Below, piece after piece: positions 1-64,000 of a stretch of 64,000 nucleotides of DNA. Position numbers and translations under genes: made by a program. How positions within the stretch are numbered: the first letter of the stretch is position 1; each line of letters starts with the position of its first letter. Source of the stretch: Rugalucina vietnamica (lineage: Eukaryota; Mollusca; Bivalvia; Lucinida; Lucinidae); assembly GCA_964017185.1 (NCBI GenBank), contig OZ024880.1, forward strand, positions 44,715,071-44,779,070, written 5' to 3'. Under the pieces are notes generated by a model, which was not told the DNA's origin, ran no database searches, and saw only the letters and a program-made list of their open reading frames with translations.

Positions 1-150
1 CTTGTTTGAATTTCAGCTGAGCGGCTATAAGCTCTTGTATATCTCTTATAGCCTTTTTAATTTTTTCTTTATATGCCCCGTCTAACATTATCATGTTATT
101 TAGTTTAAATATCCCTGGCCCTCGTTTTATTTCGTTTATTTTCAAATATA
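1..150 (-). mobile_element. L1-like LINE, linker after endonuclease domain (runs off window)
   Basis: Read on the minus strand this stretch encodes KRGPGIFKLNN followed by an amphipathic helix. That is the usual linker between the endonuclease and reverse transcriptase of L1-type LINEs. It continues the endonuclease fragment at 1287-2095; the two are separated by the element at 151-1286. The reverse transcriptase would lie beyond the left edge of the window. There is a frame change near the junction, so the copy is probably dead. Confidence 0.7.
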
Positions 151-1286
151 CTCAGTATAAAGAGAAACGCAAAGTTTTGATTTTTATTTTTTCGCATTAG
201 TATAATATATTTTCAAAGTCTAAGTGGTTCTGAGGATTTGCCATTCATATGAGAGTTTCACAACTGAGTTTCGTTGCGATTTGAAAGCGGCCGTAATTGT
301 TAGGTGAAAACTTGTGAAATCAACATTTTGTTCTAAAAAACACAATTGAGAGAATAATTAAATAAAATTTTGCTTCGAGTATGATCAATGTGGTCCAGCA
401 AATCATAAAACACAAAATTAATTGAATTTCATTAAAAGAAAAATTTTGCTGTGATTTTTAAAAATGCGTTTTATGAAAAGTAACAATCTCTTTCGAAATT
501 CGGCATTTTGGTCTCCTTTTCGGTAAATGATGTCCCTATTTCGATTAAATAATGTTAGTTCACATAAATGTGACCCTCTTAAAGCTTACCCTCAGATAAA
601 ATTTCTGGTCGTTTTCCAGAACTTTTGGTTCATTGAAAACAGTTTCTCTTGGTGATAAAATCAAGGTTAAGACAAGGATTTAGAATTTGATAGCATGAAA
701 CTTTACTACAATTTAACGTAATTTGCAATTTGCTAGTCCCGCGAATTCTATTTTTAGACGTTTTTCAAATTTTGCCAATTTTGGTCAAAATGTAAGGTGC
801 GTTACATTTTATGAACAGTATACAGCTGTGTTTTAGACAGTATTATGCTTCTGAAAGAAGTGTTTACTCTTATCACTTGCAGCCAAGCCCAATTTTTACT
901 TATGACACAAATTTTTAAGTGTGCCAGATTGACCATCGTTTTGAGCATTTTGGCCACTTATTCATGTTGTTGACTATAACAGCCAAAGATAGCCATAGTG
1001 ACTCACAAACTCAATTCTGATTTATGAAAGGCAATCATAAACTGATGAATTATCGTTGTAAGGCAAAAAAGTGAACAGAAGAGGTTTTTAAAGTGGTAAA
1101 AAAGAGTATCCATCACCAAAAATTCTTGCCAAAAAACAAAATGTTTCCGTGTTCGAAAAAATATGGAATTCAGTCTGCCGGTAGGAGACATGTCATTCTT
1201 TGTTTTCTGTAAATTTGAAACAGTTATCTTTAAATTTTACAAGTTATGATAGAAAATATACCTTTTGCGTTTCTTTATGTACTGAG
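151..1286. mobile_element. TA-flanked DNA transposon, non-autonomous (1.1 kb)
   Basis: The ends are imperfect inverted repeats starting CTCAGTA and continuing AAAGAGAAACGCAAA (left 151-173, right 1264-1286). TA (or TATA) flanks both sides (149-150 and 1287-1288). The insertion splits a LINE reading frame; removing it with one TA restores a continuous frame through the join. The interior is AT-rich and shows no transposase. The TA duplication fits the Tc1/mariner superfamily, but assignment rests on ends only. Confidence 0.75.
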
Positions 1287-1617
1287 TATATATTAAAACT
1301 ACAGTGTGGTCTGATTTAACACTGTTCTTTATCTCAGCTTTATCCACTGTGCTCATCATATGTTTTTTAAGTAAAAAATAATCTGATCTGCAAAATATTT
1401 TTGGACGTGTGTTCGAATGCCAAGTAAAAGCTTTTTTATCCTGATTGAAAGCTCTCCACACGTCTACTAAATCAAATGTATCCATTATTTCTTTCAATTT
1501 GGTCCTACTGCGAGGATGAGTATTTTTGTTTCCTCCACTTTTGTCCACTTCAGGGTTTAAAACTATATTAAAATCGCCTCCAAAAATGCAGTTGTCGTTA
1601 TCATTACAAAATGTTTC

Positions 1618-1619
1618 TT

Positions 1620-1666
<47 letters not shown>

Positions 1667-1667
1667 A
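1618..1667 (-). repeat. poly-A tract inside LINE (poly-T on plus)
   Basis: About 45 T on the plus strand, preceded by TTTCTTTC, interrupt the LINE frame between VNIYGPNKEDITFF and GGDFN. The 7-mer AAAATGT occurs on both sides, which would fit a target-site duplication around a tail-only insertion. Confidence 0.6.
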
Positions 1668-1861
1668 AAAAATGTGATATCTTCTTTGTTCGGTCCATAA
1701 ATGTTAACTAAAGTCAGTTCTTATTTTGTTTATCTCAATGTCTAAAGCAAGCATGCGTCCTTCAATTATTTCTTTTATGCTTACAACATTAATATTTAAA
1801 GTTTTGTTAAAGAGAAAACCCACACCCATACTTCTTGAATTATTACCGCTAAACTACATAT

Positions 1862-1870
1862 CCCCCCCCC

Positions 1871-1925
<55 letters not shown>
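1862..1925 (+). repeat. poly-A insertion with 12-13 bp direct repeats
   Basis: A run of C then about 52 A is bracketed by ACTACATATCCCC (ending near 1866, and again at 1923-1935). Removing the tract and one repeat gives an uninterrupted LINE segment. This looks like a target-primed insertion of almost nothing but tail. Confidence 0.65.
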
Positions 1926-2095
1926 TACATATCCCCATCCCAATCTTTTGCCCATATGTCTTTACATGCGTTTGTATAATGTGCTTCTTGTATAAAGCAT
2001 ATATCAACGTTTTTGTCTTTGAACCATTGAAAAATTGTTCGTCGTTTTTCCTTATTTCCTAGCCCTTTAACGTTGAGTGAACATAGTTTAACCAT

Positions 2096-2807
2096 TGTTT
2101 TAAATATAGAAGTGTATAACATTTCTGTCGAAGCATGAAAATATAAAGATGTCGCCAAATAAGCAAGAAAACATAATAAGCAATGGGTGGCATCTCGATA
2201 GGCAGTGCCATTTTGCCTACTTTTCAAAATAAGTTTGAAGTCAAAATAAATGTATGGAGGAAGGTGTTGAACATTTCCGCAGTCCCGTCGGAGTCATCGC
2301 ATGTCGCACTTTTTCAAGCCTATAGTGTATAATAATATTTCACGTGAAAGCTTTGCATCTTCCATTTTAAAAGCACATATATTTGTGCAGTCGTTATACT
2401 GCTATAATTCTTGTTGGGACATAAATTGCTAAATGCTCAACCCTACTCCCATAAGTTGGCTTACACATATGGCTCGCGACTTAGTCTCAGAGGTATACTT
2501 GATAAGCGATCGCTGCTCAACACGTCGCATTTCACTAATACCTCAAATACCATTATATGTGTGTGAGTCCAAGCCGCTTCCCTTCACCCGCTGTATATTA
2601 TATGTCAATATCATGAGGGGGAGGGGGGGGGGCAACTCAAGCCTCACCCAACAACCTCGCTGAGACGCAGTTGCCAAATTACCATCGTCAGAAAAAAAAA
2701 ACATTCCCACATATACAATAAACAGAAATATGCATAATCTTTTGAAAAGGGTATCAATATTTTCGATATACAACCCGGTGCTTACGTAAATTTTTGTCAC
2801 ACATCAC
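2096..2807. other. No gene seen
   Basis: This contains the probable 5' flank of the LINE and unremarkable AT-rich DNA with a short G-run near 2620. Short open frames here lack any recognisable motif. Confidence 0.4.
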
Positions 2808-3082
2808 GATAACATGTCCGTGCAATGTATACCCCATGTACTCCACTTTTATATAGCAAAACTGGGGTACGCAGGGGTACAGCTATTTCTCGCATTCCTG
2901 CCCCCAAACACAGACCATGGGTACCCGTTAGAACCGCCTCGTCGAGGCGGCCCTTACCCGCACCCACAATCAATGTTCCGAGCAAAAATACTGAAAATAT
3001 CAATTTTTTTTCCCAATGAAATTTTCAATTTTTATTGTTGAAAAAAAAATCTCTGTATTTTGCACGGGTATGTTTGCATAAT
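2808..3082 (+). repeat. R1 hairpin MITE, copy 1
   Basis: R1 elements are about 270 bp. They begin GAAAACATGTCCGTGTAATG and end with an imperfect inverted copy of that sequence. Inside are a small hairpin (ACCCCACTTTTATATAGCAAAACTGGGGT region) and a large palindrome centred on GAACCGCCTCG/CGAGGCGG. Eight other full or partial copies lie in this window. No coding capacity. Confidence 0.8.
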
Positions 3083-3147
3083 GCTACAAAACATAGACAA
3101 ATTCTAAGACATGACTATGACAGGTCGAGGAACGCCTTAATCTGTCA

Positions 3148-3378
3148 GTTTAAGAAATTCGATTTCGCTTTAAAACCGCGAATTTCGCAGTATTATCAAG
3201 ATCGCCTAAGTTTTATGAATGTTTAAATGTGTCAAACATTTTTGGGACACTATCAGTTTAAGAAACTCGATTTCGCATTAAAACCGTGAATCTCGCAGTA
3301 TTAGAAAGCATCTAGTGTTATAATCGCCTAAGTTTTATTAATGTTTAACTGTGCAAAACAGTTTTGGGACACTATCAG
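3148..3378 (+). repeat. Tandem duplication, 2 units of about 105-125 bp
   Basis: Two diverged head-to-tail units start CAGTTTAAGAAA (3148 and 3254) and end TTTTGGGACACTATCAG. They lie between two R1 copies. No function seen. Confidence 0.7.
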
Positions 3379-3496
3379 TGCATGAGACCTTACACATTCG
3401 CCCGTCCCCCGATCTGTCAAAGCCCGGCGTAATACAATATCCAACTTTGTTCTGCTGACAAAAATGTGTTGAGTTAATATGATTTTTTGTCATCAT

Positions 3497-3774
3497 CAAG
3501 AAGACAAGTCCGTGTAATAAAATACCCCATACACCCCATCTCCATAAAGTAAAACTGGGGTACACAGGGGTATGCCATTTTCTTGTTTTACCTCCAAAAC
3601 ACAGACTGCAGGTACACGTTTGAACGTCTCGCCGAGGCGGTTATAACGTGCGCCCGCAATCAACGTCACGATTAAACAAAAGTATCAAAAATATCAACAG
3701 TTTTCAAAAGAAAGTTTTCAATTTTCACTGTTCAAGAAAAAGCTTGTATATTGCACGGGCAAGTCTTCGTAATG
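3497..3774 (+). repeat. R1 hairpin MITE, copy 2
   Basis: Same design as copy 1: the AAGTCCGTGTAAT end, small hairpin, GTCTCGCCGAGGCGG palindrome and the TGCACGGGCAAGTCTTCGTAAT end. It is more diverged than the copies at 28.6 and 34.3 kb. Confidence 0.75.
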
Positions 3775-3800
3775 CACACCGACAAAGCCAGCCCACTGAT

Positions 3801-4822
3801 ATATACTACTCAAACTTTGATAAGCATCAAAAGTTTATTTTTGATTACAGGACATATTGGTAATCTTACACACGAAATTTTGCTACAGATTTATAGCAGC
3901 ACCATCACCGTGCAAATATTCCATCATTTTTTCGTGTTGCCTGCGAGCCCTTCTCGCAGACTTGCAGGAACAATGGAAACCCCCTGGAACTGAAGTTGTC
4001 ACTGCTGCCTACCCTATCCAATTCTGTCATTCATCCCCTCTTACTGGTTCATTCAACTGCAAAACTGTTTTGATAATCGAAATGTCGATACTTTTGTGTC
4101 TAAAAAGCACTTTTGGAAAATTTCAGAAATCTGTGATTTTTGGTTAAAAACACGATTTTTTACCAAAAAAATTTTTTTTCGCTTAAAATGTTGTCCTTTG
4201 CATGGCAAGCATGAAACTGAAAACCGTTTTCGAATACGCACTCTGGTTAGCTCAAACCAGCGTTTTTAAAATTTGTTGTCAGATGTTTTAATCACATAAT
4301 GCAAATTTCCATTAAGAAAACGTTCAGTCCAATGACAAATGTTTTAAAACGCTGTAAAATCTAAACCGATGCCCATAGCTCAAATCGGTTTTCTGTTCCA
4401 TACTCGCAGCCTAAAGGGCAACGTTTTAAGCGAAAAAAAATTTTTTTGGTAAAAAATCGTGTTTTTAACCAAAAATCACAGATTTTTTAAATTTTCCAAA
4501 AGTGCATTTTAGACACAAAAGTATCGACATTTTGATTATCAAAACAGTTTTGCAGTTGAATGAACCAGTAAGAAGGGGTAAATGACAGAATTGGATAGGG
4601 TAGGAAACAGTCAATGAACAATGGCAACTTTAATTTCAGGGGGTTTCCATCGTTTCTGCAAGTCTGCGAAAAACGCTTGCAGGCAACGCGAAAGAAAGAT
4701 GGAATGTTTGCACAGTGATGGTTCTGCTTCATATCTATAGCAAAATTTCGGGTGTTAGATTACAAGTATGTCCTGTGAACAAAAATAAAGTTTTGATGCT
4801 TATCAAACTTTGAGTAGTATAT
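3801..4822. mobile_element. Fold-back element with arms of about 440 bp
   Basis: The left arm (3801-4245) and right arm (4385-4822) are near-perfect inverted copies, separated by a spacer of about 140 bp. The ends read ATATACTACTCAAACTTTG. No open frame spans it. No clear target duplication was found. It would extrude as a very large hairpin. Confidence 0.8.
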
Positions 4823-5460
4823 TTGCTTATCATTGACAAAAGACTGTACTCTTAAGTATGAGGACATTCAACTATGGTCTCTGCGTTGCAACTAACTGGC
4901 TTGAACCTGAATTGTGCATGCTTTACAAGACAATTCGTCTGTTTGGTGTTTGACCTGGCCGGTCGAATTGCACAAATCAAATATGCATAAAAGCGTCTTA
5001 CAGGTGAAAACCGTTTGCACATACATGTGCATGTATGTCACACAAAACAACATCAAGAAGAGATCGACGGTTGTTTACTTTTAAAGTCGCCTCTATGTTT
5101 TCCGATCTGTTTTAACACAAAAAGGTCTGTGAACAATATATTTGAAATTGCGTTGGCATTGTAATATTTTTTTCTATGATATACAGATAAACAAGAAACA
5201 AAAGAATCTCAGTAGTGACTGAGTACATGTAAAAAGTGTTTTATATATGGCGAGCAAACTTGGTTCTAAAATCTTCTAATAACTGCTGGACTGATTTTAT
5301 TCCTCCAATATTGGCGTATGGACAATATATTTACGCAATCTGCAGGTCGTCGTGACGTACATATTGAAAACACGCTGGTCAAATGTACCGTTTCCAAGTT
5401 TACGCGTCTAATTCGCTCCTTTAGTATTATAGATTCTGCATCTGTTGTACTCGTCAAATT
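4823..5460. other. No gene seen
   Basis: AT-rich sequence without recognisable repeat or exon. Confidence 0.4.
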
Positions 5461-5697
5461 TGAGCCGCCTCGTGGGAAAACCAACGTTGAGGTTTCCGAA
5501 CAGGTCCGACACAAACCGGACTGCACAGTAAAAGAAGACAGCTAGAAGCATGGAATTTCGTATTTAGGAAGTAGAGGGATTGTACTATCCATGTAGCGAA
5601 AACACAGACGCTGATCAGCTTCGCGTTTACCGCGAAGCTGATCTGCGTCTTTGTTTTCGCATATGCAGATTGTTGGTTTTCTCATGAGGCGGCTCAT
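5461..5697 (+). repeat. R2 hairpin MITE, copy 1 (complete)
   Basis: R2 elements are about 240 bp with terminal inverted repeats starting TGAGCCGCCTC and ending GAGGCGGCTCA. An internal perfect-stem palindrome is built on GCGAAAACAAAGGCGCTGAT and its complement, and a conserved GGTCCGACACAAACCGG block lies in the left half. No coding capacity. Nine more copies or pieces occur in the window. Confidence 0.85.
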
Positions 5698-6302
5698 TTG
5701 GTTTTCGATGATGCTAGCCATGGGCTACCTTATTAGGAAGGAGTTTGTCTACTTACTTTTCATGCGTGGTGTCGAATTGATTGTGGTGTGTTTTGTGCTG
5801 CTCGTTCTTTCCTACCTCTAGTCCGGTTGGGATTTGAAGTTTAATTGTATAGGCAACTGGACCTTACATTCTTACTTAAAGAACGAGTATTAGAATGATG
5901 TGCATATTTATTATCATATTTTGCAAAATGTTTGCAATTAAGGGCAATACAGAATTGAATATTTAATAATGATTCTTCGTTTCATCATATTGTCGTAATA
6001 AACTTACGACTCGCATTAGTTCTAGATTGTTTTACATGGTTTTCTCATAGCTTTTGACATGTTTTGATATTAAACTTTAGACATCGTACGAGGAGCCGTG
6101 AAATGAATAAAACAATAATTCTGAAAAGCAAATAAATAAATTGCCATTGATATGCAAATCATACACAATGTGTCATTTTTGCTGCATTATCCTGTATTTG
6201 TGAGTGATGAAATGACCAAGCTAGCCAACTTCATCATGAAAAGTTGTTTTGGTTTAATATAAGACCGGTTTCACGTATTTTGAAACACTTGTACAACATC
6301 CT
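5698..6302. other. No gene seen
   Basis: AT-rich DNA without recognisable feature. Confidence 0.4.
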
Positions 6303-7253
6303 TTAAGGATGTTCGCTGCCAATGAAAAAGTATTCAAACTTTTTTCTAACCACTCTTTTTCGATTCCAAAATACAACACAAGACATTTGAAAACACAATA
6401 AATATAGGGTAGTGTGCATTTTTTCAAGCTACAGGCCTCTGAATGAGACCTCTGAGCACCATGTTTTAAATTTGGTAAAATTAATTTAATTTTTAATTCT
6501 TTGAAACATACCTGTCTTGAACAAACATACACCTAGAATGCTTGCAAAAGTCATAATATTTACGTAACACATACTATTTTGGACCAAAAGCATAGAAAAA
6601 TTTGCAACTTAGAGTGGATGACAAAATTTTACGATTCCTTTTTTCAACCCTACCCCCATACTTGAAAAGTTGGAAAAAATCAATATTTTGAAATGTGCAA
6701 AATTCATATTTGTTGATTCAAACTTTTTCTTGTATTTTCACATAACATAGAACTTGGTAATATTGTTCGAATAAAAGAAAGAAATATATAGGGTAGTAAG
6801 CATATAAGAGAGAAACAACAACTTGAAAATTGCCATTTTCAGCCTTTCTTCGGCTGTTTTGTTTCTAAAGGCCCATTTCATAAAACCACTTAAAATTTTA
6901 AAACCAGCAGACTAAAGACACAAAGACTGACTTAGAAGACCATGTACACATATACTGCTGCTAAAATAAACATCGAGCTAGTGCAATTAGTTTTAAGATG
7001 TGTAATATTCAAGTTTAATCTATCCTACCCCCTAAATTTTACTGACAACTAAAATTTTCTGAAAAGTTGCAGAAAATGGGGTGAAAAGTGAAGTTTCTTA
7101 GATTGACATTTTTTATGGCTCATTCAATGCATATCATCAATATGTATCCAAATATAAAATATTAGGAAAATATCTGCAACCGTTTACGAGATATTCAAGA
7201 AAAGAAAAACCGGAAGTTCCGAAATGTCAAATGTTAGCAGCGAACATCCTTAA
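6303..7253. mobile_element. TTAA-flanked DNA transposon, non-autonomous (943 bp)
   Basis: Terminal inverted repeats GGATGTTCGCTGC (6307-6319 and 7237-7249) are directly bounded by TTAA on both sides (6303-6306 and 7250-7253). A TTAA target duplication is typical of piggyBac and Kolobok elements. The interior is AT-rich and encodes no transposase. Confidence 0.8.
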
Positions 7254-7420
7254 ATGTGTGAATCACAATGACGTCACCAATGTAGCTTACTTGCAGTTTA
7301 AACCTGCGAGCACTTGAAACATAAGCATTTCAAAGATCATCGGAGAATTACATTCTCTAACCGGCATGTGTAGGCATTCGTGGCATTGTCACTGATGTCA
7401 TGGGTTACAAAAACCGACCT

Positions 7421-7645
7421 GCAGAAACTGAGGGACAGGTTAGGCACATGTAAAATCGATTTAAGCCCCCAGTAATTTTATATTACTGATCGTTCCAAGG
7501 CGATACCTCTGTTCTGGTTTCATTTGTTTTATGTTTTTGAGTCGAATTTTCGTGCTGTTTGAACCTTATGTACGTTTTCATATTTTTATTTAAATTTGGG
7601 TTCCCGAGTGGCCGCCTTTTCTTGATCATTGCCTAATTGTACCAT
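7421..7645 (+). repeat. R11 element, half copy
   Basis: Matches the left arm of the full R11 palindrome at 24281-25239: a block around CAGTAATTTTATATTACTG, the GATCGTTCCAAGGCGATAC block and the end of the arm. The opposite arm is missing. Confidence 0.65.
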
Positions 7646-8018
7646 TTTATGCCACTTTTTGCAATGTTTGTACAAAGGTGTTTGTACAAACGATCGGCGT
7701 TACTTTTTCTTGTTCCCCTTTTATAGATGCTTAATGCAGTTTTTGGATTTCCGTATAACTGACAGGATGTGTTTTAATGTTTGGACTATTGATTTACAAA
7801 ATTTGGAAGCGGTTTTTGATGTGTATTAATTATGCATTTCCTAAAGTGATATATACACATTTTAAGAGCTCTGATTTGTAATACTCTTATGGATCTTGAT
7901 TTCCATAATCCGACTTTTTTATTCATTATTGGCAAACCACAGCATATATGATTTGACTTGACGCCTCCCTTTTCACTGAAATGTTTCGACCTAGGACTTG
8001 TTAGATTACGAAAACATA

Positions 8019-8255
8019 TGAGCCTCGACGCGAGAAAACCGGTCTTCGGGGTTTCCGACCAGGTCCGACACAAACCGGCCTGTACAAGCTCAGAAAAGAG
8101 CTAGAAGCTTGAAATTTCGGATTTAAGTAGAAGAGGAATTGTACTATCAGAGTAGCGAAAACAAAGGCGCTGATCAGCTTCGCGGTTACCGCGAAGCTGA
8201 TCTGCGCCTTTGTTTTCGCCTAGGCAAAAATCCGGTTTTCTCACGATGCGGCTCA
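8019..8255 (+). repeat. R2 hairpin MITE, copy 2 (complete)
   Basis: Begins TGAGCCTCGACGCGAGAAAA, contains the GCGAAAACAAAGGCGCTGAT palindrome and ends ACGATGCGGCTCA. Structure as copy 1. Confidence 0.85.
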
Positions 8256-8467
8256 ATTATTTCATCAATATAGTGCAGATCATATTTTTCTTTTGATCCT
8301 TTGAGATCAGCGAGGGTATTCTGAGGAATCAGAAATTCATTGTCGGTTTAGATTCATTTTCTAACCAAAGTTTCATATATTTGGCTCTGTTTATATAATA
8401 TTAGTCGTTGTATGAAAGTTGCAAAATTACAGTATTTCTCTTTTGCTCCATTTTTGCCAAATCTAAA

Positions 8468-8511
8468 GGGTCAGTGAAGAGGCTTAAGTAGCCGAAACCG
8501 CGGTATGACCC
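8468..8511 (+). ncRNA. Hammerhead-ribozyme-like motif, unit 1
   Basis: Stem I is GGGTCA pairing with TGACCC. The core reads GTGAAGA (consensus CUGANGA, so the first C is changed), stem II GGCT/AGCC, then GAAA, a very short stem III ACC/GGT, and predicted cleavage after A8505. The core C-to-G change probably kills this copy. Confidence 0.55.
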
Positions 8512-8832
8512 ATATCTATTCTCATAATATGCTCACTGCTCTTAAAGGCTCTCAGTTTTATTTTTATTTGCTATTATTGCGACTGATGTTGTGCCTCGTG
8601 GCGGCCCTAACAAGTCTCCCATTATCCATATAGTGCAGATTATATTTTTCTTTTGTTCCTTTGAGATCAGCGAGGGTATTCTATTCTGAGGAATCAGAAA
8701 TTCATCATTGGTTTAGATTCATTTTCAAACCAACGTTTCATATATTTGGCTCTGTTTAGATTATACTAGTCCTTGCATCGACTATCTCGTTGAAAATTGC
8801 AAAATTACAGTATTTTTTTTGCCAAGTCTAAA

Positions 8833-8876
8833 GGGTCACTGAAGAGGCTTTAGTAGCCGAAACCGCGGCATGACCC
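8833..8876 (+). ncRNA. Hammerhead-ribozyme-like motif, unit 2
   Basis: Stem I GGGTCA/TGACCC, intact core CTGAAGA, stem II GGCT/AGCC, GAAA, short stem III. The U that should pair with the last core A is C here, so this copy is weakened at a different place from unit 1. A consensus of the two units would satisfy the hammerhead rules. Confidence 0.55.
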
Positions 8877-8936
8877 ATCTCTTTTCTCATTAATATGCTC
8901 ACTGCTCTTTAAGGATTCCACTTTTATTTTTATTCA

Positions 8937-9475
8937 TGAAACAATGATTTGAAATTCTACAATGGGACAGCTTAAAATGCAAAGTTTGCAAAGATGGCTT
9001 AACGTAATGCAATCGACGTATGCAAACCGGCTTAACGGGTGCATGCTGGTAACAACTTCGCATTGAATCTGCTTAATATGGCCCGTTTGATGACAATTTG
9101 AATTAATTCACTTTTGTATGCCTAGGTGGATTAATAAAATCTACAAATCGTAAAATTGATAACATTGCTCATTACACCTTTAATAACAACTGCAATAACA
9201 CCAACTGAAGCGATTTTAGATTGCATGATATCAGCATGAAACTTGTGAACGACACTTTATTGCTTTTCAATTATTCAAACCGTACATGTTATTATATTGC
9301 AAAATCTAAAAAAGCTCGTTTGAAGTTTGAAAAAAAAAATGTTTTAATCGCATGACCAAAGTGTTGTTCTTTTTCTGTTTTTCTTAATTTCAGTCTCCAA
9401 ACAAATGTGTATAAGTGGTTATCACTGATAAGAGCTTCCTGTTGTAATACTACATGTATGGTGCTTCTGTTTGTT
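8937..9475. other. No gene seen
   Basis: AT-rich stretch between the retrozyme-like pair and the Helentron-like element; nothing recognised. Confidence 0.4.
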
Positions 9476-11434
9476 AGCTCACCTGAGCCGAAGGCTCACA
9501 GGTGACCTTATAGTATACCCATGTTCCGGCGTCCGTCCGTCGTCCGTCGTCCGTCGTCCACCATTTTCAAAGATCTTCTCCTCTGAAACCACTTGGCCAG
9601 TCAAAGCCAAACTTCATGTGGAGCATTCTTAGGAAGGGGGAACGAAAGTTTATATAAATGGTCCAGGTCACATGACCAAGATGGCCGCCATAGCTATAAA
9701 TAGCAAAAACCTTTAAAAATCTTCTTCTCCAGAACCAGTGGGCCGATTTCCACGAAACTTGGTATGTAGCATCGGGGACGCGGGCCCATCATAGTTTATA
9801 TAAATCATGACCCTAGGATGACCTTGACCTATTTTATGGCAAGGTCAACTTAGGTCGCCAATGCATTTGAATGGGAAAAAATGGTAAAATGCTATTTAAT
9901 GGGTAAAACTTACTGGGAATAGGCAAATGGACAGAAGATTAATGTTAATGGAAAATTTTAGCCCCTGGGGGGTTGTCTGCCCCTGCCCTGGGGCTATATA
10001 CATGTATATGACCATAATATTCAAACATCTTCTCCCATAAAACCGCTAGGCCAATCAAAGCCAAACTTCATGTGGAGCATCCTTGGGAAGGGGGAAAGAA
10101 AGTTTATATAAATGGTCAAGGTCACATGATCAAGATGGCCGCCATGTCTATAAATAGAAAAAACCTTTAAAAATCTTCTTCTCCAGAACCAGAAGGCCAG
10201 TGATTTTGAAACTTGGTGTGAAGCATCAGTGACTGGAGCTCTACAAAGTTTATATAAATCATGACCCTGGGATGACCTCGACCTATTTTACGGCAAGGTC
10301 AACATAGGTCGCTCATGCATTTGAATGGGGAAAAGTGTTAAAATGTCATTTGTAGGGAAAAACTTGCAGGAAATGGGCAAATGGACTTATGATTGATGAT
10401 TCTGAAAAAATTTGGACCCCAGGGCAATATACATGTGTATGACCAAATTATTCAAACATCTTTTTCTCTGAAACCGCTTGGCCAATCAAAGCGAAACTTT
10501 ATGTGGAACATTCTTAGGAAGAGTGAATGAAAGTCTATATAAATGGTCAAGGTCACATGATCAAGATGGCCGCCATGGCTATAAATAGCAAAAACCTTTA
10601 AAAATCTTCTTCTCCAGAACCAGAAGGCCTATGATTTTGAAACTTGGCATGAAGCATCAGGCAATGGAGCTCTACAAAGTTTATATAAATCATGACCCTG
10701 GGATGACCTTGACCTTTTTTACAGCAAGGTCAACTTAGGCCGCCCATGCAATTGAATGGGGAAAAATAAGAAAATGTCAATTAATGGCAAAACCTTGCTA
10801 GGAATGAGAAAATTGACAGACTATTCATGTTTATGAAAATGTTTTTGGCCCAGAGGGTTGTCTGCCCCTGCCCAGGGGCTTTATACATGTGTATGACCAT
10901 AATGTTCAAACATCTTCTTCTCTGAAACCGCTTGGCCAATCAAAGCCAAACTTTATGAGGAGAATTCTTAGGAAGAGTAAATGAAAGTTTGTCAAGTTGG
11001 TCAAGGTCACGTGACCAAGATGGCCGCCATGGCTATAAATAGCAAAAACCTTTAAAAATCTTCTTCTCCAGAACCAGAAGGCCTATGATTTTGAAACTTG
11101 GCATGAAGCATCAAGCAATGGAGCTCTACAAAGTTTGTTTAAATCATGACCCTGAGATGACCTTGACCTTTTTTACGGCAAGGTCAACTTAGGTTGCCCA
11201 TGCATTTTAATGGGGAAAATTGTTACAATATCATTTGAAGGGCAAAATTTGCAATAAATTGGCAAATGGACTGATCATGAATCTTTATGATTTAAAAAAG
11301 AAATTGACTCCAGACGTTGCTCTGACCCTGCCCTAGGGTTATATACATGTATATTACCATTCTAGTCAAACAAGTTTATTGGTATATATCTCAGGTCTCA
11401 GGTGAGCGTTTACAGGACCATTGGTCCTCTGGTT
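9476..11434 (+). mobile_element. R3 Helentron-like modular element, copy 1
   Basis: Starts AGCTCACCTGAGCC, which folds with the GGCTCACAGGTGA that follows. Next come a CGTC-type microsatellite and four tandem modules of about 430-457 bp (near 9569, 10026, 10456, 10910). Each module contains TCACATGACCAAGATGGCC and ATGACCTTGACC. Near the 3' end CTCAGGTGAGC is an inverted copy of the 5' tip, followed by the hairpin GGACCATTGGTCC and the end CTCTGGTT. Asymmetric inverted repeats plus a 3' hairpin and no target duplication resemble non-autonomous Helentrons. No Rep/helicase gene is present. Confidence 0.7.
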
Positions 11435-11545
11435 TCATGTATATGGTCGAAAAATTCATACGCCAAAAAGCACGATCAAATGCTATATGGATCTACATGT
11501 ATTTTACATTTGGAAAATCATTTGATGAAATTGGTCACCTATATA

Positions 11546-11722
11546 TGAACCGGATTTTTGTCTATGCAAAAACAAAGGCGCAGATCAGATTCGCAGTAAC
11601 TGCGAAACTGATCAGCGCCTTTGTTTTCGCTAAAACCGAATTTTCAAGCTTTTAGCCTTTTTCAGAGATTGTACAGACCGGTTTGTGTCGGACCTGAATG
11701 GAAACCCCAAAGACCGTGGCTT
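11546..11722 (-). repeat. R2 MITE, copy 3 (ends truncated)
   Basis: Reverse copy with the internal GCGCAGATCAGATTCGCAG palindrome and the TTTGTGTCGGACCTG block. Both terminal repeats are missing. Confidence 0.75.
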
Positions 11723-13125
11723 ATATAATGTGATGTGGTACCGAGTGTTGTGAACTAATACTTCTAAATTTTGTCGCAATATGCAAGCATTTGCTTTAAA
11801 ACACACCTGAAATACGATTGTGTAGACACAATCACAATTATTGTGGAAGTTACAATCGAAACAGTTTTTAAGAACAGCGCTGTGTATTCCATCGCCGTGG
11901 TACGAAATCGAAAAGCCTGAAAAAAAATGTAATTATATTAATACAAACAAGCTCGTTTTGACGAAAACTGAGCCGCCATTGTGATCACTAATTGCTTTTT
12001 ACCAGTGGAATTGTGCAATTTATCACTATAGCAACATTATAAATCAAAGGTCGCAATTTAGTTTCGAAGTGATTTCACAAATTTAGGGAAACAAAAGCCG
12101 CTTTGCAGATTATTTAACATCTCCATATTGCAATGCCGACGTTAATTGCATTCCAGACGCTCCTACTAAAAGCATTTCATTATGGTTTGTTCTGTATGTC
12201 TGTCGAAAGGAAACGCCTACGTAGGTTCGAATGAATCATAAATGAGTACAAAAATTAGCCATAAGCTATTAGTACATGTTCTGAAATCGCATCAGCCCCA
12301 GTGGCACACTTTTTAAATCGAAAGAGGAGGAATATTATTTTATGTTGGGATAAAGTCATTAAGAGCACATTTCCGTAAACCTTGGGTGATTTTCTTGCCT
12401 TATATCCCAGTTATTTTAAACCAAACATTTTGCACACATTGAATACTTGTATTATTGTTTGTCTCAAAGCACACGTATGACAATGGTAAATTAGAACATT
12501 ATCTCCGTGATATTTTTATCCTTTAGCTACTTAAAACATGTATCTATGTATACCTATCGTTTTGATTTGGATAGAGGAAATGTTTCTATACTAATGTGGA
12601 CACAGACCACAATTGATTTTACTATATAGTTTAATCATTTGTTTCACCTCACATCTTCTGTACTGACATTGCTGGCTTTGTTTTGAAGTCTTCACTGTGT
12701 GGCAGTACTTTTAATCAAGATTAAAATATGGGTTGACCTGCTCCTTTGGGAGATATCTGCCAATTTCTATACCTACCGGTGTTTTTGTCAATTATCCGCC
12801 TGTACAAGAGCCCGGTATAGGAGCAACCGCATAAGGAGTGGTTCGGTTGGCACTTAAATGTCTGAAATGACAAGATATCTCCACTAATTTAACATTTCCT
12901 GTAAGCTAAGACAATTATACTCTAACCAGAATGATATAAATAAGAGCAATTTAATATGATCTGTCAACTTTACACCCAGTAAACTATTTTTGTGTGGAAA
13001 TAAAAACAAAACTTAGGTCCTTTAAGAGCTTTGAACATATTAATGAGAAAGGTGATGGTCAATACCGTATATCCGTACCGTACAACGAATCAGGGGAATT
13101 AATTCCATTGAATCTATCTGACATG

Positions 13126-13156
<31 letters not shown>

Positions 13157-13450
13157 AATACCGTTCTGATAAATCCTCTTGTCTATGTTTTAGCACGACT
13201 CTCTAATGTATCAGAGCGATTTTAACACCAAAATCCATCAAATTCTGGTTTATTTGATTTGGTGTCAGGTAATCAAATGTCATTTGTGGTTAGAACTTTG
13301 AGATGATGCATTAGAAAACCGTGCACTTATCACATTTTAAAAGGACTGCGTCGCGAAAAACAATGCCCAGTGTGCATAAATGGACAAAGGCACATAACAG
13401 TTTTCAAGCAGCTAAGTACCCTATTTTATGGCAAGCCATTTGCACAATAA
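11723..13450. other. No gene recognised
   Basis: AT-rich DNA. A short frame just before the A-run at 13126-13154 reads like protein (YRISVPYNESGELIPLNLSD) but starts with GTG and has no family match that I know. The A-run could be a retroposed tail. Confidence 0.35.
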
Positions 13451-13605
13451 GTCGAGAAACTAAGGTTCATGATCGGGGAACTTAGATTTATGCGAGAAAC
13501 CTAGGATAGTAAATCACTATCCGTGGTTTCTCATCGGTAAACCCGGGTTTCCCATCGGCTTTCCTAGGTTTCTCAATTTCACTTCGATACAAAGTCAGTA
13601 CAATT
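13451..13605. repeat. Short palindromic repeat (GAGAAACCTAGG / CCTAGGTTTCTC)
   Basis: Several inverted pieces of GAGAAAC-TAGG and GGTTTCTCATCGG alternate over 150 bp, including GGTAAACCCGGGTTTCC. It looks like a small hairpin element of unknown family. Confidence 0.5.
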
Positions 13606-13693
13606 CCAATATATTTTAAGCTACACACTGTATAATCATTCCAATGGTTCGGTAGCTACATAGTAAATCTACCGGCGCATGTAGAGGGAGAGG

Positions 13694-14407
13694 GTAACGG
13701 GTCGTTTCGGCCGTGAGTCGTTTCGGCGAGTCGTTTCGGCCGTGGGTCGTTTCGGCCTGGGTCGTTTCGGCCTGAGTCGATTCGGCCCTGGGTCGTTTCG
13801 GCCAATTTTGGTGAGTCGTTTCTGCCTGGTTTTATTCAATCCTATAATATACTTTATGCAAGATGTATATGTTATACGACGTTAGTTTAACATGCAGCCA
13901 GTCTTGCAAGGGTACTTGGGTCTATTACGGGGTGAAAAAATGCACCATTATTCCATTAAACGATAGAGAAACTACAATGGTAATTTCTATGGCGTCATGG
14001 TTTATAAAACAAAGAAGCACAAACAGTTTAATTTCATAATTTTATTCGAGGGTAACGGGTCGTTTCGGCCGTGAGTCGTTTCGGCCTTGAGTCGTTTCGG
14101 CCGTGGGTCGTTTCGACCTGGGTCTTTTGGGCCTGAGTCGATTCGGCCCTGGGTCGTTTCGGCCAATTTTGGTGAGTCGTTTCTGCCTGGTTTTATTCAA
14201 TCCTATAATATACTTTATGCAAGATGTGTATGTTATACGACGTTATTTTAACATGCAGCCAGTCTTGCAAGGGTACTTGGGTCTATTACGGGGTGAAAAA
14301 AAATGCACCATTATTCCATTAAACGATAGAGAAACTACAATGGTAATTTCTATGGCGTCATGGTTTATAAAACAAAGAAGCACAAACAGTTTAATTTCAT
14401 AATTTTC
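13694..14407 (+). repeat. Direct duplication of 358 bp including the left end array
   Basis: Units 13694-14050 and 14051-14407 are nearly identical from the GGGTAACGGGTCG array through TTTAATTTCATAATTTT. Few differences separate them, so the duplication is recent relative to its surroundings. Confidence 0.85.
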
Positions 14408-14722
14408 CTTACATTTTCTCATCTAACTAAACATCATTTTGAAAACTTTAGAAATTTCTGGAGTAAAATCGGTAATGCCTGTAGAAATGAAACCAGTTAA
14501 TGCAATCTAAGCTTTACATGTACAATGCAAAATGCAACTTAACAATCCCATCTCAGAGAATTCTAAGAAGACTATATAAAATCTGTAAACATAGTACATG
14601 TATCTATTCAAACTTACAAATTCAGCTGTAACAAAATTGAGCTGTTTCGTAACTTTTTAAAGTTATTATGTAAACGGTATTTAAAATTTCTTTTCACTTT
14701 AATCCGACCAAAGTCGCATAAA

Positions 14723-14933
14723 AAAACCAACAATATGCATAGGCGAAAACAAAGGCACAGGTTACTGCACAGCTGATCAGCGCATTTGTTTTCGCTACAA
14801 AGATAGTAGAATCCTTCTTCTTCTTAAATCCGAAATTTCAAGACAATGGCCTGCTTCTGTGACTGTACAGGCTGGTTTGTGATGGACCTGGTCGGATTCC
14901 AAAATGTTCGTTTTCTCATGCGTAGACTCAAAT
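14723..14933 (-). repeat. R2 MITE, copy 4 (within element 1)
   Basis: Reverse copy with the AAACCAACAATATGCATA end and the internal palindrome partly deleted; the other end reads GTTTTCTCATGCGTAGACTCA. Confidence 0.75.
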
Positions 14934-15142
14934 TAAATTGAAAAACACACGTTTTCACACTTTAATTGAGTATACTAATATAGTCAATCACCATGGATTA
15001 GCCTTTCTGATTACAGACACGAGTTGAAATCACACCTTGATAATCACCCTTAAATTAGATCACCGACAGCCGGTACATCACTGAAAAGTTTTCCCTTGCA
15101 ATTGCCGATGACTTCATAACTACTACATGTTTAGTTTAATTG

Positions 15143-15148
<6 letters not shown>

Positions 15149-15208
<60 letters not shown>
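15149..15208 (+). repeat. (CT)n microsatellite
   Basis: About 30 uninterrupted CT units. Confidence 0.95.
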
Positions 15209-15210
<2 letters not shown>

Positions 15211-15594
15211 ATTCTATTTATTCAACCCTATCATTCCTTTCTATCGCCAGTACCAATCATTAAATGTTAAAGAGGACTTTTTTTCTGAGACACTAAGAAT
15301 ATGTGAGGCTGGAACTGTGACTACAATACTTTCAAAACATCCCACATGCATGCATCATTTATATGTCCTTGAAAACGAATGTGCTCAAGAAGATTAATTT
15401 ATCTTCGTGTTATTACTTACCTGAAGATTTCCATATAATTTGGCCGAAACGACCCAGGGCCGAATCGACTCACCCAGAAAATTGGCCGAAACGACCCAGG
15501 CCGAAACGACCCAGGGCCGAAACGACCCGGATTCAGGGAGAGGACCTTAGCCGACGGGTCTATGCCTTTAAGGCTATATCTTCAATGCTATATA

Positions 15595-16540
15595 CAGGGT
15601 GTCCCAAAACAAAGCAACTGCTACTGAACAGTGCATAACTTTAATAATACAGATATTAGTAAGATATTTAACACAATATAGTTCTATTATATTTGATCCT
15701 TAATCTGACACACGTTTTACCAGGTGGTTCTTCAACAGTACGTGACGTCATATCAAATCTGTCACTTCCTGTTGTCTGCTGCAACTTGCATTCCTATAAA
15801 AATGCAAAGCAGTTAACACAATACAATGTCCAACAGTTCTCAAGTCTTTATTCTCTCTTAAAAGTGGTTAAAAGCTAGTTCAAAAATGGGCATTTGCTAA
15901 ATTTCAATGAAAATTATATTCCAAAATAGGAAGTGAGTGACCATCAAATTTGAAATACTCCAAAAGCAGTCATTTGTAATAAAGTCGGTCATTCCGGTGT
16001 AATACGTAATAACAATTCTTGTAAATCTGAAGACATTGTTTTGAAGCATACTGCTGCTAAGTTTGATTTAGTTATCTGTAAAAATGAAGTAAATAGAAAA
16101 CAGGCATTGTAGCGGGTACATTCTTGTGGGAAATTTTACATGAGACTTTTGGTCTTTGATGGTCATGCACTTCCCATTTTGGAATAAAATTTTGCATTTT
16201 CAGCAAATCCCGTCCAGTTTTGAATGCTCCCTTAATTTTCAGATGATTATGGCAACTTCATCCACATTTTATCCATTTGAGAATTAAGACTTGAAAACAC
16301 TTGAAAATTGCATTTTATTAACTGCAGTCCATTTCCAGGATTGCTAGTTGCAGCAGACAACAGGAAGTGACATCACATACTTGCTATGATGCCACTTTCT
16401 GTTGAAGAACCGCTTAGCAAAACGGGTGTCAGATTAAGGATCAAATATAATAGAACTACTATTGTGTTAAATATCTTATATCTATATTATTAAAAACGTT
16501 ATGCACTGTTTAGTAGCGCTTGCGTTTTTGGGACACCGTG
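15595..16540. mobile_element. TA-flanked fold-back transposon (946 bp)
   Basis: The ends CAGGGTGTCCCAAAA and (inverted) CACGGTGTCCCAAAA are bounded by TA on both sides. Inverted similarity continues inward for roughly 390 bp per arm with increasing divergence, so most of the element is a palindrome. TA duplication and tip fit Tc1/mariner-type elements. No transposase frame. Confidence 0.75.
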
Positions 16541-16542
16541 TA

Positions 16543-17185
16543 GTTATTTAGGCAGAGCCTTACTGGGACAACATCAAAATCCACTCTAGTGACCATAAAC
16601 ACGCGTGACATCTGTGCTTAATTGAAGAAGCCGAAGAACCTGGGGAAACCAGCAGCCTTGGACGGACGGAAGACCACTACACTGCCACACATACCTTGAC
16701 CTGAATTCTCAATAGGACCGCACACGACGCTATCCAAAACCCCTTATATAGCAGGCCAGTGAATATTCGCGCTAATTGTATATAAAGGTCAGTCATGTCC
16801 TTTAGAAACTATGCACATGTAGGACTCAATTTTATTTGATGTTGTTCTTGTTACACATAAAACATTTGTTGACCAACCTTGTGTCGTCAAAGGCCATCGC
16901 AAACAGTTGGTTCTCCATGATTTTAATGTATCGGTGCAGCAAATCTATATTTACTGATACATATCTCGCATTTGGATAACTCGCAGAAAGAGAATCGATT
17001 CCTGTTCCTTATCATGTGGTTATTAATGCGACGATGGCAATAAAAAAAGAAAGAAAAATGAGAGAAACAGTTACAGGACAACAATGATCAAGCACTGGTG
17101 CAATCAGAATGAATTTACTCTAAATTAAGTAAGAAATAAAAAAAAATCAAATAGGTGCTGAAACAGCCATAGAACGTACCGTCAC
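16543..17185. other. No gene seen
   Basis: Some GC-richer sequence with a TATATAAAGG near 16780, but no recognisable exon or repeat. Confidence 0.35.
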
Positions 17186-19766
17186 GAAAACATGTCCGTG
17201 TAATGTATACCCCCCTGAACCCCACTTTTATATAGCAAAACTGGGGTATGCAGAGGTATACCTATTTTTAGCTCACCTGAGCCGAAGGCTCACAAGGTGA
17301 GCTTATAGGATGGTCATGCTCCGTCGTCCGTCCGTCGTCCGTCCGTCCGTCCACAAATTCAAAGATCTTCTCCTCTGAAACCGCTTGGCCAATCAAAGCC
17401 AAACTTCACATGGAGCATCCTTAGGAAGGGAGAACAAAAGTTTATATAAATGGTCTAGGTCACATGACCAAGATGGCCGCCATGGCTATAAATAGCAAAA
17501 ACCTTTATAGCAGGGCGGATATGTAACAATTTTTTGGTGAATCGTGCACTTTTTGATAAAAGCATGAAACTTGGCACAGGGGTAGATCTATAATTATAAG
17601 AATTTTTGAGGGTCAGTGCCACGTAAAATTTGCCCTGTGACGGCCGCCATCTTGAAATTCAAGATGGCGGCATTTTTCATTGAAAGCATAATACAGATAG
17701 ATATCAGTTCCAACTGCTTCCTTCTTTAAAAGTATAAAAAGCCAAATTTCCAATACTTAAACATATCAAGATATCTTTTTATGCATGTTAGCTCATACAT
17801 TTTCCAAGATGGCCGCAATTGTCAAAGATGGCCGCCGTTTAACCCAAAATAAATAAAGAGAGATGAAAATATGACACAGTTAATGAAAAGAATATTTTAT
17901 GAATATTTTAAATATTTCCAAGCATAAACTAGGCCACAAAAACAGCTTAAAAGTATTTGATATTAAATAAAAATAGGTTAAGTGCCAAAATGTCTTGTAA
18001 TGGCCTTCGTCTTTTCTCTCTTTTTTTCAAAATGACTACATATGTTGAGCTTCCGTATTATTAAGCCATTATTTAGTTGCAGAAAATCAATCTTTCTTCA
18101 TTTAATGTTACATAAATTGCAGTTATTTACACTCTAATACACCAAACGCTCAAGATTAAAAATATCAAGAATGATACTTATTTTCAAAATGGCCGCCATA
18201 TCATCATAAACAGTGAAATTTTATATTATATGGATACTATACAATTATGATTTTAGATAAATGATTCTTCTACTGAATAGGAATATTTTAACCAGATTCT
18301 AGCCTGTCTGTGTTATTTTAGATGCATATTTAAAATCAGCATGGTGTTCAAGATGGCTGCCTAGAAAAGAAAAAAGAAAACAGAAACATGTTTTACTTTC
18401 ATTTGGAAAAGCGAATTGTATTGGAAGATAATGACTGGAATGGTGAAGATTGCCATTATCCTAGTATATTTCTGTTTAAAAGGTACAATTAGGCAATAGG
18501 CAGTGATCAGGAAAAGGCAGAATCAGAAAGTAATTCCCACTCCAAAAACCGAGACGGGAAAAACTAATTTAACTGTCTTTTAATGAAATTACATTAAATA
18601 TAGCATTCAAGATGGCAGTCAAATACATACAATTATGGTCATCAGTTGTGATTTTGCGATGGTTACTATTTCCAGTCTTGTACCTCATGTTTATTATGTA
18701 TAATATAAACGCCCCATGTTTAAGTTTTGATGCTTTGTTTGTTAATACTATAAAGACATTTGCATACATTTATCAAACAAGCTATCAGTGAGACAAATGC
18801 AGCAAAATTATACATTCCTGTAAAACTCAATCATTGTATGTTTTCCGAAAATTTAATTGAATTCTGTCTACATTCACCATTTCAGTAGCACAGCACAGAT
18901 CAGGTTGTGCATGCTAATTCTAATGGCAGCCTTTAAATGCATTCTAGCATTAGTCCTGACATCTGTGGCATGACTTTCCACTACATATAGTGATGGCTAA
19001 AAACTTCAGGTCCTTCAAACTGCTAAGAGTTCATCTTATTACATGTATATAGTACAGTGACCTGTTGAATCTGTATTGTCAAAGGTTGCTATTCAGAAAA
19101 TAGATCCGAAAGCAGCAACTATATATTGTCTTAATAAGCAAACAGTATATGGCAATCAGGATATCATGGTAGCTAAACCTGTCAGGAATGATGATGACCA
19201 ACTTTTGTTAAATTAGAATGCAAAGCAAGAGCAGAATGAAACTCTCTTAAATGATGAATTCCCATTGAATCCTGAGACCTTGCTGAGAAGACCCAGGTTG
19301 AATGCTGAAAGCTATCTGCAAAATGACACCTGGCAAAGCAGTCCGACTATCAGGTATCATCACTGAAATGCTAAAGCCACTTAGAGAAACTAGAACATCT
19401 AAGATGCATGATCTTGTTAAGGACATCATCTCAGATGTTTGCTTTCCAACTGACTGGCTGGATAGCAACTTCACCCATCTGTGCTTGGGGCAAAGCAGGC
19501 ACTCTGCATAGAGGTAAGTACAGGTGTTTGAAGCAGATTGAACAAGTGATGAAGGTGTTGGAGCATGATGAGAAGGGCTCATTCGGCAAAGAAATGCAAT
19601 TGATGAAATGCATTTTGGCTTCAGATGAGTTGGTGACTCTAAAGGTGCAGTTTTTATTGTAAGGGAATACTCAACTGCTAATAAGCTTCTCAACATGACC
19701 TTCATTGACCTAGGCAAAGCATTTATTTGTATCCCATGGTATGTCATCTGATAGACAATTCACCAG

Positions 19767-19926
19767 TTTTTGCATTATCTGCTTGTTTCCTGCTTACAAA
19801 TTATCAATATTAGAAATAAAGGTATCCAAAATTTCCCTTGGAGAAAATCAATAAACCAATGTTGATTGGTTACCTGTATTTCCAATATTGATTTTAGTAA
19901 GCTGGAAACCAGCACATAATGCAAAA
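19767..19926. repeat. R5 palindromic MITE, copy 1
   Basis: About 160 bp. Both ends read TTTTGCATTAT followed by the inverted block GGTTTCC-GCTTACAAA and CAATATTGGAAATAC, so nearly the whole element is an inverted repeat. It interrupts the RTE reverse transcriptase just after AFICIPW. A second copy is at 42334-42487. Confidence 0.75.
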
Positions 19927-21191
19927 AATTAAAATGGTGCATACGAAAACTGGAGATCGATGAGATAATATGACTCCTTGTCCAATCCATGCACATGTAC
20001 GAGGATGTGAGAAGCACGGCAAAAGTGGGCATTGGATACAGTGTCAAAGTGGATGTTCACCGGGGCTAGGCCCATAGCCGACTATTCTTCATCACTGCGC
20101 AATAGGCTTTTTCTATGGAGTTCTGCAGGCTGTCTCTCCTTTAGAATGTTGTATGTATACGCCTTAACAAATAATCAGTGCTGATTATGGGGAGGATCTG
20201 CAGTTAACATACGCTGAGATATATAGAAAGCTTGGACGCACAAGTGCTTCTGGATGAACATGGAGACGATAAAGATCATGGTCTCTGGTCTCAATTTGGA
20301 CCTTCTGAAAAAAATTTCGGCAAGACACCTGTGACATCTGTCAGACAGATGTAGGAAGTATTGTCATTTTTTGTGGTGGTGGCTTGTGCTAATTCCACAA
20401 GAGATACAGTGAACTAGAATGCCTCTTGCACCGTGAGCTGACTTTGCCGATGTGCCCGATGTCTAGAAAAGTCACTTCCCATTTATTGAAGAATAGTGAA
20501 GGGTAATGAATTTAGCAAGAGGACATCCTTTCTGCTTTTAATCAGCTTTAAGCAATTTGCACTGTCTGCTCAAGAACGGCAGGAACAACCTGCTGCTTCG
20601 GACATGTGGTGGAGTGTGTTCAGCCAGTGTAAGAAGAGTAATGTGAAAAGTTGATGAATAGGACAAACGTCTTCATAGGCTTTTGGTAATGCTAAATGCA
20701 GCGGAGTTTAATTCAATGGCTGTGGCTACACTTAACCCCTTGTGGTGCAATTTTCATGCAATGACCTGCTGCATCTGTATTGGCAAGGCAAATGATAAAG
20801 CAAACTCAGATTCTCATCTCTCAAAGCTTGGACATCAGGTGTGGTTCACCACCTCAGCAGAATGAGATGGTTTTGGGGCACACGGACCACACCAAAAGTC
20901 AGATTGCTAAGCAAGCGAAATGTAGTTGTTCAAAAGAGACTGGTGATGAAAACATGGGTTGAAGTGTTGTTTGATGAGAGAAAAAAAACTTGGAGTGAAG
21001 ACTGCAGATCTTAAGAATCGTTATTATGTAGAGGTCAACTAAGAAGATAACTTGTCAGCCAAGTAAACCCCTCAGTAGAGCACAAAAGTATATAAATGAT
21101 GATGATGAAGAATTGTTATTATGTAGCAGTCAACTAAGAAGGTAATTTGTCTGCAAAGTAAACCCCTCGGTGGAGCACAAAAGTATATAAA

Positions 21192-21261
<70 letters not shown>
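21192..21261 (+). repeat. (ATG)n microsatellite, LINE tail
   Basis: About 23 units of GATGAT directly after the RTE 3' end. Confidence 0.9.
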
Positions 21262-21262
<1 letters not shown>

Positions 21263-23806
21263 TTGTTGATTAATTTAGTGTTCAAAAAGTGTTTGACTTT
21301 TGACTTAAACTAACCTAGACACATCAAATACATTTTAATGATCTTAATTTAACTTGAAAAAAATTGTTAAAATGAAAAACATGTTAATACTTTCCTACTT
21401 TGGTAGCCATTTTGGATGTCATCATTAATCAGTTAAATTCACTTTGCATAATGCTAACTTACATTTCTCTTGCATTTGTCAAGATATATGCTTGAATACA
21501 TTTTTACAATGATTCCTTCCATTGATTAAAATATCATGTTTTATCACAATAATTCATGCTAGTTTGGGTGCATTAATGGCGGCCATTTTTACAAAGAAGC
21601 CGCCATCTTAGAAAATGAAAGGATTTATTTTTATAGTATTCTGTCTTATAATGTTTATTATTAGATCTGTGGCTTTTCATACTTTTTAAGAAAGCGACAT
21701 TGATGCCTGCTTGTCAAGGTTGTTAATGGAAAAAAGCCACCATTTTGAATTTCAAGATGGCGGCCGTCACAGGACAAATTTCACGTGGCACTGACCCTCA
21801 AAAAGTCTTATAATTACAAATCTAGCTATGTACCAAGTTTCATGCTTTTATCAAAAAGTGCACAATCATTTCACATATCCGCCCTGCTATTAAAAATGTT
21901 CTTCTCCAGAACCAGTAGTCCGATTTCCACGAAACTTGGTATGTAGCATCGGGGACGCGGGCTCATTATAGTTTATATAAATCATGACCCTAGGATGACC
22001 TTGACCTATTTTACGGCAATGTCAACTTAGGTCGACAATGCATTTGAATGGGAAAAATGGTAAAATGCTGTTTAATGGGTAAGACTTACTGGGAATATGC
22101 AAATGGACAGAAGATTAATGTTAATGGAAAAGCTTAGCCCCTGGGGGTTGTCTGCCCCTGCCCCGGGGCTATATACATGTATATGACCAAAATATTCAAA
22201 CATCTTCTCTGAAACAGCTGCGCAAATCAAAGCCAAACTTCATGTGGAACATCCTTGGGAAGAGGGAATGAAAGTTTATATAAATGGTCAAGGTCACATG
22301 ACCAAGATGGCCGCCATGGCTATAAATAGCAAAAACGTTTAAAAATCTTCTTCTTCAGAACCAGAAGGCCTATGATTTTGAAACTTGGTGTGAAGCATCT
22401 GGGAATGGAGCTCTACAAAGTTTATATAAATCATGACCCAGGGATGACCTTGACCTATTTTACGGCAAGGTCAGCTTAGGTCTCCCATACATTTGAATGG
22501 GAAAAAATAGGAAAATGTAATTAAATGGCAGAAACTTGCTAGAAATGAGCAAATGGACAGAAGATTTATGTTTAAAAAATATTTTGGGCCCAGGGGGTTG
22601 TCTGCCCCTGCCCCTGGGCTATATACATGTATATGACCATAATATTGAAACATCTTCTTCTCTGAAACCGCTAGGCCAATCAAAGCCAACTTTTTTTTTG
22701 GAGCATCCTAAGGAAGAGGGAATAAAAGTTGGTATAAATGGTCAAGGTCACATGACCAAGATGGCCGGCAAAAACGTTTAAAAATCTTCTTCTTCAGAAC
22801 CAGAAGGCCTATGATTTTGAAACTTGGTATGAAGCATCTGGGAATGGAGCTCTAAAAAGTTTATATAAATCATGACCCAGGGATGACCTTGACCTTTTTT
22901 ACGGCAAGGTCAACTTAGGTCGCCCATGCATTTGAATGGGAAAAAATAGGAAAATGTCATGTAATGGCAGAAAACTTGCTAGAAATGAGCAAATGGACAG
23001 AAGATTTATGCTTATGAAAATTTTTTAGGCCCAGGGGTTGTCTGCCCCTGTCCCGGAGCTATATACATGTGGATGACCATAATATTCAAACAGCTTTTTC
23101 TCAGAAACTGCTTAGCCAATCAAAGCCAAACTTTATGTGGAGCATCCTTAGGAAGAGGAAATGATAGTTTATATAAATGGTCAAGGTCACATGACCAAGA
23201 TGGCCGCCATGGCTATAAATAGCTAAAAAAATCTCCTTCTTCAGAACCAGAAGGCCTATGATTTTTAAATTGGCATGAAACATTAAAGAACGGAGGTCTA
23301 CAAAATTTGTATAAATCATGACACTCGGATGACCTTGACCTTTTTCACGGCAAGGTCAACTTAGATCGCCCATGTATTTGAATAGAGAAAATTGTTAAAA
23401 TGTCATTTGAAGGACAAAACTTGCAGTTAATTGGCAAATGGACTGAATTTTTATGATTTGAAGAAGACATTGACTCCAGGAGTTATTCTGACCCTGCCCT
23501 AGGGTTATACACATGAATTGTACCATTCTAGTCTAACAAGTTTATTGGTACATGTATATGTCTCAGGTCTCAGGTGAGCGTTTACAGGACCATTGGTCTT
23601 CTGGTTCTTATTTTTGCTCCAAAACATATATTGTGGGTACTCGTTAGAACCGTCTCGCCGACGCGGTTCTAACGTATACCCTCAATCTATGTTATGGGCA
23701 AAAATAAGAAAAATATCAGAATTTTTCTCAGGACATTTTCAATTTTTACTGTTGAAAAAAAATCTCTACAGCTGTATATGTTGCATGGGCACGTTTTTGT
23801 ATTGGG

Positions 23807-24280
23807 TAAGCCGAACGGGCAGCGATTTCTTTAAAGGTATCCACCCAGCCTACTGAACTTATCTGAATATACGAAAACGCACATAAAAGGCAAAATGAGA
23901 ACACCACAACAGAAGTACCAAGTACCGCCATAGAACGGCTAGCAATATGAAATAATTACTGTAACAGTGGAGTTGAAACGTTTGACGACTTAAATAAAAA
24001 TAAAAATAATAAAATAAAACTGATATAGTTTGTTGGGTCCGGAGCTTCTTGTCTATTGCTTTGCCCACCGGGACTCAGCTGGTGTTTTTCTTTTGCTCCG
24101 GGTTTCAGTAAGTTATTCGGCGCCCAGGGATCTCCATCGTCGTGCAGCTTACTGAATCTGTTGAGTCCTCGTTTTTGATTTATCGGGATGTTCATCTTGA
24201 TTTATTTGTTTTGTTCTTGATGATTCATTGACTAGATTCACCACGAGGACCGAACAACTAACTAAGTGTTGTGAACCACT
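23807..24280. other. No gene; possible small R11 fragment
   Basis: A piece near 23885-23930 (ACCACAACAGAAGTACC) resembles R11. Nothing else recognised. Confidence 0.35.
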
Positions 24281-25239
24281 GTAGAAGCTGAGGGTGAGGC
24301 TATGACCATATAAAATCGATCTGAGCCCGCCAGTAATTTTATATTGCTGATCGTTCCAATGTGATACTTCTGTGGTGGTACTTATTGTTTTATGTCTTGG
24401 TGTTGAATTTTTGTGCTGCTAGCACCTTATGTTTGTTTTCATATTTTTAATTAAGTGTGGGTGGTTGAGTGGCTACCTATTGAGAAAATGGCTGCCCATT
24501 CGGCTTACAATATGTTTTTTAGAGTAAGTACCTGGGCCCAGAATTACAATGCTTCCTTAAAATTAAGGCCCACCTTAGTTAAGGTGACAAATTTTGACTC
24601 GTCATTTTACAGTTAAAATTAATAACTAATTTTACAAAAATATACAGGTGTGTAAAATAAAAAGTTCTTTAAATAATGAAACCGAAAAATGTTATTGCAA
24701 TTTTAAGAGCTGAAATTCGCCGCCTTACCTACGGTCTACCTTAACTTTATGGGGGCATTGTAATTCTGGGCCCAGATTGTTAATTTAGTTTTTTCCCACC
24801 TTGGTTTTTGGAGTGGGAATTTCTTTCTGGTTGCACAATTTCCTGATCGTTGCCTGCTTTCACTTTTTGGCAGCCTCTTTTGTTTTATCCCTGCTATGAT
24901 CTGGACAAACATACAATTATCTTCTCGATTAAAATTTTATTGTTTGAGCTCTTATTGCCGATTGCAAAAAAAAAAGGTACAAGTAGGCAACAAGCAGGTA
25001 CTTATACCATGAAAATACATCGTAAGCCGAATGAGCAGCTATTTTCCCAATAGGTGGTCACTCAGTTACCTATATGATAACATACATAAGGCGCCAACAG
25101 CACGAAATATTTTAAACACCAAGACATAAAACAATAAGAACCACCACAGAAGTATCGCCTTGGAACGATCAGTAATATAAAATTACTGGCGGGTTTAAAC
25201 CGGTTTTACAGGTACCTAACCTCACCCTCAGCTTCTAGA
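24281..25239. mobile_element. R11 palindromic element, full copy
   Basis: The ends GAAGCTGAGGGTGAGG are inverted (24286 region and 25224-25239). Both arms contain CAGTAATTTTATATTGCTG, a GATCGTTCCAA block and ATTCGGCTTAC, so the element is a near-complete fold-back. An R12 MITE is inserted in the left arm. Half copies elsewhere: 7421, 27490, 30655 and 32057. Confidence 0.75.
24533..24774. repeat. R12 MITE inserted in R11
   Basis: Inverted ends GGGCCCAGAATTACAATGC, element about 242 bp. The related R11 copy at 32057-32337 shows the empty site (AAGTACCTGATTGTT), which confirms the insertion. No clear target duplication could be defined. Confidence 0.8.
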
Positions 25240-25822
25240 GATAGGAAAATACAAACTGATTGCAAGCAAGAATTGGAAAAATAAGAACATTAAATGGGTG
25301 TACGGGGAGACTTTTTAGGGCCGCCACATCATCATGGCACAACCACAAGAACTCTGATATAACCTTTTCAACTCGATTCTGCTTTACGGTTCATCGCGAT
25401 GTGATTCTCTTGACAAATATACACCGTTTTCTCAGCTAATATTGTACCAATATAATGTCCCTGTCTGATTTATTTACTAGGAAATGAAGTAATGAAATGT
25501 GACTTGTGTCATAGAGATGTCGTGTAATTCATTGTATTTCTGTTATCATTCTCAGCAAACACATTATAGTTCTTGGTTATAAATAACCATCAAATAAATG
25601 TATCGTAAGCAATGCAGCTCTTGTGCATGCACATGATATGCGATGGATGACAGTTCAACTGTGTCACAATAAAGTACCTATAATGCCATTTTGTAAACCT
25701 GTTGTGGCAAAGGTCATATTGGTTCCGTTTTCCGTTAACTAAACAATAAAAAACGGGATTCAGTCGGTCACGAGGAGGTGACAATAAACAATGCAGGGAT
25801 TCTAACTGTCTGGGTAATCATG
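25240..25822. other. No gene seen
   Basis: AT-rich DNA without recognisable feature. Confidence 0.4.
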
Positions 25823-25916
25823 TGAGCCTGTGCGTGAGAAAACCAACAATTTGGGTACCGACCAGGTCTGACACAAACCAGCCTGTACAGTCACAGGAGC
25901 AGGCTAGAAGCTTGAG
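25823..25916 (+). repeat. R2 MITE, copy 5 (left half)
   Basis: TGAGCCTGTGCGTGAGAAAA through the GCTAGAAGCTTGA block; the palindrome and right end are missing because the next element abuts it. Confidence 0.75.
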
Positions 25917-25920
25917 TTTG

Positions 25921-27068
25921 TTTCATAAGTAATGGCATAGCAGTACCAGTACTTGAATCTTGGCCAAATTTTATTGAGTGTTTGCAGATTTGAACGGATT
26001 TCGCTATGTTTAACCTAATACATAGAACTATTCACTGATTGTAACATTTTAGATTTTGATCGATCAATTTATAAATAGTAACACATTAAAATGACAAGCA
26101 AAATATCATAACTTTCAACTTTAACATTGATTTCATACACTTCAAGAACTTCTTGAAGATTAAACCAAAACCAGATTATATTGTCACATTGGCATATCAC
26201 CAGGTAGACTACACCTAACATAATATTGGGACTACCCTGTGTATATTCAAGTTTATTGAAGCTTGAAATATTGTACCCTACTAGCCGTGGTACACCATAG
26301 TATACAATCAGTCAGCGTTTGATACGTAATAACACATACAATCGTTTGTATTTACAAATAACACTGGTCAAACAGTTACATGTAATTATTTGATCCCAAG
26401 GACAGCGCTCGAAAAGGAACTGGGATACAAAATGGCGAAAAGACAGTCCAAACAAGGTATGGCAGTCTCGTAGGATGCAAGAATTCAAGCTACGATAACC
26501 TCAACTAAACATAGGGTAGACCAGATTGTTGTTAAGTTGTAGTCTACTGAACGCTTTAGTTCAAACTTTCCTGTTGTGTGAGAAATCAATGTTAACATTG
26601 ACATTCTGTGTCACAGATGTTATGTTATTTCGTTTATTATATTTTATGGCTATTATCTATTTATAAATCGATCAAAGTCTAAAGTGTTACCGAATCAGTG
26701 AATATTTCTATGTATTAGGATTGGCTTAGCCTGGCATTCAGGCCTTGTATTTAGATATTTGACTCTACCACATATTCTTCTTACTTAAAGGTACATAACC
26801 AATGAAGGGCTATTACCATGGTACTTTATTACTTCCCCATTAGCTGAAATACATGGCCCACTAAATCTGACTTTGATAGTGAATAAAGGCATTCTGAATA
26901 TGATGGACATTTTTTTTACTTTTAATTGTTTGTCAAAGTATATTGTTTCATTTAGTGGACTGATACCAGTCTAGGATTGGCTTAGCGAAATCCGTTCAAA
27001 TCAGCAAACATCCAATAAAATTTTGCCAAACTTCAAGTACTGGTACTGCTATGTCATTACTTATAAAA
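25921..27068. mobile_element. Inverted-repeat element with nested insertion
   Basis: Outer arms (from 25921, GTTTCATAAGTAATGGCATA, and back from 27068) are inverted copies. A second inverted block covers 25995-26060 and 26645-26740. It contains a 241-bp insertion at 26731-26971. Confidence 0.7.
26731..26971. repeat. Retroposon-like insertion with 15-bp direct repeats
   Basis: The 15-mer TAGGATTGGCTTAGC occurs at 26716-26730 and 26972-26986, exactly bracketing 241 bp that break the arm of the surrounding inverted repeat. A 15-bp duplication is typical of target-primed insertion (SINE or LINE machinery). The insert matches no family I know and has no A-tail at its junction. Confidence 0.7.
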
Positions 27069-27235
27069 CAAATCGCTATGTTCTAAACTTATGAAACGGA
27101 GCTGTATACAAACGAAGCACTTTTGCAGCTTTTTCGTAATAACCAAACAAATAAACAAACAAACACCCCACATAAAAATGTGAGAAATAACCAAACAACC
27201 AAAGTACTGATACAAAAGAAGAATCGGTCACCAGG

Positions 27236-27473
27236 CCCCCAGGTTATAAAACTTTATTCATGCTCAGCTCAGCTGAGACTAAAATTTATCCTGCTCATAA
27301 ATGTTAAAATGCCAACAACTGTTGGCATTTTAACATTTATAAGCTGGATAAATTACAGGCTTTGGAGATCTAAACCTGAAATTTCAATTTATTTGGGCTA
27401 TTTTGGCATTTAGGAGTAGTTGAAATTTTATGCTCAGCTGAGTTGAGCATGAAAAAAGTTTTATAACCTCGGG
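27236..27473. repeat. Hairpin MITE with ACCAGG duplication
   Basis: The ends CCCAGGTTATAAAACTTT are inverted, with a GCTCAGCTGAG block on both sides and a central palindrome AAATGCCAACA/TGTTGGCATTT. ACCAGG flanks both sides (27230-27235, 27474-27479). Confidence 0.8.
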
Positions 27474-27489
27474 ACCAGGTAGCCAGCTA

Positions 27490-27645
27490 CTTATCAAAAC
27501 CACCGTATTTAGTTAAGGAATGGTAACTGAGTGACCACCTTTCTACTAACACTTCGAAAACAGGAGTTTTAGAACCACAACAGAAGTACCGCCTTGTATC
27601 GGCCATGCAGTAATATGATATAACAGGAGTCCATGAAGCTGGAGT
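27490..27645 (-). repeat. R11 element, partial
   Basis: Contains TAACTGAGTGACCACC, ACCACAACAGAAGTACCGCC and CAGTAATATGATATAAC, matching the right arm of the full R11 copy. Confidence 0.6.
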
Positions 27646-28564
27646 AGTTCTATCCCAGACCATTACATATCTTCATTTAAATAAAATGTCTTGCAACTTG
27701 CACGGTGAAATACTGAAGCTCCATGTCTACAATAGGTATCGAAGGATATTTATTCTAATCATTTCAATGCTTAAGAACCTCGTGTCTGTTAATATACGCT
27801 ACCAGTCTTGTCAATGGTAAGGGAAATAATGGATGCGTCTATCTAATTATAGGATTGTCTGATTATAATGTATCAATGCCATCTACCAATCTAACAATTT
27901 ACATTAAATGATACATATCTCACATTGTTAAGCACTTGGATACATTATCGATTCCGGTAGCCCATTTTGTGCAAATGATTTGCGACGCACTAAAGCGTAG
28001 GTCTCGTCCTTGCGTACAGACGGTAAACTACCGTCTTTCATATATGAACTACTCACGTGAAAAACGCAAGGCAACCTTTAGTGCACGCGCGTTATTTTAT
28101 CTCGTGCACAGACATTACGATTGCAATTCTTGACATTGGGTGCATTATACAAGTTTATGACTTCCAAGTTGTAAAGAAAATTAGTAACAACATGACAATT
28201 CTATAGTCATTATATGAAAAGGAATATATTTATTACATCATTACTTGAACATAAAATTGAAAATGGAAACTGGTTAGGTTTAATATTTATAACTTTTGGG
28301 TTTTATATACAAATTAATATGATTTCAAAGGAAACGAGTTTGTTTTGCTCGTTTATTCTCAAATAATGGGAAATATGAAATGAATGGCATTTGCACGTTT
28401 GGTGACTAAAAAGTGCATGCTTTGATTACAATAAAAACAGGCATTACCATCACATTGAAAGAGTTAAATATACTGCGCAAAAAAAAGAGTTGGGAAGGTT
28501 AAGTTACCGAAAAATAGTTAAACAATCAAATTTCCATGGGAAAGAAACATAAGTCGAATTTTTC
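27646..28564. other. No gene; one small inverted repeat
   Basis: A hairpin of about 100 bp (27988-28087) has GCACTAAAG at both ends and CTTGCGT/ACGCAAG inside. The rest is AT-rich and unrecognised. Confidence 0.4.
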
Positions 28565-28826
28565 ATCAGGAAAACACGTCCGTGACATGTATACACCCTT
28601 GAACCCCACTTTTACATAGCAAAATTGGGGTATGCAGGGTATGCCTATTTTTCTTATTTTTGATCCAAAACATACATTGTGGGTATTCGTTAGAACCGCC
28701 TTGCCGAGGCGGCTCTAACGTGTACCCACAATGCATGTTTTGAGCGAAAATATTAAAAATAACAATTTTTTTTCTGGCGAATTTTCATTTTTACTGTATA
28801 TTGCATGGGCAAGTTTTCGTAATGAG
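28565..28826 (+). repeat. R1 hairpin MITE, copy 4
   Basis: GGAAAACACGTCCGTG start, GAACCGCCTTGCCGAGGCGG palindrome and TTGCATGGGCAAGTTTTCG end. Complete copy. Confidence 0.85.
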
Positions 28827-29027
28827 TAGTTGAAAACCTTAAAATACTGTAATACTCAGAAATACTAAGCTTTTTGTTTGAAGAACATGTGTCATTTCAT
28901 TCTTTATCACATGAAATATGCCTAATGGGAAATGCGTAATCAGTGGAAATACATGTAAATTCCATTGAGACTTTTTAAGACATTGTAGCTTCAAAACTCC
29001 TTAGAGTAACAGTAGTGAAGCTGCAAA

Positions 29028-29264
29028 TGAGCCGCGTCGTGAGAAAACGGGATTTTTGCCTATGCGAAAACAAAGGCGCAGATCAGTTTCGCAGTAACAG
29101 CGAAGCTGATCAGCACCTTTCTTTTCGCTACACGGATTGTACAATTCCTCCTCTATGAATATCCAAGATTTCAAGCTTCTAACCTGCTTCTGTGACTGAA
29201 CAGACCGGTTTGTGTCAGACCGGGTCGGAACTACCGAACACCGGATTTCTCTCGTCGCGGCTCA
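29028..29264 (-). repeat. R2 MITE, copy 6 (complete)
   Basis: TGAGCCGCGTCGTGAGAAAA at one end and TCTCGTCGCGGCTCA at the other, with the internal GGCGCAGATCAG palindrome and the TTTGTGTCAGACC block reversed. Confidence 0.85.
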
Positions 29265-29275
29265 AATAGTACCTA

Positions 29276-30247
29276 CACTGCCGCTCGCGTATTTGTACTC
29301 ATCGTTTACACGTAACATATGCGAGTAATACGCGCGAATTACGCGCATAATTTATACGCGTGTATGTCCATAACCAATAAGAACTCAATTTAAGTTACGC
29401 GTACCATGGAAGTAATGCGCGTATATTTCACACGATAACTTTAGCCATTTAGCGACCAAATCGTTAAGCTGGTCATTACGCGTAATTTAGAGTATTATAC
29501 GCGTATATACGCGTATTGTTCCAACCACTCAGGAGTAAAACAGTCAGACACACACAAGCTACGCGTAATATAACAGCCCGTTATGTTTAGATTCCATTGT
29601 TGCATCAAAATAGAAATGAACGAAGAAATAACATGTCAACACCTTTCCTCGAGAAATTCTGAATACTTAGGTCGGTACATTACTTGATCGCTCAAAGACT
29701 AGTGCTTCAATATATTGTGCCTGCGGGATTATTTCGAAGGAGAGCACTTTCAGACACTGTGTAAAATATATACATGCATATATATAAGAAAAAGAAATCA
29801 AACCTGCCTTCACGAATGAGGAACAGCAGAGTTTGGAACAATTTATCCATCGCATAACAGGTTAAAAGTAAAGTCTCACCAGTGTCACCATCACGATATA
29901 TCAGTATAATTCCTTAAACTTGCACTTGATTTTCACTACAATACACGTAACAACATTAACCCTCCGGTACTTTAGCTCTTATACCCAGTGTCAATACGCG
30001 TATGATGCGCGTAATTACGCGTAGGCGTATTCACACTGTGATTGGCTTATCAGTCATACGCGTAATGAACGAATCTTACGCGTATTGACGAATTAATGTA
30101 TGCTTATGAATATTAATGAGATACGATACGTGTATATACGCGCATGTTACGAGTATGTTGCGCATAATTAGGGAGACGTACGTCATACGCGCGTATTACG
30201 CGTATGATACGCGTAAATGGAATACAAATACGCAAGCGGGAGTGTAA
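29276..30247. mobile_element. TA-flanked element with ACGCGTA arrays in both ends
   Basis: The ends CACTGCCGCTCGCGTATTTG and (inverted) CACTCCCGCTTGCGTATTTG are flanked by TA. The subterminal 250-300 bp at each side are crowded with ACGCGTA and CGCGTAAT motifs, in strong contrast to the CpG-poor surroundings. No open frame of note. Confidence 0.7.
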
Positions 30248-30654
30248 CACTCCCAGAAAGAAACATGAAACTATCACATCTAGCTCAGTCAGAATACAGT
30301 AATTTAACCAATTTTGTTTTATTCTAAATCAACTTAAAGTGAGGTAGTAACAGGATTCTGAATATTTGAGTGGTTATTTATCCAGACTGTAGTGGAATAA
30401 TTTTGCTAAGATGTTCAAGTTTTTCTATCACTGGCAACAACCCCTAAGGCCAGTGCACTGGACGTCTGAATATTTAAAAAAAAAAAGAAAAACTAAAATA
30501 AAAATAAATCAGTTACTACGGCGATGTGTCCAACCAATTTAATTATATTAATTTACCAAGAAATGGCGATCACAAAGTGATTCATGGGTAAATGTTTAGG
30601 CAATCCATGCAAAAGTTTTTTTTTAAATACTTACATACCTTGTCTAATCATGGT
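30248..30654. other. No gene seen
   Basis: Unremarkable, with a short A-run at 30474-30490. Confidence 0.4.
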
Positions 30655-30945
30655 CTAAAAAGTACAAGTAGGCAATGATCAGGAAATGGCGCAGTCAGAA
30701 AGAAATTCCCACTCCACAAACCGAGGGGTGGGAAAAAACTAAAATGCAACTTAGGTACTTATACCAAGAAAACATATCGTAAGCCAAGTGAGCAGCTATT
30801 CCCCAATATAGGGCGGCCACTCAGTTACCCGAGCTTAAGTAAAAATATGAAAACGTAAATAAGGCTATGAAAACGTACATAAGGCTTATACAGCACAAAA
30901 ATTCGACTCCAAAGCACAAAAAATTAGAACCACAACAGAAGTATC
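30655..30945 (-). repeat. R11 element, half copy
   Basis: Contains AGTAGGCAATGATCAGG, TTCCCACTCCACAAACCGAG, GTAAGCCAAGTGAGCAGC and AACCACAACAGAAGTATC in the order of the R11 right arm. Confidence 0.7.
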
Positions 30946-31389
30946 TAAATATTTTTCTTTACTTTTATTTGCAACGCCTCAATGATTATCTGGTTAAATC
31001 GTGTATGATATTGAATTGACCGATGCTACATCCTGGCTAGCTAGTGAAGATTCGACAAAATCGTTTCGGCGTATAAATTCTCGCTGGACAATTTGTGAGG
31101 AAAGAAGTTTCATTAGTAGAAACAGATTAAGTTGAGGGAAATGGATCACATGTTGCATGTCGTTACAAATGGAATAAATGTGTTCAGTGTCAACAGTGCC
31201 AATTACTTTATTGCCAATACAAAGATGTATTGCAGTTGCTGAGAGTTTAAGACACCGAGTGAATCCCAGTCAGTCAATGTTACAATTAGAGAACCATAGG
31301 TCCTGAAGGAGAGCTTGAATCCTAGAGGATCATGGGTCCTGAAACGTTCACCTGGCACAAAGTCAGTGAAAATAGGTTTAGGTTATTCC

Positions 31390-31450
31390 AGTCTTTTTAG
31401 TGAGAATTTCTTTCTGATTGCGCCATTTCCTGATCATTGCCTACTTTTAC
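31390..31450 (+). repeat. R11 fragment
   Basis: A short piece of the R11 left arm (GCGCCATTTCCTGATCATTG). Confidence 0.55.
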
Positions 31451-31477
31451 TTTCATGGCGTTTATACATTTTGTAGA

Positions 31478-31620
31478 GATTGTCCATGGTGCAACATGGC
31501 CTCTGGTTCTGGAAATTTCTTAAGATTTTTTTACCATATTTGATTATGGCAGCTATCTTGGTCAAGTAACCTCGCCTGAACTTTATTTGATTGGCAAAGA
31601 GTTCTAAGAACAGAACAGAA
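31478..31620 (-). repeat. R3 module fragment, degenerate
   Basis: TTACCATATTTGATTATGG and AGCTATCTTGGTCAAGTAAC followed by TTTGATTGGCAAAG match the reversed R3 module order, with many changes. An old fragment. Confidence 0.6.
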
Positions 31621-32056
31621 CATTTAACTCGCAAATTGAACAATACAACAAATGAGATAATGCATACACTGATCATGGACAAAAAGACAATAATAATTAA
31701 AGATACGTGCACAGTTTAGCGGAGACACCACATTTGAAATTGATACTATAAATAAATACTTGAACCTGTTTAAACATGCGTAAAACAATAGCTACAAAAT
31801 CACTTAGTTTCTTCAAAAGTTTAATGTTATTAGTTGACAGTAGGACTCTCAGAGATGTTTGAATGCAACATTGTATTTAGCCCCGGGACAGAGGAAGACG
31901 CCGCAAAACGTTCACTTGTATATTTTTTCCAGATTTTTAATTAACTTTCTGTCCGTGGTCACAAATCCTGTAAGTTTTACTTGACTTTGTCAAATTTATA
32001 TATGCGGATATATAAGGCTTATATGACAAAAAGTGGCCATGTGTAAAACTAAATGG

Positions 32057-32337
32057 GTAAAAAAGTACAAGTAGGCAAAGATCAGGAGAAGGCGCAATCA
32101 GAAAAAGACTCCCACTCCAAAAACCAAGGCGGGAAAAAACCAAACCAACAATCAGGTACTTATACCATGAAAACATTTCGTAAGCCGAATGAGCAGCTAT
32201 TTTCCCAATAGGTGGCCACTCAGTTACCTTAACTAAAAATATGCAAACATACATAAGGCGCCAACAGCACAAAAATATTTTAAACACCAAGACATAAAAC
32301 AAAAAGAACCACCACAGAAGTATCGACTTGGAACGAT
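32057..32337 (-). repeat. R11 element, half copy (gives empty site for R12)
   Basis: Right arm of R11 from AGTAGGCAAAGATCAGG to TATCGACTTGGAACGATCAG. Its uninterrupted CAATCAGGTACTTATACC is the reverse complement of the pre-insertion state of the R12 target. Confidence 0.75.
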
Positions 32338-32339
32338 CA

Positions 32340-32500
32340 GTTCATTCAAAGGTCACGATTTATATAATCACACGATTTATATATGATTCATATTTGGGCA
32401 TAGCGCCAATCTTGGTGATGTGAACTGTAGTTTATATAAACTTTCAATCCCCTTCATATTATGGCACCATTTCAATCAGCAATTTCAGAACCCTTTTGAA
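32340..32500 (-). repeat. R3 module fragment, degenerate
   Basis: GGTCACGATTTATATAATC, TTTGGGCATAGCGCCAATC and TTGGTGATGTGAAC follow the reversed R3 module. Old fragment. Confidence 0.55.
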
Positions 32501-32814
32501 AGATGCACGACGTATGCCGAACAACTGGTATACATGTTGGTAAGTAGCTTTGCCTTATTGCTCAAACAGACCCGTCTATTTTTCACAGTCCCTTAAGCGG
32601 AAGCAATCAAAGAAACAAGAAAATATATTCTCAAATAAAAATAACACTACTTATGTGTGCAGGCTGATGAATACCTTTGCTACTCATGTGATGCAGATCA
32701 AGTGCATTAAAGTGGCCAAGTGTTTAATTCGTTTTCGTTATTTTTTTTTATATTCCATGAAATATTAATGCATTTGCCGTTTTCGCAAGTGCAAATTAAT
32801 GCCATAATAAAAGT

Positions 32815-32850
32815 ATGAGCCGCCTCATGAGAAAACCAACAATCTGCATA
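32815..32850 (-). repeat. R2 MITE, terminal fragment
   Basis: Only one terminal repeat survives: TGAGCCGCCTCATGAGAAAA plus CCAACAATCTGCATA. Confidence 0.65.
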
Positions 32851-32859
32851 AATGCATTG

Positions 32860-33062
32860 TGAAGTTCATGTCTAGCATCTCTTGAAACGTAAACATTGTT
32901 TGCATCCATGTTTATTGAGTATTAATTTGTATTTAATAAGTATAACATGGTTATTTACTCTGAAACTCTGTATAATATTGTATGATGTTGTTTGCAATAT
33001 ATTTACCGCATATTGCCATTGCAATAATGGACTGAGGGTAATAAAGATTTGACTTGACTTTG
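32860..33062 (+). mobile_element. 3' end of an unidentified LINE
   Basis: Ends GAGGGTAATAAAGATTTGAC TTGACTTTGAC, a short-repeat tail like those of CR1/L2-type LINEs. No coding sequence remains. Confidence 0.45.
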
Positions 33063-34189
33063 ACAGTTAAAGTTGCTCTTGTAGTACGTGATTTCAATTA
33101 ACAGTGAAGGATGATGATCGAGACAAGCCACTTTTATCCCAGCTATGAAATTAGATTTCCAATTTCTCAACATCCATGAGATGCCTCTTAAATACGCCGT
33201 ACAAGTGGTCTTGAAGAAAACATGATTATGTGGCATTCATAGTATTGCAATACATAATGCTGCCAACATATTTTAGGACCACTATGGAAGTTCTGTATAT
33301 CACAGTGATAAAATTGTTTGATTGTATAATTTTAAAGCCCCCCAAAAATAGTGTATGAATGTTTCCGCTTGCGCAAAAAGAGATTTCTTGGGAGATGTAA
33401 AAAAGAAACACACACTGTTTGAATTTTCTTTTTATTTTCATTCATCTTTCCTCTCTTGTATCAACTATGTGTAATACAATAAAATTACTTCAAACACTAT
33501 GCACCAAACAATGTAAAATATTCATTTACAAAAATCTTTTTACCATCTAAACAATAAAAGCTGGTTTACTTTTTTAAACTTCAATGAACTATCTTTCCTG
33601 TAATAATCAGTTTAACCTTCAGTTTTCTCAAATCCAGGATGGAAAAAGCCTCACAGGACTAAAAGCAAGAAATCTGTTTTTTTGTCAATTCATGATTGGA
33701 AAAATCAAAGAGATTGAACACAAATCACTTTCATAAAAATTGTTAGTCTTTAAACTTCAGGGACCAATCTATTTATCATACTCCAGATCTTTTAAGATTC
33801 CAATCATACATGTCACATTACAAGGAAATAAGAAATAAAAACTATCAAACATTTAAAAGAAAAAAAAAATATCCTATTCCTTCAATGTACAGTACTATGA
33901 ACTTGAAGCCGTCTGTATTAAGATTTTATCATAACTAATTTAGAATGTTTCATTCAATTTTATATGGGTAATATTTAGAAAATAACTTAAGGAAAAAAAA
34001 TTGAGGCAATTTTGAAAATTCTAGAATTGAGGAACAGAATGAAACTTTTTCTACATTTCATTGTATTACAAAAACTCCGGAGAACAGACTGGTAACTCTT
34101 TTCTAAACAAAAGTTTGCAGTAAGTTATGCTAAACAAAACCCTTATATCAGAAACTTCAATCTATTCATAAACTCATGCTGCAGGGGTC
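33063..34189. other. No gene recognised
   Basis: AT-rich, low-complexity DNA. Two minus-strand open frames here have no recognisable motif. Confidence 0.4.
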
Positions 34190-34262
34190 TAGTGGATAGA
34201 TGATTGACCTTGAACCAAGTTTGATTCCCGGCCAGTACATGCCAGTCACATTGAAGATGAAT
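34190..34262 (+). repeat. Possible tRNA-derived SINE head
   Basis: GGTCTAGTGGATAGATG resembles an A box and GTTTGATTCCCGG a B box at a suitable spacing. No tail or second copy was found, so this is weak. Confidence 0.35.
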
Positions 34263-34310
34263 CTCAGTTCACCCCGACTTGAACTGCTTACTTATACACT
34301 ATTCTCTCAT

Positions 34311-34603
34311 CAGGAAAACATGTCTGTGTAATGTATACCCCCTTATACCCCACTTTTATATAGCAAAACTGGGGTATGCGGGGTATATCTATTTTTCTTA
34401 TTTTTGCTCCAATCCATAGATTGTGGGTACTCGTTAGAACCACCTCACCGAGGCGGTTCTAGGTGAGGCGGTTCTAACGTGTAACCACAATCTATGTTTT
34501 GAGCAAAAATAAGAAAAATATTTGAAAAAATCCAATAAAAGTTCCAATTTTTACAGATGAAAAAAAAATCTATGTATATTGCATTGGCATGTTTTCTTAA
34601 TGT
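34311..34603 (+). repeat. R1 hairpin MITE, copy 5
   Basis: GGAAAACATGTCTGTGTAATG start and TTGCATTGGCATGTTTTC end. The palindrome centre carries an extra partial copy of TAGGTGAGGCGGTTCTAACG. Confidence 0.85.
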
Positions 34604-34896
34604 CAAGGAAGTAAAAGAAAAAAATATAAGAATATGGCACATGCATACTTTGCTATTATGTCATAGTTATTCCACAATATTTAAAAGAAGAAGCACTAAT
34701 TCGGTAAAAGTTACTCATACGAGGTGCATAAAATAGGCACTACATAAACAAAACATATAATTCTTAACCAAGCTTACAGCACACAACATTCTAACTGGTC
34801 TAAGAACATGTCTTCATTACATATGTATACTGAACTGAAAACAATGGTAAGCAATAAGAGATGTTTTCTGAAGAAGGGGAAACAAATTCATCTTGA

Positions 34897-35211
34897 TCAA
34901 ACATTAAAATAGTTTCTTTGTTTATTCACCTTGGAAACATCATATAAAATGAAAGAAGCAACCAGCAAATTGACTATGGAAGTTAAAACACTGTTTAACT
35001 TCCAGGTCAAGAAGTTTGGGACCTGCAATTTCTCATTGTTGGTCGCTGTTTTCCCCCAAATTAAGAGTCTAAGCATCGATTTTCTTAGTTGTGCGATTCG
35101 CGCCAAAACGATTCGTACTTTACTTGAAAATTTCTTTTCTTGAAACTTTTTGGCCTGAGAGCTGACAAGCTTTTGGACCAGAATTTGTTCAAGCTTCATT
35201 GACAGTGACAT
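34897..35211 (-). CDS. Unrecognised open frame, 104 codons, doubtful
   Basis: ATG-started minus-strand frame, divergent from the LINE ORF that starts 144 bp away. The first two thirds are Lys- and Leu-rich and amphipathic, and the last third is hydrophobic (LLVASFILYDV). I do not recognise it. It may lie within the 5' UTR of the LINE, antisense, and may be chance. A GT near 34995 could also be a splice donor. No homologue is claimed. Confidence 0.15.
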   Translation of the reverse strand: MSLSMKLEQILVQKLVSSQAKKFQEKKFSSKVRIVLARIAQLRKSMLRLLIWGKTATNNEKLQVPNFLTWKLNSVLTSIVNLLVASFILYDVSKVNKQRNYFNV

Positions 35212-35354
35212 TGAACGGCTCTAGCAGGGCTGCAACGATCTGTCATAAAAGTTAAAGAATCTGAATAGTTTTTCTGGTTTGACCTTCCCCCACCCACTTT
35301 TTTTTACATATAGTGATTGAAGGTCTTTTTGTTTAATCATTTGAATTGGAACTC

Positions 35355-38300
35355 ATGGCTTCAGGTTTTGTCGGTCCAACTGTGGGGCGGTTGACTTGTC
35401 GGGTTGGAAAAGAGCTGGTATGTTGTTTCCATACACCGAAGTCTTGTCCGCTGCTCCTCAGGTTGGCTCTGTTGTTGGTTTTCGGGCTCTGTGTTTGGAA
35501 GTGGACAACATCAGGAGATATTTTGGATGCAAACCAGGACTGTAGTATAGGATTTGGAAATTCAGTTGGTAGAATTGCTCAGAGTTTGGCCTTTACAAGG
35601 AAAATTGGTAACCGAAGAGGCTCCGAAGGATTACGCAGTTTCAATCCTTCACAGAGAACAAACTTGTTGATTCTTATTATTTTGGCTGGAGATATCGAAA
35701 TGAACCCAGGCCCCAGGTTCCAGTGCCGCACGTGCAAGAAGTATTGCAAGGCGGCTGAGAAAGCAGTTAAATGTGAAGATTGCGAGAAACGCTTCCATGC
35801 GTCTTGCGTAAATCTTGGTCCCGTTGAGTTACAAAAGATTGAGTCGGATAATGATTCTTGGTATTGTCCAAACTGCAAAGCTGAGTGCAGCCTATGCAGT
35901 GGTGCGGTTTTGAATTCCCATAAGGCTGTCCAGTGTGACAAATGTGAAATGTGGGTGCACAATAACTGTTCTTTTATGTCAGACTCAGAGTATGAAACAA
36001 TGCAAAACTCAAACTGTACATGGATTTGCCCAAAATGTGACTTTTTCAATTTCTCAGACTCTTTTTTCAATGAACAGTTTAACTTGGAAAGTGAAAATAG
36101 GTTTGACCTACTTGCAAAAGGTCATGAAACCAAGTCCACTGAAACCTTGACTAGCAAAAACAGTTATATTAGTGGTCTGAAATTTTCCAGTATCAACATA
36201 AACAGTATAAGAGGCAAAAAACTTGAGTTGTTGGCCTTCATTGATTTTCATCAATCTAAGATTTTAGCGATTCAGGAGACAAAAATTGACAATTCTATAT
36301 TAACGTCTGAATTATTTCCGGAATCTTTTCCATACAGCGTGTACAGAAAGGATAGAACCTTAAATGGTGGTGGTGTGATGCTCCTTGTGCACAAGGACAT
36401 CCCACACATGCCCCTCACAGAATTGGACAATGACTCAGAGTCAGTTTGGGTCAAACTTTTTGTAAATAAGAAAACTCACTTTGTGGCTAGCTGGTATCGA
36501 CCACCTGTCGATGGTCATTTACCAGTATCGGACAATGGAAATGACTTATTGAATTCCCTGGAAAAGTTTGACAATTTATTTAGAGAACAGCTTGACAAAA
36601 TCAAAAATATTAATAAAGGCAACAAACCCCCCTTAATTCACGTTTTAGGTGATTTCAACTTTAGAGATATTGTATGGCCGGACAGACTCAGCAAATCTGG
36701 GTCATCATTGAGTCAGACGGAGGGTCAGATTTTGATAGATATCATGAATGACCACGGTTTGGAACAATTAGTCAAATTCCCCACCAGAGAAAGAAATACT
36801 TTGGACTTAATTTTGACCTCTCTTCCTGGTCAGTTTGCAGATATTCATTCCCCGGATAAGCTAAGTGATCATGACATTGTTTCTGGCACTTTGAAAATTG
36901 CTATCCCCCCAATAAAGAAACCTAGGAGAAAAGTGTATCGTTATCAGAAAGGTGATTATGAATCTATGAGAGCAGAAACACTTAAATTTGCAAAGGAAAG
37001 ATACTTCAACGGTTACTCAGATACTCGGTCGGTCCAGGCAAATTTCAATCTTATTACATCGTTTATTCAGGAATCGGCAGATAAACATATCCCCTCAAAA
37101 ACTAGTCGCTCAGTTTCCTCTGTCCCTTGGATAACACCTGAGATAAGGAGGAAGATTCGCAGAAAAAATGCAACTCATGCAAAAGCTAAAAAGACTGGTA
37201 GTGCAAAATTTAGATCTAAATTTGAAACTTTACGGAAAGAGATCAAAGCTGATATCAGGAAGCAGCATGATCTTTACGTGAACAACTTGGTAGGAGATGT
37301 TAAGGCTAATCCTAGAGATTTTTACAGGTACATAAACAGTCAGAAAAAAGATACCCAAGGTATTCCCCCGTTGAAAAAGAGAAATGGAAGTGGAATTGCA
37401 CAATCCGAATTTGAGAAGGCGGAAGAATTTAATGGTCAGTTCTCGGATGTTTTCACTAAAAGTGAATACAAACAGGTCCCTCTTATGGATAGATCTGCCC
37501 CATTCATGCATGATATTGTGGTCACAAAGGAAGGGGTGACCAAACTTCTCAAAGGTCTAAACCCGTCTAAAGCCTTAGGGCCTGATGAGCTTCATCCCAG
37601 AGTCCTAAAGGAACTGGCTGTGGAATTAGGGCCAGTATTCGCCCATCTCTTCCAGCAGTCAATTGATACAGGTGAAATTCCTAAAGAATGGTCTCTTGCT
37701 AATATTTGCCCCCTGTTTAAGAAGGGCGACAGGTCACTTGCCCGCAATTACCGCCCTGTTTCTTTGACATGCATTCCTTGTAAGCTTCTTGAACATATTG
37801 TATGCTCAAATATTATGGCCCATCTTGATGAACATGAACTCTTGTCGGACAGGCAACACGCATTTAGGAAATGGCATAGCTGTGAAACTCAGTTGACTAC
37901 AGTGATAAATGACTGGGCCAAAATCTTAGACAAAAAAGGCCAGGTCGACACTTTTATACTCGATTTTGAAAAGGCTTTTGATACTCCTCCCCATGAACTC
38001 CTTAAAAGCAAATTGTTTAGCTATGGAATAGGTGGAACAACACTGAATTGGATAAATGCTTTCCTTTGTTTCCGACAACAAAGGGTAGTGGTTAATGGTA
38101 TTAAATCGGATTGGGCACCAGTTGTGTCAGGTGTCCCTCAGGGCACCGTTCTCGGCCCCTTGCTGTTTTCCTTGTATATAAATGACATCTCGGCAGACAT
38201 TGAGTCTGAAATAAGACTCTTTGCTGATGATTGTGTTTGCTATCGTGAAATCAAGAATGAAGAGGATACATTGAAACTTCAGAGAGACATTGATCGTTTA

Positions 38301-39041
38301 GGCAGTTGGGCTAGGAAATGGGGAATGAGATTTCAACCCGTCAAATGCAACATGATGCAGCTGACAAATAAACGGTCTAGTAAGATACAGGCTAACTACA
38401 CCCTTGAGGGCACTGTACTGGAAAACGTTGAAAACATAAAATACCTGGGTGTAACTATCACAAATGATTTGAAATGGAATACTCATATTTCCAATGTCTG
38501 TACAAAGGCTAACAGAACTCTCGGATTCTTAAGGAGAAATTTGTATTCTTGTCCCCCAGATGTGAAAGAAGCAGCTTATAAAGGACTGGTGCGGCCGGTC
38601 TTGGAATATGGAAGCTCAGTTTGGGACCCTCACACTCATGGCCTCCAGGAAGAACTGGAAAAGGTACAAAATCGTGCGGCAAGGTTTGTGACGGGAAATT
38701 ATGTTTTTGAAACTGGGAGCATGACTGGAATTTTAGGTCAACTGAAATGGGAATCTCTTAAGAAAAGGAGGAAGGATAGTAGACTTATATTGCTATACAA
38801 AGGTCTAAAGGGTAAAGCCAGAATACCCACAGATGACCTTATCCCAAAGAATAGGCGTTGTAGAAATCAACACTCTTTGGCTTTTCATATACCTTCAGCT
38901 AGCAAAGAAGCGTACAAAAGTAGTTTCTTTCCACAGACTATCAGGGACTGGAATGACCTCCCTGATTCACTTATCTCCTCTGCTGAAATGTCTGATGACT
39001 GTGTGTCCAAGTTCGCTACACTCGTGCGTTCAAGGGACTAG
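35355..39041 (+). CDS. CR1-like LINE polyprotein (2A, PHD x2, endonuclease, RT), intact
   Basis: One uninterrupted frame of 1228 codons from the ATG at 35355; a TTG nine bases upstream is in frame but less likely to start. In order: a hydrophobic segment at residues 31-48; a 2A ribosome-skipping motif GDIEMNPGP at 112-120; two PHD-type zinc fingers (C4HC3 pattern) at about 124-174 and 178-228; an AP-like endonuclease at about 275-505 (SSININSIRG, AIQETK, GGGVMLLV, LGDFNFRD, LSDHD); and reverse transcriptase at about 690-1000 with VSGVPQGTVLGPLLF and the catalytic FADD at 956-959. The C-terminal block is LEYGSSVWDPH. This is CR1-superfamily order. The protein would nick and copy its own RNA at target DNA. 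With no stops or frameshifts it looks recently active. It lies tail to tail with SDHC. Confidence 0.93.
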   Translation: MASGFVGPTVGRLTCRVGKELVCCFHTPKSCPLLLRLALLLVFGLCVWKWTTSGDILDANQDCSIGFGNSVGRIAQSLAFTRKIGNRRGSEGLRSFNPSQRTNLLILIILAGDIEMNPGPRFQCRTCKKYCKAAEKAVKCEDCEKRFHASCVNLGPVELQKIESDNDSWYCPNCKAECSLCSGAVLNSHKAVQCDKCEMWVHNNCSFMSDSEYETMQNSNCTWICPKCDFFNFSDSFFNEQFNLESENRFDLLAKGHETKSTETLTSKNSYISGLKFSSININSIRGKKLELLAFIDFHQSKILAIQETKIDNSILTSELFPESFPYSVYRKDRTLNGGGVMLLVHKDIPHMPLTELDNDSESVWVKLFVNKKTHFVASWYRPPVDGHLPVSDNGNDLLNSLEKFDNLFREQLDKIKNINKGNKPPLIHVLGDFNFRDIVWPDRLSKSGSSLSQTEGQILIDIMNDHGLEQLVKFPTRERNTLDLILTSLPGQFADIHSPDKLSDHDIVSGTLKIAIPPIKKPRRKVYRYQKGDYESMRAETLKFAKERYFNGYSDTRSVQANFNLITSFIQESADKHIPSKTSRSVSSVPWITPEIRRKIRRKNATHAKAKKTGSAKFRSKFETLRKEIKADIRKQHDLYVNNLVGDVKANPRDFYRYINSQKKDTQGIPPLKKRNGSGIAQSEFEKAEEFNGQFSDVFTKSEYKQVPLMDRSAPFMHDIVVTKEGVTKLLKGLNPSKALGPDELHPRVLKELAVELGPVFAHLFQQSIDTGEIPKEWSLANICPLFKKGDRSLARNYRPVSLTCIPCKLLEHIVCSNIMAHLDEHELLSDRQHAFRKWHSCETQLTTVINDWAKILDKKGQVDTFILDFEKAFDTPPHELLKSKLFSYGIGGTTLNWINAFLCFRQQRVVVNGIKSDWAPVVSGVPQGTVLGPLLFSLYINDISADIESEIRLFADDCVCYREIKNEEDTLKLQRDIDRLGSWARKWGMRFQPVKCNMMQLTNKRSSKIQANYTLEGTVLENVENIKYLGVTITNDLKWNTHISNVCTKANRTLGFLRRNLYSCPPDVKEAAYKGLVRPVLEYGSSVWDPHTHGLQEELEKVQNRAARFVTGNYVFETGSMTGILGQLKWESLKKRRKDSRLILLYKGLKGKARIPTDDLIPKNRRCRNQHSLAFHIPSASKEAYKSSFFPQTIRDWNDLPDSLISSAEMSDDCVSKFATLVRSRD
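35697..35714 (+). other. 2A-like ribosome-skipping site in LINE ORF
   Basis: Encodes the DIExNPGP consensus preceded by a hydrophobic run (LLILIILAG). In 2A peptides the bond between the last Gly and Pro is not formed, giving two products from one frame. Here it would release the first 119 residues, which include a hydrophobic segment, from the PHD-EN-RT part. Such motifs are known in other non-LTR elements. Confidence 0.85.
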
Positions 39042-39120
39042 TTTCTCCCCCATCCGAACCCCCTGGTGAAATAATGTCATTTGGCGTGTCACCAGTAAAC
39101 TATTCAGATTCAGATTCAGT
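39042..39120 (+). mobile_element. 3' UTR and short-repeat tail of the CR1-like LINE
   Basis: A short 3' UTR ends with three ATTCAG units (39103-39120). CR1-type elements usually end with short direct repeats rather than poly-A. Confidence 0.7.
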
Positions 39121-40186
39121 TTAAGTGTGTTCCATTTCCATTTACGAAAGTTTGTTTTTTATGTTTGTGTGGTTTCTTTTCATGTTCAGTATACATTTAT
39201 GAAGGCATGAACTGAGCTAAGCGTAACCTGCTAATTTATCATGTTCACACAAAACAAAAATAAAATAACAATGACTCTCACATAGTAGTATTTACACATG
39301 ATCTAAATGGAAATCTAACAAGCATCAATTCAAAATAGAGAAAAAAAAGTCAAATATAGACTTGCTTTGGACCTGATACAATTTTCAAATATTCTCATTT
39401 TTGCACCCCTTGCAATTCTTTCTACATTGTAAAGTAGGGAAAATATTTGGACATGCTCATGGATGGCAGACCTAAAGAAACAGCTTTATTGAATCTGTGT
39501 ATTTAAATGTGTCAATAAGAAATAATAAGTACTCTTGGACCTTCCCTATTCCTTTCTTGCACTTTGTGTTCTTACTTCAAACATATGTCTTGTACACAAA
39601 TTGCAAAGCCAAAAGATTTTAGAATTCCATTTTGATGACATTACAATATATTATAAAGTTGTTGAATATAATTTTTCAAAGGGTCGTTGAAAATTACAAA
39701 AGATGTCCCTAATCGTAAAAGCATCTTATGAAAGTCACTGATTTATCATTGGACTAGAGAAGGGAGTATTTGAAGATAATGAAAGGATAATTTTGCTTAC
39801 TGCTTTATCAAAACACATGTTGTGGGTGCTGCTCATGTTGTTGTTGTTGCTTGTAAAACCCTCCTTCACCAATACCACATTGATGGACAATGTGTTAGTC
39901 ACTTATGAGGCTTAATACTTTCACCCTACCAATTTTAGGCTTTGATGAACCTTATTTTTAAAAGTTTTTCCCTATGAAACATGCAACCACTTTCAACTTA
40001 TGTACACTAGTATATACATGTTTATTTCATTTCAGTTTTAGTTAGGTAGTGCATTTCTGAGGTTTTAATGGAGTAATAACAAAACATCTTTCATTTATCA
40101 TCACTGAAATACTCCTCTAAACTAGTCCTCTGACCATTTTACTACTGAGTTCTTTTCTTATGCCGTATCACATTTCTATGATCTTT
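39121..40186. other. SDHC 3' UTR and intergenic DNA
   Basis: No further exon seen. On the minus strand AATAAA (plus TTTATT) occurs at 40021-40026, about 160 bases after the SDHC stop, and is one possible polyadenylation signal. Confidence 0.4.
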
Positions 40187-40294
40187 TTAATACAAGAAGA
40201 CGAAGCATGAAGCGACGATGATGGCCATGGATAGACAGAACCAGCCGGTCTTGTAGAGGCGCTGCAGTCCGAATCCCCAGGACCAGTCCCAGCA
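40187..40294 (-). CDS. SDHC: SDHC exon E (last coding exon)
   Basis: Acceptor TTTATTTCCAG, then 36 codons to TAA at 40187-40189. It starts in phase 0 and continues exon D: IRHL joins CWDWSWGFGLQRLYKTGWF, followed by a hydrophobic helix (LSMAIIVASCFVFLY) that ends the protein. This is the third membrane helix of succinate dehydrogenase cytochrome b560; human SDHC likewise ends with WDLG...LYQSG plus a helix. An R2 MITE begins about 15 bp upstream of the acceptor. Confidence 0.9.
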   Translation of the reverse strand, partial: CWDWSWGFGLQRLYKTGWFCLSMAIIVASCFVFLY

Positions 40295-40308
40295 CTGGAA
40301 ATAAAATG

Positions 40309-40506
40309 TGAGCCTGTGCGTGAGAAAACCAACAATTTGTGGTTTCGACAAGGTTCGACACAATCAGGCTGTACAGTCACAGTAGCAGACTAGAAACTTG
40401 AAATTTCGGATTTAAGAAGAAGGATTGTACTATCCGTGTGGCGAAAACAAAGGCGTTGATCAGCTTCCCGGTTACCGTGAAGCTGACCTGCGCCTTTGTT
40501 TTCGCT
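40309..40506 (+). repeat. R2 MITE, copy 8, next to SDHC exon E acceptor
   Basis: TGAGCCTGTGCGTGAGAAAA start and the GGCGTTGATCAGC palindrome; the right terminal repeat is missing. Located in SDHC intron D-E, 15 bp upstream of the exon E acceptor. Confidence 0.8.
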
Positions 40507-40574
40507 CAAGCATTTTAATGTTTTTCTTATGCAGTGGCTAATATATAAGATACACTTCAACCACAAAATAACGC

Positions 40575-40690
40575 GCCTCACTATAGCAGGGTTCTCAATA
40601 TAACACAGCCATGCCATAGCTCACAAAATTATTATTTTGCTATATGTCTACTGTACATAACCTCAATATATCACTGTTCACTTATAACAC
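40575..40690. repeat. R10 intronic repeat, copy 1
   Basis: AACACAGCCATGCCATAGCT through TTCACTTATAACACA closely matches 46630-46722 in another SDHC intron, so one sequence sits in two introns of the same gene. Confidence 0.6.
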
Positions 40691-40691
40691 A

Positions 40692-40928
40692 GGCGGCCTG
40701 TATGGCCGAGTGGTTAAGAGCCCTGATATTTTGTTACCACTCTTAACCTTTTGATCATCATCGCTGGAGTGGGTTCGAGCCCAACACGAGCACGTGAGAC
40801 GAGCCAAGTTCTGCTTGTGGGTGTGTCAGGTGGTTTTTCTCAGGGTTTTGGCCCCACCTATTAATTGGCCCTTCTCATATGAGCTGAAATAATTTTGAAA
40901 GGGACTTTAAACTGAATCAAATAAAAAC
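40692..40928 (+). mobile_element. tRNA-headed SINE (MetaSINE-like), copy 1
   Basis: A box TGGCCGAGTGGTTAAGAGC and B box GGGTTCGAGCC form a Leu/Ser-like tRNA head. It is followed by TTCTGCTTGTGGGTGTGTCA and a GGTGGTTTTTCTCAGGG core, and it ends in an AATCAAATAAAA tail. The second copy is at 63381-63632. The core resembles the Meta domain of animal MetaSINEs. It lies in SDHC intron D-E. Confidence 0.75.
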
Positions 40929-41214
40929 TTAAAACACAGTCTGTTAAAAACTTTTGACACAGTCTATTTCCATGGACCCCCAAAGATAGTGTTATAATGA
41001 GGTTGAAGTTTGAGAATTTCTACTCATTGACTTAAAATTGAGACTGAGAGGTATAGTAAGCTGGATAGGTCAGAAAGGCTGTTGCCAAATATTCTACAGG
41101 TGCAATAGATGAGCAGCACTTTATGATTGAAATCTAAAAGTTTAATGAATTCAGATCTGCTAGTTTATCTTGAAACAGTAGAAAATCTGATTTCTTTGTC
41201 TTGCCACTTTATAC

Positions 41215-41306
41215 CAAATGTCTGATTCTGTTTATATAGTGGTAAAAAATGGGGAACCCTAGGAGGTATTTCACCTCATCCCAGAGAGAGATCGTTCACC
41301 ATACAT
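41215..41306 (-). pseudogene. Decayed duplicate of SDHC exon D 3' part
   Basis: Minus-strand pieces FYHYINRIRHL, YLLGFP and MVNDLSLG match exon D (CYHYINGIRHL, YLLAFP, MVKDLSLG) with one internal deletion and a stop. The donor is decayed (GTATAA for GTAAGC). It sits downstream of the real exon D in intron D-E. Confidence 0.8.
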
Positions 41307-41319
41307 GTGATAGCTCATG

Positions 41320-41525
41320 ATTTCAGAGGGATCTCCCTATTTTTGAGCAAATCTCCTTATTTGGAATTTCAAAATTTCCCTGTAAAACTTGTACTTCTGA
41401 GTTCTCCCTATTTCAAATTTCAGATCTCCCTATTTGAAATCAACTATTTCCTTCTTTGTTTAATCATACTCCCTGTTTCGAAAAGTAAATCTCCCTATTT
41501 GGCTTTTCAGATGTATCACATGTAT
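41320..41525. repeat. Degenerate short tandem repeat (TCTCCCTATTT)
   Basis: About six spaced copies of AATCTCCCTATTT with AT-rich spacers, in SDHC intron D-E. Function unknown. Confidence 0.6.
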
Positions 41526-41604
41526 GTCTTTCACCATGTTCCATTAGTTAATCAGGTTAAGTGCCCATTCTTTCACTTCTGACTCGCAATTATCTGCCGC
41601 TTAC

Positions 41605-41768
41605 CAGATGTCTTATTCCATTTATATAGTGGTAGCAAACGGGGAACGCTAGGAGATATTTTGCCCCGATGATGATAGCCGGTCCTAGCGAGAGATCTTT
41701 CACCATGTTCAGATAGTGTGTGAAGTCCCCGGGCAGAGCAAGCAGGGCTATACTTGTCATGCTGACAG
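41605..41768 (-). CDS. SDHC: SDHC exon D
   Basis: Acceptor GATGATATTTCAG, donor GTAAGC, 164 nt. It enters with two bases completing a codon (A from exon C plus CT) and leaves in phase 0. Translation: VSMTSIALLALPGDFTHYL, then MVKDLSLGPAIIIGAKYLL and AFPVCYHYINGIRHL. It covers the end of membrane helix 1, the loop and helix 2. In the H-x3-G-I-R-H-L signature the first His is the family's axial ligand to haem b. Human SDHC reads MYHTWNGIRHL here. An R2 MITE starts 42 bp upstream, and a decayed copy of the exon lies downstream. Confidence 0.93.
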
Positions 41769-41809
41769 CTGAAATATCATCACAATATTTATAACATGGT
41801 TAATATAAT

Positions 41810-42075
41810 ATGAGCCGCATCAGAAGAAAACCAGATTTTTGCCTATGCGAAAACAAAGGCGCAGATCAGCTTCGCGGTAACCGCGAAGCAGATCAGCTTC
41901 GCGGTAACCGCGAAGCTGTTACCGCGAAGCTGATCAGCGCCTTTGTTTTTGCTACATGGATAGTAGAATCCCTCTTCTTCTTAAATCCAAATTTCAAGCT
42001 TCTAGCCTTTTTCTAAGACTATACAAGCCAGTTTCTGTAGGACCTGGTCAGAAACCCCGAAGACCCATTTTCTCC
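41810..42075 (-). repeat. R2 MITE, copy 9, expanded stem
   Basis: TGAGCCGCATCAGAAGAAAA start. The internal palindrome contains extra repeated CTTCGCGGTAACCGCGAAG blocks, as if the stem had slipped. The far terminal repeat is lost. It sits 42 bp upstream of the SDHC exon D acceptor. Confidence 0.8.
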
Positions 42076-42333
42076 CATGGTTTAACATTTTGGTTTCGAA
42101 ACAACATGGGTAAAGACCAGATCATTTGAAACATACTATTCAGTTCTAGAGAATATGACAAAGTGGTCATTTGCAAAGTACATATGCAATAACAATAACA
42201 TGAATAATTGGTAAAAGCAGGATAGGCAGTTCTCACCTTTTGAACGGGTGGAAAATGTTATAATCAAAGGCAAAAGTTAAGGACAGGCCAGGAAAATTGA
42301 ACTCTACTTCATTTGTCTTGGCGTAGTTGACTG

Positions 42334-42487
42334 TTTTTGCATTACCGGCTGGCTTCCAGCTTATAAATAATCAATCTAGGAAATACAGGTAACCAAAACC
42401 TACCTGACCCTCTGTGGTTTTTGCTTACTTGTACATGTATTTCCAATATTGATTTTTTGTAAGCAGGAAACCAGCTGATAATGCAAA
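42334..42487. repeat. R5 palindromic MITE, copy 2
   Basis: TTTTTGCATTACCGGCTGG to CCAGCTGATAATGCAAAA with inverted CAATATTG and TACAAA blocks. It abuts and removes the donor of the last pseudo-exon of the exon C array. Confidence 0.75.
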
Positions 42488-42489
42488 AC

Positions 42490-43315
42490 TCAAGGACATT
42501 GCTATTTCTGTAGCTCTGTGGCAAAGTGACAATTTTGGCCTTCAGTTAACATCCTCTTCACCCCCACCCCCTTGCCGATGTTGTACTTACTCAAGGCCAT
42601 GGCAATTCCTGTAGCTCTGTGGCAAAGTGACAATTTTGGCCTTCAGTCAGTTAACATCCCCTTCACCCCCCATCCCCACCCCCTCGCCGATGTTGTACTT
42701 ATTCAAGACCATGGCAATTCCTGTAGCTCTGTGGCAAAGTGACAATTTTGGCCTTCAATCAGTTAACATCCCCTTCACCCCCATCCCCACCCCCTCGCCA
42801 ATGTTGTACTTACTCAAGGCCATGGCAATTCCTGTAGCTCTGTGGCAAAGTGACAATTTTGGCCTTCAGTTAACATCCCCTTCACCCCCCCATCCCCACC
42901 CCCTCGCCGATGTTGTACTTACTCAAGGCCATGGCAATTCCTGTAGCTCTGTGGCAAAGTGACAATTTTGGCCTTCAGTTAACATCCCCTTTTCCTCCCA
43001 TCCCCACCACCTCGCCGATGTTGTACTTACTCAAGGTCATGACAATTCTGTAGCTCTGTGGCAAAGTGACAATTTTGGCCTTCAGTTGCAGGCACAGTAC
43101 TTGCATCCCCCTCACCCCCACCCCCCAGCCCCACCCCCTTGCGGATGTTGTACTTACTCAAGGCCATGGCAATTCCTGTAGCTCTTTGGCAAAGTGAGAA
43201 TTTTGGCCTTCAGTTAACATCCCCCTCACCCCCCAACCCCAACCCCATGCCGATGTTGTACTTACTCAAGGCCATGGCAATTCCTGTAGCTCTGTGACAA
43301 AGTGACAATTTTGGC
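42490..43315 (-). pseudogene. Eight tandem copies of SDHC exon C (50-nt cassettes)
   Basis: The copies lie at 42490-42539, 42591-42640, 42703-42752, 42814-42863, 42923-42972, 43031-43079, 43158-43207 and 43266-43315. Most have an AACTGAAG acceptor-like end and a GTAAGT donor. Each keeps the phase of exon C but reads KPKLSLCHRATGIAMAL, four residues shorter than the real exon. One copy has a broken donor (ATAAGT) and one has a 1-base deletion. Spacers are CACCCC-rich. Because 50 is not a multiple of three, a single copy could replace exon C in frame, but serial inclusion would shift the frame. Confidence 0.88.
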
Positions 43316-43381
43316 ATTCAGTTACAGGCACAGTACTTGCATCCCCCTCACCCCCCACCCCCACGCCGATGTTGTACTTAC

Positions 43382-43443
43382 TCAAGGCCATGGCAATTCC
43401 TGTAGCTCTGTGGCAAAGTGACAACATAGAGGTCAACTGTGGC
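43382..43443 (-). CDS. SDHC: SDHC exon C
   Basis: Acceptor TTTTTAAACTTGTAG, donor GTAAGT, 62 nt. Phase fits both sides: AA from exon B plus G gives Lys, and the final A joins CT of exon D. It encodes PQLTSMLSLCHRATGIAMAL. With exon B it completes the SDH cytochrome signature (R-P-L-x3-L ... S-x2-H-R-x-T). By homology with E. coli SdhC the Ser and Arg of S-x2-H-R face the ubiquinone site. This full-length copy is the only one of the nine with QLTSM, so it is taken as the real exon. An R2 MITE starts about 22 bp upstream. Confidence 0.92.
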
Positions 43444-43465
43444 CTACAAGTTTAAAAAAGTTTAA

Positions 43466-43704
43466 ATAAGCCACCTCGTGGGAAAACCAACAATGTGGTT
43501 TCCGAACAGGTCCGACACAAATCAGGCTGTGCAGTCACAGAAGATGGTTAGAGGCAGGAAATTTTGGATTTAGAAAGAAGAGGAGCTGAACTACCTGTGA
43601 AGCGAAAACAAAGGCGCTGATCAGCTTCGCGGCTTCCGCGAAGCTGATCTGCGCCTTGGTTTTCGCATATATGCAGATTGTTGGTTTTCCCATGAGGCGG
43701 CTCA
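43466..43704 (+). repeat. R2 MITE, copy 10 (complete), next to exon C acceptor
   Basis: GCCACCTCGTGGGAAAACC start, CGCTGATCAGCTTCGCGGC palindrome and ATGAGGCGGCTCA end. Its edge is 22 bp upstream of the SDHC exon C acceptor. Confidence 0.85.
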
Positions 43705-43764
43705 AATGTATAAACTATTATTACATCTAATACAAACTAGAATTTGTTTTCTATGTGAAAACTG

Positions 43765-45058
43765 ATGTCTCCCCCCTTTCTACGTGCATGTCCAAAATAT
43801 GCAAGCAAGAGTTATAGTTCTTGTGCATCACATATCCTGTCATTCTGTTTTATAAGTGTACCAAGTTTCATTGAAATATCTCTTACGGTTTTCAAGTTAT
43901 AGAGGGGGCACGAAAGTCTTTGGAAAATAATCAAAGGGAAATAACTCCGAAGATATGAAAGCAAGAGTAATGATTCTTGTGCATCATGCTTTATAAGTGT
44001 ACCATGTTTCATTGAAAAATCTCTAATGGTTTTTGAGTTATAGAGCAGACACGAAATTGAATGAAAAATAATCAAAGGGAAATAACTCCAAAGATATGCA
44101 AGCAAGAGTTATGGTTCTTTAGCATGACACATCATCTCATGGTGCTTTATAAGTGTACCAAGTTTCATTGAATTATTTCTTATGGTTTTCAAGTTATAGA
44201 GTGGACATGAAATTGTATGGAAAAATAATCAAAGGGAAATAACTCCAAAGATATGAAAGCAAGAGTTATAATTCTTGTGCATGACACATCGTCTCATCAT
44301 GCTTTATTCATTGAAAAATCTCTAATGGTTTTTGAGTTATAGAGCAGACATGAAATTGTATGGAAAATAATCAAAGGGAAATTACTCCAAAGATATGCAA
44401 GCAAGAGTTATGGTTCTTTAGCACAACACGTAATCTCATCGTGCTTTATAAGTGCACCAAGTTTCATTGAAATAACTTACGATTTTCGAGTTATAAAGCG
44501 GACACGAAATTGTATGGAAAATAATCAAAGGGAAATAACTCATAAAATACTCAAGCCAGAGTTATGGTTCTTGTGCATGACACATCTTCTGATCATGCTC
44601 AAGTTTTATTGAAAAATCTTAAACAGTTTTCAAGTTATACAGCGGACACGAAATTGTATCGAAAATAATCAAAGAGAAATAACTCCAAAAATACTCAAGC
44701 CAGAGTTATGGTTCTTGTGCATGACACATCGTCTCGTCGTGGTCTACAAGTGTACCAAGTTTCATTGAAAAATCTTTAACGGTTTTCAAGTTATACAGCG
44801 GACACGAAATTGTATCGAAAATAATCAAAGGGAAATAACTCCAAAAATACTCAAGCTAGAGTTATGGTTCTTGTGCATGACACATCGTCTCGTCGTGGTT
44901 TACAAGTGTACCAAGTTTCATTGAAAAATCTTTAACGGTTTTCAAGTTATGGAGCGGACACGATTTGTGACGGACAGACAGACAGACAGACGGACGGACG
45001 GACGGACAGACGCACGGGGAAAAACAATATGTCTCCCGACCCTGTCGGGGGGAGACAT
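43765..45058 (-). mobile_element. R6 modular element with terminal hairpin (Helentron-like design)
   Basis: Read on the minus strand: a 5' hairpin TATGTCTCCCCCCGACAGGG, a GTCC/GTCT microsatellite, then about eight tandem modules of 130-160 bp (ACCAAGTTTCATTGAAA, ATAATCAAAGGGAAATAAC on plus), and GGGGGGAGACAT at the other end as an inverted copy of the 5' tip. Architecture parallels R3, though sequence differs and the 3' hairpin is not clear. It lies in SDHC intron B-C. Confidence 0.65.
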
Positions 45059-45374
45059 AATTACTCACAAAATCTTCCTAATGTAAAAATTGCTCTTCTG
45101 TATATCATGTATATCTTAGTTCATGAATTTCAGTAGCATCAAAAGCCTAACTAAAGGTACGTACATTGTACATGTATTTGGAAAAAAGCATGTCAAAGAA
45201 AAGTTTTTACAAGTTCACGGTTAAAAAAATCACCATCAAGACTTAAAATACAAATTCAGTAAAATTGCTTCTAGTGAAAATTCTTTCAACTTTCAGCCTC
45301 TTGGGTATCTAAAGGCTAATAATTTCATGCCAACTTCAGATTAGTGTAGAGGAAAAGTTGGGGCTAGGTCTTAC

Positions 45375-46227
45375 TTGTATATAGAGAGATGGGGAGACAG
45401 GGGTCGCTGTAGCTATCTGTTACAGTTAGGCAAGAAAGAATTTTAACAAAATCTCTGGGCTAGGTCTTACTTGTATATAGAGAGATGGGGAGACAGGGGT
45501 CGCTGTAGCTATCTGTTACAGTTAGGCAAGAAAGAATTTTAACAAAATCTCTGGGCTAGGTCTTACTTGTATATAGAGAGATGGGGAGACAGGGGTCGCT
45601 GTAGCTATCTGTTACAGTTAGGCAAGAAAGAATTTTAACAAAATCTCCGGGCTAGGACTTACTTGTATATAGAGAGATGGGGAGACAGGGGTCGCTGTAG
45701 CTATCTGTTACAGTTAGGCAAGAAAGAATTTTAACAAAATCTCTGGGCTAGGTCTTTCTTGTATATAGAGAGATGGGGAGACAGGGGTCGCTGTAGCTAT
45801 CTGTTACAGTTAGGTAAGGAAGAATTTTAACAAAAGCTTGGTGCTAGGTCTTACTTGTATATAGATTTGTTTGTTTGAATTGATACTTTACATCCCAGTC
45901 AACAGCAAAGGTCATGTCGGGACGCTGCCTCCATTTTATGGGACTTTTACCCACCATTAGGATGTCATGACACTCAAAATGTGCTTCATATTAACCACCC
46001 AACTAAGCCAAAAAGGTTTGTATGTATGGATGGTTTGACTAAACCACTTTTCCTGGGCAGGCTCAGACTTGAGTGGTTTACCAGTAATCATAGATTAGAA
46101 GCTTTGCCTGGAGGCACAAGCAGTCCATCTATTTCTACAAGACCCTAATGGGCAGGGGGGGGGCATATTCCCACCCGATCACTCTTTGTATATAGAGAGA
46201 TGGGGAGACAGGGGTCTCTGTAGCTAT
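45375..46227 (-). pseudogene. Six tandem copies of SDHC exon B 3' end (96-bp period)
   Basis: The copies are 45375-45416, 45471-45512, 45567-45608, 45663-45704, 45759-45800, and one split by a retroposon (45855-45864 plus 46196-46227). Each 42-nt block encodes LQRPLSPHLSIY in the SDHC frame, ends at a GTAAGA/GTAAGT-like donor and is preceded by a pyrimidine-rich acceptor-like TTCTTTCTTGCCTAACTG. Taken from that acceptor, the frame opens with TAG, so inclusion would add a stop. It looks like a minisatellite but derives from the exon. Confidence 0.88.
45865..46185 (-). mobile_element. R8 retroposon, copy 1, with 10-bp TSD
   Basis: TTGTATATAG is duplicated at 45855-45864 and 46186-46195 around a 321-bp insert. 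Read on the minus strand, the insert ends in a CAAACAAACAAAT tail. It splits one unit of the exon B array, so it came after the array formed. Related copies: 52755, 62004, 63868, and part of 51602. Confidence 0.8.
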
Positions 46228-46281
46228 CTGTTACAGTTAGGCAAGAAAGAATTTTAACAAAATCTCTGGGCTAGGACTTAC

Positions 46282-46392
46282 TTGTATATAGAGAGATGGG
46301 GAGACAGGGGTCGCTGTAGCTGTCTGTTTTTCTTCCAATATTCATCCATCTGTTTGTAAGGGTCGATATAATTCACCCCCGTTGCAGCAGCA
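46282..46392 (-). CDS. SDHC: SDHC exon B
   Basis: Acceptor TATATTTCAG, donor GTAAGT, 111 nt: one base completing a Ser codon, 36 codons and AA left over. It encodes AAATGVNYIDPYKQMDEYW, then KKNRQLQRPLSPHLSIY. The first part is the region after the mitochondrial targeting peptide (human: KEEMERFWNKN), and RPLSPH is the conserved start of the mature anchor. This is the only copy with the full 5' part, so it is the real exon; six partial copies lie downstream. Confidence 0.93.
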
Positions 46393-46629
46393 CTGAAATA
46401 TAAAATCAGTGGTGTTAATCATGTTATGACATGGTTTTTCCTGACCTTTTGGGGAAATTTTTGGTACAGATGAAATAAGGAAAATTATTGCAATTTTGGG
46501 AAAAAATAGTGCATTTTTAGCCAACTTGGAAAAGTTAACCTTTTAAATGTGGAATTTTCTGCTAATTGGGAACATTTCAGGTTAAATGGGATTTTTTTCA
46601 GCCAATTGGGAAAAATTTGAATACCGTTT

Positions 46630-46722
46630 CAATACAACACAACCATGTCATGTCTCCCAAATTGATTATTTTGTTATACATCTATTGTTAACACGTAACC
46701 TCATTAAAACACAGCTTCACTT
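46630..46722. repeat. R10 intronic repeat, copy 2
   Basis: AACACAACCATGTCATGTCT to CAGCTTCACTTACA, diverged partner of 40575-40690. In SDHC intron A-B. Confidence 0.6.
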
Positions 46723-46726
46723 ACAA

Positions 46727-46890
46727 AAGATAGATTGTGGTTGCTGAGGCGGTCTAACAAGTACCCACAATCTTTGTTTTGTGCAAAAATTCAATAAAAT
46801 ATCAAAATTTATCCAATGAAATTTTCATTTTTTTTTTCATATGAAAAAAATCATTGTATATTGCATGGGCAAGTTTTTGTAATGGTAAAG
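46727..46890 (+). repeat. R1 MITE, copy 6 (5' truncated)
   Basis: Begins in the palindrome (TAGATTGTGGTTGCTGAGGC) and runs to TTGCATGGGCAAGTTTTTG. Located in SDHC intron A-B, close to the exon A donor. Confidence 0.75.
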
Positions 46891-46902
46891 AACAAAACCT
46901 AC

Positions 46903-47081
46903 ATGTGCAGATCCAGAAATTTTCATGAGAAGGGGTCCAACGAAAATGGTAATTTTTGGTCACAGAAGAGGGGGGGGGGTCCAACCCCCAAAAAATCCCG
47001 AAATTACCTTTTTTAGGTTAATTTTCAAATTCCAGGGGGGGGGTCCAGGACCCCCGGTCCCCCCCTCTGGATCCGGGCATG
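46903..47081. repeat. R9 MITE in the SDHC exon A splice donor
   Basis: Inverted ends ATGTGCAGATCCAGA and ATGCCCGGATCCAGA, 179 bp, with G- and C-runs inside. ACCTAC is duplicated on both sides (46897-46902, 47082-47087). On the minus strand that hexamer is GTAGGT, the first six bases of the intron after exon A, so the donor exists twice. The captured copy at 55370-55514 shows the empty site. Confidence 0.85.
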
Positions 47082-47087
47082 ACCTAC

Positions 47088-47144
47088 CTCTTGTGAAACA
47101 ATGCCACTGTTTGTCTCCCTGCCACATTCTGTCGGCATATTGTT
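47088..47144 (-). CDS. SDHC: SDHC exon A (targeting-peptide region)
   Basis: Acceptor TATATTTTTCAG, donor GTAGGT, 57 nt: one base, 18 codons and AG left over. It encodes TICRQNVAGRQTVALFHK and joins exon B through a split Ser codon. Arg-rich with no acidic residue, as expected for a mitochondrial presequence. The upstream exon with the start codon (roughly 10-20 residues if length matches other SDHC proteins) was not found. The donor is duplicated by the R9 MITE. Confidence 0.8.
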
Positions 47145-47894
47145 CTGAAAAATATATGTAGAACAGTAACTCGTGATTCGGTAATGATGGGCATAGATGA
47201 AAGAAATCTCTGAGAAGGGAACCTTAATAATACCTAGGGTCTTGGGATACAGGCTAATTCAAGAAACACTTTGAAGTAATAGGAGGACCCCATTTGCATT
47301 ATTTGCTATTGTTTATTAAATTGAGCTCTGAGATAAAGACAAATCCCAAACATGAAAGGATGATTTCAACTAAATTATGTCTGAAACCACCCTAACTGTC
47401 TCAAAACAAGGAAACTGTAGAATTATTCATAGTTTTGAATTTAGTCTTTCAAAATATTTAAAATGGATTTCTACAGCTTAGCTACAGTTATACACTGTAA
47501 AACTAATTGAATTTAGTCAACTCTTGATATGTGAGGACACTGGCTATCCGCACGACCGTCGTGCCGATAACACCACTTATCGGCACAACTGTCGTGAGGA
47601 TAAGCGGCATTATCCACATGACAGGGAAATCGATATCCAAATGTTAGAAATGATAGAAATTGATACATTTTAAGTTACTAAATATCATACACTGGCTTCA
47701 AAACTGAAACAGAATGTTACCGGGTATACCCATGCAGGAATTTTTTACTTTTTAATTGACAAACTTATTATCTTGCTGAAATAAGCTTACTCCTGTGAAT
47801 TTACCTACAGGTAAAAATCAGCCATGCATATGCGTAATTGAGAAAGTAATTAGTGTAACCTAAATGATAAAAGAATGTGATAATCCAAAAGAAT
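47145..47894. other. No exon found; palindromic GTCGTG repeats
   Basis: A cluster at 47545-47630 has TATCCGCACGACCGTCGTG, TTATCGGCACAAC and TGTCGTGAGGATAAGCGGC, a set of related palindromes also found at 54358-54425. The SDHC first exon was not recognised here. Confidence 0.5.
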
Positions 47895-49903
47895 AACCAG
47901 AGGACCAATGGTCCTGTAAACGCTCACCTGAGATCTGCAGCATATACCAATAAACATGTTTGAATATTATGGTATTTAATCCCAGTGCAGGGGCAGATGA
48001 AGCCCTTGGGCCATTTTCTTTTTCAGAATAATCAATATTTTGTCCATTTGCCAATTTCCTGCTGGCTTTTTCCTTCAAATGACATTTTAACGGTTATTCC
48101 CATTCAAATGCATTGGCAACCCATGTTGACCTTGCCATAAACTGGGTCAAGGTCATCACAGGGTCATGATTTATATATACATTGTAGTACTTGAGCCATC
48201 GATGCTTCAAGCCAAGTTTCCTTGAAATCTGTCCACTGGTTCCGGAGAAGAAGATTTTTGAGAGATTTTTACCATATATGGGCCTGGCGGCTATCTTGGT
48301 CATGTGACCTGGATTATTTATATACACATTGATTACCCCATCCTTTAGATGCTTCACATAAAATTTGGCTTTGATTGGCCGAGTGGTTTCAGAGGAGCAC
48401 ATGTTTGAATATTATGGAGATATACAAGTATATTGCCCCGGGGTGGGGGCATATGAGCCCCTGTGGTCCATTTTTTGTCAGAATCATTAATAGTCAGTCC
48501 TTTAGCCCATTTCCTGCAAGACTTTCACTTTAAATGACATTTTAAAAGTTTTCCCCATTCAAATGCATTGGTGACCTATGTTGACCTTGCCATAAAATAG
48601 GTCAAGGTCATCACAGGGTCATGATTTATATATACATTGTAGTGCTTTAGCCATCGATAATTCATGCCAAGTTTCATTGAAATTGGTCCAACGGTTCCAG
48701 AGAAAATGATTTTTGAAGGGTTTTTACCATATTTGGGCATGGCGGCCATCTTGGTCATGTGACCTGGATTATTTATATACACATTGGTTATCCCTTCCTA
48801 TTGATGCATTACATAAAATTTGGCTTTGATTGGTCAAGTGGTTTCAGAGGAGCAGACGTTTGAATACAGTGAAAATATACATGTATATTGCCCCGGGGTG
48901 GGGGCACATGAGCCCCTGGGGTCCATTTTTTTTTCAGAATCATTAATATTCAGTCCTACTGCCCATTTCCTGCAAGACTTTCACTTTAAATGTCATTTTA
49001 AAAGTTTTCCCCATTCAAATGCATTGGCGACCTATGTTGACCTTGCCGTAAAATAGGTCAAGGTCATCACAGGGTCATGATTTATATATACATTGTAGTG
49101 CTTTAGCCATCGATGCTTCATGCCAAGTTTCATTGAAATTGGTCCACCGGTTCCAGAGAAAAAGATTTTTGAAGGGTTTTTACCATATATGGGCATGGCG
49201 GCCATCTTGGTCATGTGACCTGGATTATTTATATACACATTGGTTCCCCCTTCCCATAGATGCTTCATGTAAAATTTGGCTTTGATTGGCCAAGCGGTTT
49301 CAGAGAAGAAGATGTTTGAATATTATGATAATATACATGTATATTGCCCCGGGGTGGGGGCGGATGAGCCCCTGGGGCCCAATTTTTTCAGAATCATTAA
49401 TATTCGGTCCTACTGCTCATTTTCTGCAAGATTTTTCCTTTAAATGACAATTTAACAATTTTTCCCATTCAAATGCAAAGGCGACCTATGTTGACCTTGC
49501 CGTAAAATAGGTCAAGGTCACCGCAAGGTCATGATTTATATACACATTGTAGTACTTGAGTCATCGATGCTTCATGCCAAGTTTGGTTGAAATCGGTCCA
49601 CTGGTTCCGGAGAAGAAGATTTTTGAAGGGTTTTTACCATATATGGGCATGGCGGCCATCTTGGTCATGTGACCTGGATTATTTATATACACATTGGTTC
49701 CCCCTTCCCATAGATGCTTCATGTAAAATTTGGCTTTGATTGGCCAAGCGGTTTCAGAGAAGAAGATCTTTGAAAATGGTGGACGACGGACGGACGGACG
49801 GACGACGGACGACGGACGGACGACGGACGACGGACGGACGGACGCCGGATCGACATGGCCATCCTATAAGCTCACCTTGTGAGCCTGACGGCTCAGGTGA
49901 GCT
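47895..49903 (-). mobile_element. R3 Helentron-like element, copy 3
   Basis: Reverse copy: AACCAGAGGACCAATGGTCC at the 3' end, modules with GGCCATCTTGGTCATGTGAC, a CGGACGGACGAC-type microsatellite, and GGCTCAGGTGAGCT at the 5' end. Modules are more alike than in copy 1, suggesting internal homogenisation or a younger age. Confidence 0.75.
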
Positions 49904-51601
49904 AAAAAACCATTGATTTTAACGATGGCGTATTGAAACATTTCAGTAACAAAATTAATAAGAGCTGTCGCAGGACAGAGTAGCTCGCCTGACTTGTGCT
50001 TTGCCACTAAATTTGTTAAAATCTATGACCCGTGACGTTGACCTTGCCTGTAGATGCATTTTGTATAGGGAGCTATTTGCATAAATAAGCTAACAATGAA
50101 CACATTGATCTATTGCCAAAATGTTTAGCAGGAGATATGGTTCTGCTTGCCTTTATCTCGTTCATGGGATGCTATGCTTAAATATAATACATGTCGAAAC
50201 AGATCGAAAACAGCCAAACTACTGAATAACTATAATGTGTTGATGAGGTATGTGACCATCCATTGCATTTTAAAATATAGGTCAAGGTCAGTAGGTCAAT
50301 GTGGGTGCAGAGGCGGGACATCTAGGAGAAGCCATATGCAAGGTTTGATGGTTGTAGGCTTTATAGTTGATGAGATATTAAGGGTTGGCTTAAAAATGAC
50401 AAAGTCATTAGAGCACGAAATATAGATCAAGGTTACTAGGTCAATGTGGGTGCCGAGTCGGGACATCGAGGAGAAACCATATGCAAGGTTTGATGGTTGT
50501 AGGCTTTATAGTTGATGAGATATTAAGGGTTGGCTTTAAAAATGACAAAGTCACTAGCGCACGAAATATAGGTCACGGTCACTAGATCAATGTGGGTGCA
50601 AAGTCGGGACATCGAGGAGAAGCCATATGCAAGGTTTGATGGTTGTAGGCTTTATAATTGATGAGATATTAAGGGTTGGCTTCAAAAATGACAAAGTCAC
50701 TAGAGCACCAAATTAGGTCAAGGTCACTAGGTGAATGTGGGTGCCGAGTCGGGACATCGAGAAGTCATATGTAAGGTTTGATGGTTGTAGGCTTTACAGT
50801 TGATGAGTTGTTAAGAGTTGGCTTCAAAAATCACAAAGTCACTAGAGCACGAAATATAGGTCAAGGTCACTTGATCAATGTGGGTACAGTCGGGACATCG
50901 AGGAGAAGCCATATGCAAGGTTTGATGGTTGTAGGCTTTATACAGTGGTATTATGGCTAAAAACCCAAATTAGCCGTTTTAACGGCTAATTTGTTAACGG
51001 CTAATTGTAAAATTTCGCGGCGAAATTGTGTGTAAAATAAAAGTCAGCGCGGAATTTCGCCGCGAAATTCCGCCGCGAAATTCCAGATTTCGCGGCGAAA
51101 TTTCGCGGCGGAACACGGCGAAAAACGTATACCTGTCATTACGCATAAAAATCAATTGACCGGCGTTTCGCGGTGTTTCGCGGCGAAAAATACGACTGTT
51201 CTTTTTTTTTTTTTTTTTTTAAATATAATTTTAAATTGGATGTTTTTATTTCAGTTGAAGTTGTATCAATATTTTGTTTGCGTCACAATTTTGTATAATT
51301 ATCGTTTTAGTCCCGACAGTCACAACAGTTTTATTGTTTCAATTTCATTTTAATTTGTATGCATCGATTACTTTTCAAGTCGAATATATATATATTTTTT
51401 CTCAATTTTGTATAATTATCGTATTTTATTCGTGTCTTAACTACTTTGAAGTTTCTGAGACCCTGATTATTGGCTTTTTTTTTCATGCTTCTTTTTCAGA
51501 TTAATCAGACTTACCTGATAATATTAGATCCTGTTATCTAGCTTAATTAACAGAAAAAAGCTCATAGCGACATAAGCAATTTTCATGGTATGACTGCCCA
51601 C

Positions 51602-51812
51602 AGATTTGTTTGTTTGTATTGAGGCTGAACGTCCCAGTCACCAATTTTTAGTCATGCCTGGACGGAGCTAACGTTTCCTGGGTATTAAGAAGTACTGTGG
51701 GTAGTCAATGTGCCTTGCTCAAGGACACAACACGGTGTCGCCAATGCGGATCAAACTCAGGACCTCTCGATTCGGAATCTGATGCAACTATGCCACCGCG
51801 ATCCCAACACAC
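51602..51812 (-). mobile_element. tRNA-derived SINE
   Basis: On the minus strand: GCGGTGGCATAGTTGCATC (A box region), GAGTTTGATCCGC (B box), a GTGTCCTTGAGCAAGGCAC core, and an AATACAAACAAACAAA tail. The tail is shared with R8. Confidence 0.7.
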
Positions 51813-52332
51813 ATATTTATACAAGTCTTTGGATTCAACATGATGAAGCTTCAACTCTGTTTTGGACATTTAATCGCCTGTGGCTAATGACACTGCTCAA
51901 AGCATCAATGATTTTCGATTACGTCAAGTGGATTCCGTTTCGTTGAAATCAATTTAGTCTAAACGACATTTGGTCGCATACAACCTTCACCGGGTCCATA
52001 CGATATTCGGTCGAATACGAGCAATACAGCAACATACATGTACAAAATTGTGTCGAAACTGTTGGATTTTTGCTAACCGTTTTGAGTTGTGTTCCTTCCA
52101 AAACCCACACGTACGGATGGCTTGGAACACGTACATGCATATCAAATGACAAAATCCCATTGTATACATGGCACAATACACTAGAAAAGGGAGGATACTA
52201 TGTTTAAAACAAAGTACTGACGTCAGTATATAAGGTTTTCAGTTTATTTTGGAACACGTATATACAGTAAAGGCCGTGTACGCACCGTGGCAATATGAGC
52301 GCATGCCGCATTAGATTAATTAGAACAAAGTT

Positions 52333-52440
52333 GAGCGCAGAAGCCTAGTGGTGGATTAAAGGAATTGACCGGAATCAAAATGTCCTGTGTTCGATTCCTA
52401 TATTCGTTGGGTTTCGTACTTGAGCAAAACCGGTATACAT
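52333..52440 (+). repeat. Possible tRNA-like SINE head
   Basis: GCCTAGTGGTGGATTAAAGG and GTGTTCGATTCC have A- and B-box character. Single diverged copy; weak. Confidence 0.3.
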
Positions 52441-52754
52441 GTATTACCCTGAAAGTGTTGTCACCATGGGACTGTTGACTGTTAAACTGATCTTCGCTAG
52501 TTGTACTTCTACAAGGCAAGTATAATGTATAAATCGATATGATTGCGATTAGTCTTGTGCTGGCATTCATAGAGGGTGATCAGAGTGGTAACCAGTAAGC
52601 CCAAATGTCAATATGCCTCTTTTTGTTTTGTCGTTTTACATGGTTGAGCTCAAATTAAGTTATCGTAGTTCACACCTTAAACGCTATAAAGTGAAACAAT
52701 TGAGGAAAATTTACAAAAAAGAAAGCAAGGAATCTAACTGTTTGTGCTACAACA

Positions 52755-53075
52755 CAAGGCACAAAGTTAGATGGCCCCTGCCCATTGGGACCTTAGGAAA
52801 TATATAGGCTGCTTGTGCCTCCAGGCAAAACTTAAACGCTATTGACAGATCATCTGATTACTGGTTTACCGCTCAGGTCTAAGCCTGCCTAGGAAAAATG
52901 GTTTCAAGTAAAACCATCCATACATATAAACAGTACTGGCTTAGAGGGATCGTTATATTTCAAACACTTGTTAGATATCATGACGTCCCATAAAATGGAA
53001 GCAGCGTCCCGAGATGACCATTGCTGTTGATTACGACGTAAAGCATCTATTCAAACAAAAAAGCAACAAAGTAAG
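52755..53075 (+). mobile_element. R8 retroposon, copy 2
   Basis: Contains GCTTGTGCCTCCAGGCAAA, TCCCATAAAATGGAAGC and ATTCAAACAAAAAAGC in R8 minus-strand order. Diverged. Confidence 0.7.
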
Positions 53076-54357
53076 ATTCAACAAGCTGACGCATTACGTT
53101 ATAAATATTTTTGTCTATCCGTGATTTCGCTATCGTACCACCTACGTAATACCAATGGAAAAGTCGCGTTATGCACGTTTTGCATTTCTGTACATGCATA
53201 ATCGTACATATTATTATGTGCACGTAAATAACGATCTATACATGGAACAGATGAATCATAGTGTGGTCATTAAATTAAAAATAAATAATTTTATGTTAAC
53301 ATTTACAGGAATTTCGCCGTGTTTCGCGGCGAAATAGGAAATTTTAACTTACCTGTTGTAAACGTTAAAAAACGAATTTCGCCGCGAAACACGGCGGAAT
53401 TTCACCGCGAAAATCCGATTTTCGCGGCGAAAAAATTAACCGATTAAACGTTTAAATTTTCCCTTGGCCGGTGAAATTTCGCGGTGGTTTCGCCGCGAAA
53501 AATCACAAGTGATCAGCGCGAACTATGCAAAAGTGGGTTTTTAGCCATAACACCACTGTAGTTGATGAGATATTAAGGGTTGGCTTAAAAAATGACAAAG
53601 CCACTGGAGCATGAAATATAGGTCAAGGTCAGTAGGTCAATGTGGGTGCCGACTCGGGACATCGAGGAGAAGCCATATGCAAGGTTTGATGGTTGTAGGC
53701 TTTATAGTTGATGAGATATTAAGGGTTGGCTTCAAAAATGACAAAGTCACTGGAGCATGAAATATAGGTCAATGTCAGTAGGTCAATGTGGGTGCCGAGT
53801 CGGGACATCGAGGAGAAGCCATAAAAGTAAGGTTTGACAGTTCTAGGCTTTACAGTTGATGAGAAACTAACAGCATCTGAGCATTGTACAAAGGTGTTCT
53901 AGATATTGATCTCTAGCCCCTCCCCCAGGCACGACCCCACGGGTCCCTTCACACTAAATCACAGAGGACCCTCATATGCAGCAACGTTCCAAATATGAAT
54001 GATTTCTGGTCAGTGACTATCAAGATATAACAATCTTAAAAACTTTAAGCGAAAGTGTGACGCGGACACAGATGTACACGTAAACGCGCACGACCGAGGT
54101 GACAACAATAGCTCTGTGCACTTTGTGCAGGCGAGCTAAAAAGCATTTACAATGGTTACATGTATATGTAAATTTTTCTCCGCTGTTAGAAATTTACTGT
54201 GATCCTGTTAACATCAGCTAGAAACAAATCAAACTAGTTTTCGTATTCATAATTAATTGTTTATTTCGATTGTATTTCAATAGCTAAACACATTATTAAT
54301 TTTTTTAATGACAAGTTAATAGTTTAATGCATACATAAGCTTGTTAGAAAATCTTAT

Positions 54358-54440
54358 ACCCCGTCGTGCAGATAACCAATGCTATAAGCGGCTTTATCCG
54401 CATGACTGTAGTGTGGAAAGCCTCATCCATATGTGAGAGC
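54358..54440. repeat. GTCGTG/GGATAA palindromic repeat, copy 2
   Basis: CCGTCGTGCAGATAACC, TATAAGCGGC and TTATCCGCATGAC resemble the cluster at 47545-47630. Confidence 0.5.
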
Positions 54441-54794
54441 TTAAGACTAACCCCTCCTGTCAAGCCTCATCCCCCTGGTGTGGTATTCAATTGTGAATTT
54501 GACTTCACACCAATACATTATTCTGATTTCTAAAGCTTTATTATCGATTGCTACATCATTCTCTTTTTTTTTACATTTTTCACAAAATATGATAGAATTA
54601 ATGATAGTAGAAAAAAGCGCGAGCGTCTATCATCCCAAAATTAACGCCAAACATGAGTGTTATAATTTGATGTCTGAGCAGCAAGTGCTTAACTAGAAGT
54701 ATCACATTGATTGTTTTCATTTTCATATTAAAAATTCTGATAAGCACAGAAACACATCAGCAATTAATCTTATCAGAAACACATCAGCAATTAA

Positions 54795-54850
54795 CAGATT
54801 AATGTTTTAAGACATGACAGCCAATCAATCTCCGAACACCTCAGATGTGG
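54795..54850 (-). repeat. Fragment of LINE 3' end (LINE-C)
   Basis: CCAATCAATCTCCGAACACC and TCAGATGTGGGATGGGTGG match the 3' end of the LINE at 57005 and 60595. Confidence 0.55.
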
Positions 54851-55369
54851 GATGGGTGGAAACCATCCAAATATTATCTTTCCTCATGTACATGGACAAT
54901 AAATATTAAATCAAAACATAAACAGATAAATAAAATAAAAGTAAACAGGATTTATTTTCCTAGGTCAAGGGCAGCTCGTGCGCGAAAGAAAGCACCCTGT
55001 CAAGGACACCTGATTTTAATGGATTACACTTGAAACCAAGTATTTGTCGGCTTTATTTTAACTTGAAATTCAAATTTGTGTAAATTACAGTATTCTTGCA
55101 TTCATTTTTAGCAATTTAAATAGGAAATGACAGATTAAAGCCCATAAAATAAAGCACAAATTGGGATTACCTCAACAACAACGCCATTTTGGTTCACGTT
55201 AGGTAACCTTCGGTCATTGCCGTTCAGAAGAATCCGGGACGTTTCGCCCCAAAACCATTTCGCCCGCCTAGTCGTTTCGCCCCCCAAGACGTTCCCCCCG
55301 TAGTCGTTTCCCCCTAGTCGTTTCGCCCCCCCCCCACTAGTCGTTTCGCCCCCTAGTCGTTTCGCGATT

Positions 55370-55514
55370 TAAAATATATCAAAATTTATCCAGTGAAATT
55401 TTCATTTTTTGTCTTTTTTTCATATGAAAAAAATCTCTGTATATTGCATATGGGCAAGTTTTGTAATGGTAAAGAACAAAATCTACCTCTTGTGAAACAA
55501 TGCCACTGTTTGTC
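55370..55514 (-). pseudogene. Captured SDHC exon A fragment with intron and R1 piece
   Basis: 145 bp match the SDHC locus (46789-46902 joined to 47088-47115): a truncated R1, 50 bp of intron, the donor (GTAGAT here) and 28 nt of exon A (55487-55514). The R9 MITE is absent, so the capture shows the locus before that insertion. The match ends inside the exon at CTGACAAAC. Confidence 0.85.
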
Positions 55515-55666
55515 AGAACGTCAGAACGTCATATATGACGTCAGAAATGTCACGTGAGAAAGTTCTGGAGAGCCGCCATCTTCTCCGGGCTTGTGGCGAA
55601 ATTTTGCCACACAGTATCGATTTTGCGTGGAAAAGTTGTTTTTCACACACGTAAGTCAATTTTACG

Positions 55667-55667
55667 T

Positions 55668-55705
<38 letters not shown>
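55667..55705 (+). repeat. Poly-T run
   Basis: About 37 T inside element 2, after TTTTACGTG. Confidence 0.9.
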
Positions 55706-56471
55706 CAGCTTTTCGTTTGGGGTGTGCAAGTGTCTTTGAATATTTATAATGCAAGTATGCGAGCAGAATGTTCAACGTGCGAGTTGCAATATCACAAGTT
55801 CATTTTTAAAGGAACTAGTTTGCATCAGTTGTCTACCTTGCTTAATGTCACGTGGAGGTGGTTGGGGCAAGTTGATACAATAAGCATAGGGTACATTGAT
55901 TCACTGTTCCAACTTGCCCCGTTGTCTTTCTAGACAATTGCGATCTACGGAACCATTTCGTACTAGTCGACTTTTTACTACTTTTTGTCATGATATTGTA
56001 AGGCTGATCGACATTCTGTTTGCCTACAGTTCAGAATGGTGAGAAACTACATTAAAAACAACTAGGGCGGAAACACCAAGGCATATAATCATGGAAACAC
56101 CAAGGCATAATCCGACAACCTTATTACATGCAATGCACAGATCAGACATTATAGAGAATTCAATGATGAATGATGCTTATTGAATTTGAACATCTTATAT
56201 ACTCGATAATCGGTCTATTAAAAGAAATCGCTGAATAAAAGATTAGATTTAAAATTCCTATGAGTCATTAAGTTCTTTTAAAAACAAAGCCTGTCGCACG
56301 CCGACAAAACCATATGATTCGGCAAGCAATCCTTGATTAAAGAATCTATTTTTCACACTTTAGTTAATCATCCTTCAGAAGTCGGTGTCAATAATTAATG
56401 ACATTATGACATTATGGATTAATTCTCCGCATTATTATACCGCAAGTTTTTCACACCTTACCACACCAAAC

Positions 56472-56472
56472 C

Positions 56473-56551
<79 letters not shown>

Positions 56552-56576
56552 GATCTATCGATCGATCGATCGATCG

Positions 56577-56670
<94 letters not shown>
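56472..56670 (+). repeat. (CTAT)n/(ATCG)n microsatellite
   Basis: About 200 bp of CTAT units with a short GATC-type block in the middle. Confidence 0.95.
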
Positions 56671-56696
56671 TCATTTGTCTATCCTAATTGACCGTA

Positions 56697-56697
56697 A

Positions 56698-56776
<79 letters not shown>

Positions 56777-56810
56777 ATACAAATAAGTAAATAAATAAAT
56801 AAATAAATGG
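56697..56810 (+). repeat. (AAAT)n microsatellite
   Basis: About 27 AAAT units with one interruption, next to the CTAT array. Confidence 0.95.
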
Positions 56811-57004
56811 TGAAACGACTAGGGGGGAAATGGTATTGGGGGCGAAACATCTAGGGTATTGGGGGCGAAATGACTAGGGTGGAGAATAGAGGCGAAACGA
56901 CGAGGGGGAAACGACTAGGGGGAAAACGTCTTGGTGGCGAAACGTCTTGTGACCGTTCAGAATGGTATCGGGTCTTTTTGTCCCGAATGTGCACACAGGG
57001 TCCC

Positions 57005-57262
57005 CCTATGTTGAGACTATTTATCTTCGGACACTGAGTCAATCAATTTCTGATAATCACCTCAGATGTGGGGTGGGTGGCTAAATTTAGAATTTAGTCA
57101 AGGGAGGGGGGGCATTTGGGGTGGGCCATTAATTAAAACTATTTATAATAGATCAGAGGCATACTAAAACGCATGCATGCCTCTGGGCCTATGATTAAAT
57201 AGTTCTAAGTCTTAAATTCCTCATTGGTCTTGGATGAGACCACTGAAGAAGGGAGACTATCT
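57005..57262 (-). mobile_element. LINE-C 3' end, copy on minus strand
   Basis: Reverse complement matches 60815-61040: the end of the reading frame (SLPSSVVS region), ATTTAGCCACCCACCCCAC and TGATTGACTCAGTGTC near the end. Only about 260 bp remain. Confidence 0.75.
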
Positions 57263-57276
57263 TTTACATCGTTTGA

Positions 57277-57331
<55 letters not shown>

Positions 57332-57333
57332 AC
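57277..57333 (+). repeat. (AAAT)n microsatellite
   Basis: About 14 units. Confidence 0.9.
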
Positions 57334-57499
57334 AAAATGTTCCATTAAAAAGAACAAATTAGAAAAAAGTTTATTACGGGAAATTTGAAGAGAAAAAAAT
57401 TATAACATTATTACCCTTGACACGTGTTGATTTAATAAACAAAAACATAATGGAATTATCTTTTACATCGTTTGACATTAAATAAATAAATAAATAATA

Positions 57500-57601
57500 T
57501 TTTGCTGCATGCAATATACAGACATTTTTGAGTTATTTCAAAATTTTTAACATTTGTACTCAAAACATTGATTGTGGGTATATGTTAGAACCGCCTCGTC
57601 T
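57500..57601 (-). repeat. R1 MITE, half copy ending at the palindrome centre
   Basis: From CTGCATGCAATATACAG to GTTAGAACCGCCTCG. It stops exactly at the centre of the R1 palindrome, where the next LINE begins. Confidence 0.65.
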
Positions 57602-59250
57602 CAAACCCGGAAAAGCCGCTGGACCAGATCAGCTCAAACCCCTGTTACTTAAGGAGCTCAGGGATGAGATAGCACCAATCACAAAAATTATTTTTGAAAA
57701 ATCTCTCCAAACAGGAAAGCTACCTTCTGACTGGGTTACAGCTAACGTAATGCCAGTCTTAAAAAAGGAGACAAATCCTCTGCGGCTAAATATAGACCCA
57801 TTTCCCTCACTTGCATTCTCTGCAAGGTTCTAGAGCACATCCTAGCATCAAGCATTGTTAAACATCTAGATGCACAAGGAATCATGTATGACCTGCAACA
57901 TGGTTTCAGGGAGAAAAGATCCTGTGAAACGCGGCTGGTCATGATGATTGAGGACCTTGCAAGGAATGCAAATGGGAGGAAACAGACCGATGTCATACTA
58001 CAAGATTTTCGAAGGTTTTGACAAAGTCAACCACAGCAAGCTTCTCTGGTAACTGCACAATTATGGAATAAGAAGTAAAGTGCTAAGCTGGATTCGAGCT
58101 TTCCTTGGGAACAGATCCCAGCGGGTGGTCATTGATGGGGAGGAGTCGGACTCAATACCAGTAAATTCAGGTGTCCCCCAGGGATCTGTATTTGGGCCGA
58201 TACTTTTCCTCGCATATATAAATGACTTGCCCGATGGAATCTCTTCCCGAGTACGCCTTTTAGCCAATGACACTGCTCTGTATCTCACAATCAAGGGTGA
58301 GGAAGGCAGCTCAGTACTTCAAAAAGACCTCGACTTGCTATCAGTGTGGGAGAAGAAGTGTGATATGCAGTTCAATCCCTCAAAATGCCAGATGGTACAG
58401 GTGACGGGTTCCAAAAGCCCCATTAAATCAGAATACATTCTCCACGGTCAGGTGTTGGAAACTGTCACTTGTGCTAGATACCTTGGAGTTGACATAAGAA
58501 GCAATATCTCATGGACCTCCCACATTGATCGAGTTGTAGGTAATGCAAACCGGTCTCTTGGCTACATCCGTCGCAACATTAAGAGTAAAAACCGGGAAGT
58601 CAGGGAATCAGCCTATAACACCCTAGTCAGACCCCAACGTTGGAGTACGCGTCTGCGGTATGGGACCCGCATACCAAAGACCATATTTTCAAAATTGAAA
58701 TGGTCCAGCGAAGGGCTGCTCGCTGGACCATTAGCAACTTTGATCGTAGGGGATCTGTAACTGAGATGTTAGACAAATTCGGCTGGAGAACATTGGAACA
58801 AAGACGGGCAGATGCCCGCCTTTGTCTTGTTTATAAGATTGAATATGGGTTGGCTGCAGTCCCTCTCCCAGGTTATGTGCAGTATAACAGCAGGATCTCT
58901 AGATACTGCCATTCTATGACCTTCAGGCAGGTGTCAACATCAACAGATTTCTACAAGTATTCATTCTTCCCCCTCGCCATTATTCAATGGAATGCCCTCC
59001 CTGAGACTATTGTTTGCTTACAGAGATTGGATGCCTTTAAGGCTGCTATCTGTAAGCTGCAACACTCTCGACCATAACTCCTGATTTTAGCTACCCTCAC
59101 CTATTTTAACCTATCATCTGTTTTATCCTTCTCTATCACACTTTGAACATTCTTGTCTAAATTTTCATCCTTTTAAACTGTCTGATACTAACAGACCATG
59201 CACAACCCTGCCTAGAATGTCCGCGAGGGCGTATAGCAGTATAATGAGAT
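57602..59250 (+). mobile_element. CR1-like LINE reverse transcriptase, broken
   Basis: Starts within RT at KPGKAAGPDQLKP, continues with LPSDWVTANVMPV, SGVPQGSVFGPILF, YINDLPDGI, YLGVDIRSNISWTSHIDR and EYASAVWDPHTKDH, and ends near 59075. Frames change at least three times. The catalytic FADD reads LAND: the first Asp is Asn (58266-58268), so the enzyme would be dead even in frame. 5'-truncated at the R1 half copy. Confidence 0.88.
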
Positions 59251-59285
59251 AGAGATAGATAAAATTAAGTCCGCCCCAACATAGA

Positions 59286-59335
59286 ATGGAATAGAATAGA
59301 ATAGAATAGAATAGAATAGAATTTATTTCCAATTA
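59286..59335 (-). repeat. (ATAGA)n repeat, 3' tail of a minus-strand retroelement
   Basis: TAGAATAGAATAGAATTTATTTCC reversed reads GGAAATAAATTCTATTCTA, a common LINE/SINE 3' end. Confidence 0.5.
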
Positions 59336-59507
59336 TGGGCCGCCATATTATAGTAGCATATGAATCATATATAATTAAATAATGATGAAATGAAATAGTA
59401 TAACATTAACAATAAAGTAACAAAAGCTTGATTCTGGATTAGGTAAAAACAATTAACTAAAGCACATAAATAAACATTTGAGAAGCAATTACTGAACTCA
59501 CATTTTG

Positions 59508-59763
59508 AAAACCTGCCCATGCAATATACATACAATTGAAAATTTTTTGGTAGAAAAAAATCTATATTTTGTAATATTGTTGCCCAAAACACCAACCGCG
59601 GGCACACGCTAGAATCGCCTCGTCAAGGCGGCTCCAACGAGCACCCACCATCCCCGTTCCAGGCCAAAGTAAGGAAAATAGATATACCCCTGCATACTCC
59701 ATATCTACTATCTAAAAGTGGGGTCTAAAGGGGTATTCACTGCATGGACATGTTTTCCAACAT
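59508..59763 (-). repeat. R1 hairpin MITE, copy 9 (complete, reversed)
   Basis: CCTGCCCATGCAATATAC start, CGCCTCGTCAAGGCGGC centre and CATGGACATGTTTTCC end. Confidence 0.8.
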
Positions 59764-59819
59764 GACTGTAATGTGCTAACAGGGGCGTATTGTTCTAACA
59801 CAATTTCATCGTTTGCTAA

Positions 59820-60080
59820 CAACATTTAACATATGACGTCGCATACTTCCCAACAGTGCCAACACCTCCGTTGCTCTCCGATATTGATATGTTTTCTGAG
59901 AGGACTTTCGTCCGGAAGTGAAACACCGCGGCTTGGGGTTTTATGACGTCGCTGTTTTCCAGTGGATAACGTCATGTCATAAAAATTGTATGACTACACG
60001 AGTATTAACACTTTTGCGGGAATACGTAACGTCATTGACGACGTCCGTAACAACAATGTAAATTTTCATAAAAGGCTCGT
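59820..60080. promoter_or_regulatory. Cluster of CRE-like TGACGTC motifs
   Basis: TGACGTC or ACGTCA variants occur near 59834, 59943, 59968, 60027 and 60037 in a locally GC-richer stretch. A similar group lies at 55530-55545 inside element 2. It could be a promoter, but no adjacent gene was proven. Confidence 0.25.
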
Positions 60081-60594
60081 TTTATAAATTTCATATGAAA
60101 TGACCATTCGTGTAAGATCCTCTATGTATATCAAAGAGAAACCAGATATTATAGTAAATAGGATATATACAAAAAAATATATAATGGAATAAAATAACAC
60201 TTACTTGTCCCACAAACCCGATGTTGCCACCCATCACTCACTTTCTATCTATCTATCTATCGCAAAAGGTACTGGTTGCGAAACCTACTCCACTATGTTC
60301 CGTTGCGGACCTTGATGGTTCTATTTGATCAAAACCATTTCCGATTGAATAAAACAGGATTGCACATTGTTGACACGTGGTGAAGGCGCAAATGAGCTAG
60401 ATGAATACGCAAATCTCAAAGAAATTATGGACTTAAGGCAGGAAATCAGAGACTTTCCTTATGGAACATCATCCGGAGACAAAATCTGATATCTCTATAA
60501 ACAGGATGCTAAGTGAGCGTGAGCAGGATTTCGTTTTTCACAATGAATTTCGTGTTTGAAAATTTGATTTGTAAAGTAAAAAAAAAAATCCTGG

Positions 60595-61045
60595 TTAGTA
60601 CACGCTTGGCACTGGAGTCCCGCAGGGAGCGGTCCTCTTTAACCTTCTTCTACAAGATACACTCCGGTACAGTGTCTCTTGGTAAAGACAAATACCTGAC
60701 CCCGGCACCAAACCTAAGGCGTACTAGGGCATCACATGAATCACAATACACAAGACCATTTGCCTATAGTGATGCCCTGAAAAATTCCCTTTTCCCCAGA
60801 ACTATTCCGGTTTGGAATAGTCTCCCTTCTTCAGTGGTCTCATCTAAGACCATTGATGACTTTAAGGCTTCTATTTAAATCATTGGCCCAGAAGCATGCG
60901 TTTTAGTATGTCTCTGATCTATATCTTGTAAATAGTTTTAATGGTCCACCCCAAATGTTTTTTACCCTTGACTAAATTCTAAATTTAGCCACCCACCCCA
61001 CACCTGAGGTGATAATCAGAAATTGATCGACTCAGTATCAGAAGA
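60595..61045 (+). mobile_element. LINE-C C-terminus and 3' end (CR1/Jockey-like)
   Basis: An open stretch (60595-60878) encodes the tail of an RT protein: KYLTPAPNLRRTR, YTRPFAYSDALKNSLFPRTI and PVWNSLPSSVVSSKTIDDFK, then stop. The 3' UTR ends with TCAGAAGATAGATAGATAAG. An inverted partial copy lies at 57005-57262. 5'-truncated. Confidence 0.8.
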
Positions 61046-61138
61046 TAGATAGATAAGGGCTGTGGGACAAATTCAGTATGCTTTTGAGTATACATGCATG
61101 GCGATTGTAAACAACAGCTGAAGGTCTGAGTCTAAAAA

Positions 61139-61275
61139 GGTACGAGTTGACCAAATTGGGTACGAGTTGACCAAACTGGATACAAGCTGACCTAACTGTA
61201 ACTGAGTACAAGTTGACTTTGGCTGTACGAGTTAACCAAAATGGGTAGGAGTTGACTTGGGTATGAGTTGACCGT
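61139..61275. repeat. Degenerate 20-bp tandem repeat (GGTACGAGTTGACCAAA)
   Basis: About seven imperfect units of GGGTACGAGTTGACCAAAT. No function seen. Confidence 0.75.
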
Positions 61276-62003
61276 TGGCCTAAAGACCGCAAAGTTTCGG
61301 TGAAGCGTGACACTTCTACTACTGAAGCCTTCCGAATGTGAAAAACGCGCCAGAAAAGAAACGTCAAATTTTGTAAACAAAACGCCAAATCACAGAGACT
61401 GTGAGAAAAATCTATATACAGTGAATTTATTTGGTGTAAGTTCGATTAAACCACAGGCGCTTGAAGTCCTATATATAATTATAATCATAGTGTAAGTCAA
61501 TATAGAATATATTGACCAGGCAGAGATATACTATACAGAGATTTGAAACTGCTATTGAACATCGATATTTGCCCCCGCTATGACTGTCGCTCAGGTAGAC
61601 AGGTAAATCGAGGGAAAAAATCAATATTTTTATCGGCCGCTGAATCTGTTCTGAAAGTTTGTATATTAGCAAAAATATATTGTTAAGGATGTTGTATGGG
61701 GCATCTTTGTCTTCGCTTTGGGAAATACACCCGGATTTCATCTAATTAGAGCCAAAGTGTGTAGCGTTTTTAAATTGAAATTTGCACTCGATATACCGTA
61801 TTATGTTTATCTATTCCTTGAGACTCGACACACAATATCCAGATGTGACATTGCAACGCATTTTGACCTTAAAGCATGTCCAAGCACATGTTTGAATTTA
61901 TTTGTGGTCACAAAATGTTTGAAACACACCCTAGGATACCATGACACAGACATTACCATATATATGCATCAACAAACACAGAAGGCAAACATGGCAAAGG
62001 AAG
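61276..62003. other. No gene seen
   Basis: AT-rich. Several short overlapping open frames lack motifs. Confidence 0.4.
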
Positions 62004-62320
62004 TTTTTGTTTGACTTCATGCTTAACGTCCCAATCAAAAGCAAAGGTCATGTCGAGACATTGCCTCCATTTTATGGGACTTTTACCCAAAGTGAGGATG
62101 TCATGACATCCAACAAGTGCTTCAAATATAACCATCCAACTAAGCCACAAAGGCTTATATGTATGGATGGTTTGATTTGAACCACTTTTCCTGGGCTGGC
62201 TCAAACCAGAGCGGTATACCAGTAATCAGCTGGTCAGTCAGAAGCGTGTAAGCTTTGCCTGGAAGCACAAACAGCCCATCTATTTCTTTAGGCCCCATGC
62301 ACTATTTGGTTGTCATTTTG
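62004..62320 (-). mobile_element. R8 retroposon, copy 3
   Basis: GTCATGTCGAGACATTGCC, TTTTATGGGACTTTTACCC and ATGTATGGATGGTTTGA match copy 1 in order; tail region at 62004. Confidence 0.75.
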
Positions 62321-63267
62321 ATTGAATAATACATCAGCCATGTGAGGAGACTGTAGCAGCATATGATGGCTTTGCGCCAATGCAACGCGCTACAAATGTG
62401 ATATTTGGTGAATGATAAAAACCTGAAGTACAAAAATGCATGTTCATTGAGTGTGTTTAATGTTTAATATTGAAGAGTATACAATATTACCGAGTTGATT
62501 TTGGGTGAAATGATCTTCAAATATTGTTAAAATACAATGTACAGTCGAGTTTCCGGTTACGCAAAGTTCCCGACTCCGAAAATCCTTTTTAAAAACATGG
62601 TTAAACATGTATTACCAGTACCTTCAAAACAAATAATCAGTTTTTGTTCTCTTGGCAATTTTCTAAACATTGCATTATCCAATAAATATCTGTGAATGAG
62701 TTCACTCACATCAATCTTTTATCTTTAGTAGCTTTTTGCATGTCAAATTTTATGACATCTGATGTCACACTGTTACATACCGAGAGCAAAGAAACATCGA
62801 TTATGCATGGAAACAACCATGTACATTACGTACATGAAGGATCTCATAAAATTATATAGAAAATTGTAAACACTGTTACATTATATTTAATGGCAAACAC
62901 AGGCTGGACCAGAACCCAATACTTCAAACTTACGTAGGATGACACATTGCCGGGGCTAAAAAATCAGCAAGAATGTACAATTTCTTTTGAAATAGTCGCT
63001 TCTATGAGGTAATGGCTTCAAGAAACGAAAAATTTGGTCATAAAAATCTTTCCTGCAAAGTAAAGGATATGACTTTGTCTACATCTTGTCGTGTATAGTT
63101 TAGCAGTAATTAAAATTCTATTCTTCTGATGGCAATGATTTATCATTGACAAGAACATTTTGCGAAACCAAGTACTTGACTGTAATGGAAATTTGATTTT
63201 ATGACAATTACTAAATTTATTCACCCAAGAAACACAAAAGAAAAAGCGGCTCTCCTAGCAAAACGTG
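62321..63267. other. No gene seen
   Basis: AT-rich DNA without recognisable repeat or exon. Confidence 0.4.
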
Positions 63268-63378
63268 GGGAGCCTGGTTTGCTAACAGAGAACCGGACTA
63301 ACAACTGAGAGGTCATGATTCGGTCCGATACCCGCCTCCGCCATGTAGTGTCCCTGAGCAAGACACTTCAACCTCCGG
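63268..63378 (+). mobile_element. tRNA-derived SINE fragment
   Basis: GATTCGGTCCGATACCC (B box-like) and GTGTCCCTGAGCAAGACAC, the same core as the SINE at 51602-51812. The tail is missing where the next SINE begins. Confidence 0.6.
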
Positions 63379-63380
63379 GC

Positions 63381-63632
63381 GGCCCCCGTGGCCGAATGGT
63401 TAAGGCCGCTGACTTCAGTGCTCTTGATCATTCGATCATCTCACCTCTGTGGGTTCGCACCTCGCACGGGGCATGAGTCACATGTGGGACAAGCATAGTT
63501 CTGCTTGCGGGTGTGTCAGGTGGTTTTCCCCGGGTACTCCGGTTTTCGCCACACCTACCGATTGATTTGTCTCGATATGAGTAAAAAAGCTTGAAAGGGA
63601 TGCAAAATTGAATAAAAAAAAAAAAAAAAAAA
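63381..63632 (+). mobile_element. tRNA-headed SINE (MetaSINE-like), copy 2
   Basis: A box TGGCCGAATGGTTAAGG (63389-63405), B box GGGTTCGCACC (63451-63461), a GGTGGTTTTCCCCGGGTACT core followed by CCGGTTTTCG, and an A-tail of 19. More complete than copy 1. Confidence 0.8.
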
Positions 63633-63867
63633 TTCAAGCTCCACAAAGTACCGGTTACGTACCCAGAAAGGGATGGCTTTGTCTCGCAATGACTAAATAA
63701 TAGTTGTGAAATACATTACGGCCAAAACACAAAAGAAAGTGAGAAAAAATAATGACTTGACACAACCATCCTATGAGTCAGTATTTACATTGTGTATATG
63801 CATTAGACCCAAGGTTGCAAATAACATGTCTATGTCTAGGCAAAACAGTTAAATTTTGCTTCAATGG

Positions 63868-64000
63868 CTTGTTTGGTAATGTTTTTACGTCCCACTTAAT
63901 AAAGTAGCTAAGGTCATGCGGATAAACTAGCTCATTTTAAATTTTAACCGGAAAGGCTGAAGAACCCTTGGATCAATACCACTGGAAACAGTTCAATAGG
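63868..64000 (-). mobile_element. R8-related retroposon, runs off window
   Basis: GCTTGTTTGGTAATG and ACGTCCCACTTAATAAAGT plus GGTCATGCGG follow the R8 tail-proximal order. Confidence 0.55.

Follow-up and report, generated by a model that had tools for sequence, protein, structure and literature searches.

Organization of the SDHC gene

The window, a stretch of 64,000 nucleotides on contig OZ024880.1 of the lucinid clam Rugalucina vietnamica, carries a bivalve SDHC gene on its minus strand; all parts of the gene, the partial exon copies and the insertion described below are placed on that strand, and slashes mark splice junctions. The joined exons, used as the query, matched Pfam family PF01127 (E 3.7e-19) and a complex II chain in the PDB (2wqy_C, E 4.4e-30), confirming the gene name given in a preliminary description of this DNA. 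The top protein match of the window SDHC has 81% identity, and the named matches near the top come from bivalves and a chiton. Exon B (111 nt, with RPLSPHLSIYK) lies at 46282-46392, the real exon C (62 nt) at 43382-43443, exon D (164 nt) at 41605-41768, and exon E runs up to the stop codon at 40187-40294. A probable exon A2 for the targeting peptide was placed at 47088-47144 by a weak tblastn match to residues 3-21 of relative P0001 (E 0.028), and it has a donor GAG/GTAGGT and a fitting phase. The first SDHC exon was not located within the window.

To judge splice sites, all 413 AGs of the gene were ranked with generic splice-site frequencies, and ranks within the gene alone were used. The five real SDHC acceptors take ranks 2, 4, 6, 29 and 66 of 413, with exon A2 at rank 2 and exon C, whose ends read TTGTAG/GCC and TTGA/GTAAGT, at rank 29. 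Eighteen relatives were run against the window by tblastn, and the rows of P0001, P0002 and P0009 were inspected; these held the known exons, the copies described below and otherwise weak matches, and no further exon C in diverged form at another place in the window. In the bivalve SDHC relatives P0005 and P0009 the sequence is LPMATSLAHR or LPMMTSLAHR, as against LTSMLSLCHR in the window and most others; clams may possess a second SDHC type. The search for structured RNA gave 0 Rfam matches at the gathering score.

Several other repeats surround the gene. An intact LINE ORF of 1234 aa occupies 35337-39041 on the plus strand. Several proteins on ENA contigs match its region 560-900 at 98-99% identity, and the family may therefore have been active recently. 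The same ORF shows 81% identity to an entry labelled Candidatus Thiodiazotropha, a symbiont of lucinid clams. Related palindromic pieces (GCGCTGATCAGCTTCGCGG...CCGCGAAGCTGATC...) at 41861-41940, 43602-43665 and 40441-40486 look like a short foldback transposon, likely present three times near SDHC. Long-period arrays (439-456 nt) at 9563-11372, 21890-23526 and 47953-49783 are perhaps one dispersed satellite-like family.

Partial exon copies downstream of exons C and B

The preliminary description had reported eight copies of about 50 nt after the real 62-nt exon C, and these are indeed present, each made up of 43 nt shared with the exon and a preceding GCCAAAA. The copies of the last 43 nt of exon C are 90.7-100% identical to it (E 1.5e-12 to 5.6e-18) and start at 43308, 43200, 43072, 42965, 42856, 42745, 42633 and 42532, giving unit spacings, from starts, of 116, 108, 128, 107, 109, 111, 112 and 101 nt (range 101-128). 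Their likeness is beyond chance, with a local alignment score of 122 against 24 for the best of 100 shuffles. Copies 4 (42923-42965), 5 (42814-42856) and 7 (42591-42633) are identical to exon C over all 43 nt and have intact donors. The donor is also intact in copy 1 (43266-43308), which has AAT and no AG at the acceptor place, in copy 2 (43158-43200), which carries L->F and H->Q, and in copy 3 (43031-43072), which has lost 1 nt. Copy 6 (42703-42745) carries A->V and has its donor GT changed to AT (ATAAGT), while copy 8 (42490-42532) carries G->E and A->S and has lost its donor (GTTTTG). Thus GTAAGT is retained in six of the eight, and the earlier statement that every copy has a donor fails for those starting at 42745 and 42532. 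The distal copy 8 is the most diverged (90.7%), yet copies 2 and 3 differ too. In total, the damage consists of a 1-nt deletion, the loss of two donors and of one AG, and the replacements H->Q and G->E. Of the G-quadruplex-like motifs in the window, the five on the coding strand all fall inside this array (43246, 43138, 42903, 42794 and 42683), and one more lies on the other strand; those of the array might affect replication slippage or splicing.

A second array, absent from the preliminary description, follows exon B, whose last 47 nt are present in six copies downstream at 96-nt spacing. For five of them, Tandem Repeats Finder reported a 96-nt period with 97% matches at 45361-45865. All six copies have the CAG of exon B changed to an in-frame TAG. 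Copies 4 (45567-45613), 5 (45471-45517) and 6 (45375-45421) are followed by the donor GTAAGA and copy 3 (45663-45709) by GTAAGT, whereas in copy 2 (47 nt, 45759-45805) the donor has become GAAAGA. The donor of copy 1 (47 nt, 46186-46232, 95.7% identity) is severed by a SINE-like insertion of 320 nt (45866-46185), which ends in CAAACAAACAAA and is flanked by an 11-nt direct repeat, TCTATATACAA. The step of 427 nt between copies 1 and 2 equals 96 + 320 + 11. Since the insertion and its 11-nt target-site repeat sit inside a B copy, the insertion would be younger than the array, and the unit that it severs differs from the other B units.

A decayed copy of exon D and the background of donor-side duplication

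Exon D has left a trace of the same kind, likewise missing from the preliminary description. A decayed copy of its 3' part lies at 41212-41302, where 41271-41212 corresponds to the last 57 nt of the exon (60 columns at 85%) and ends 3 nt beyond the donor, and where a 24-nt piece (41302-41279, 87.5%) is added. An identical stretch of 15 nt at 41527-41541 is a possible second remnant (score 30, which none of 200 shuffles reached). Copies of exon E were looked for and none was found; nor were there copies on the acceptor sides of exons B, C, D and E (scores 17-23 against best shuffles of 26-29), or a local copy of the exon A2 donor (score 17 against a best shuffle of 26).

Taken over donors, the copy scores were 124 for B, 122 for C, 68 for D and 17 for A2, with best shuffles, permuted in two-base blocks, of 23-26. 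The base rate was estimated from sampled positions of the window outside the gene on both strands, which were used as the control because Pfam searches of 10 ORFs, chosen from outside both SDHC and the large LINE, found one match to a reverse transcriptase and one, under the curated cut-off, to an endonuclease. At 70 of the 741 sampled points (9.4%), a copy scoring at least 60 occurred in the next 1.2 kb; outside the long-period arrays the count was 12 of 645 (1.9%), and as these 12 matches fall at about four places they are not independent. By the same rule, three of four SDHC donors (B, C and D) have copies. The proper test is two of the remaining three donors, because the C array was the reason for choosing the window, and the chance of that outcome, calculated by hand, is about 0.025 at the 9.4% rate or 0.001 at the 1.9% rate. 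Under a more stringent span rule, which asks for 80% identity and 6 nt on each side and has a base rate of 16.2%, or 5.3% without the long-period arrays, only the B and C donors count, and the chance for two of four, again by hand, is about 0.13, or 0.016 without these arrays. Direct duplicates at most 3 kb apart hold 19.9% of the window bases. Donor-side duplication in SDHC is thus at most in moderate excess over the background, on very few donors.

Tandem arrays of this sort could be produced wholly or partly by mis-assembly, and a legend in the supplement of PMC3087553 describes one amphioxus array of the kind discussed below as aberrantly assembled in the draft genome. However, the C units vary by substitutions and indels, one B copy contains a 320-nt element with its 11-nt target-site repeat, and the D copy has diverged to 85% likeness, so that an assembly artefact is very improbable.

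Splicing potential of the copies

As one of two readings, the preliminary description offered that a cluster of mutually exclusive exons is being born here, with any in-phase copy able to replace exon C. Such a nascent cluster of mutually exclusive or cassette exons would yield an SDHC four residues shorter before the S-x2-H-R motif, and the predicted loss is correct, use of a C copy turning KPQLTSMLS into KPKLS. In support of the proposal, the copy (50 nt) and the exon (62 nt) are equal modulo 3, and six of the eight donors are intact. AG, frame, quinone-site motif and donor are all retained in just 3/8 copies. Divergence points slightly in the same direction. Across the seven C units that are free of the indel, namely the real exon with six of its copies, the exonic part shows 24 differences in 903 pairwise comparisons (2.7%), compared with 18/357 (5.0%) in the adjoining 17 intron bases and 44/357 (12.3%) in the last 17 bases. 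This is the direction that constraint would give, on a contrast made up of four exonic changes and three in the adjoining bases. The seven copies without an indel hold 3 silent and 5 replacement changes, likewise few events.

Against these points stand the acceptors, the protein and the state of the copies. The acceptor-like ends noted earlier exist insofar as an AG occurs at the homologous place in seven of the eight copies, but even the highest-scoring AGs in their neighbourhood come no higher than ranks 130-409 of 413, are preceded by G-rich sequence, and in no case (0/8) score as high as the weakest real acceptor. The individual acceptors expected of mutually exclusive exons are thus missing. 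The 5' part of the exon is absent from all copies. Of 168 homologues found, 120 were listed; six of these have a changed or missing motif, and in 114 of the 114 countable ones SPH and HRxTG are 15 residues apart. A C copy would make this spacing 11, a value seen in none of the 114. Moreover, two copies carry H->Q and G->E, and one has the deletion. Alternative use of the C copies was rejected on these three grounds of acceptors, spacing and damage, and we regard a nascent exon cluster as highly unlikely. The C copies, which have no polypyrimidine tract, should instead leave with the intron. Among the six homologues with a changed or missing motif is the Mya arenaria C560-like protein (P0015), which is without the seven residues after HRVT that are here encoded by the end of exon C; this gap may reflect a gene-model error or an alternative donor.

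The exon-B copies present a different picture. All six have acceptor-like sites of ranks 9-18 of 413, and GTAAG donors follow four of the six, from which the B copies appear more spliceable than the C copies. They could thus act as poison exons, in which 42-nt pieces (CAG/ATAG...ACAA/GTAAGA), included some of the time, would bring a stop codon into the SDHC mRNA and reduce its level through nonsense-mediated decay. Reading of the junctions showed that a B copy brings its TAG either way, whether it is joined after exon B (AA/A TAG) or replaces it after exon A2 (AG/A TAG), and this holds in frame for all six. However, neglect would also yield a stop, which homogenisation of the array would spread, and two of the six copies have no working donor. 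Judged from these splice-site ranks and motifs, a poison-exon role is unlikely. Broader still would be the joint proposal that SDHC of this clam lineage is a hotspot where donor-spanning duplications arise again and again at successive exons, and that the exon-B array provides a reservoir of spliceable 42-nt poison exons. The dosage of complex II would then be set by how many of these there are and how often they are included, perhaps varying with oxygen or sulfide; we consider this combination distinctly unlikely. As replacement segments, neither set would be workable, the C copies failing by their spacing and the B copies by the TAG present in 6/6.

Origin of the arrays

In the preliminary description, the alternative to a cluster of new exons was a graveyard of duplicated exons. 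This comes close, but the units consist of the 3' part of an exon with its donor and never of a whole exon, and exon B and, in decayed form, exon D have them too. The B and C units have their start within the exon and extend across the donor, for which a minisatellite spanning the exon-intron boundary is the more exact description. Taking the anatomy, the state of the copies, the splice-site ranks and the protein spacing together, we consider it very probable that the locus is an otherwise normal-looking bivalve SDHC bearing donor-spanning minisatellites of the type known as mirages.

Such arrays would begin with the tandem duplication of a segment that takes in the 3' end of an exon together with the donor and some tens of the intron bases that follow. 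The upstream unit would remain joined to the real exon and the additional units would end up in the intron, where slippage or unequal exchange would enlarge and partly homogenise the arrays that follow exons B and C, and the exon-D copy would decay after its duplication. The minisatellites are probably neutral, and their units would be left out of the mRNA. The clam SDHC offers a concrete system in which to ask if the duplication of donors is neutral and if it can give rise to new exons or introns. Gene predictors are also liable to be misled here, as a donor persists in six of the C copies and four of the B copies.

Comparison with known systems

Tandem mutually exclusive exons resemble the SDHC arrays in having several phase-compatible tandem copies of one exon, whereas the SDHC copies are damaged exon ends without acceptors that break a conserved spacing. 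Intron gain by tandem duplication of AG/GT segments (the Rogers model, with potato RdRp as an example, PMC4974935) likewise starts from a duplicated intragenic segment with splice signals; in contrast, the SDHC copies lie inside existing introns and show no new intron or exon. Among the matches listed from the openly licensed PMC literature, there was no report of boundary-type repeats in molluscs or of SDHC exon duplication. Mollusc repeats described there are a polymorphic 27-bp intronic minisatellite of abalone, not described as boundary-spanning (PMC6905558), and repeats of Lucina haemoglobin likened to MITEs (PMC4732748).

Mirages, as splice-boundary minisatellites, appear among the same listed matches in two amphioxus reports only. 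PMC3087553 and PMC3902484 define them as minisatellite-like tandem duplications of exon-intron boundaries and name Adh3, the globins BflGb6 and BflGb9, TnC and PGBD5 as amphioxus genes that have them; the original Adh paper is Canestro 2002, as cited in PMC3087553. Units there are 10-160 bp long (10-72 in Adh3, 150-160 in BflGb6, 157 in BflGb9, 60 and 108 in PGBD5). According to these papers, many units retain splice signals, edge units lie outside homogenisation, splicing is reported as undisturbed and array length as unstable (PMC3087553; PMC3902484). The SDHC arrays share with mirages a tandem repeat across the exon-intron boundary, at exons B and C, with one decayed copy at D, and units of minisatellite size, 96 nt for B and 101-128 nt for C. 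They differ in their mollusc host and in being restricted to the donor side, at three donors of one gene, whereas amphioxus mirages occur at both boundaries. By anatomy, they are best filed as mirage-type, and a mollusc gene with repeats after two exons and a third, decayed trace suggests that the process extends beyond lancelets.
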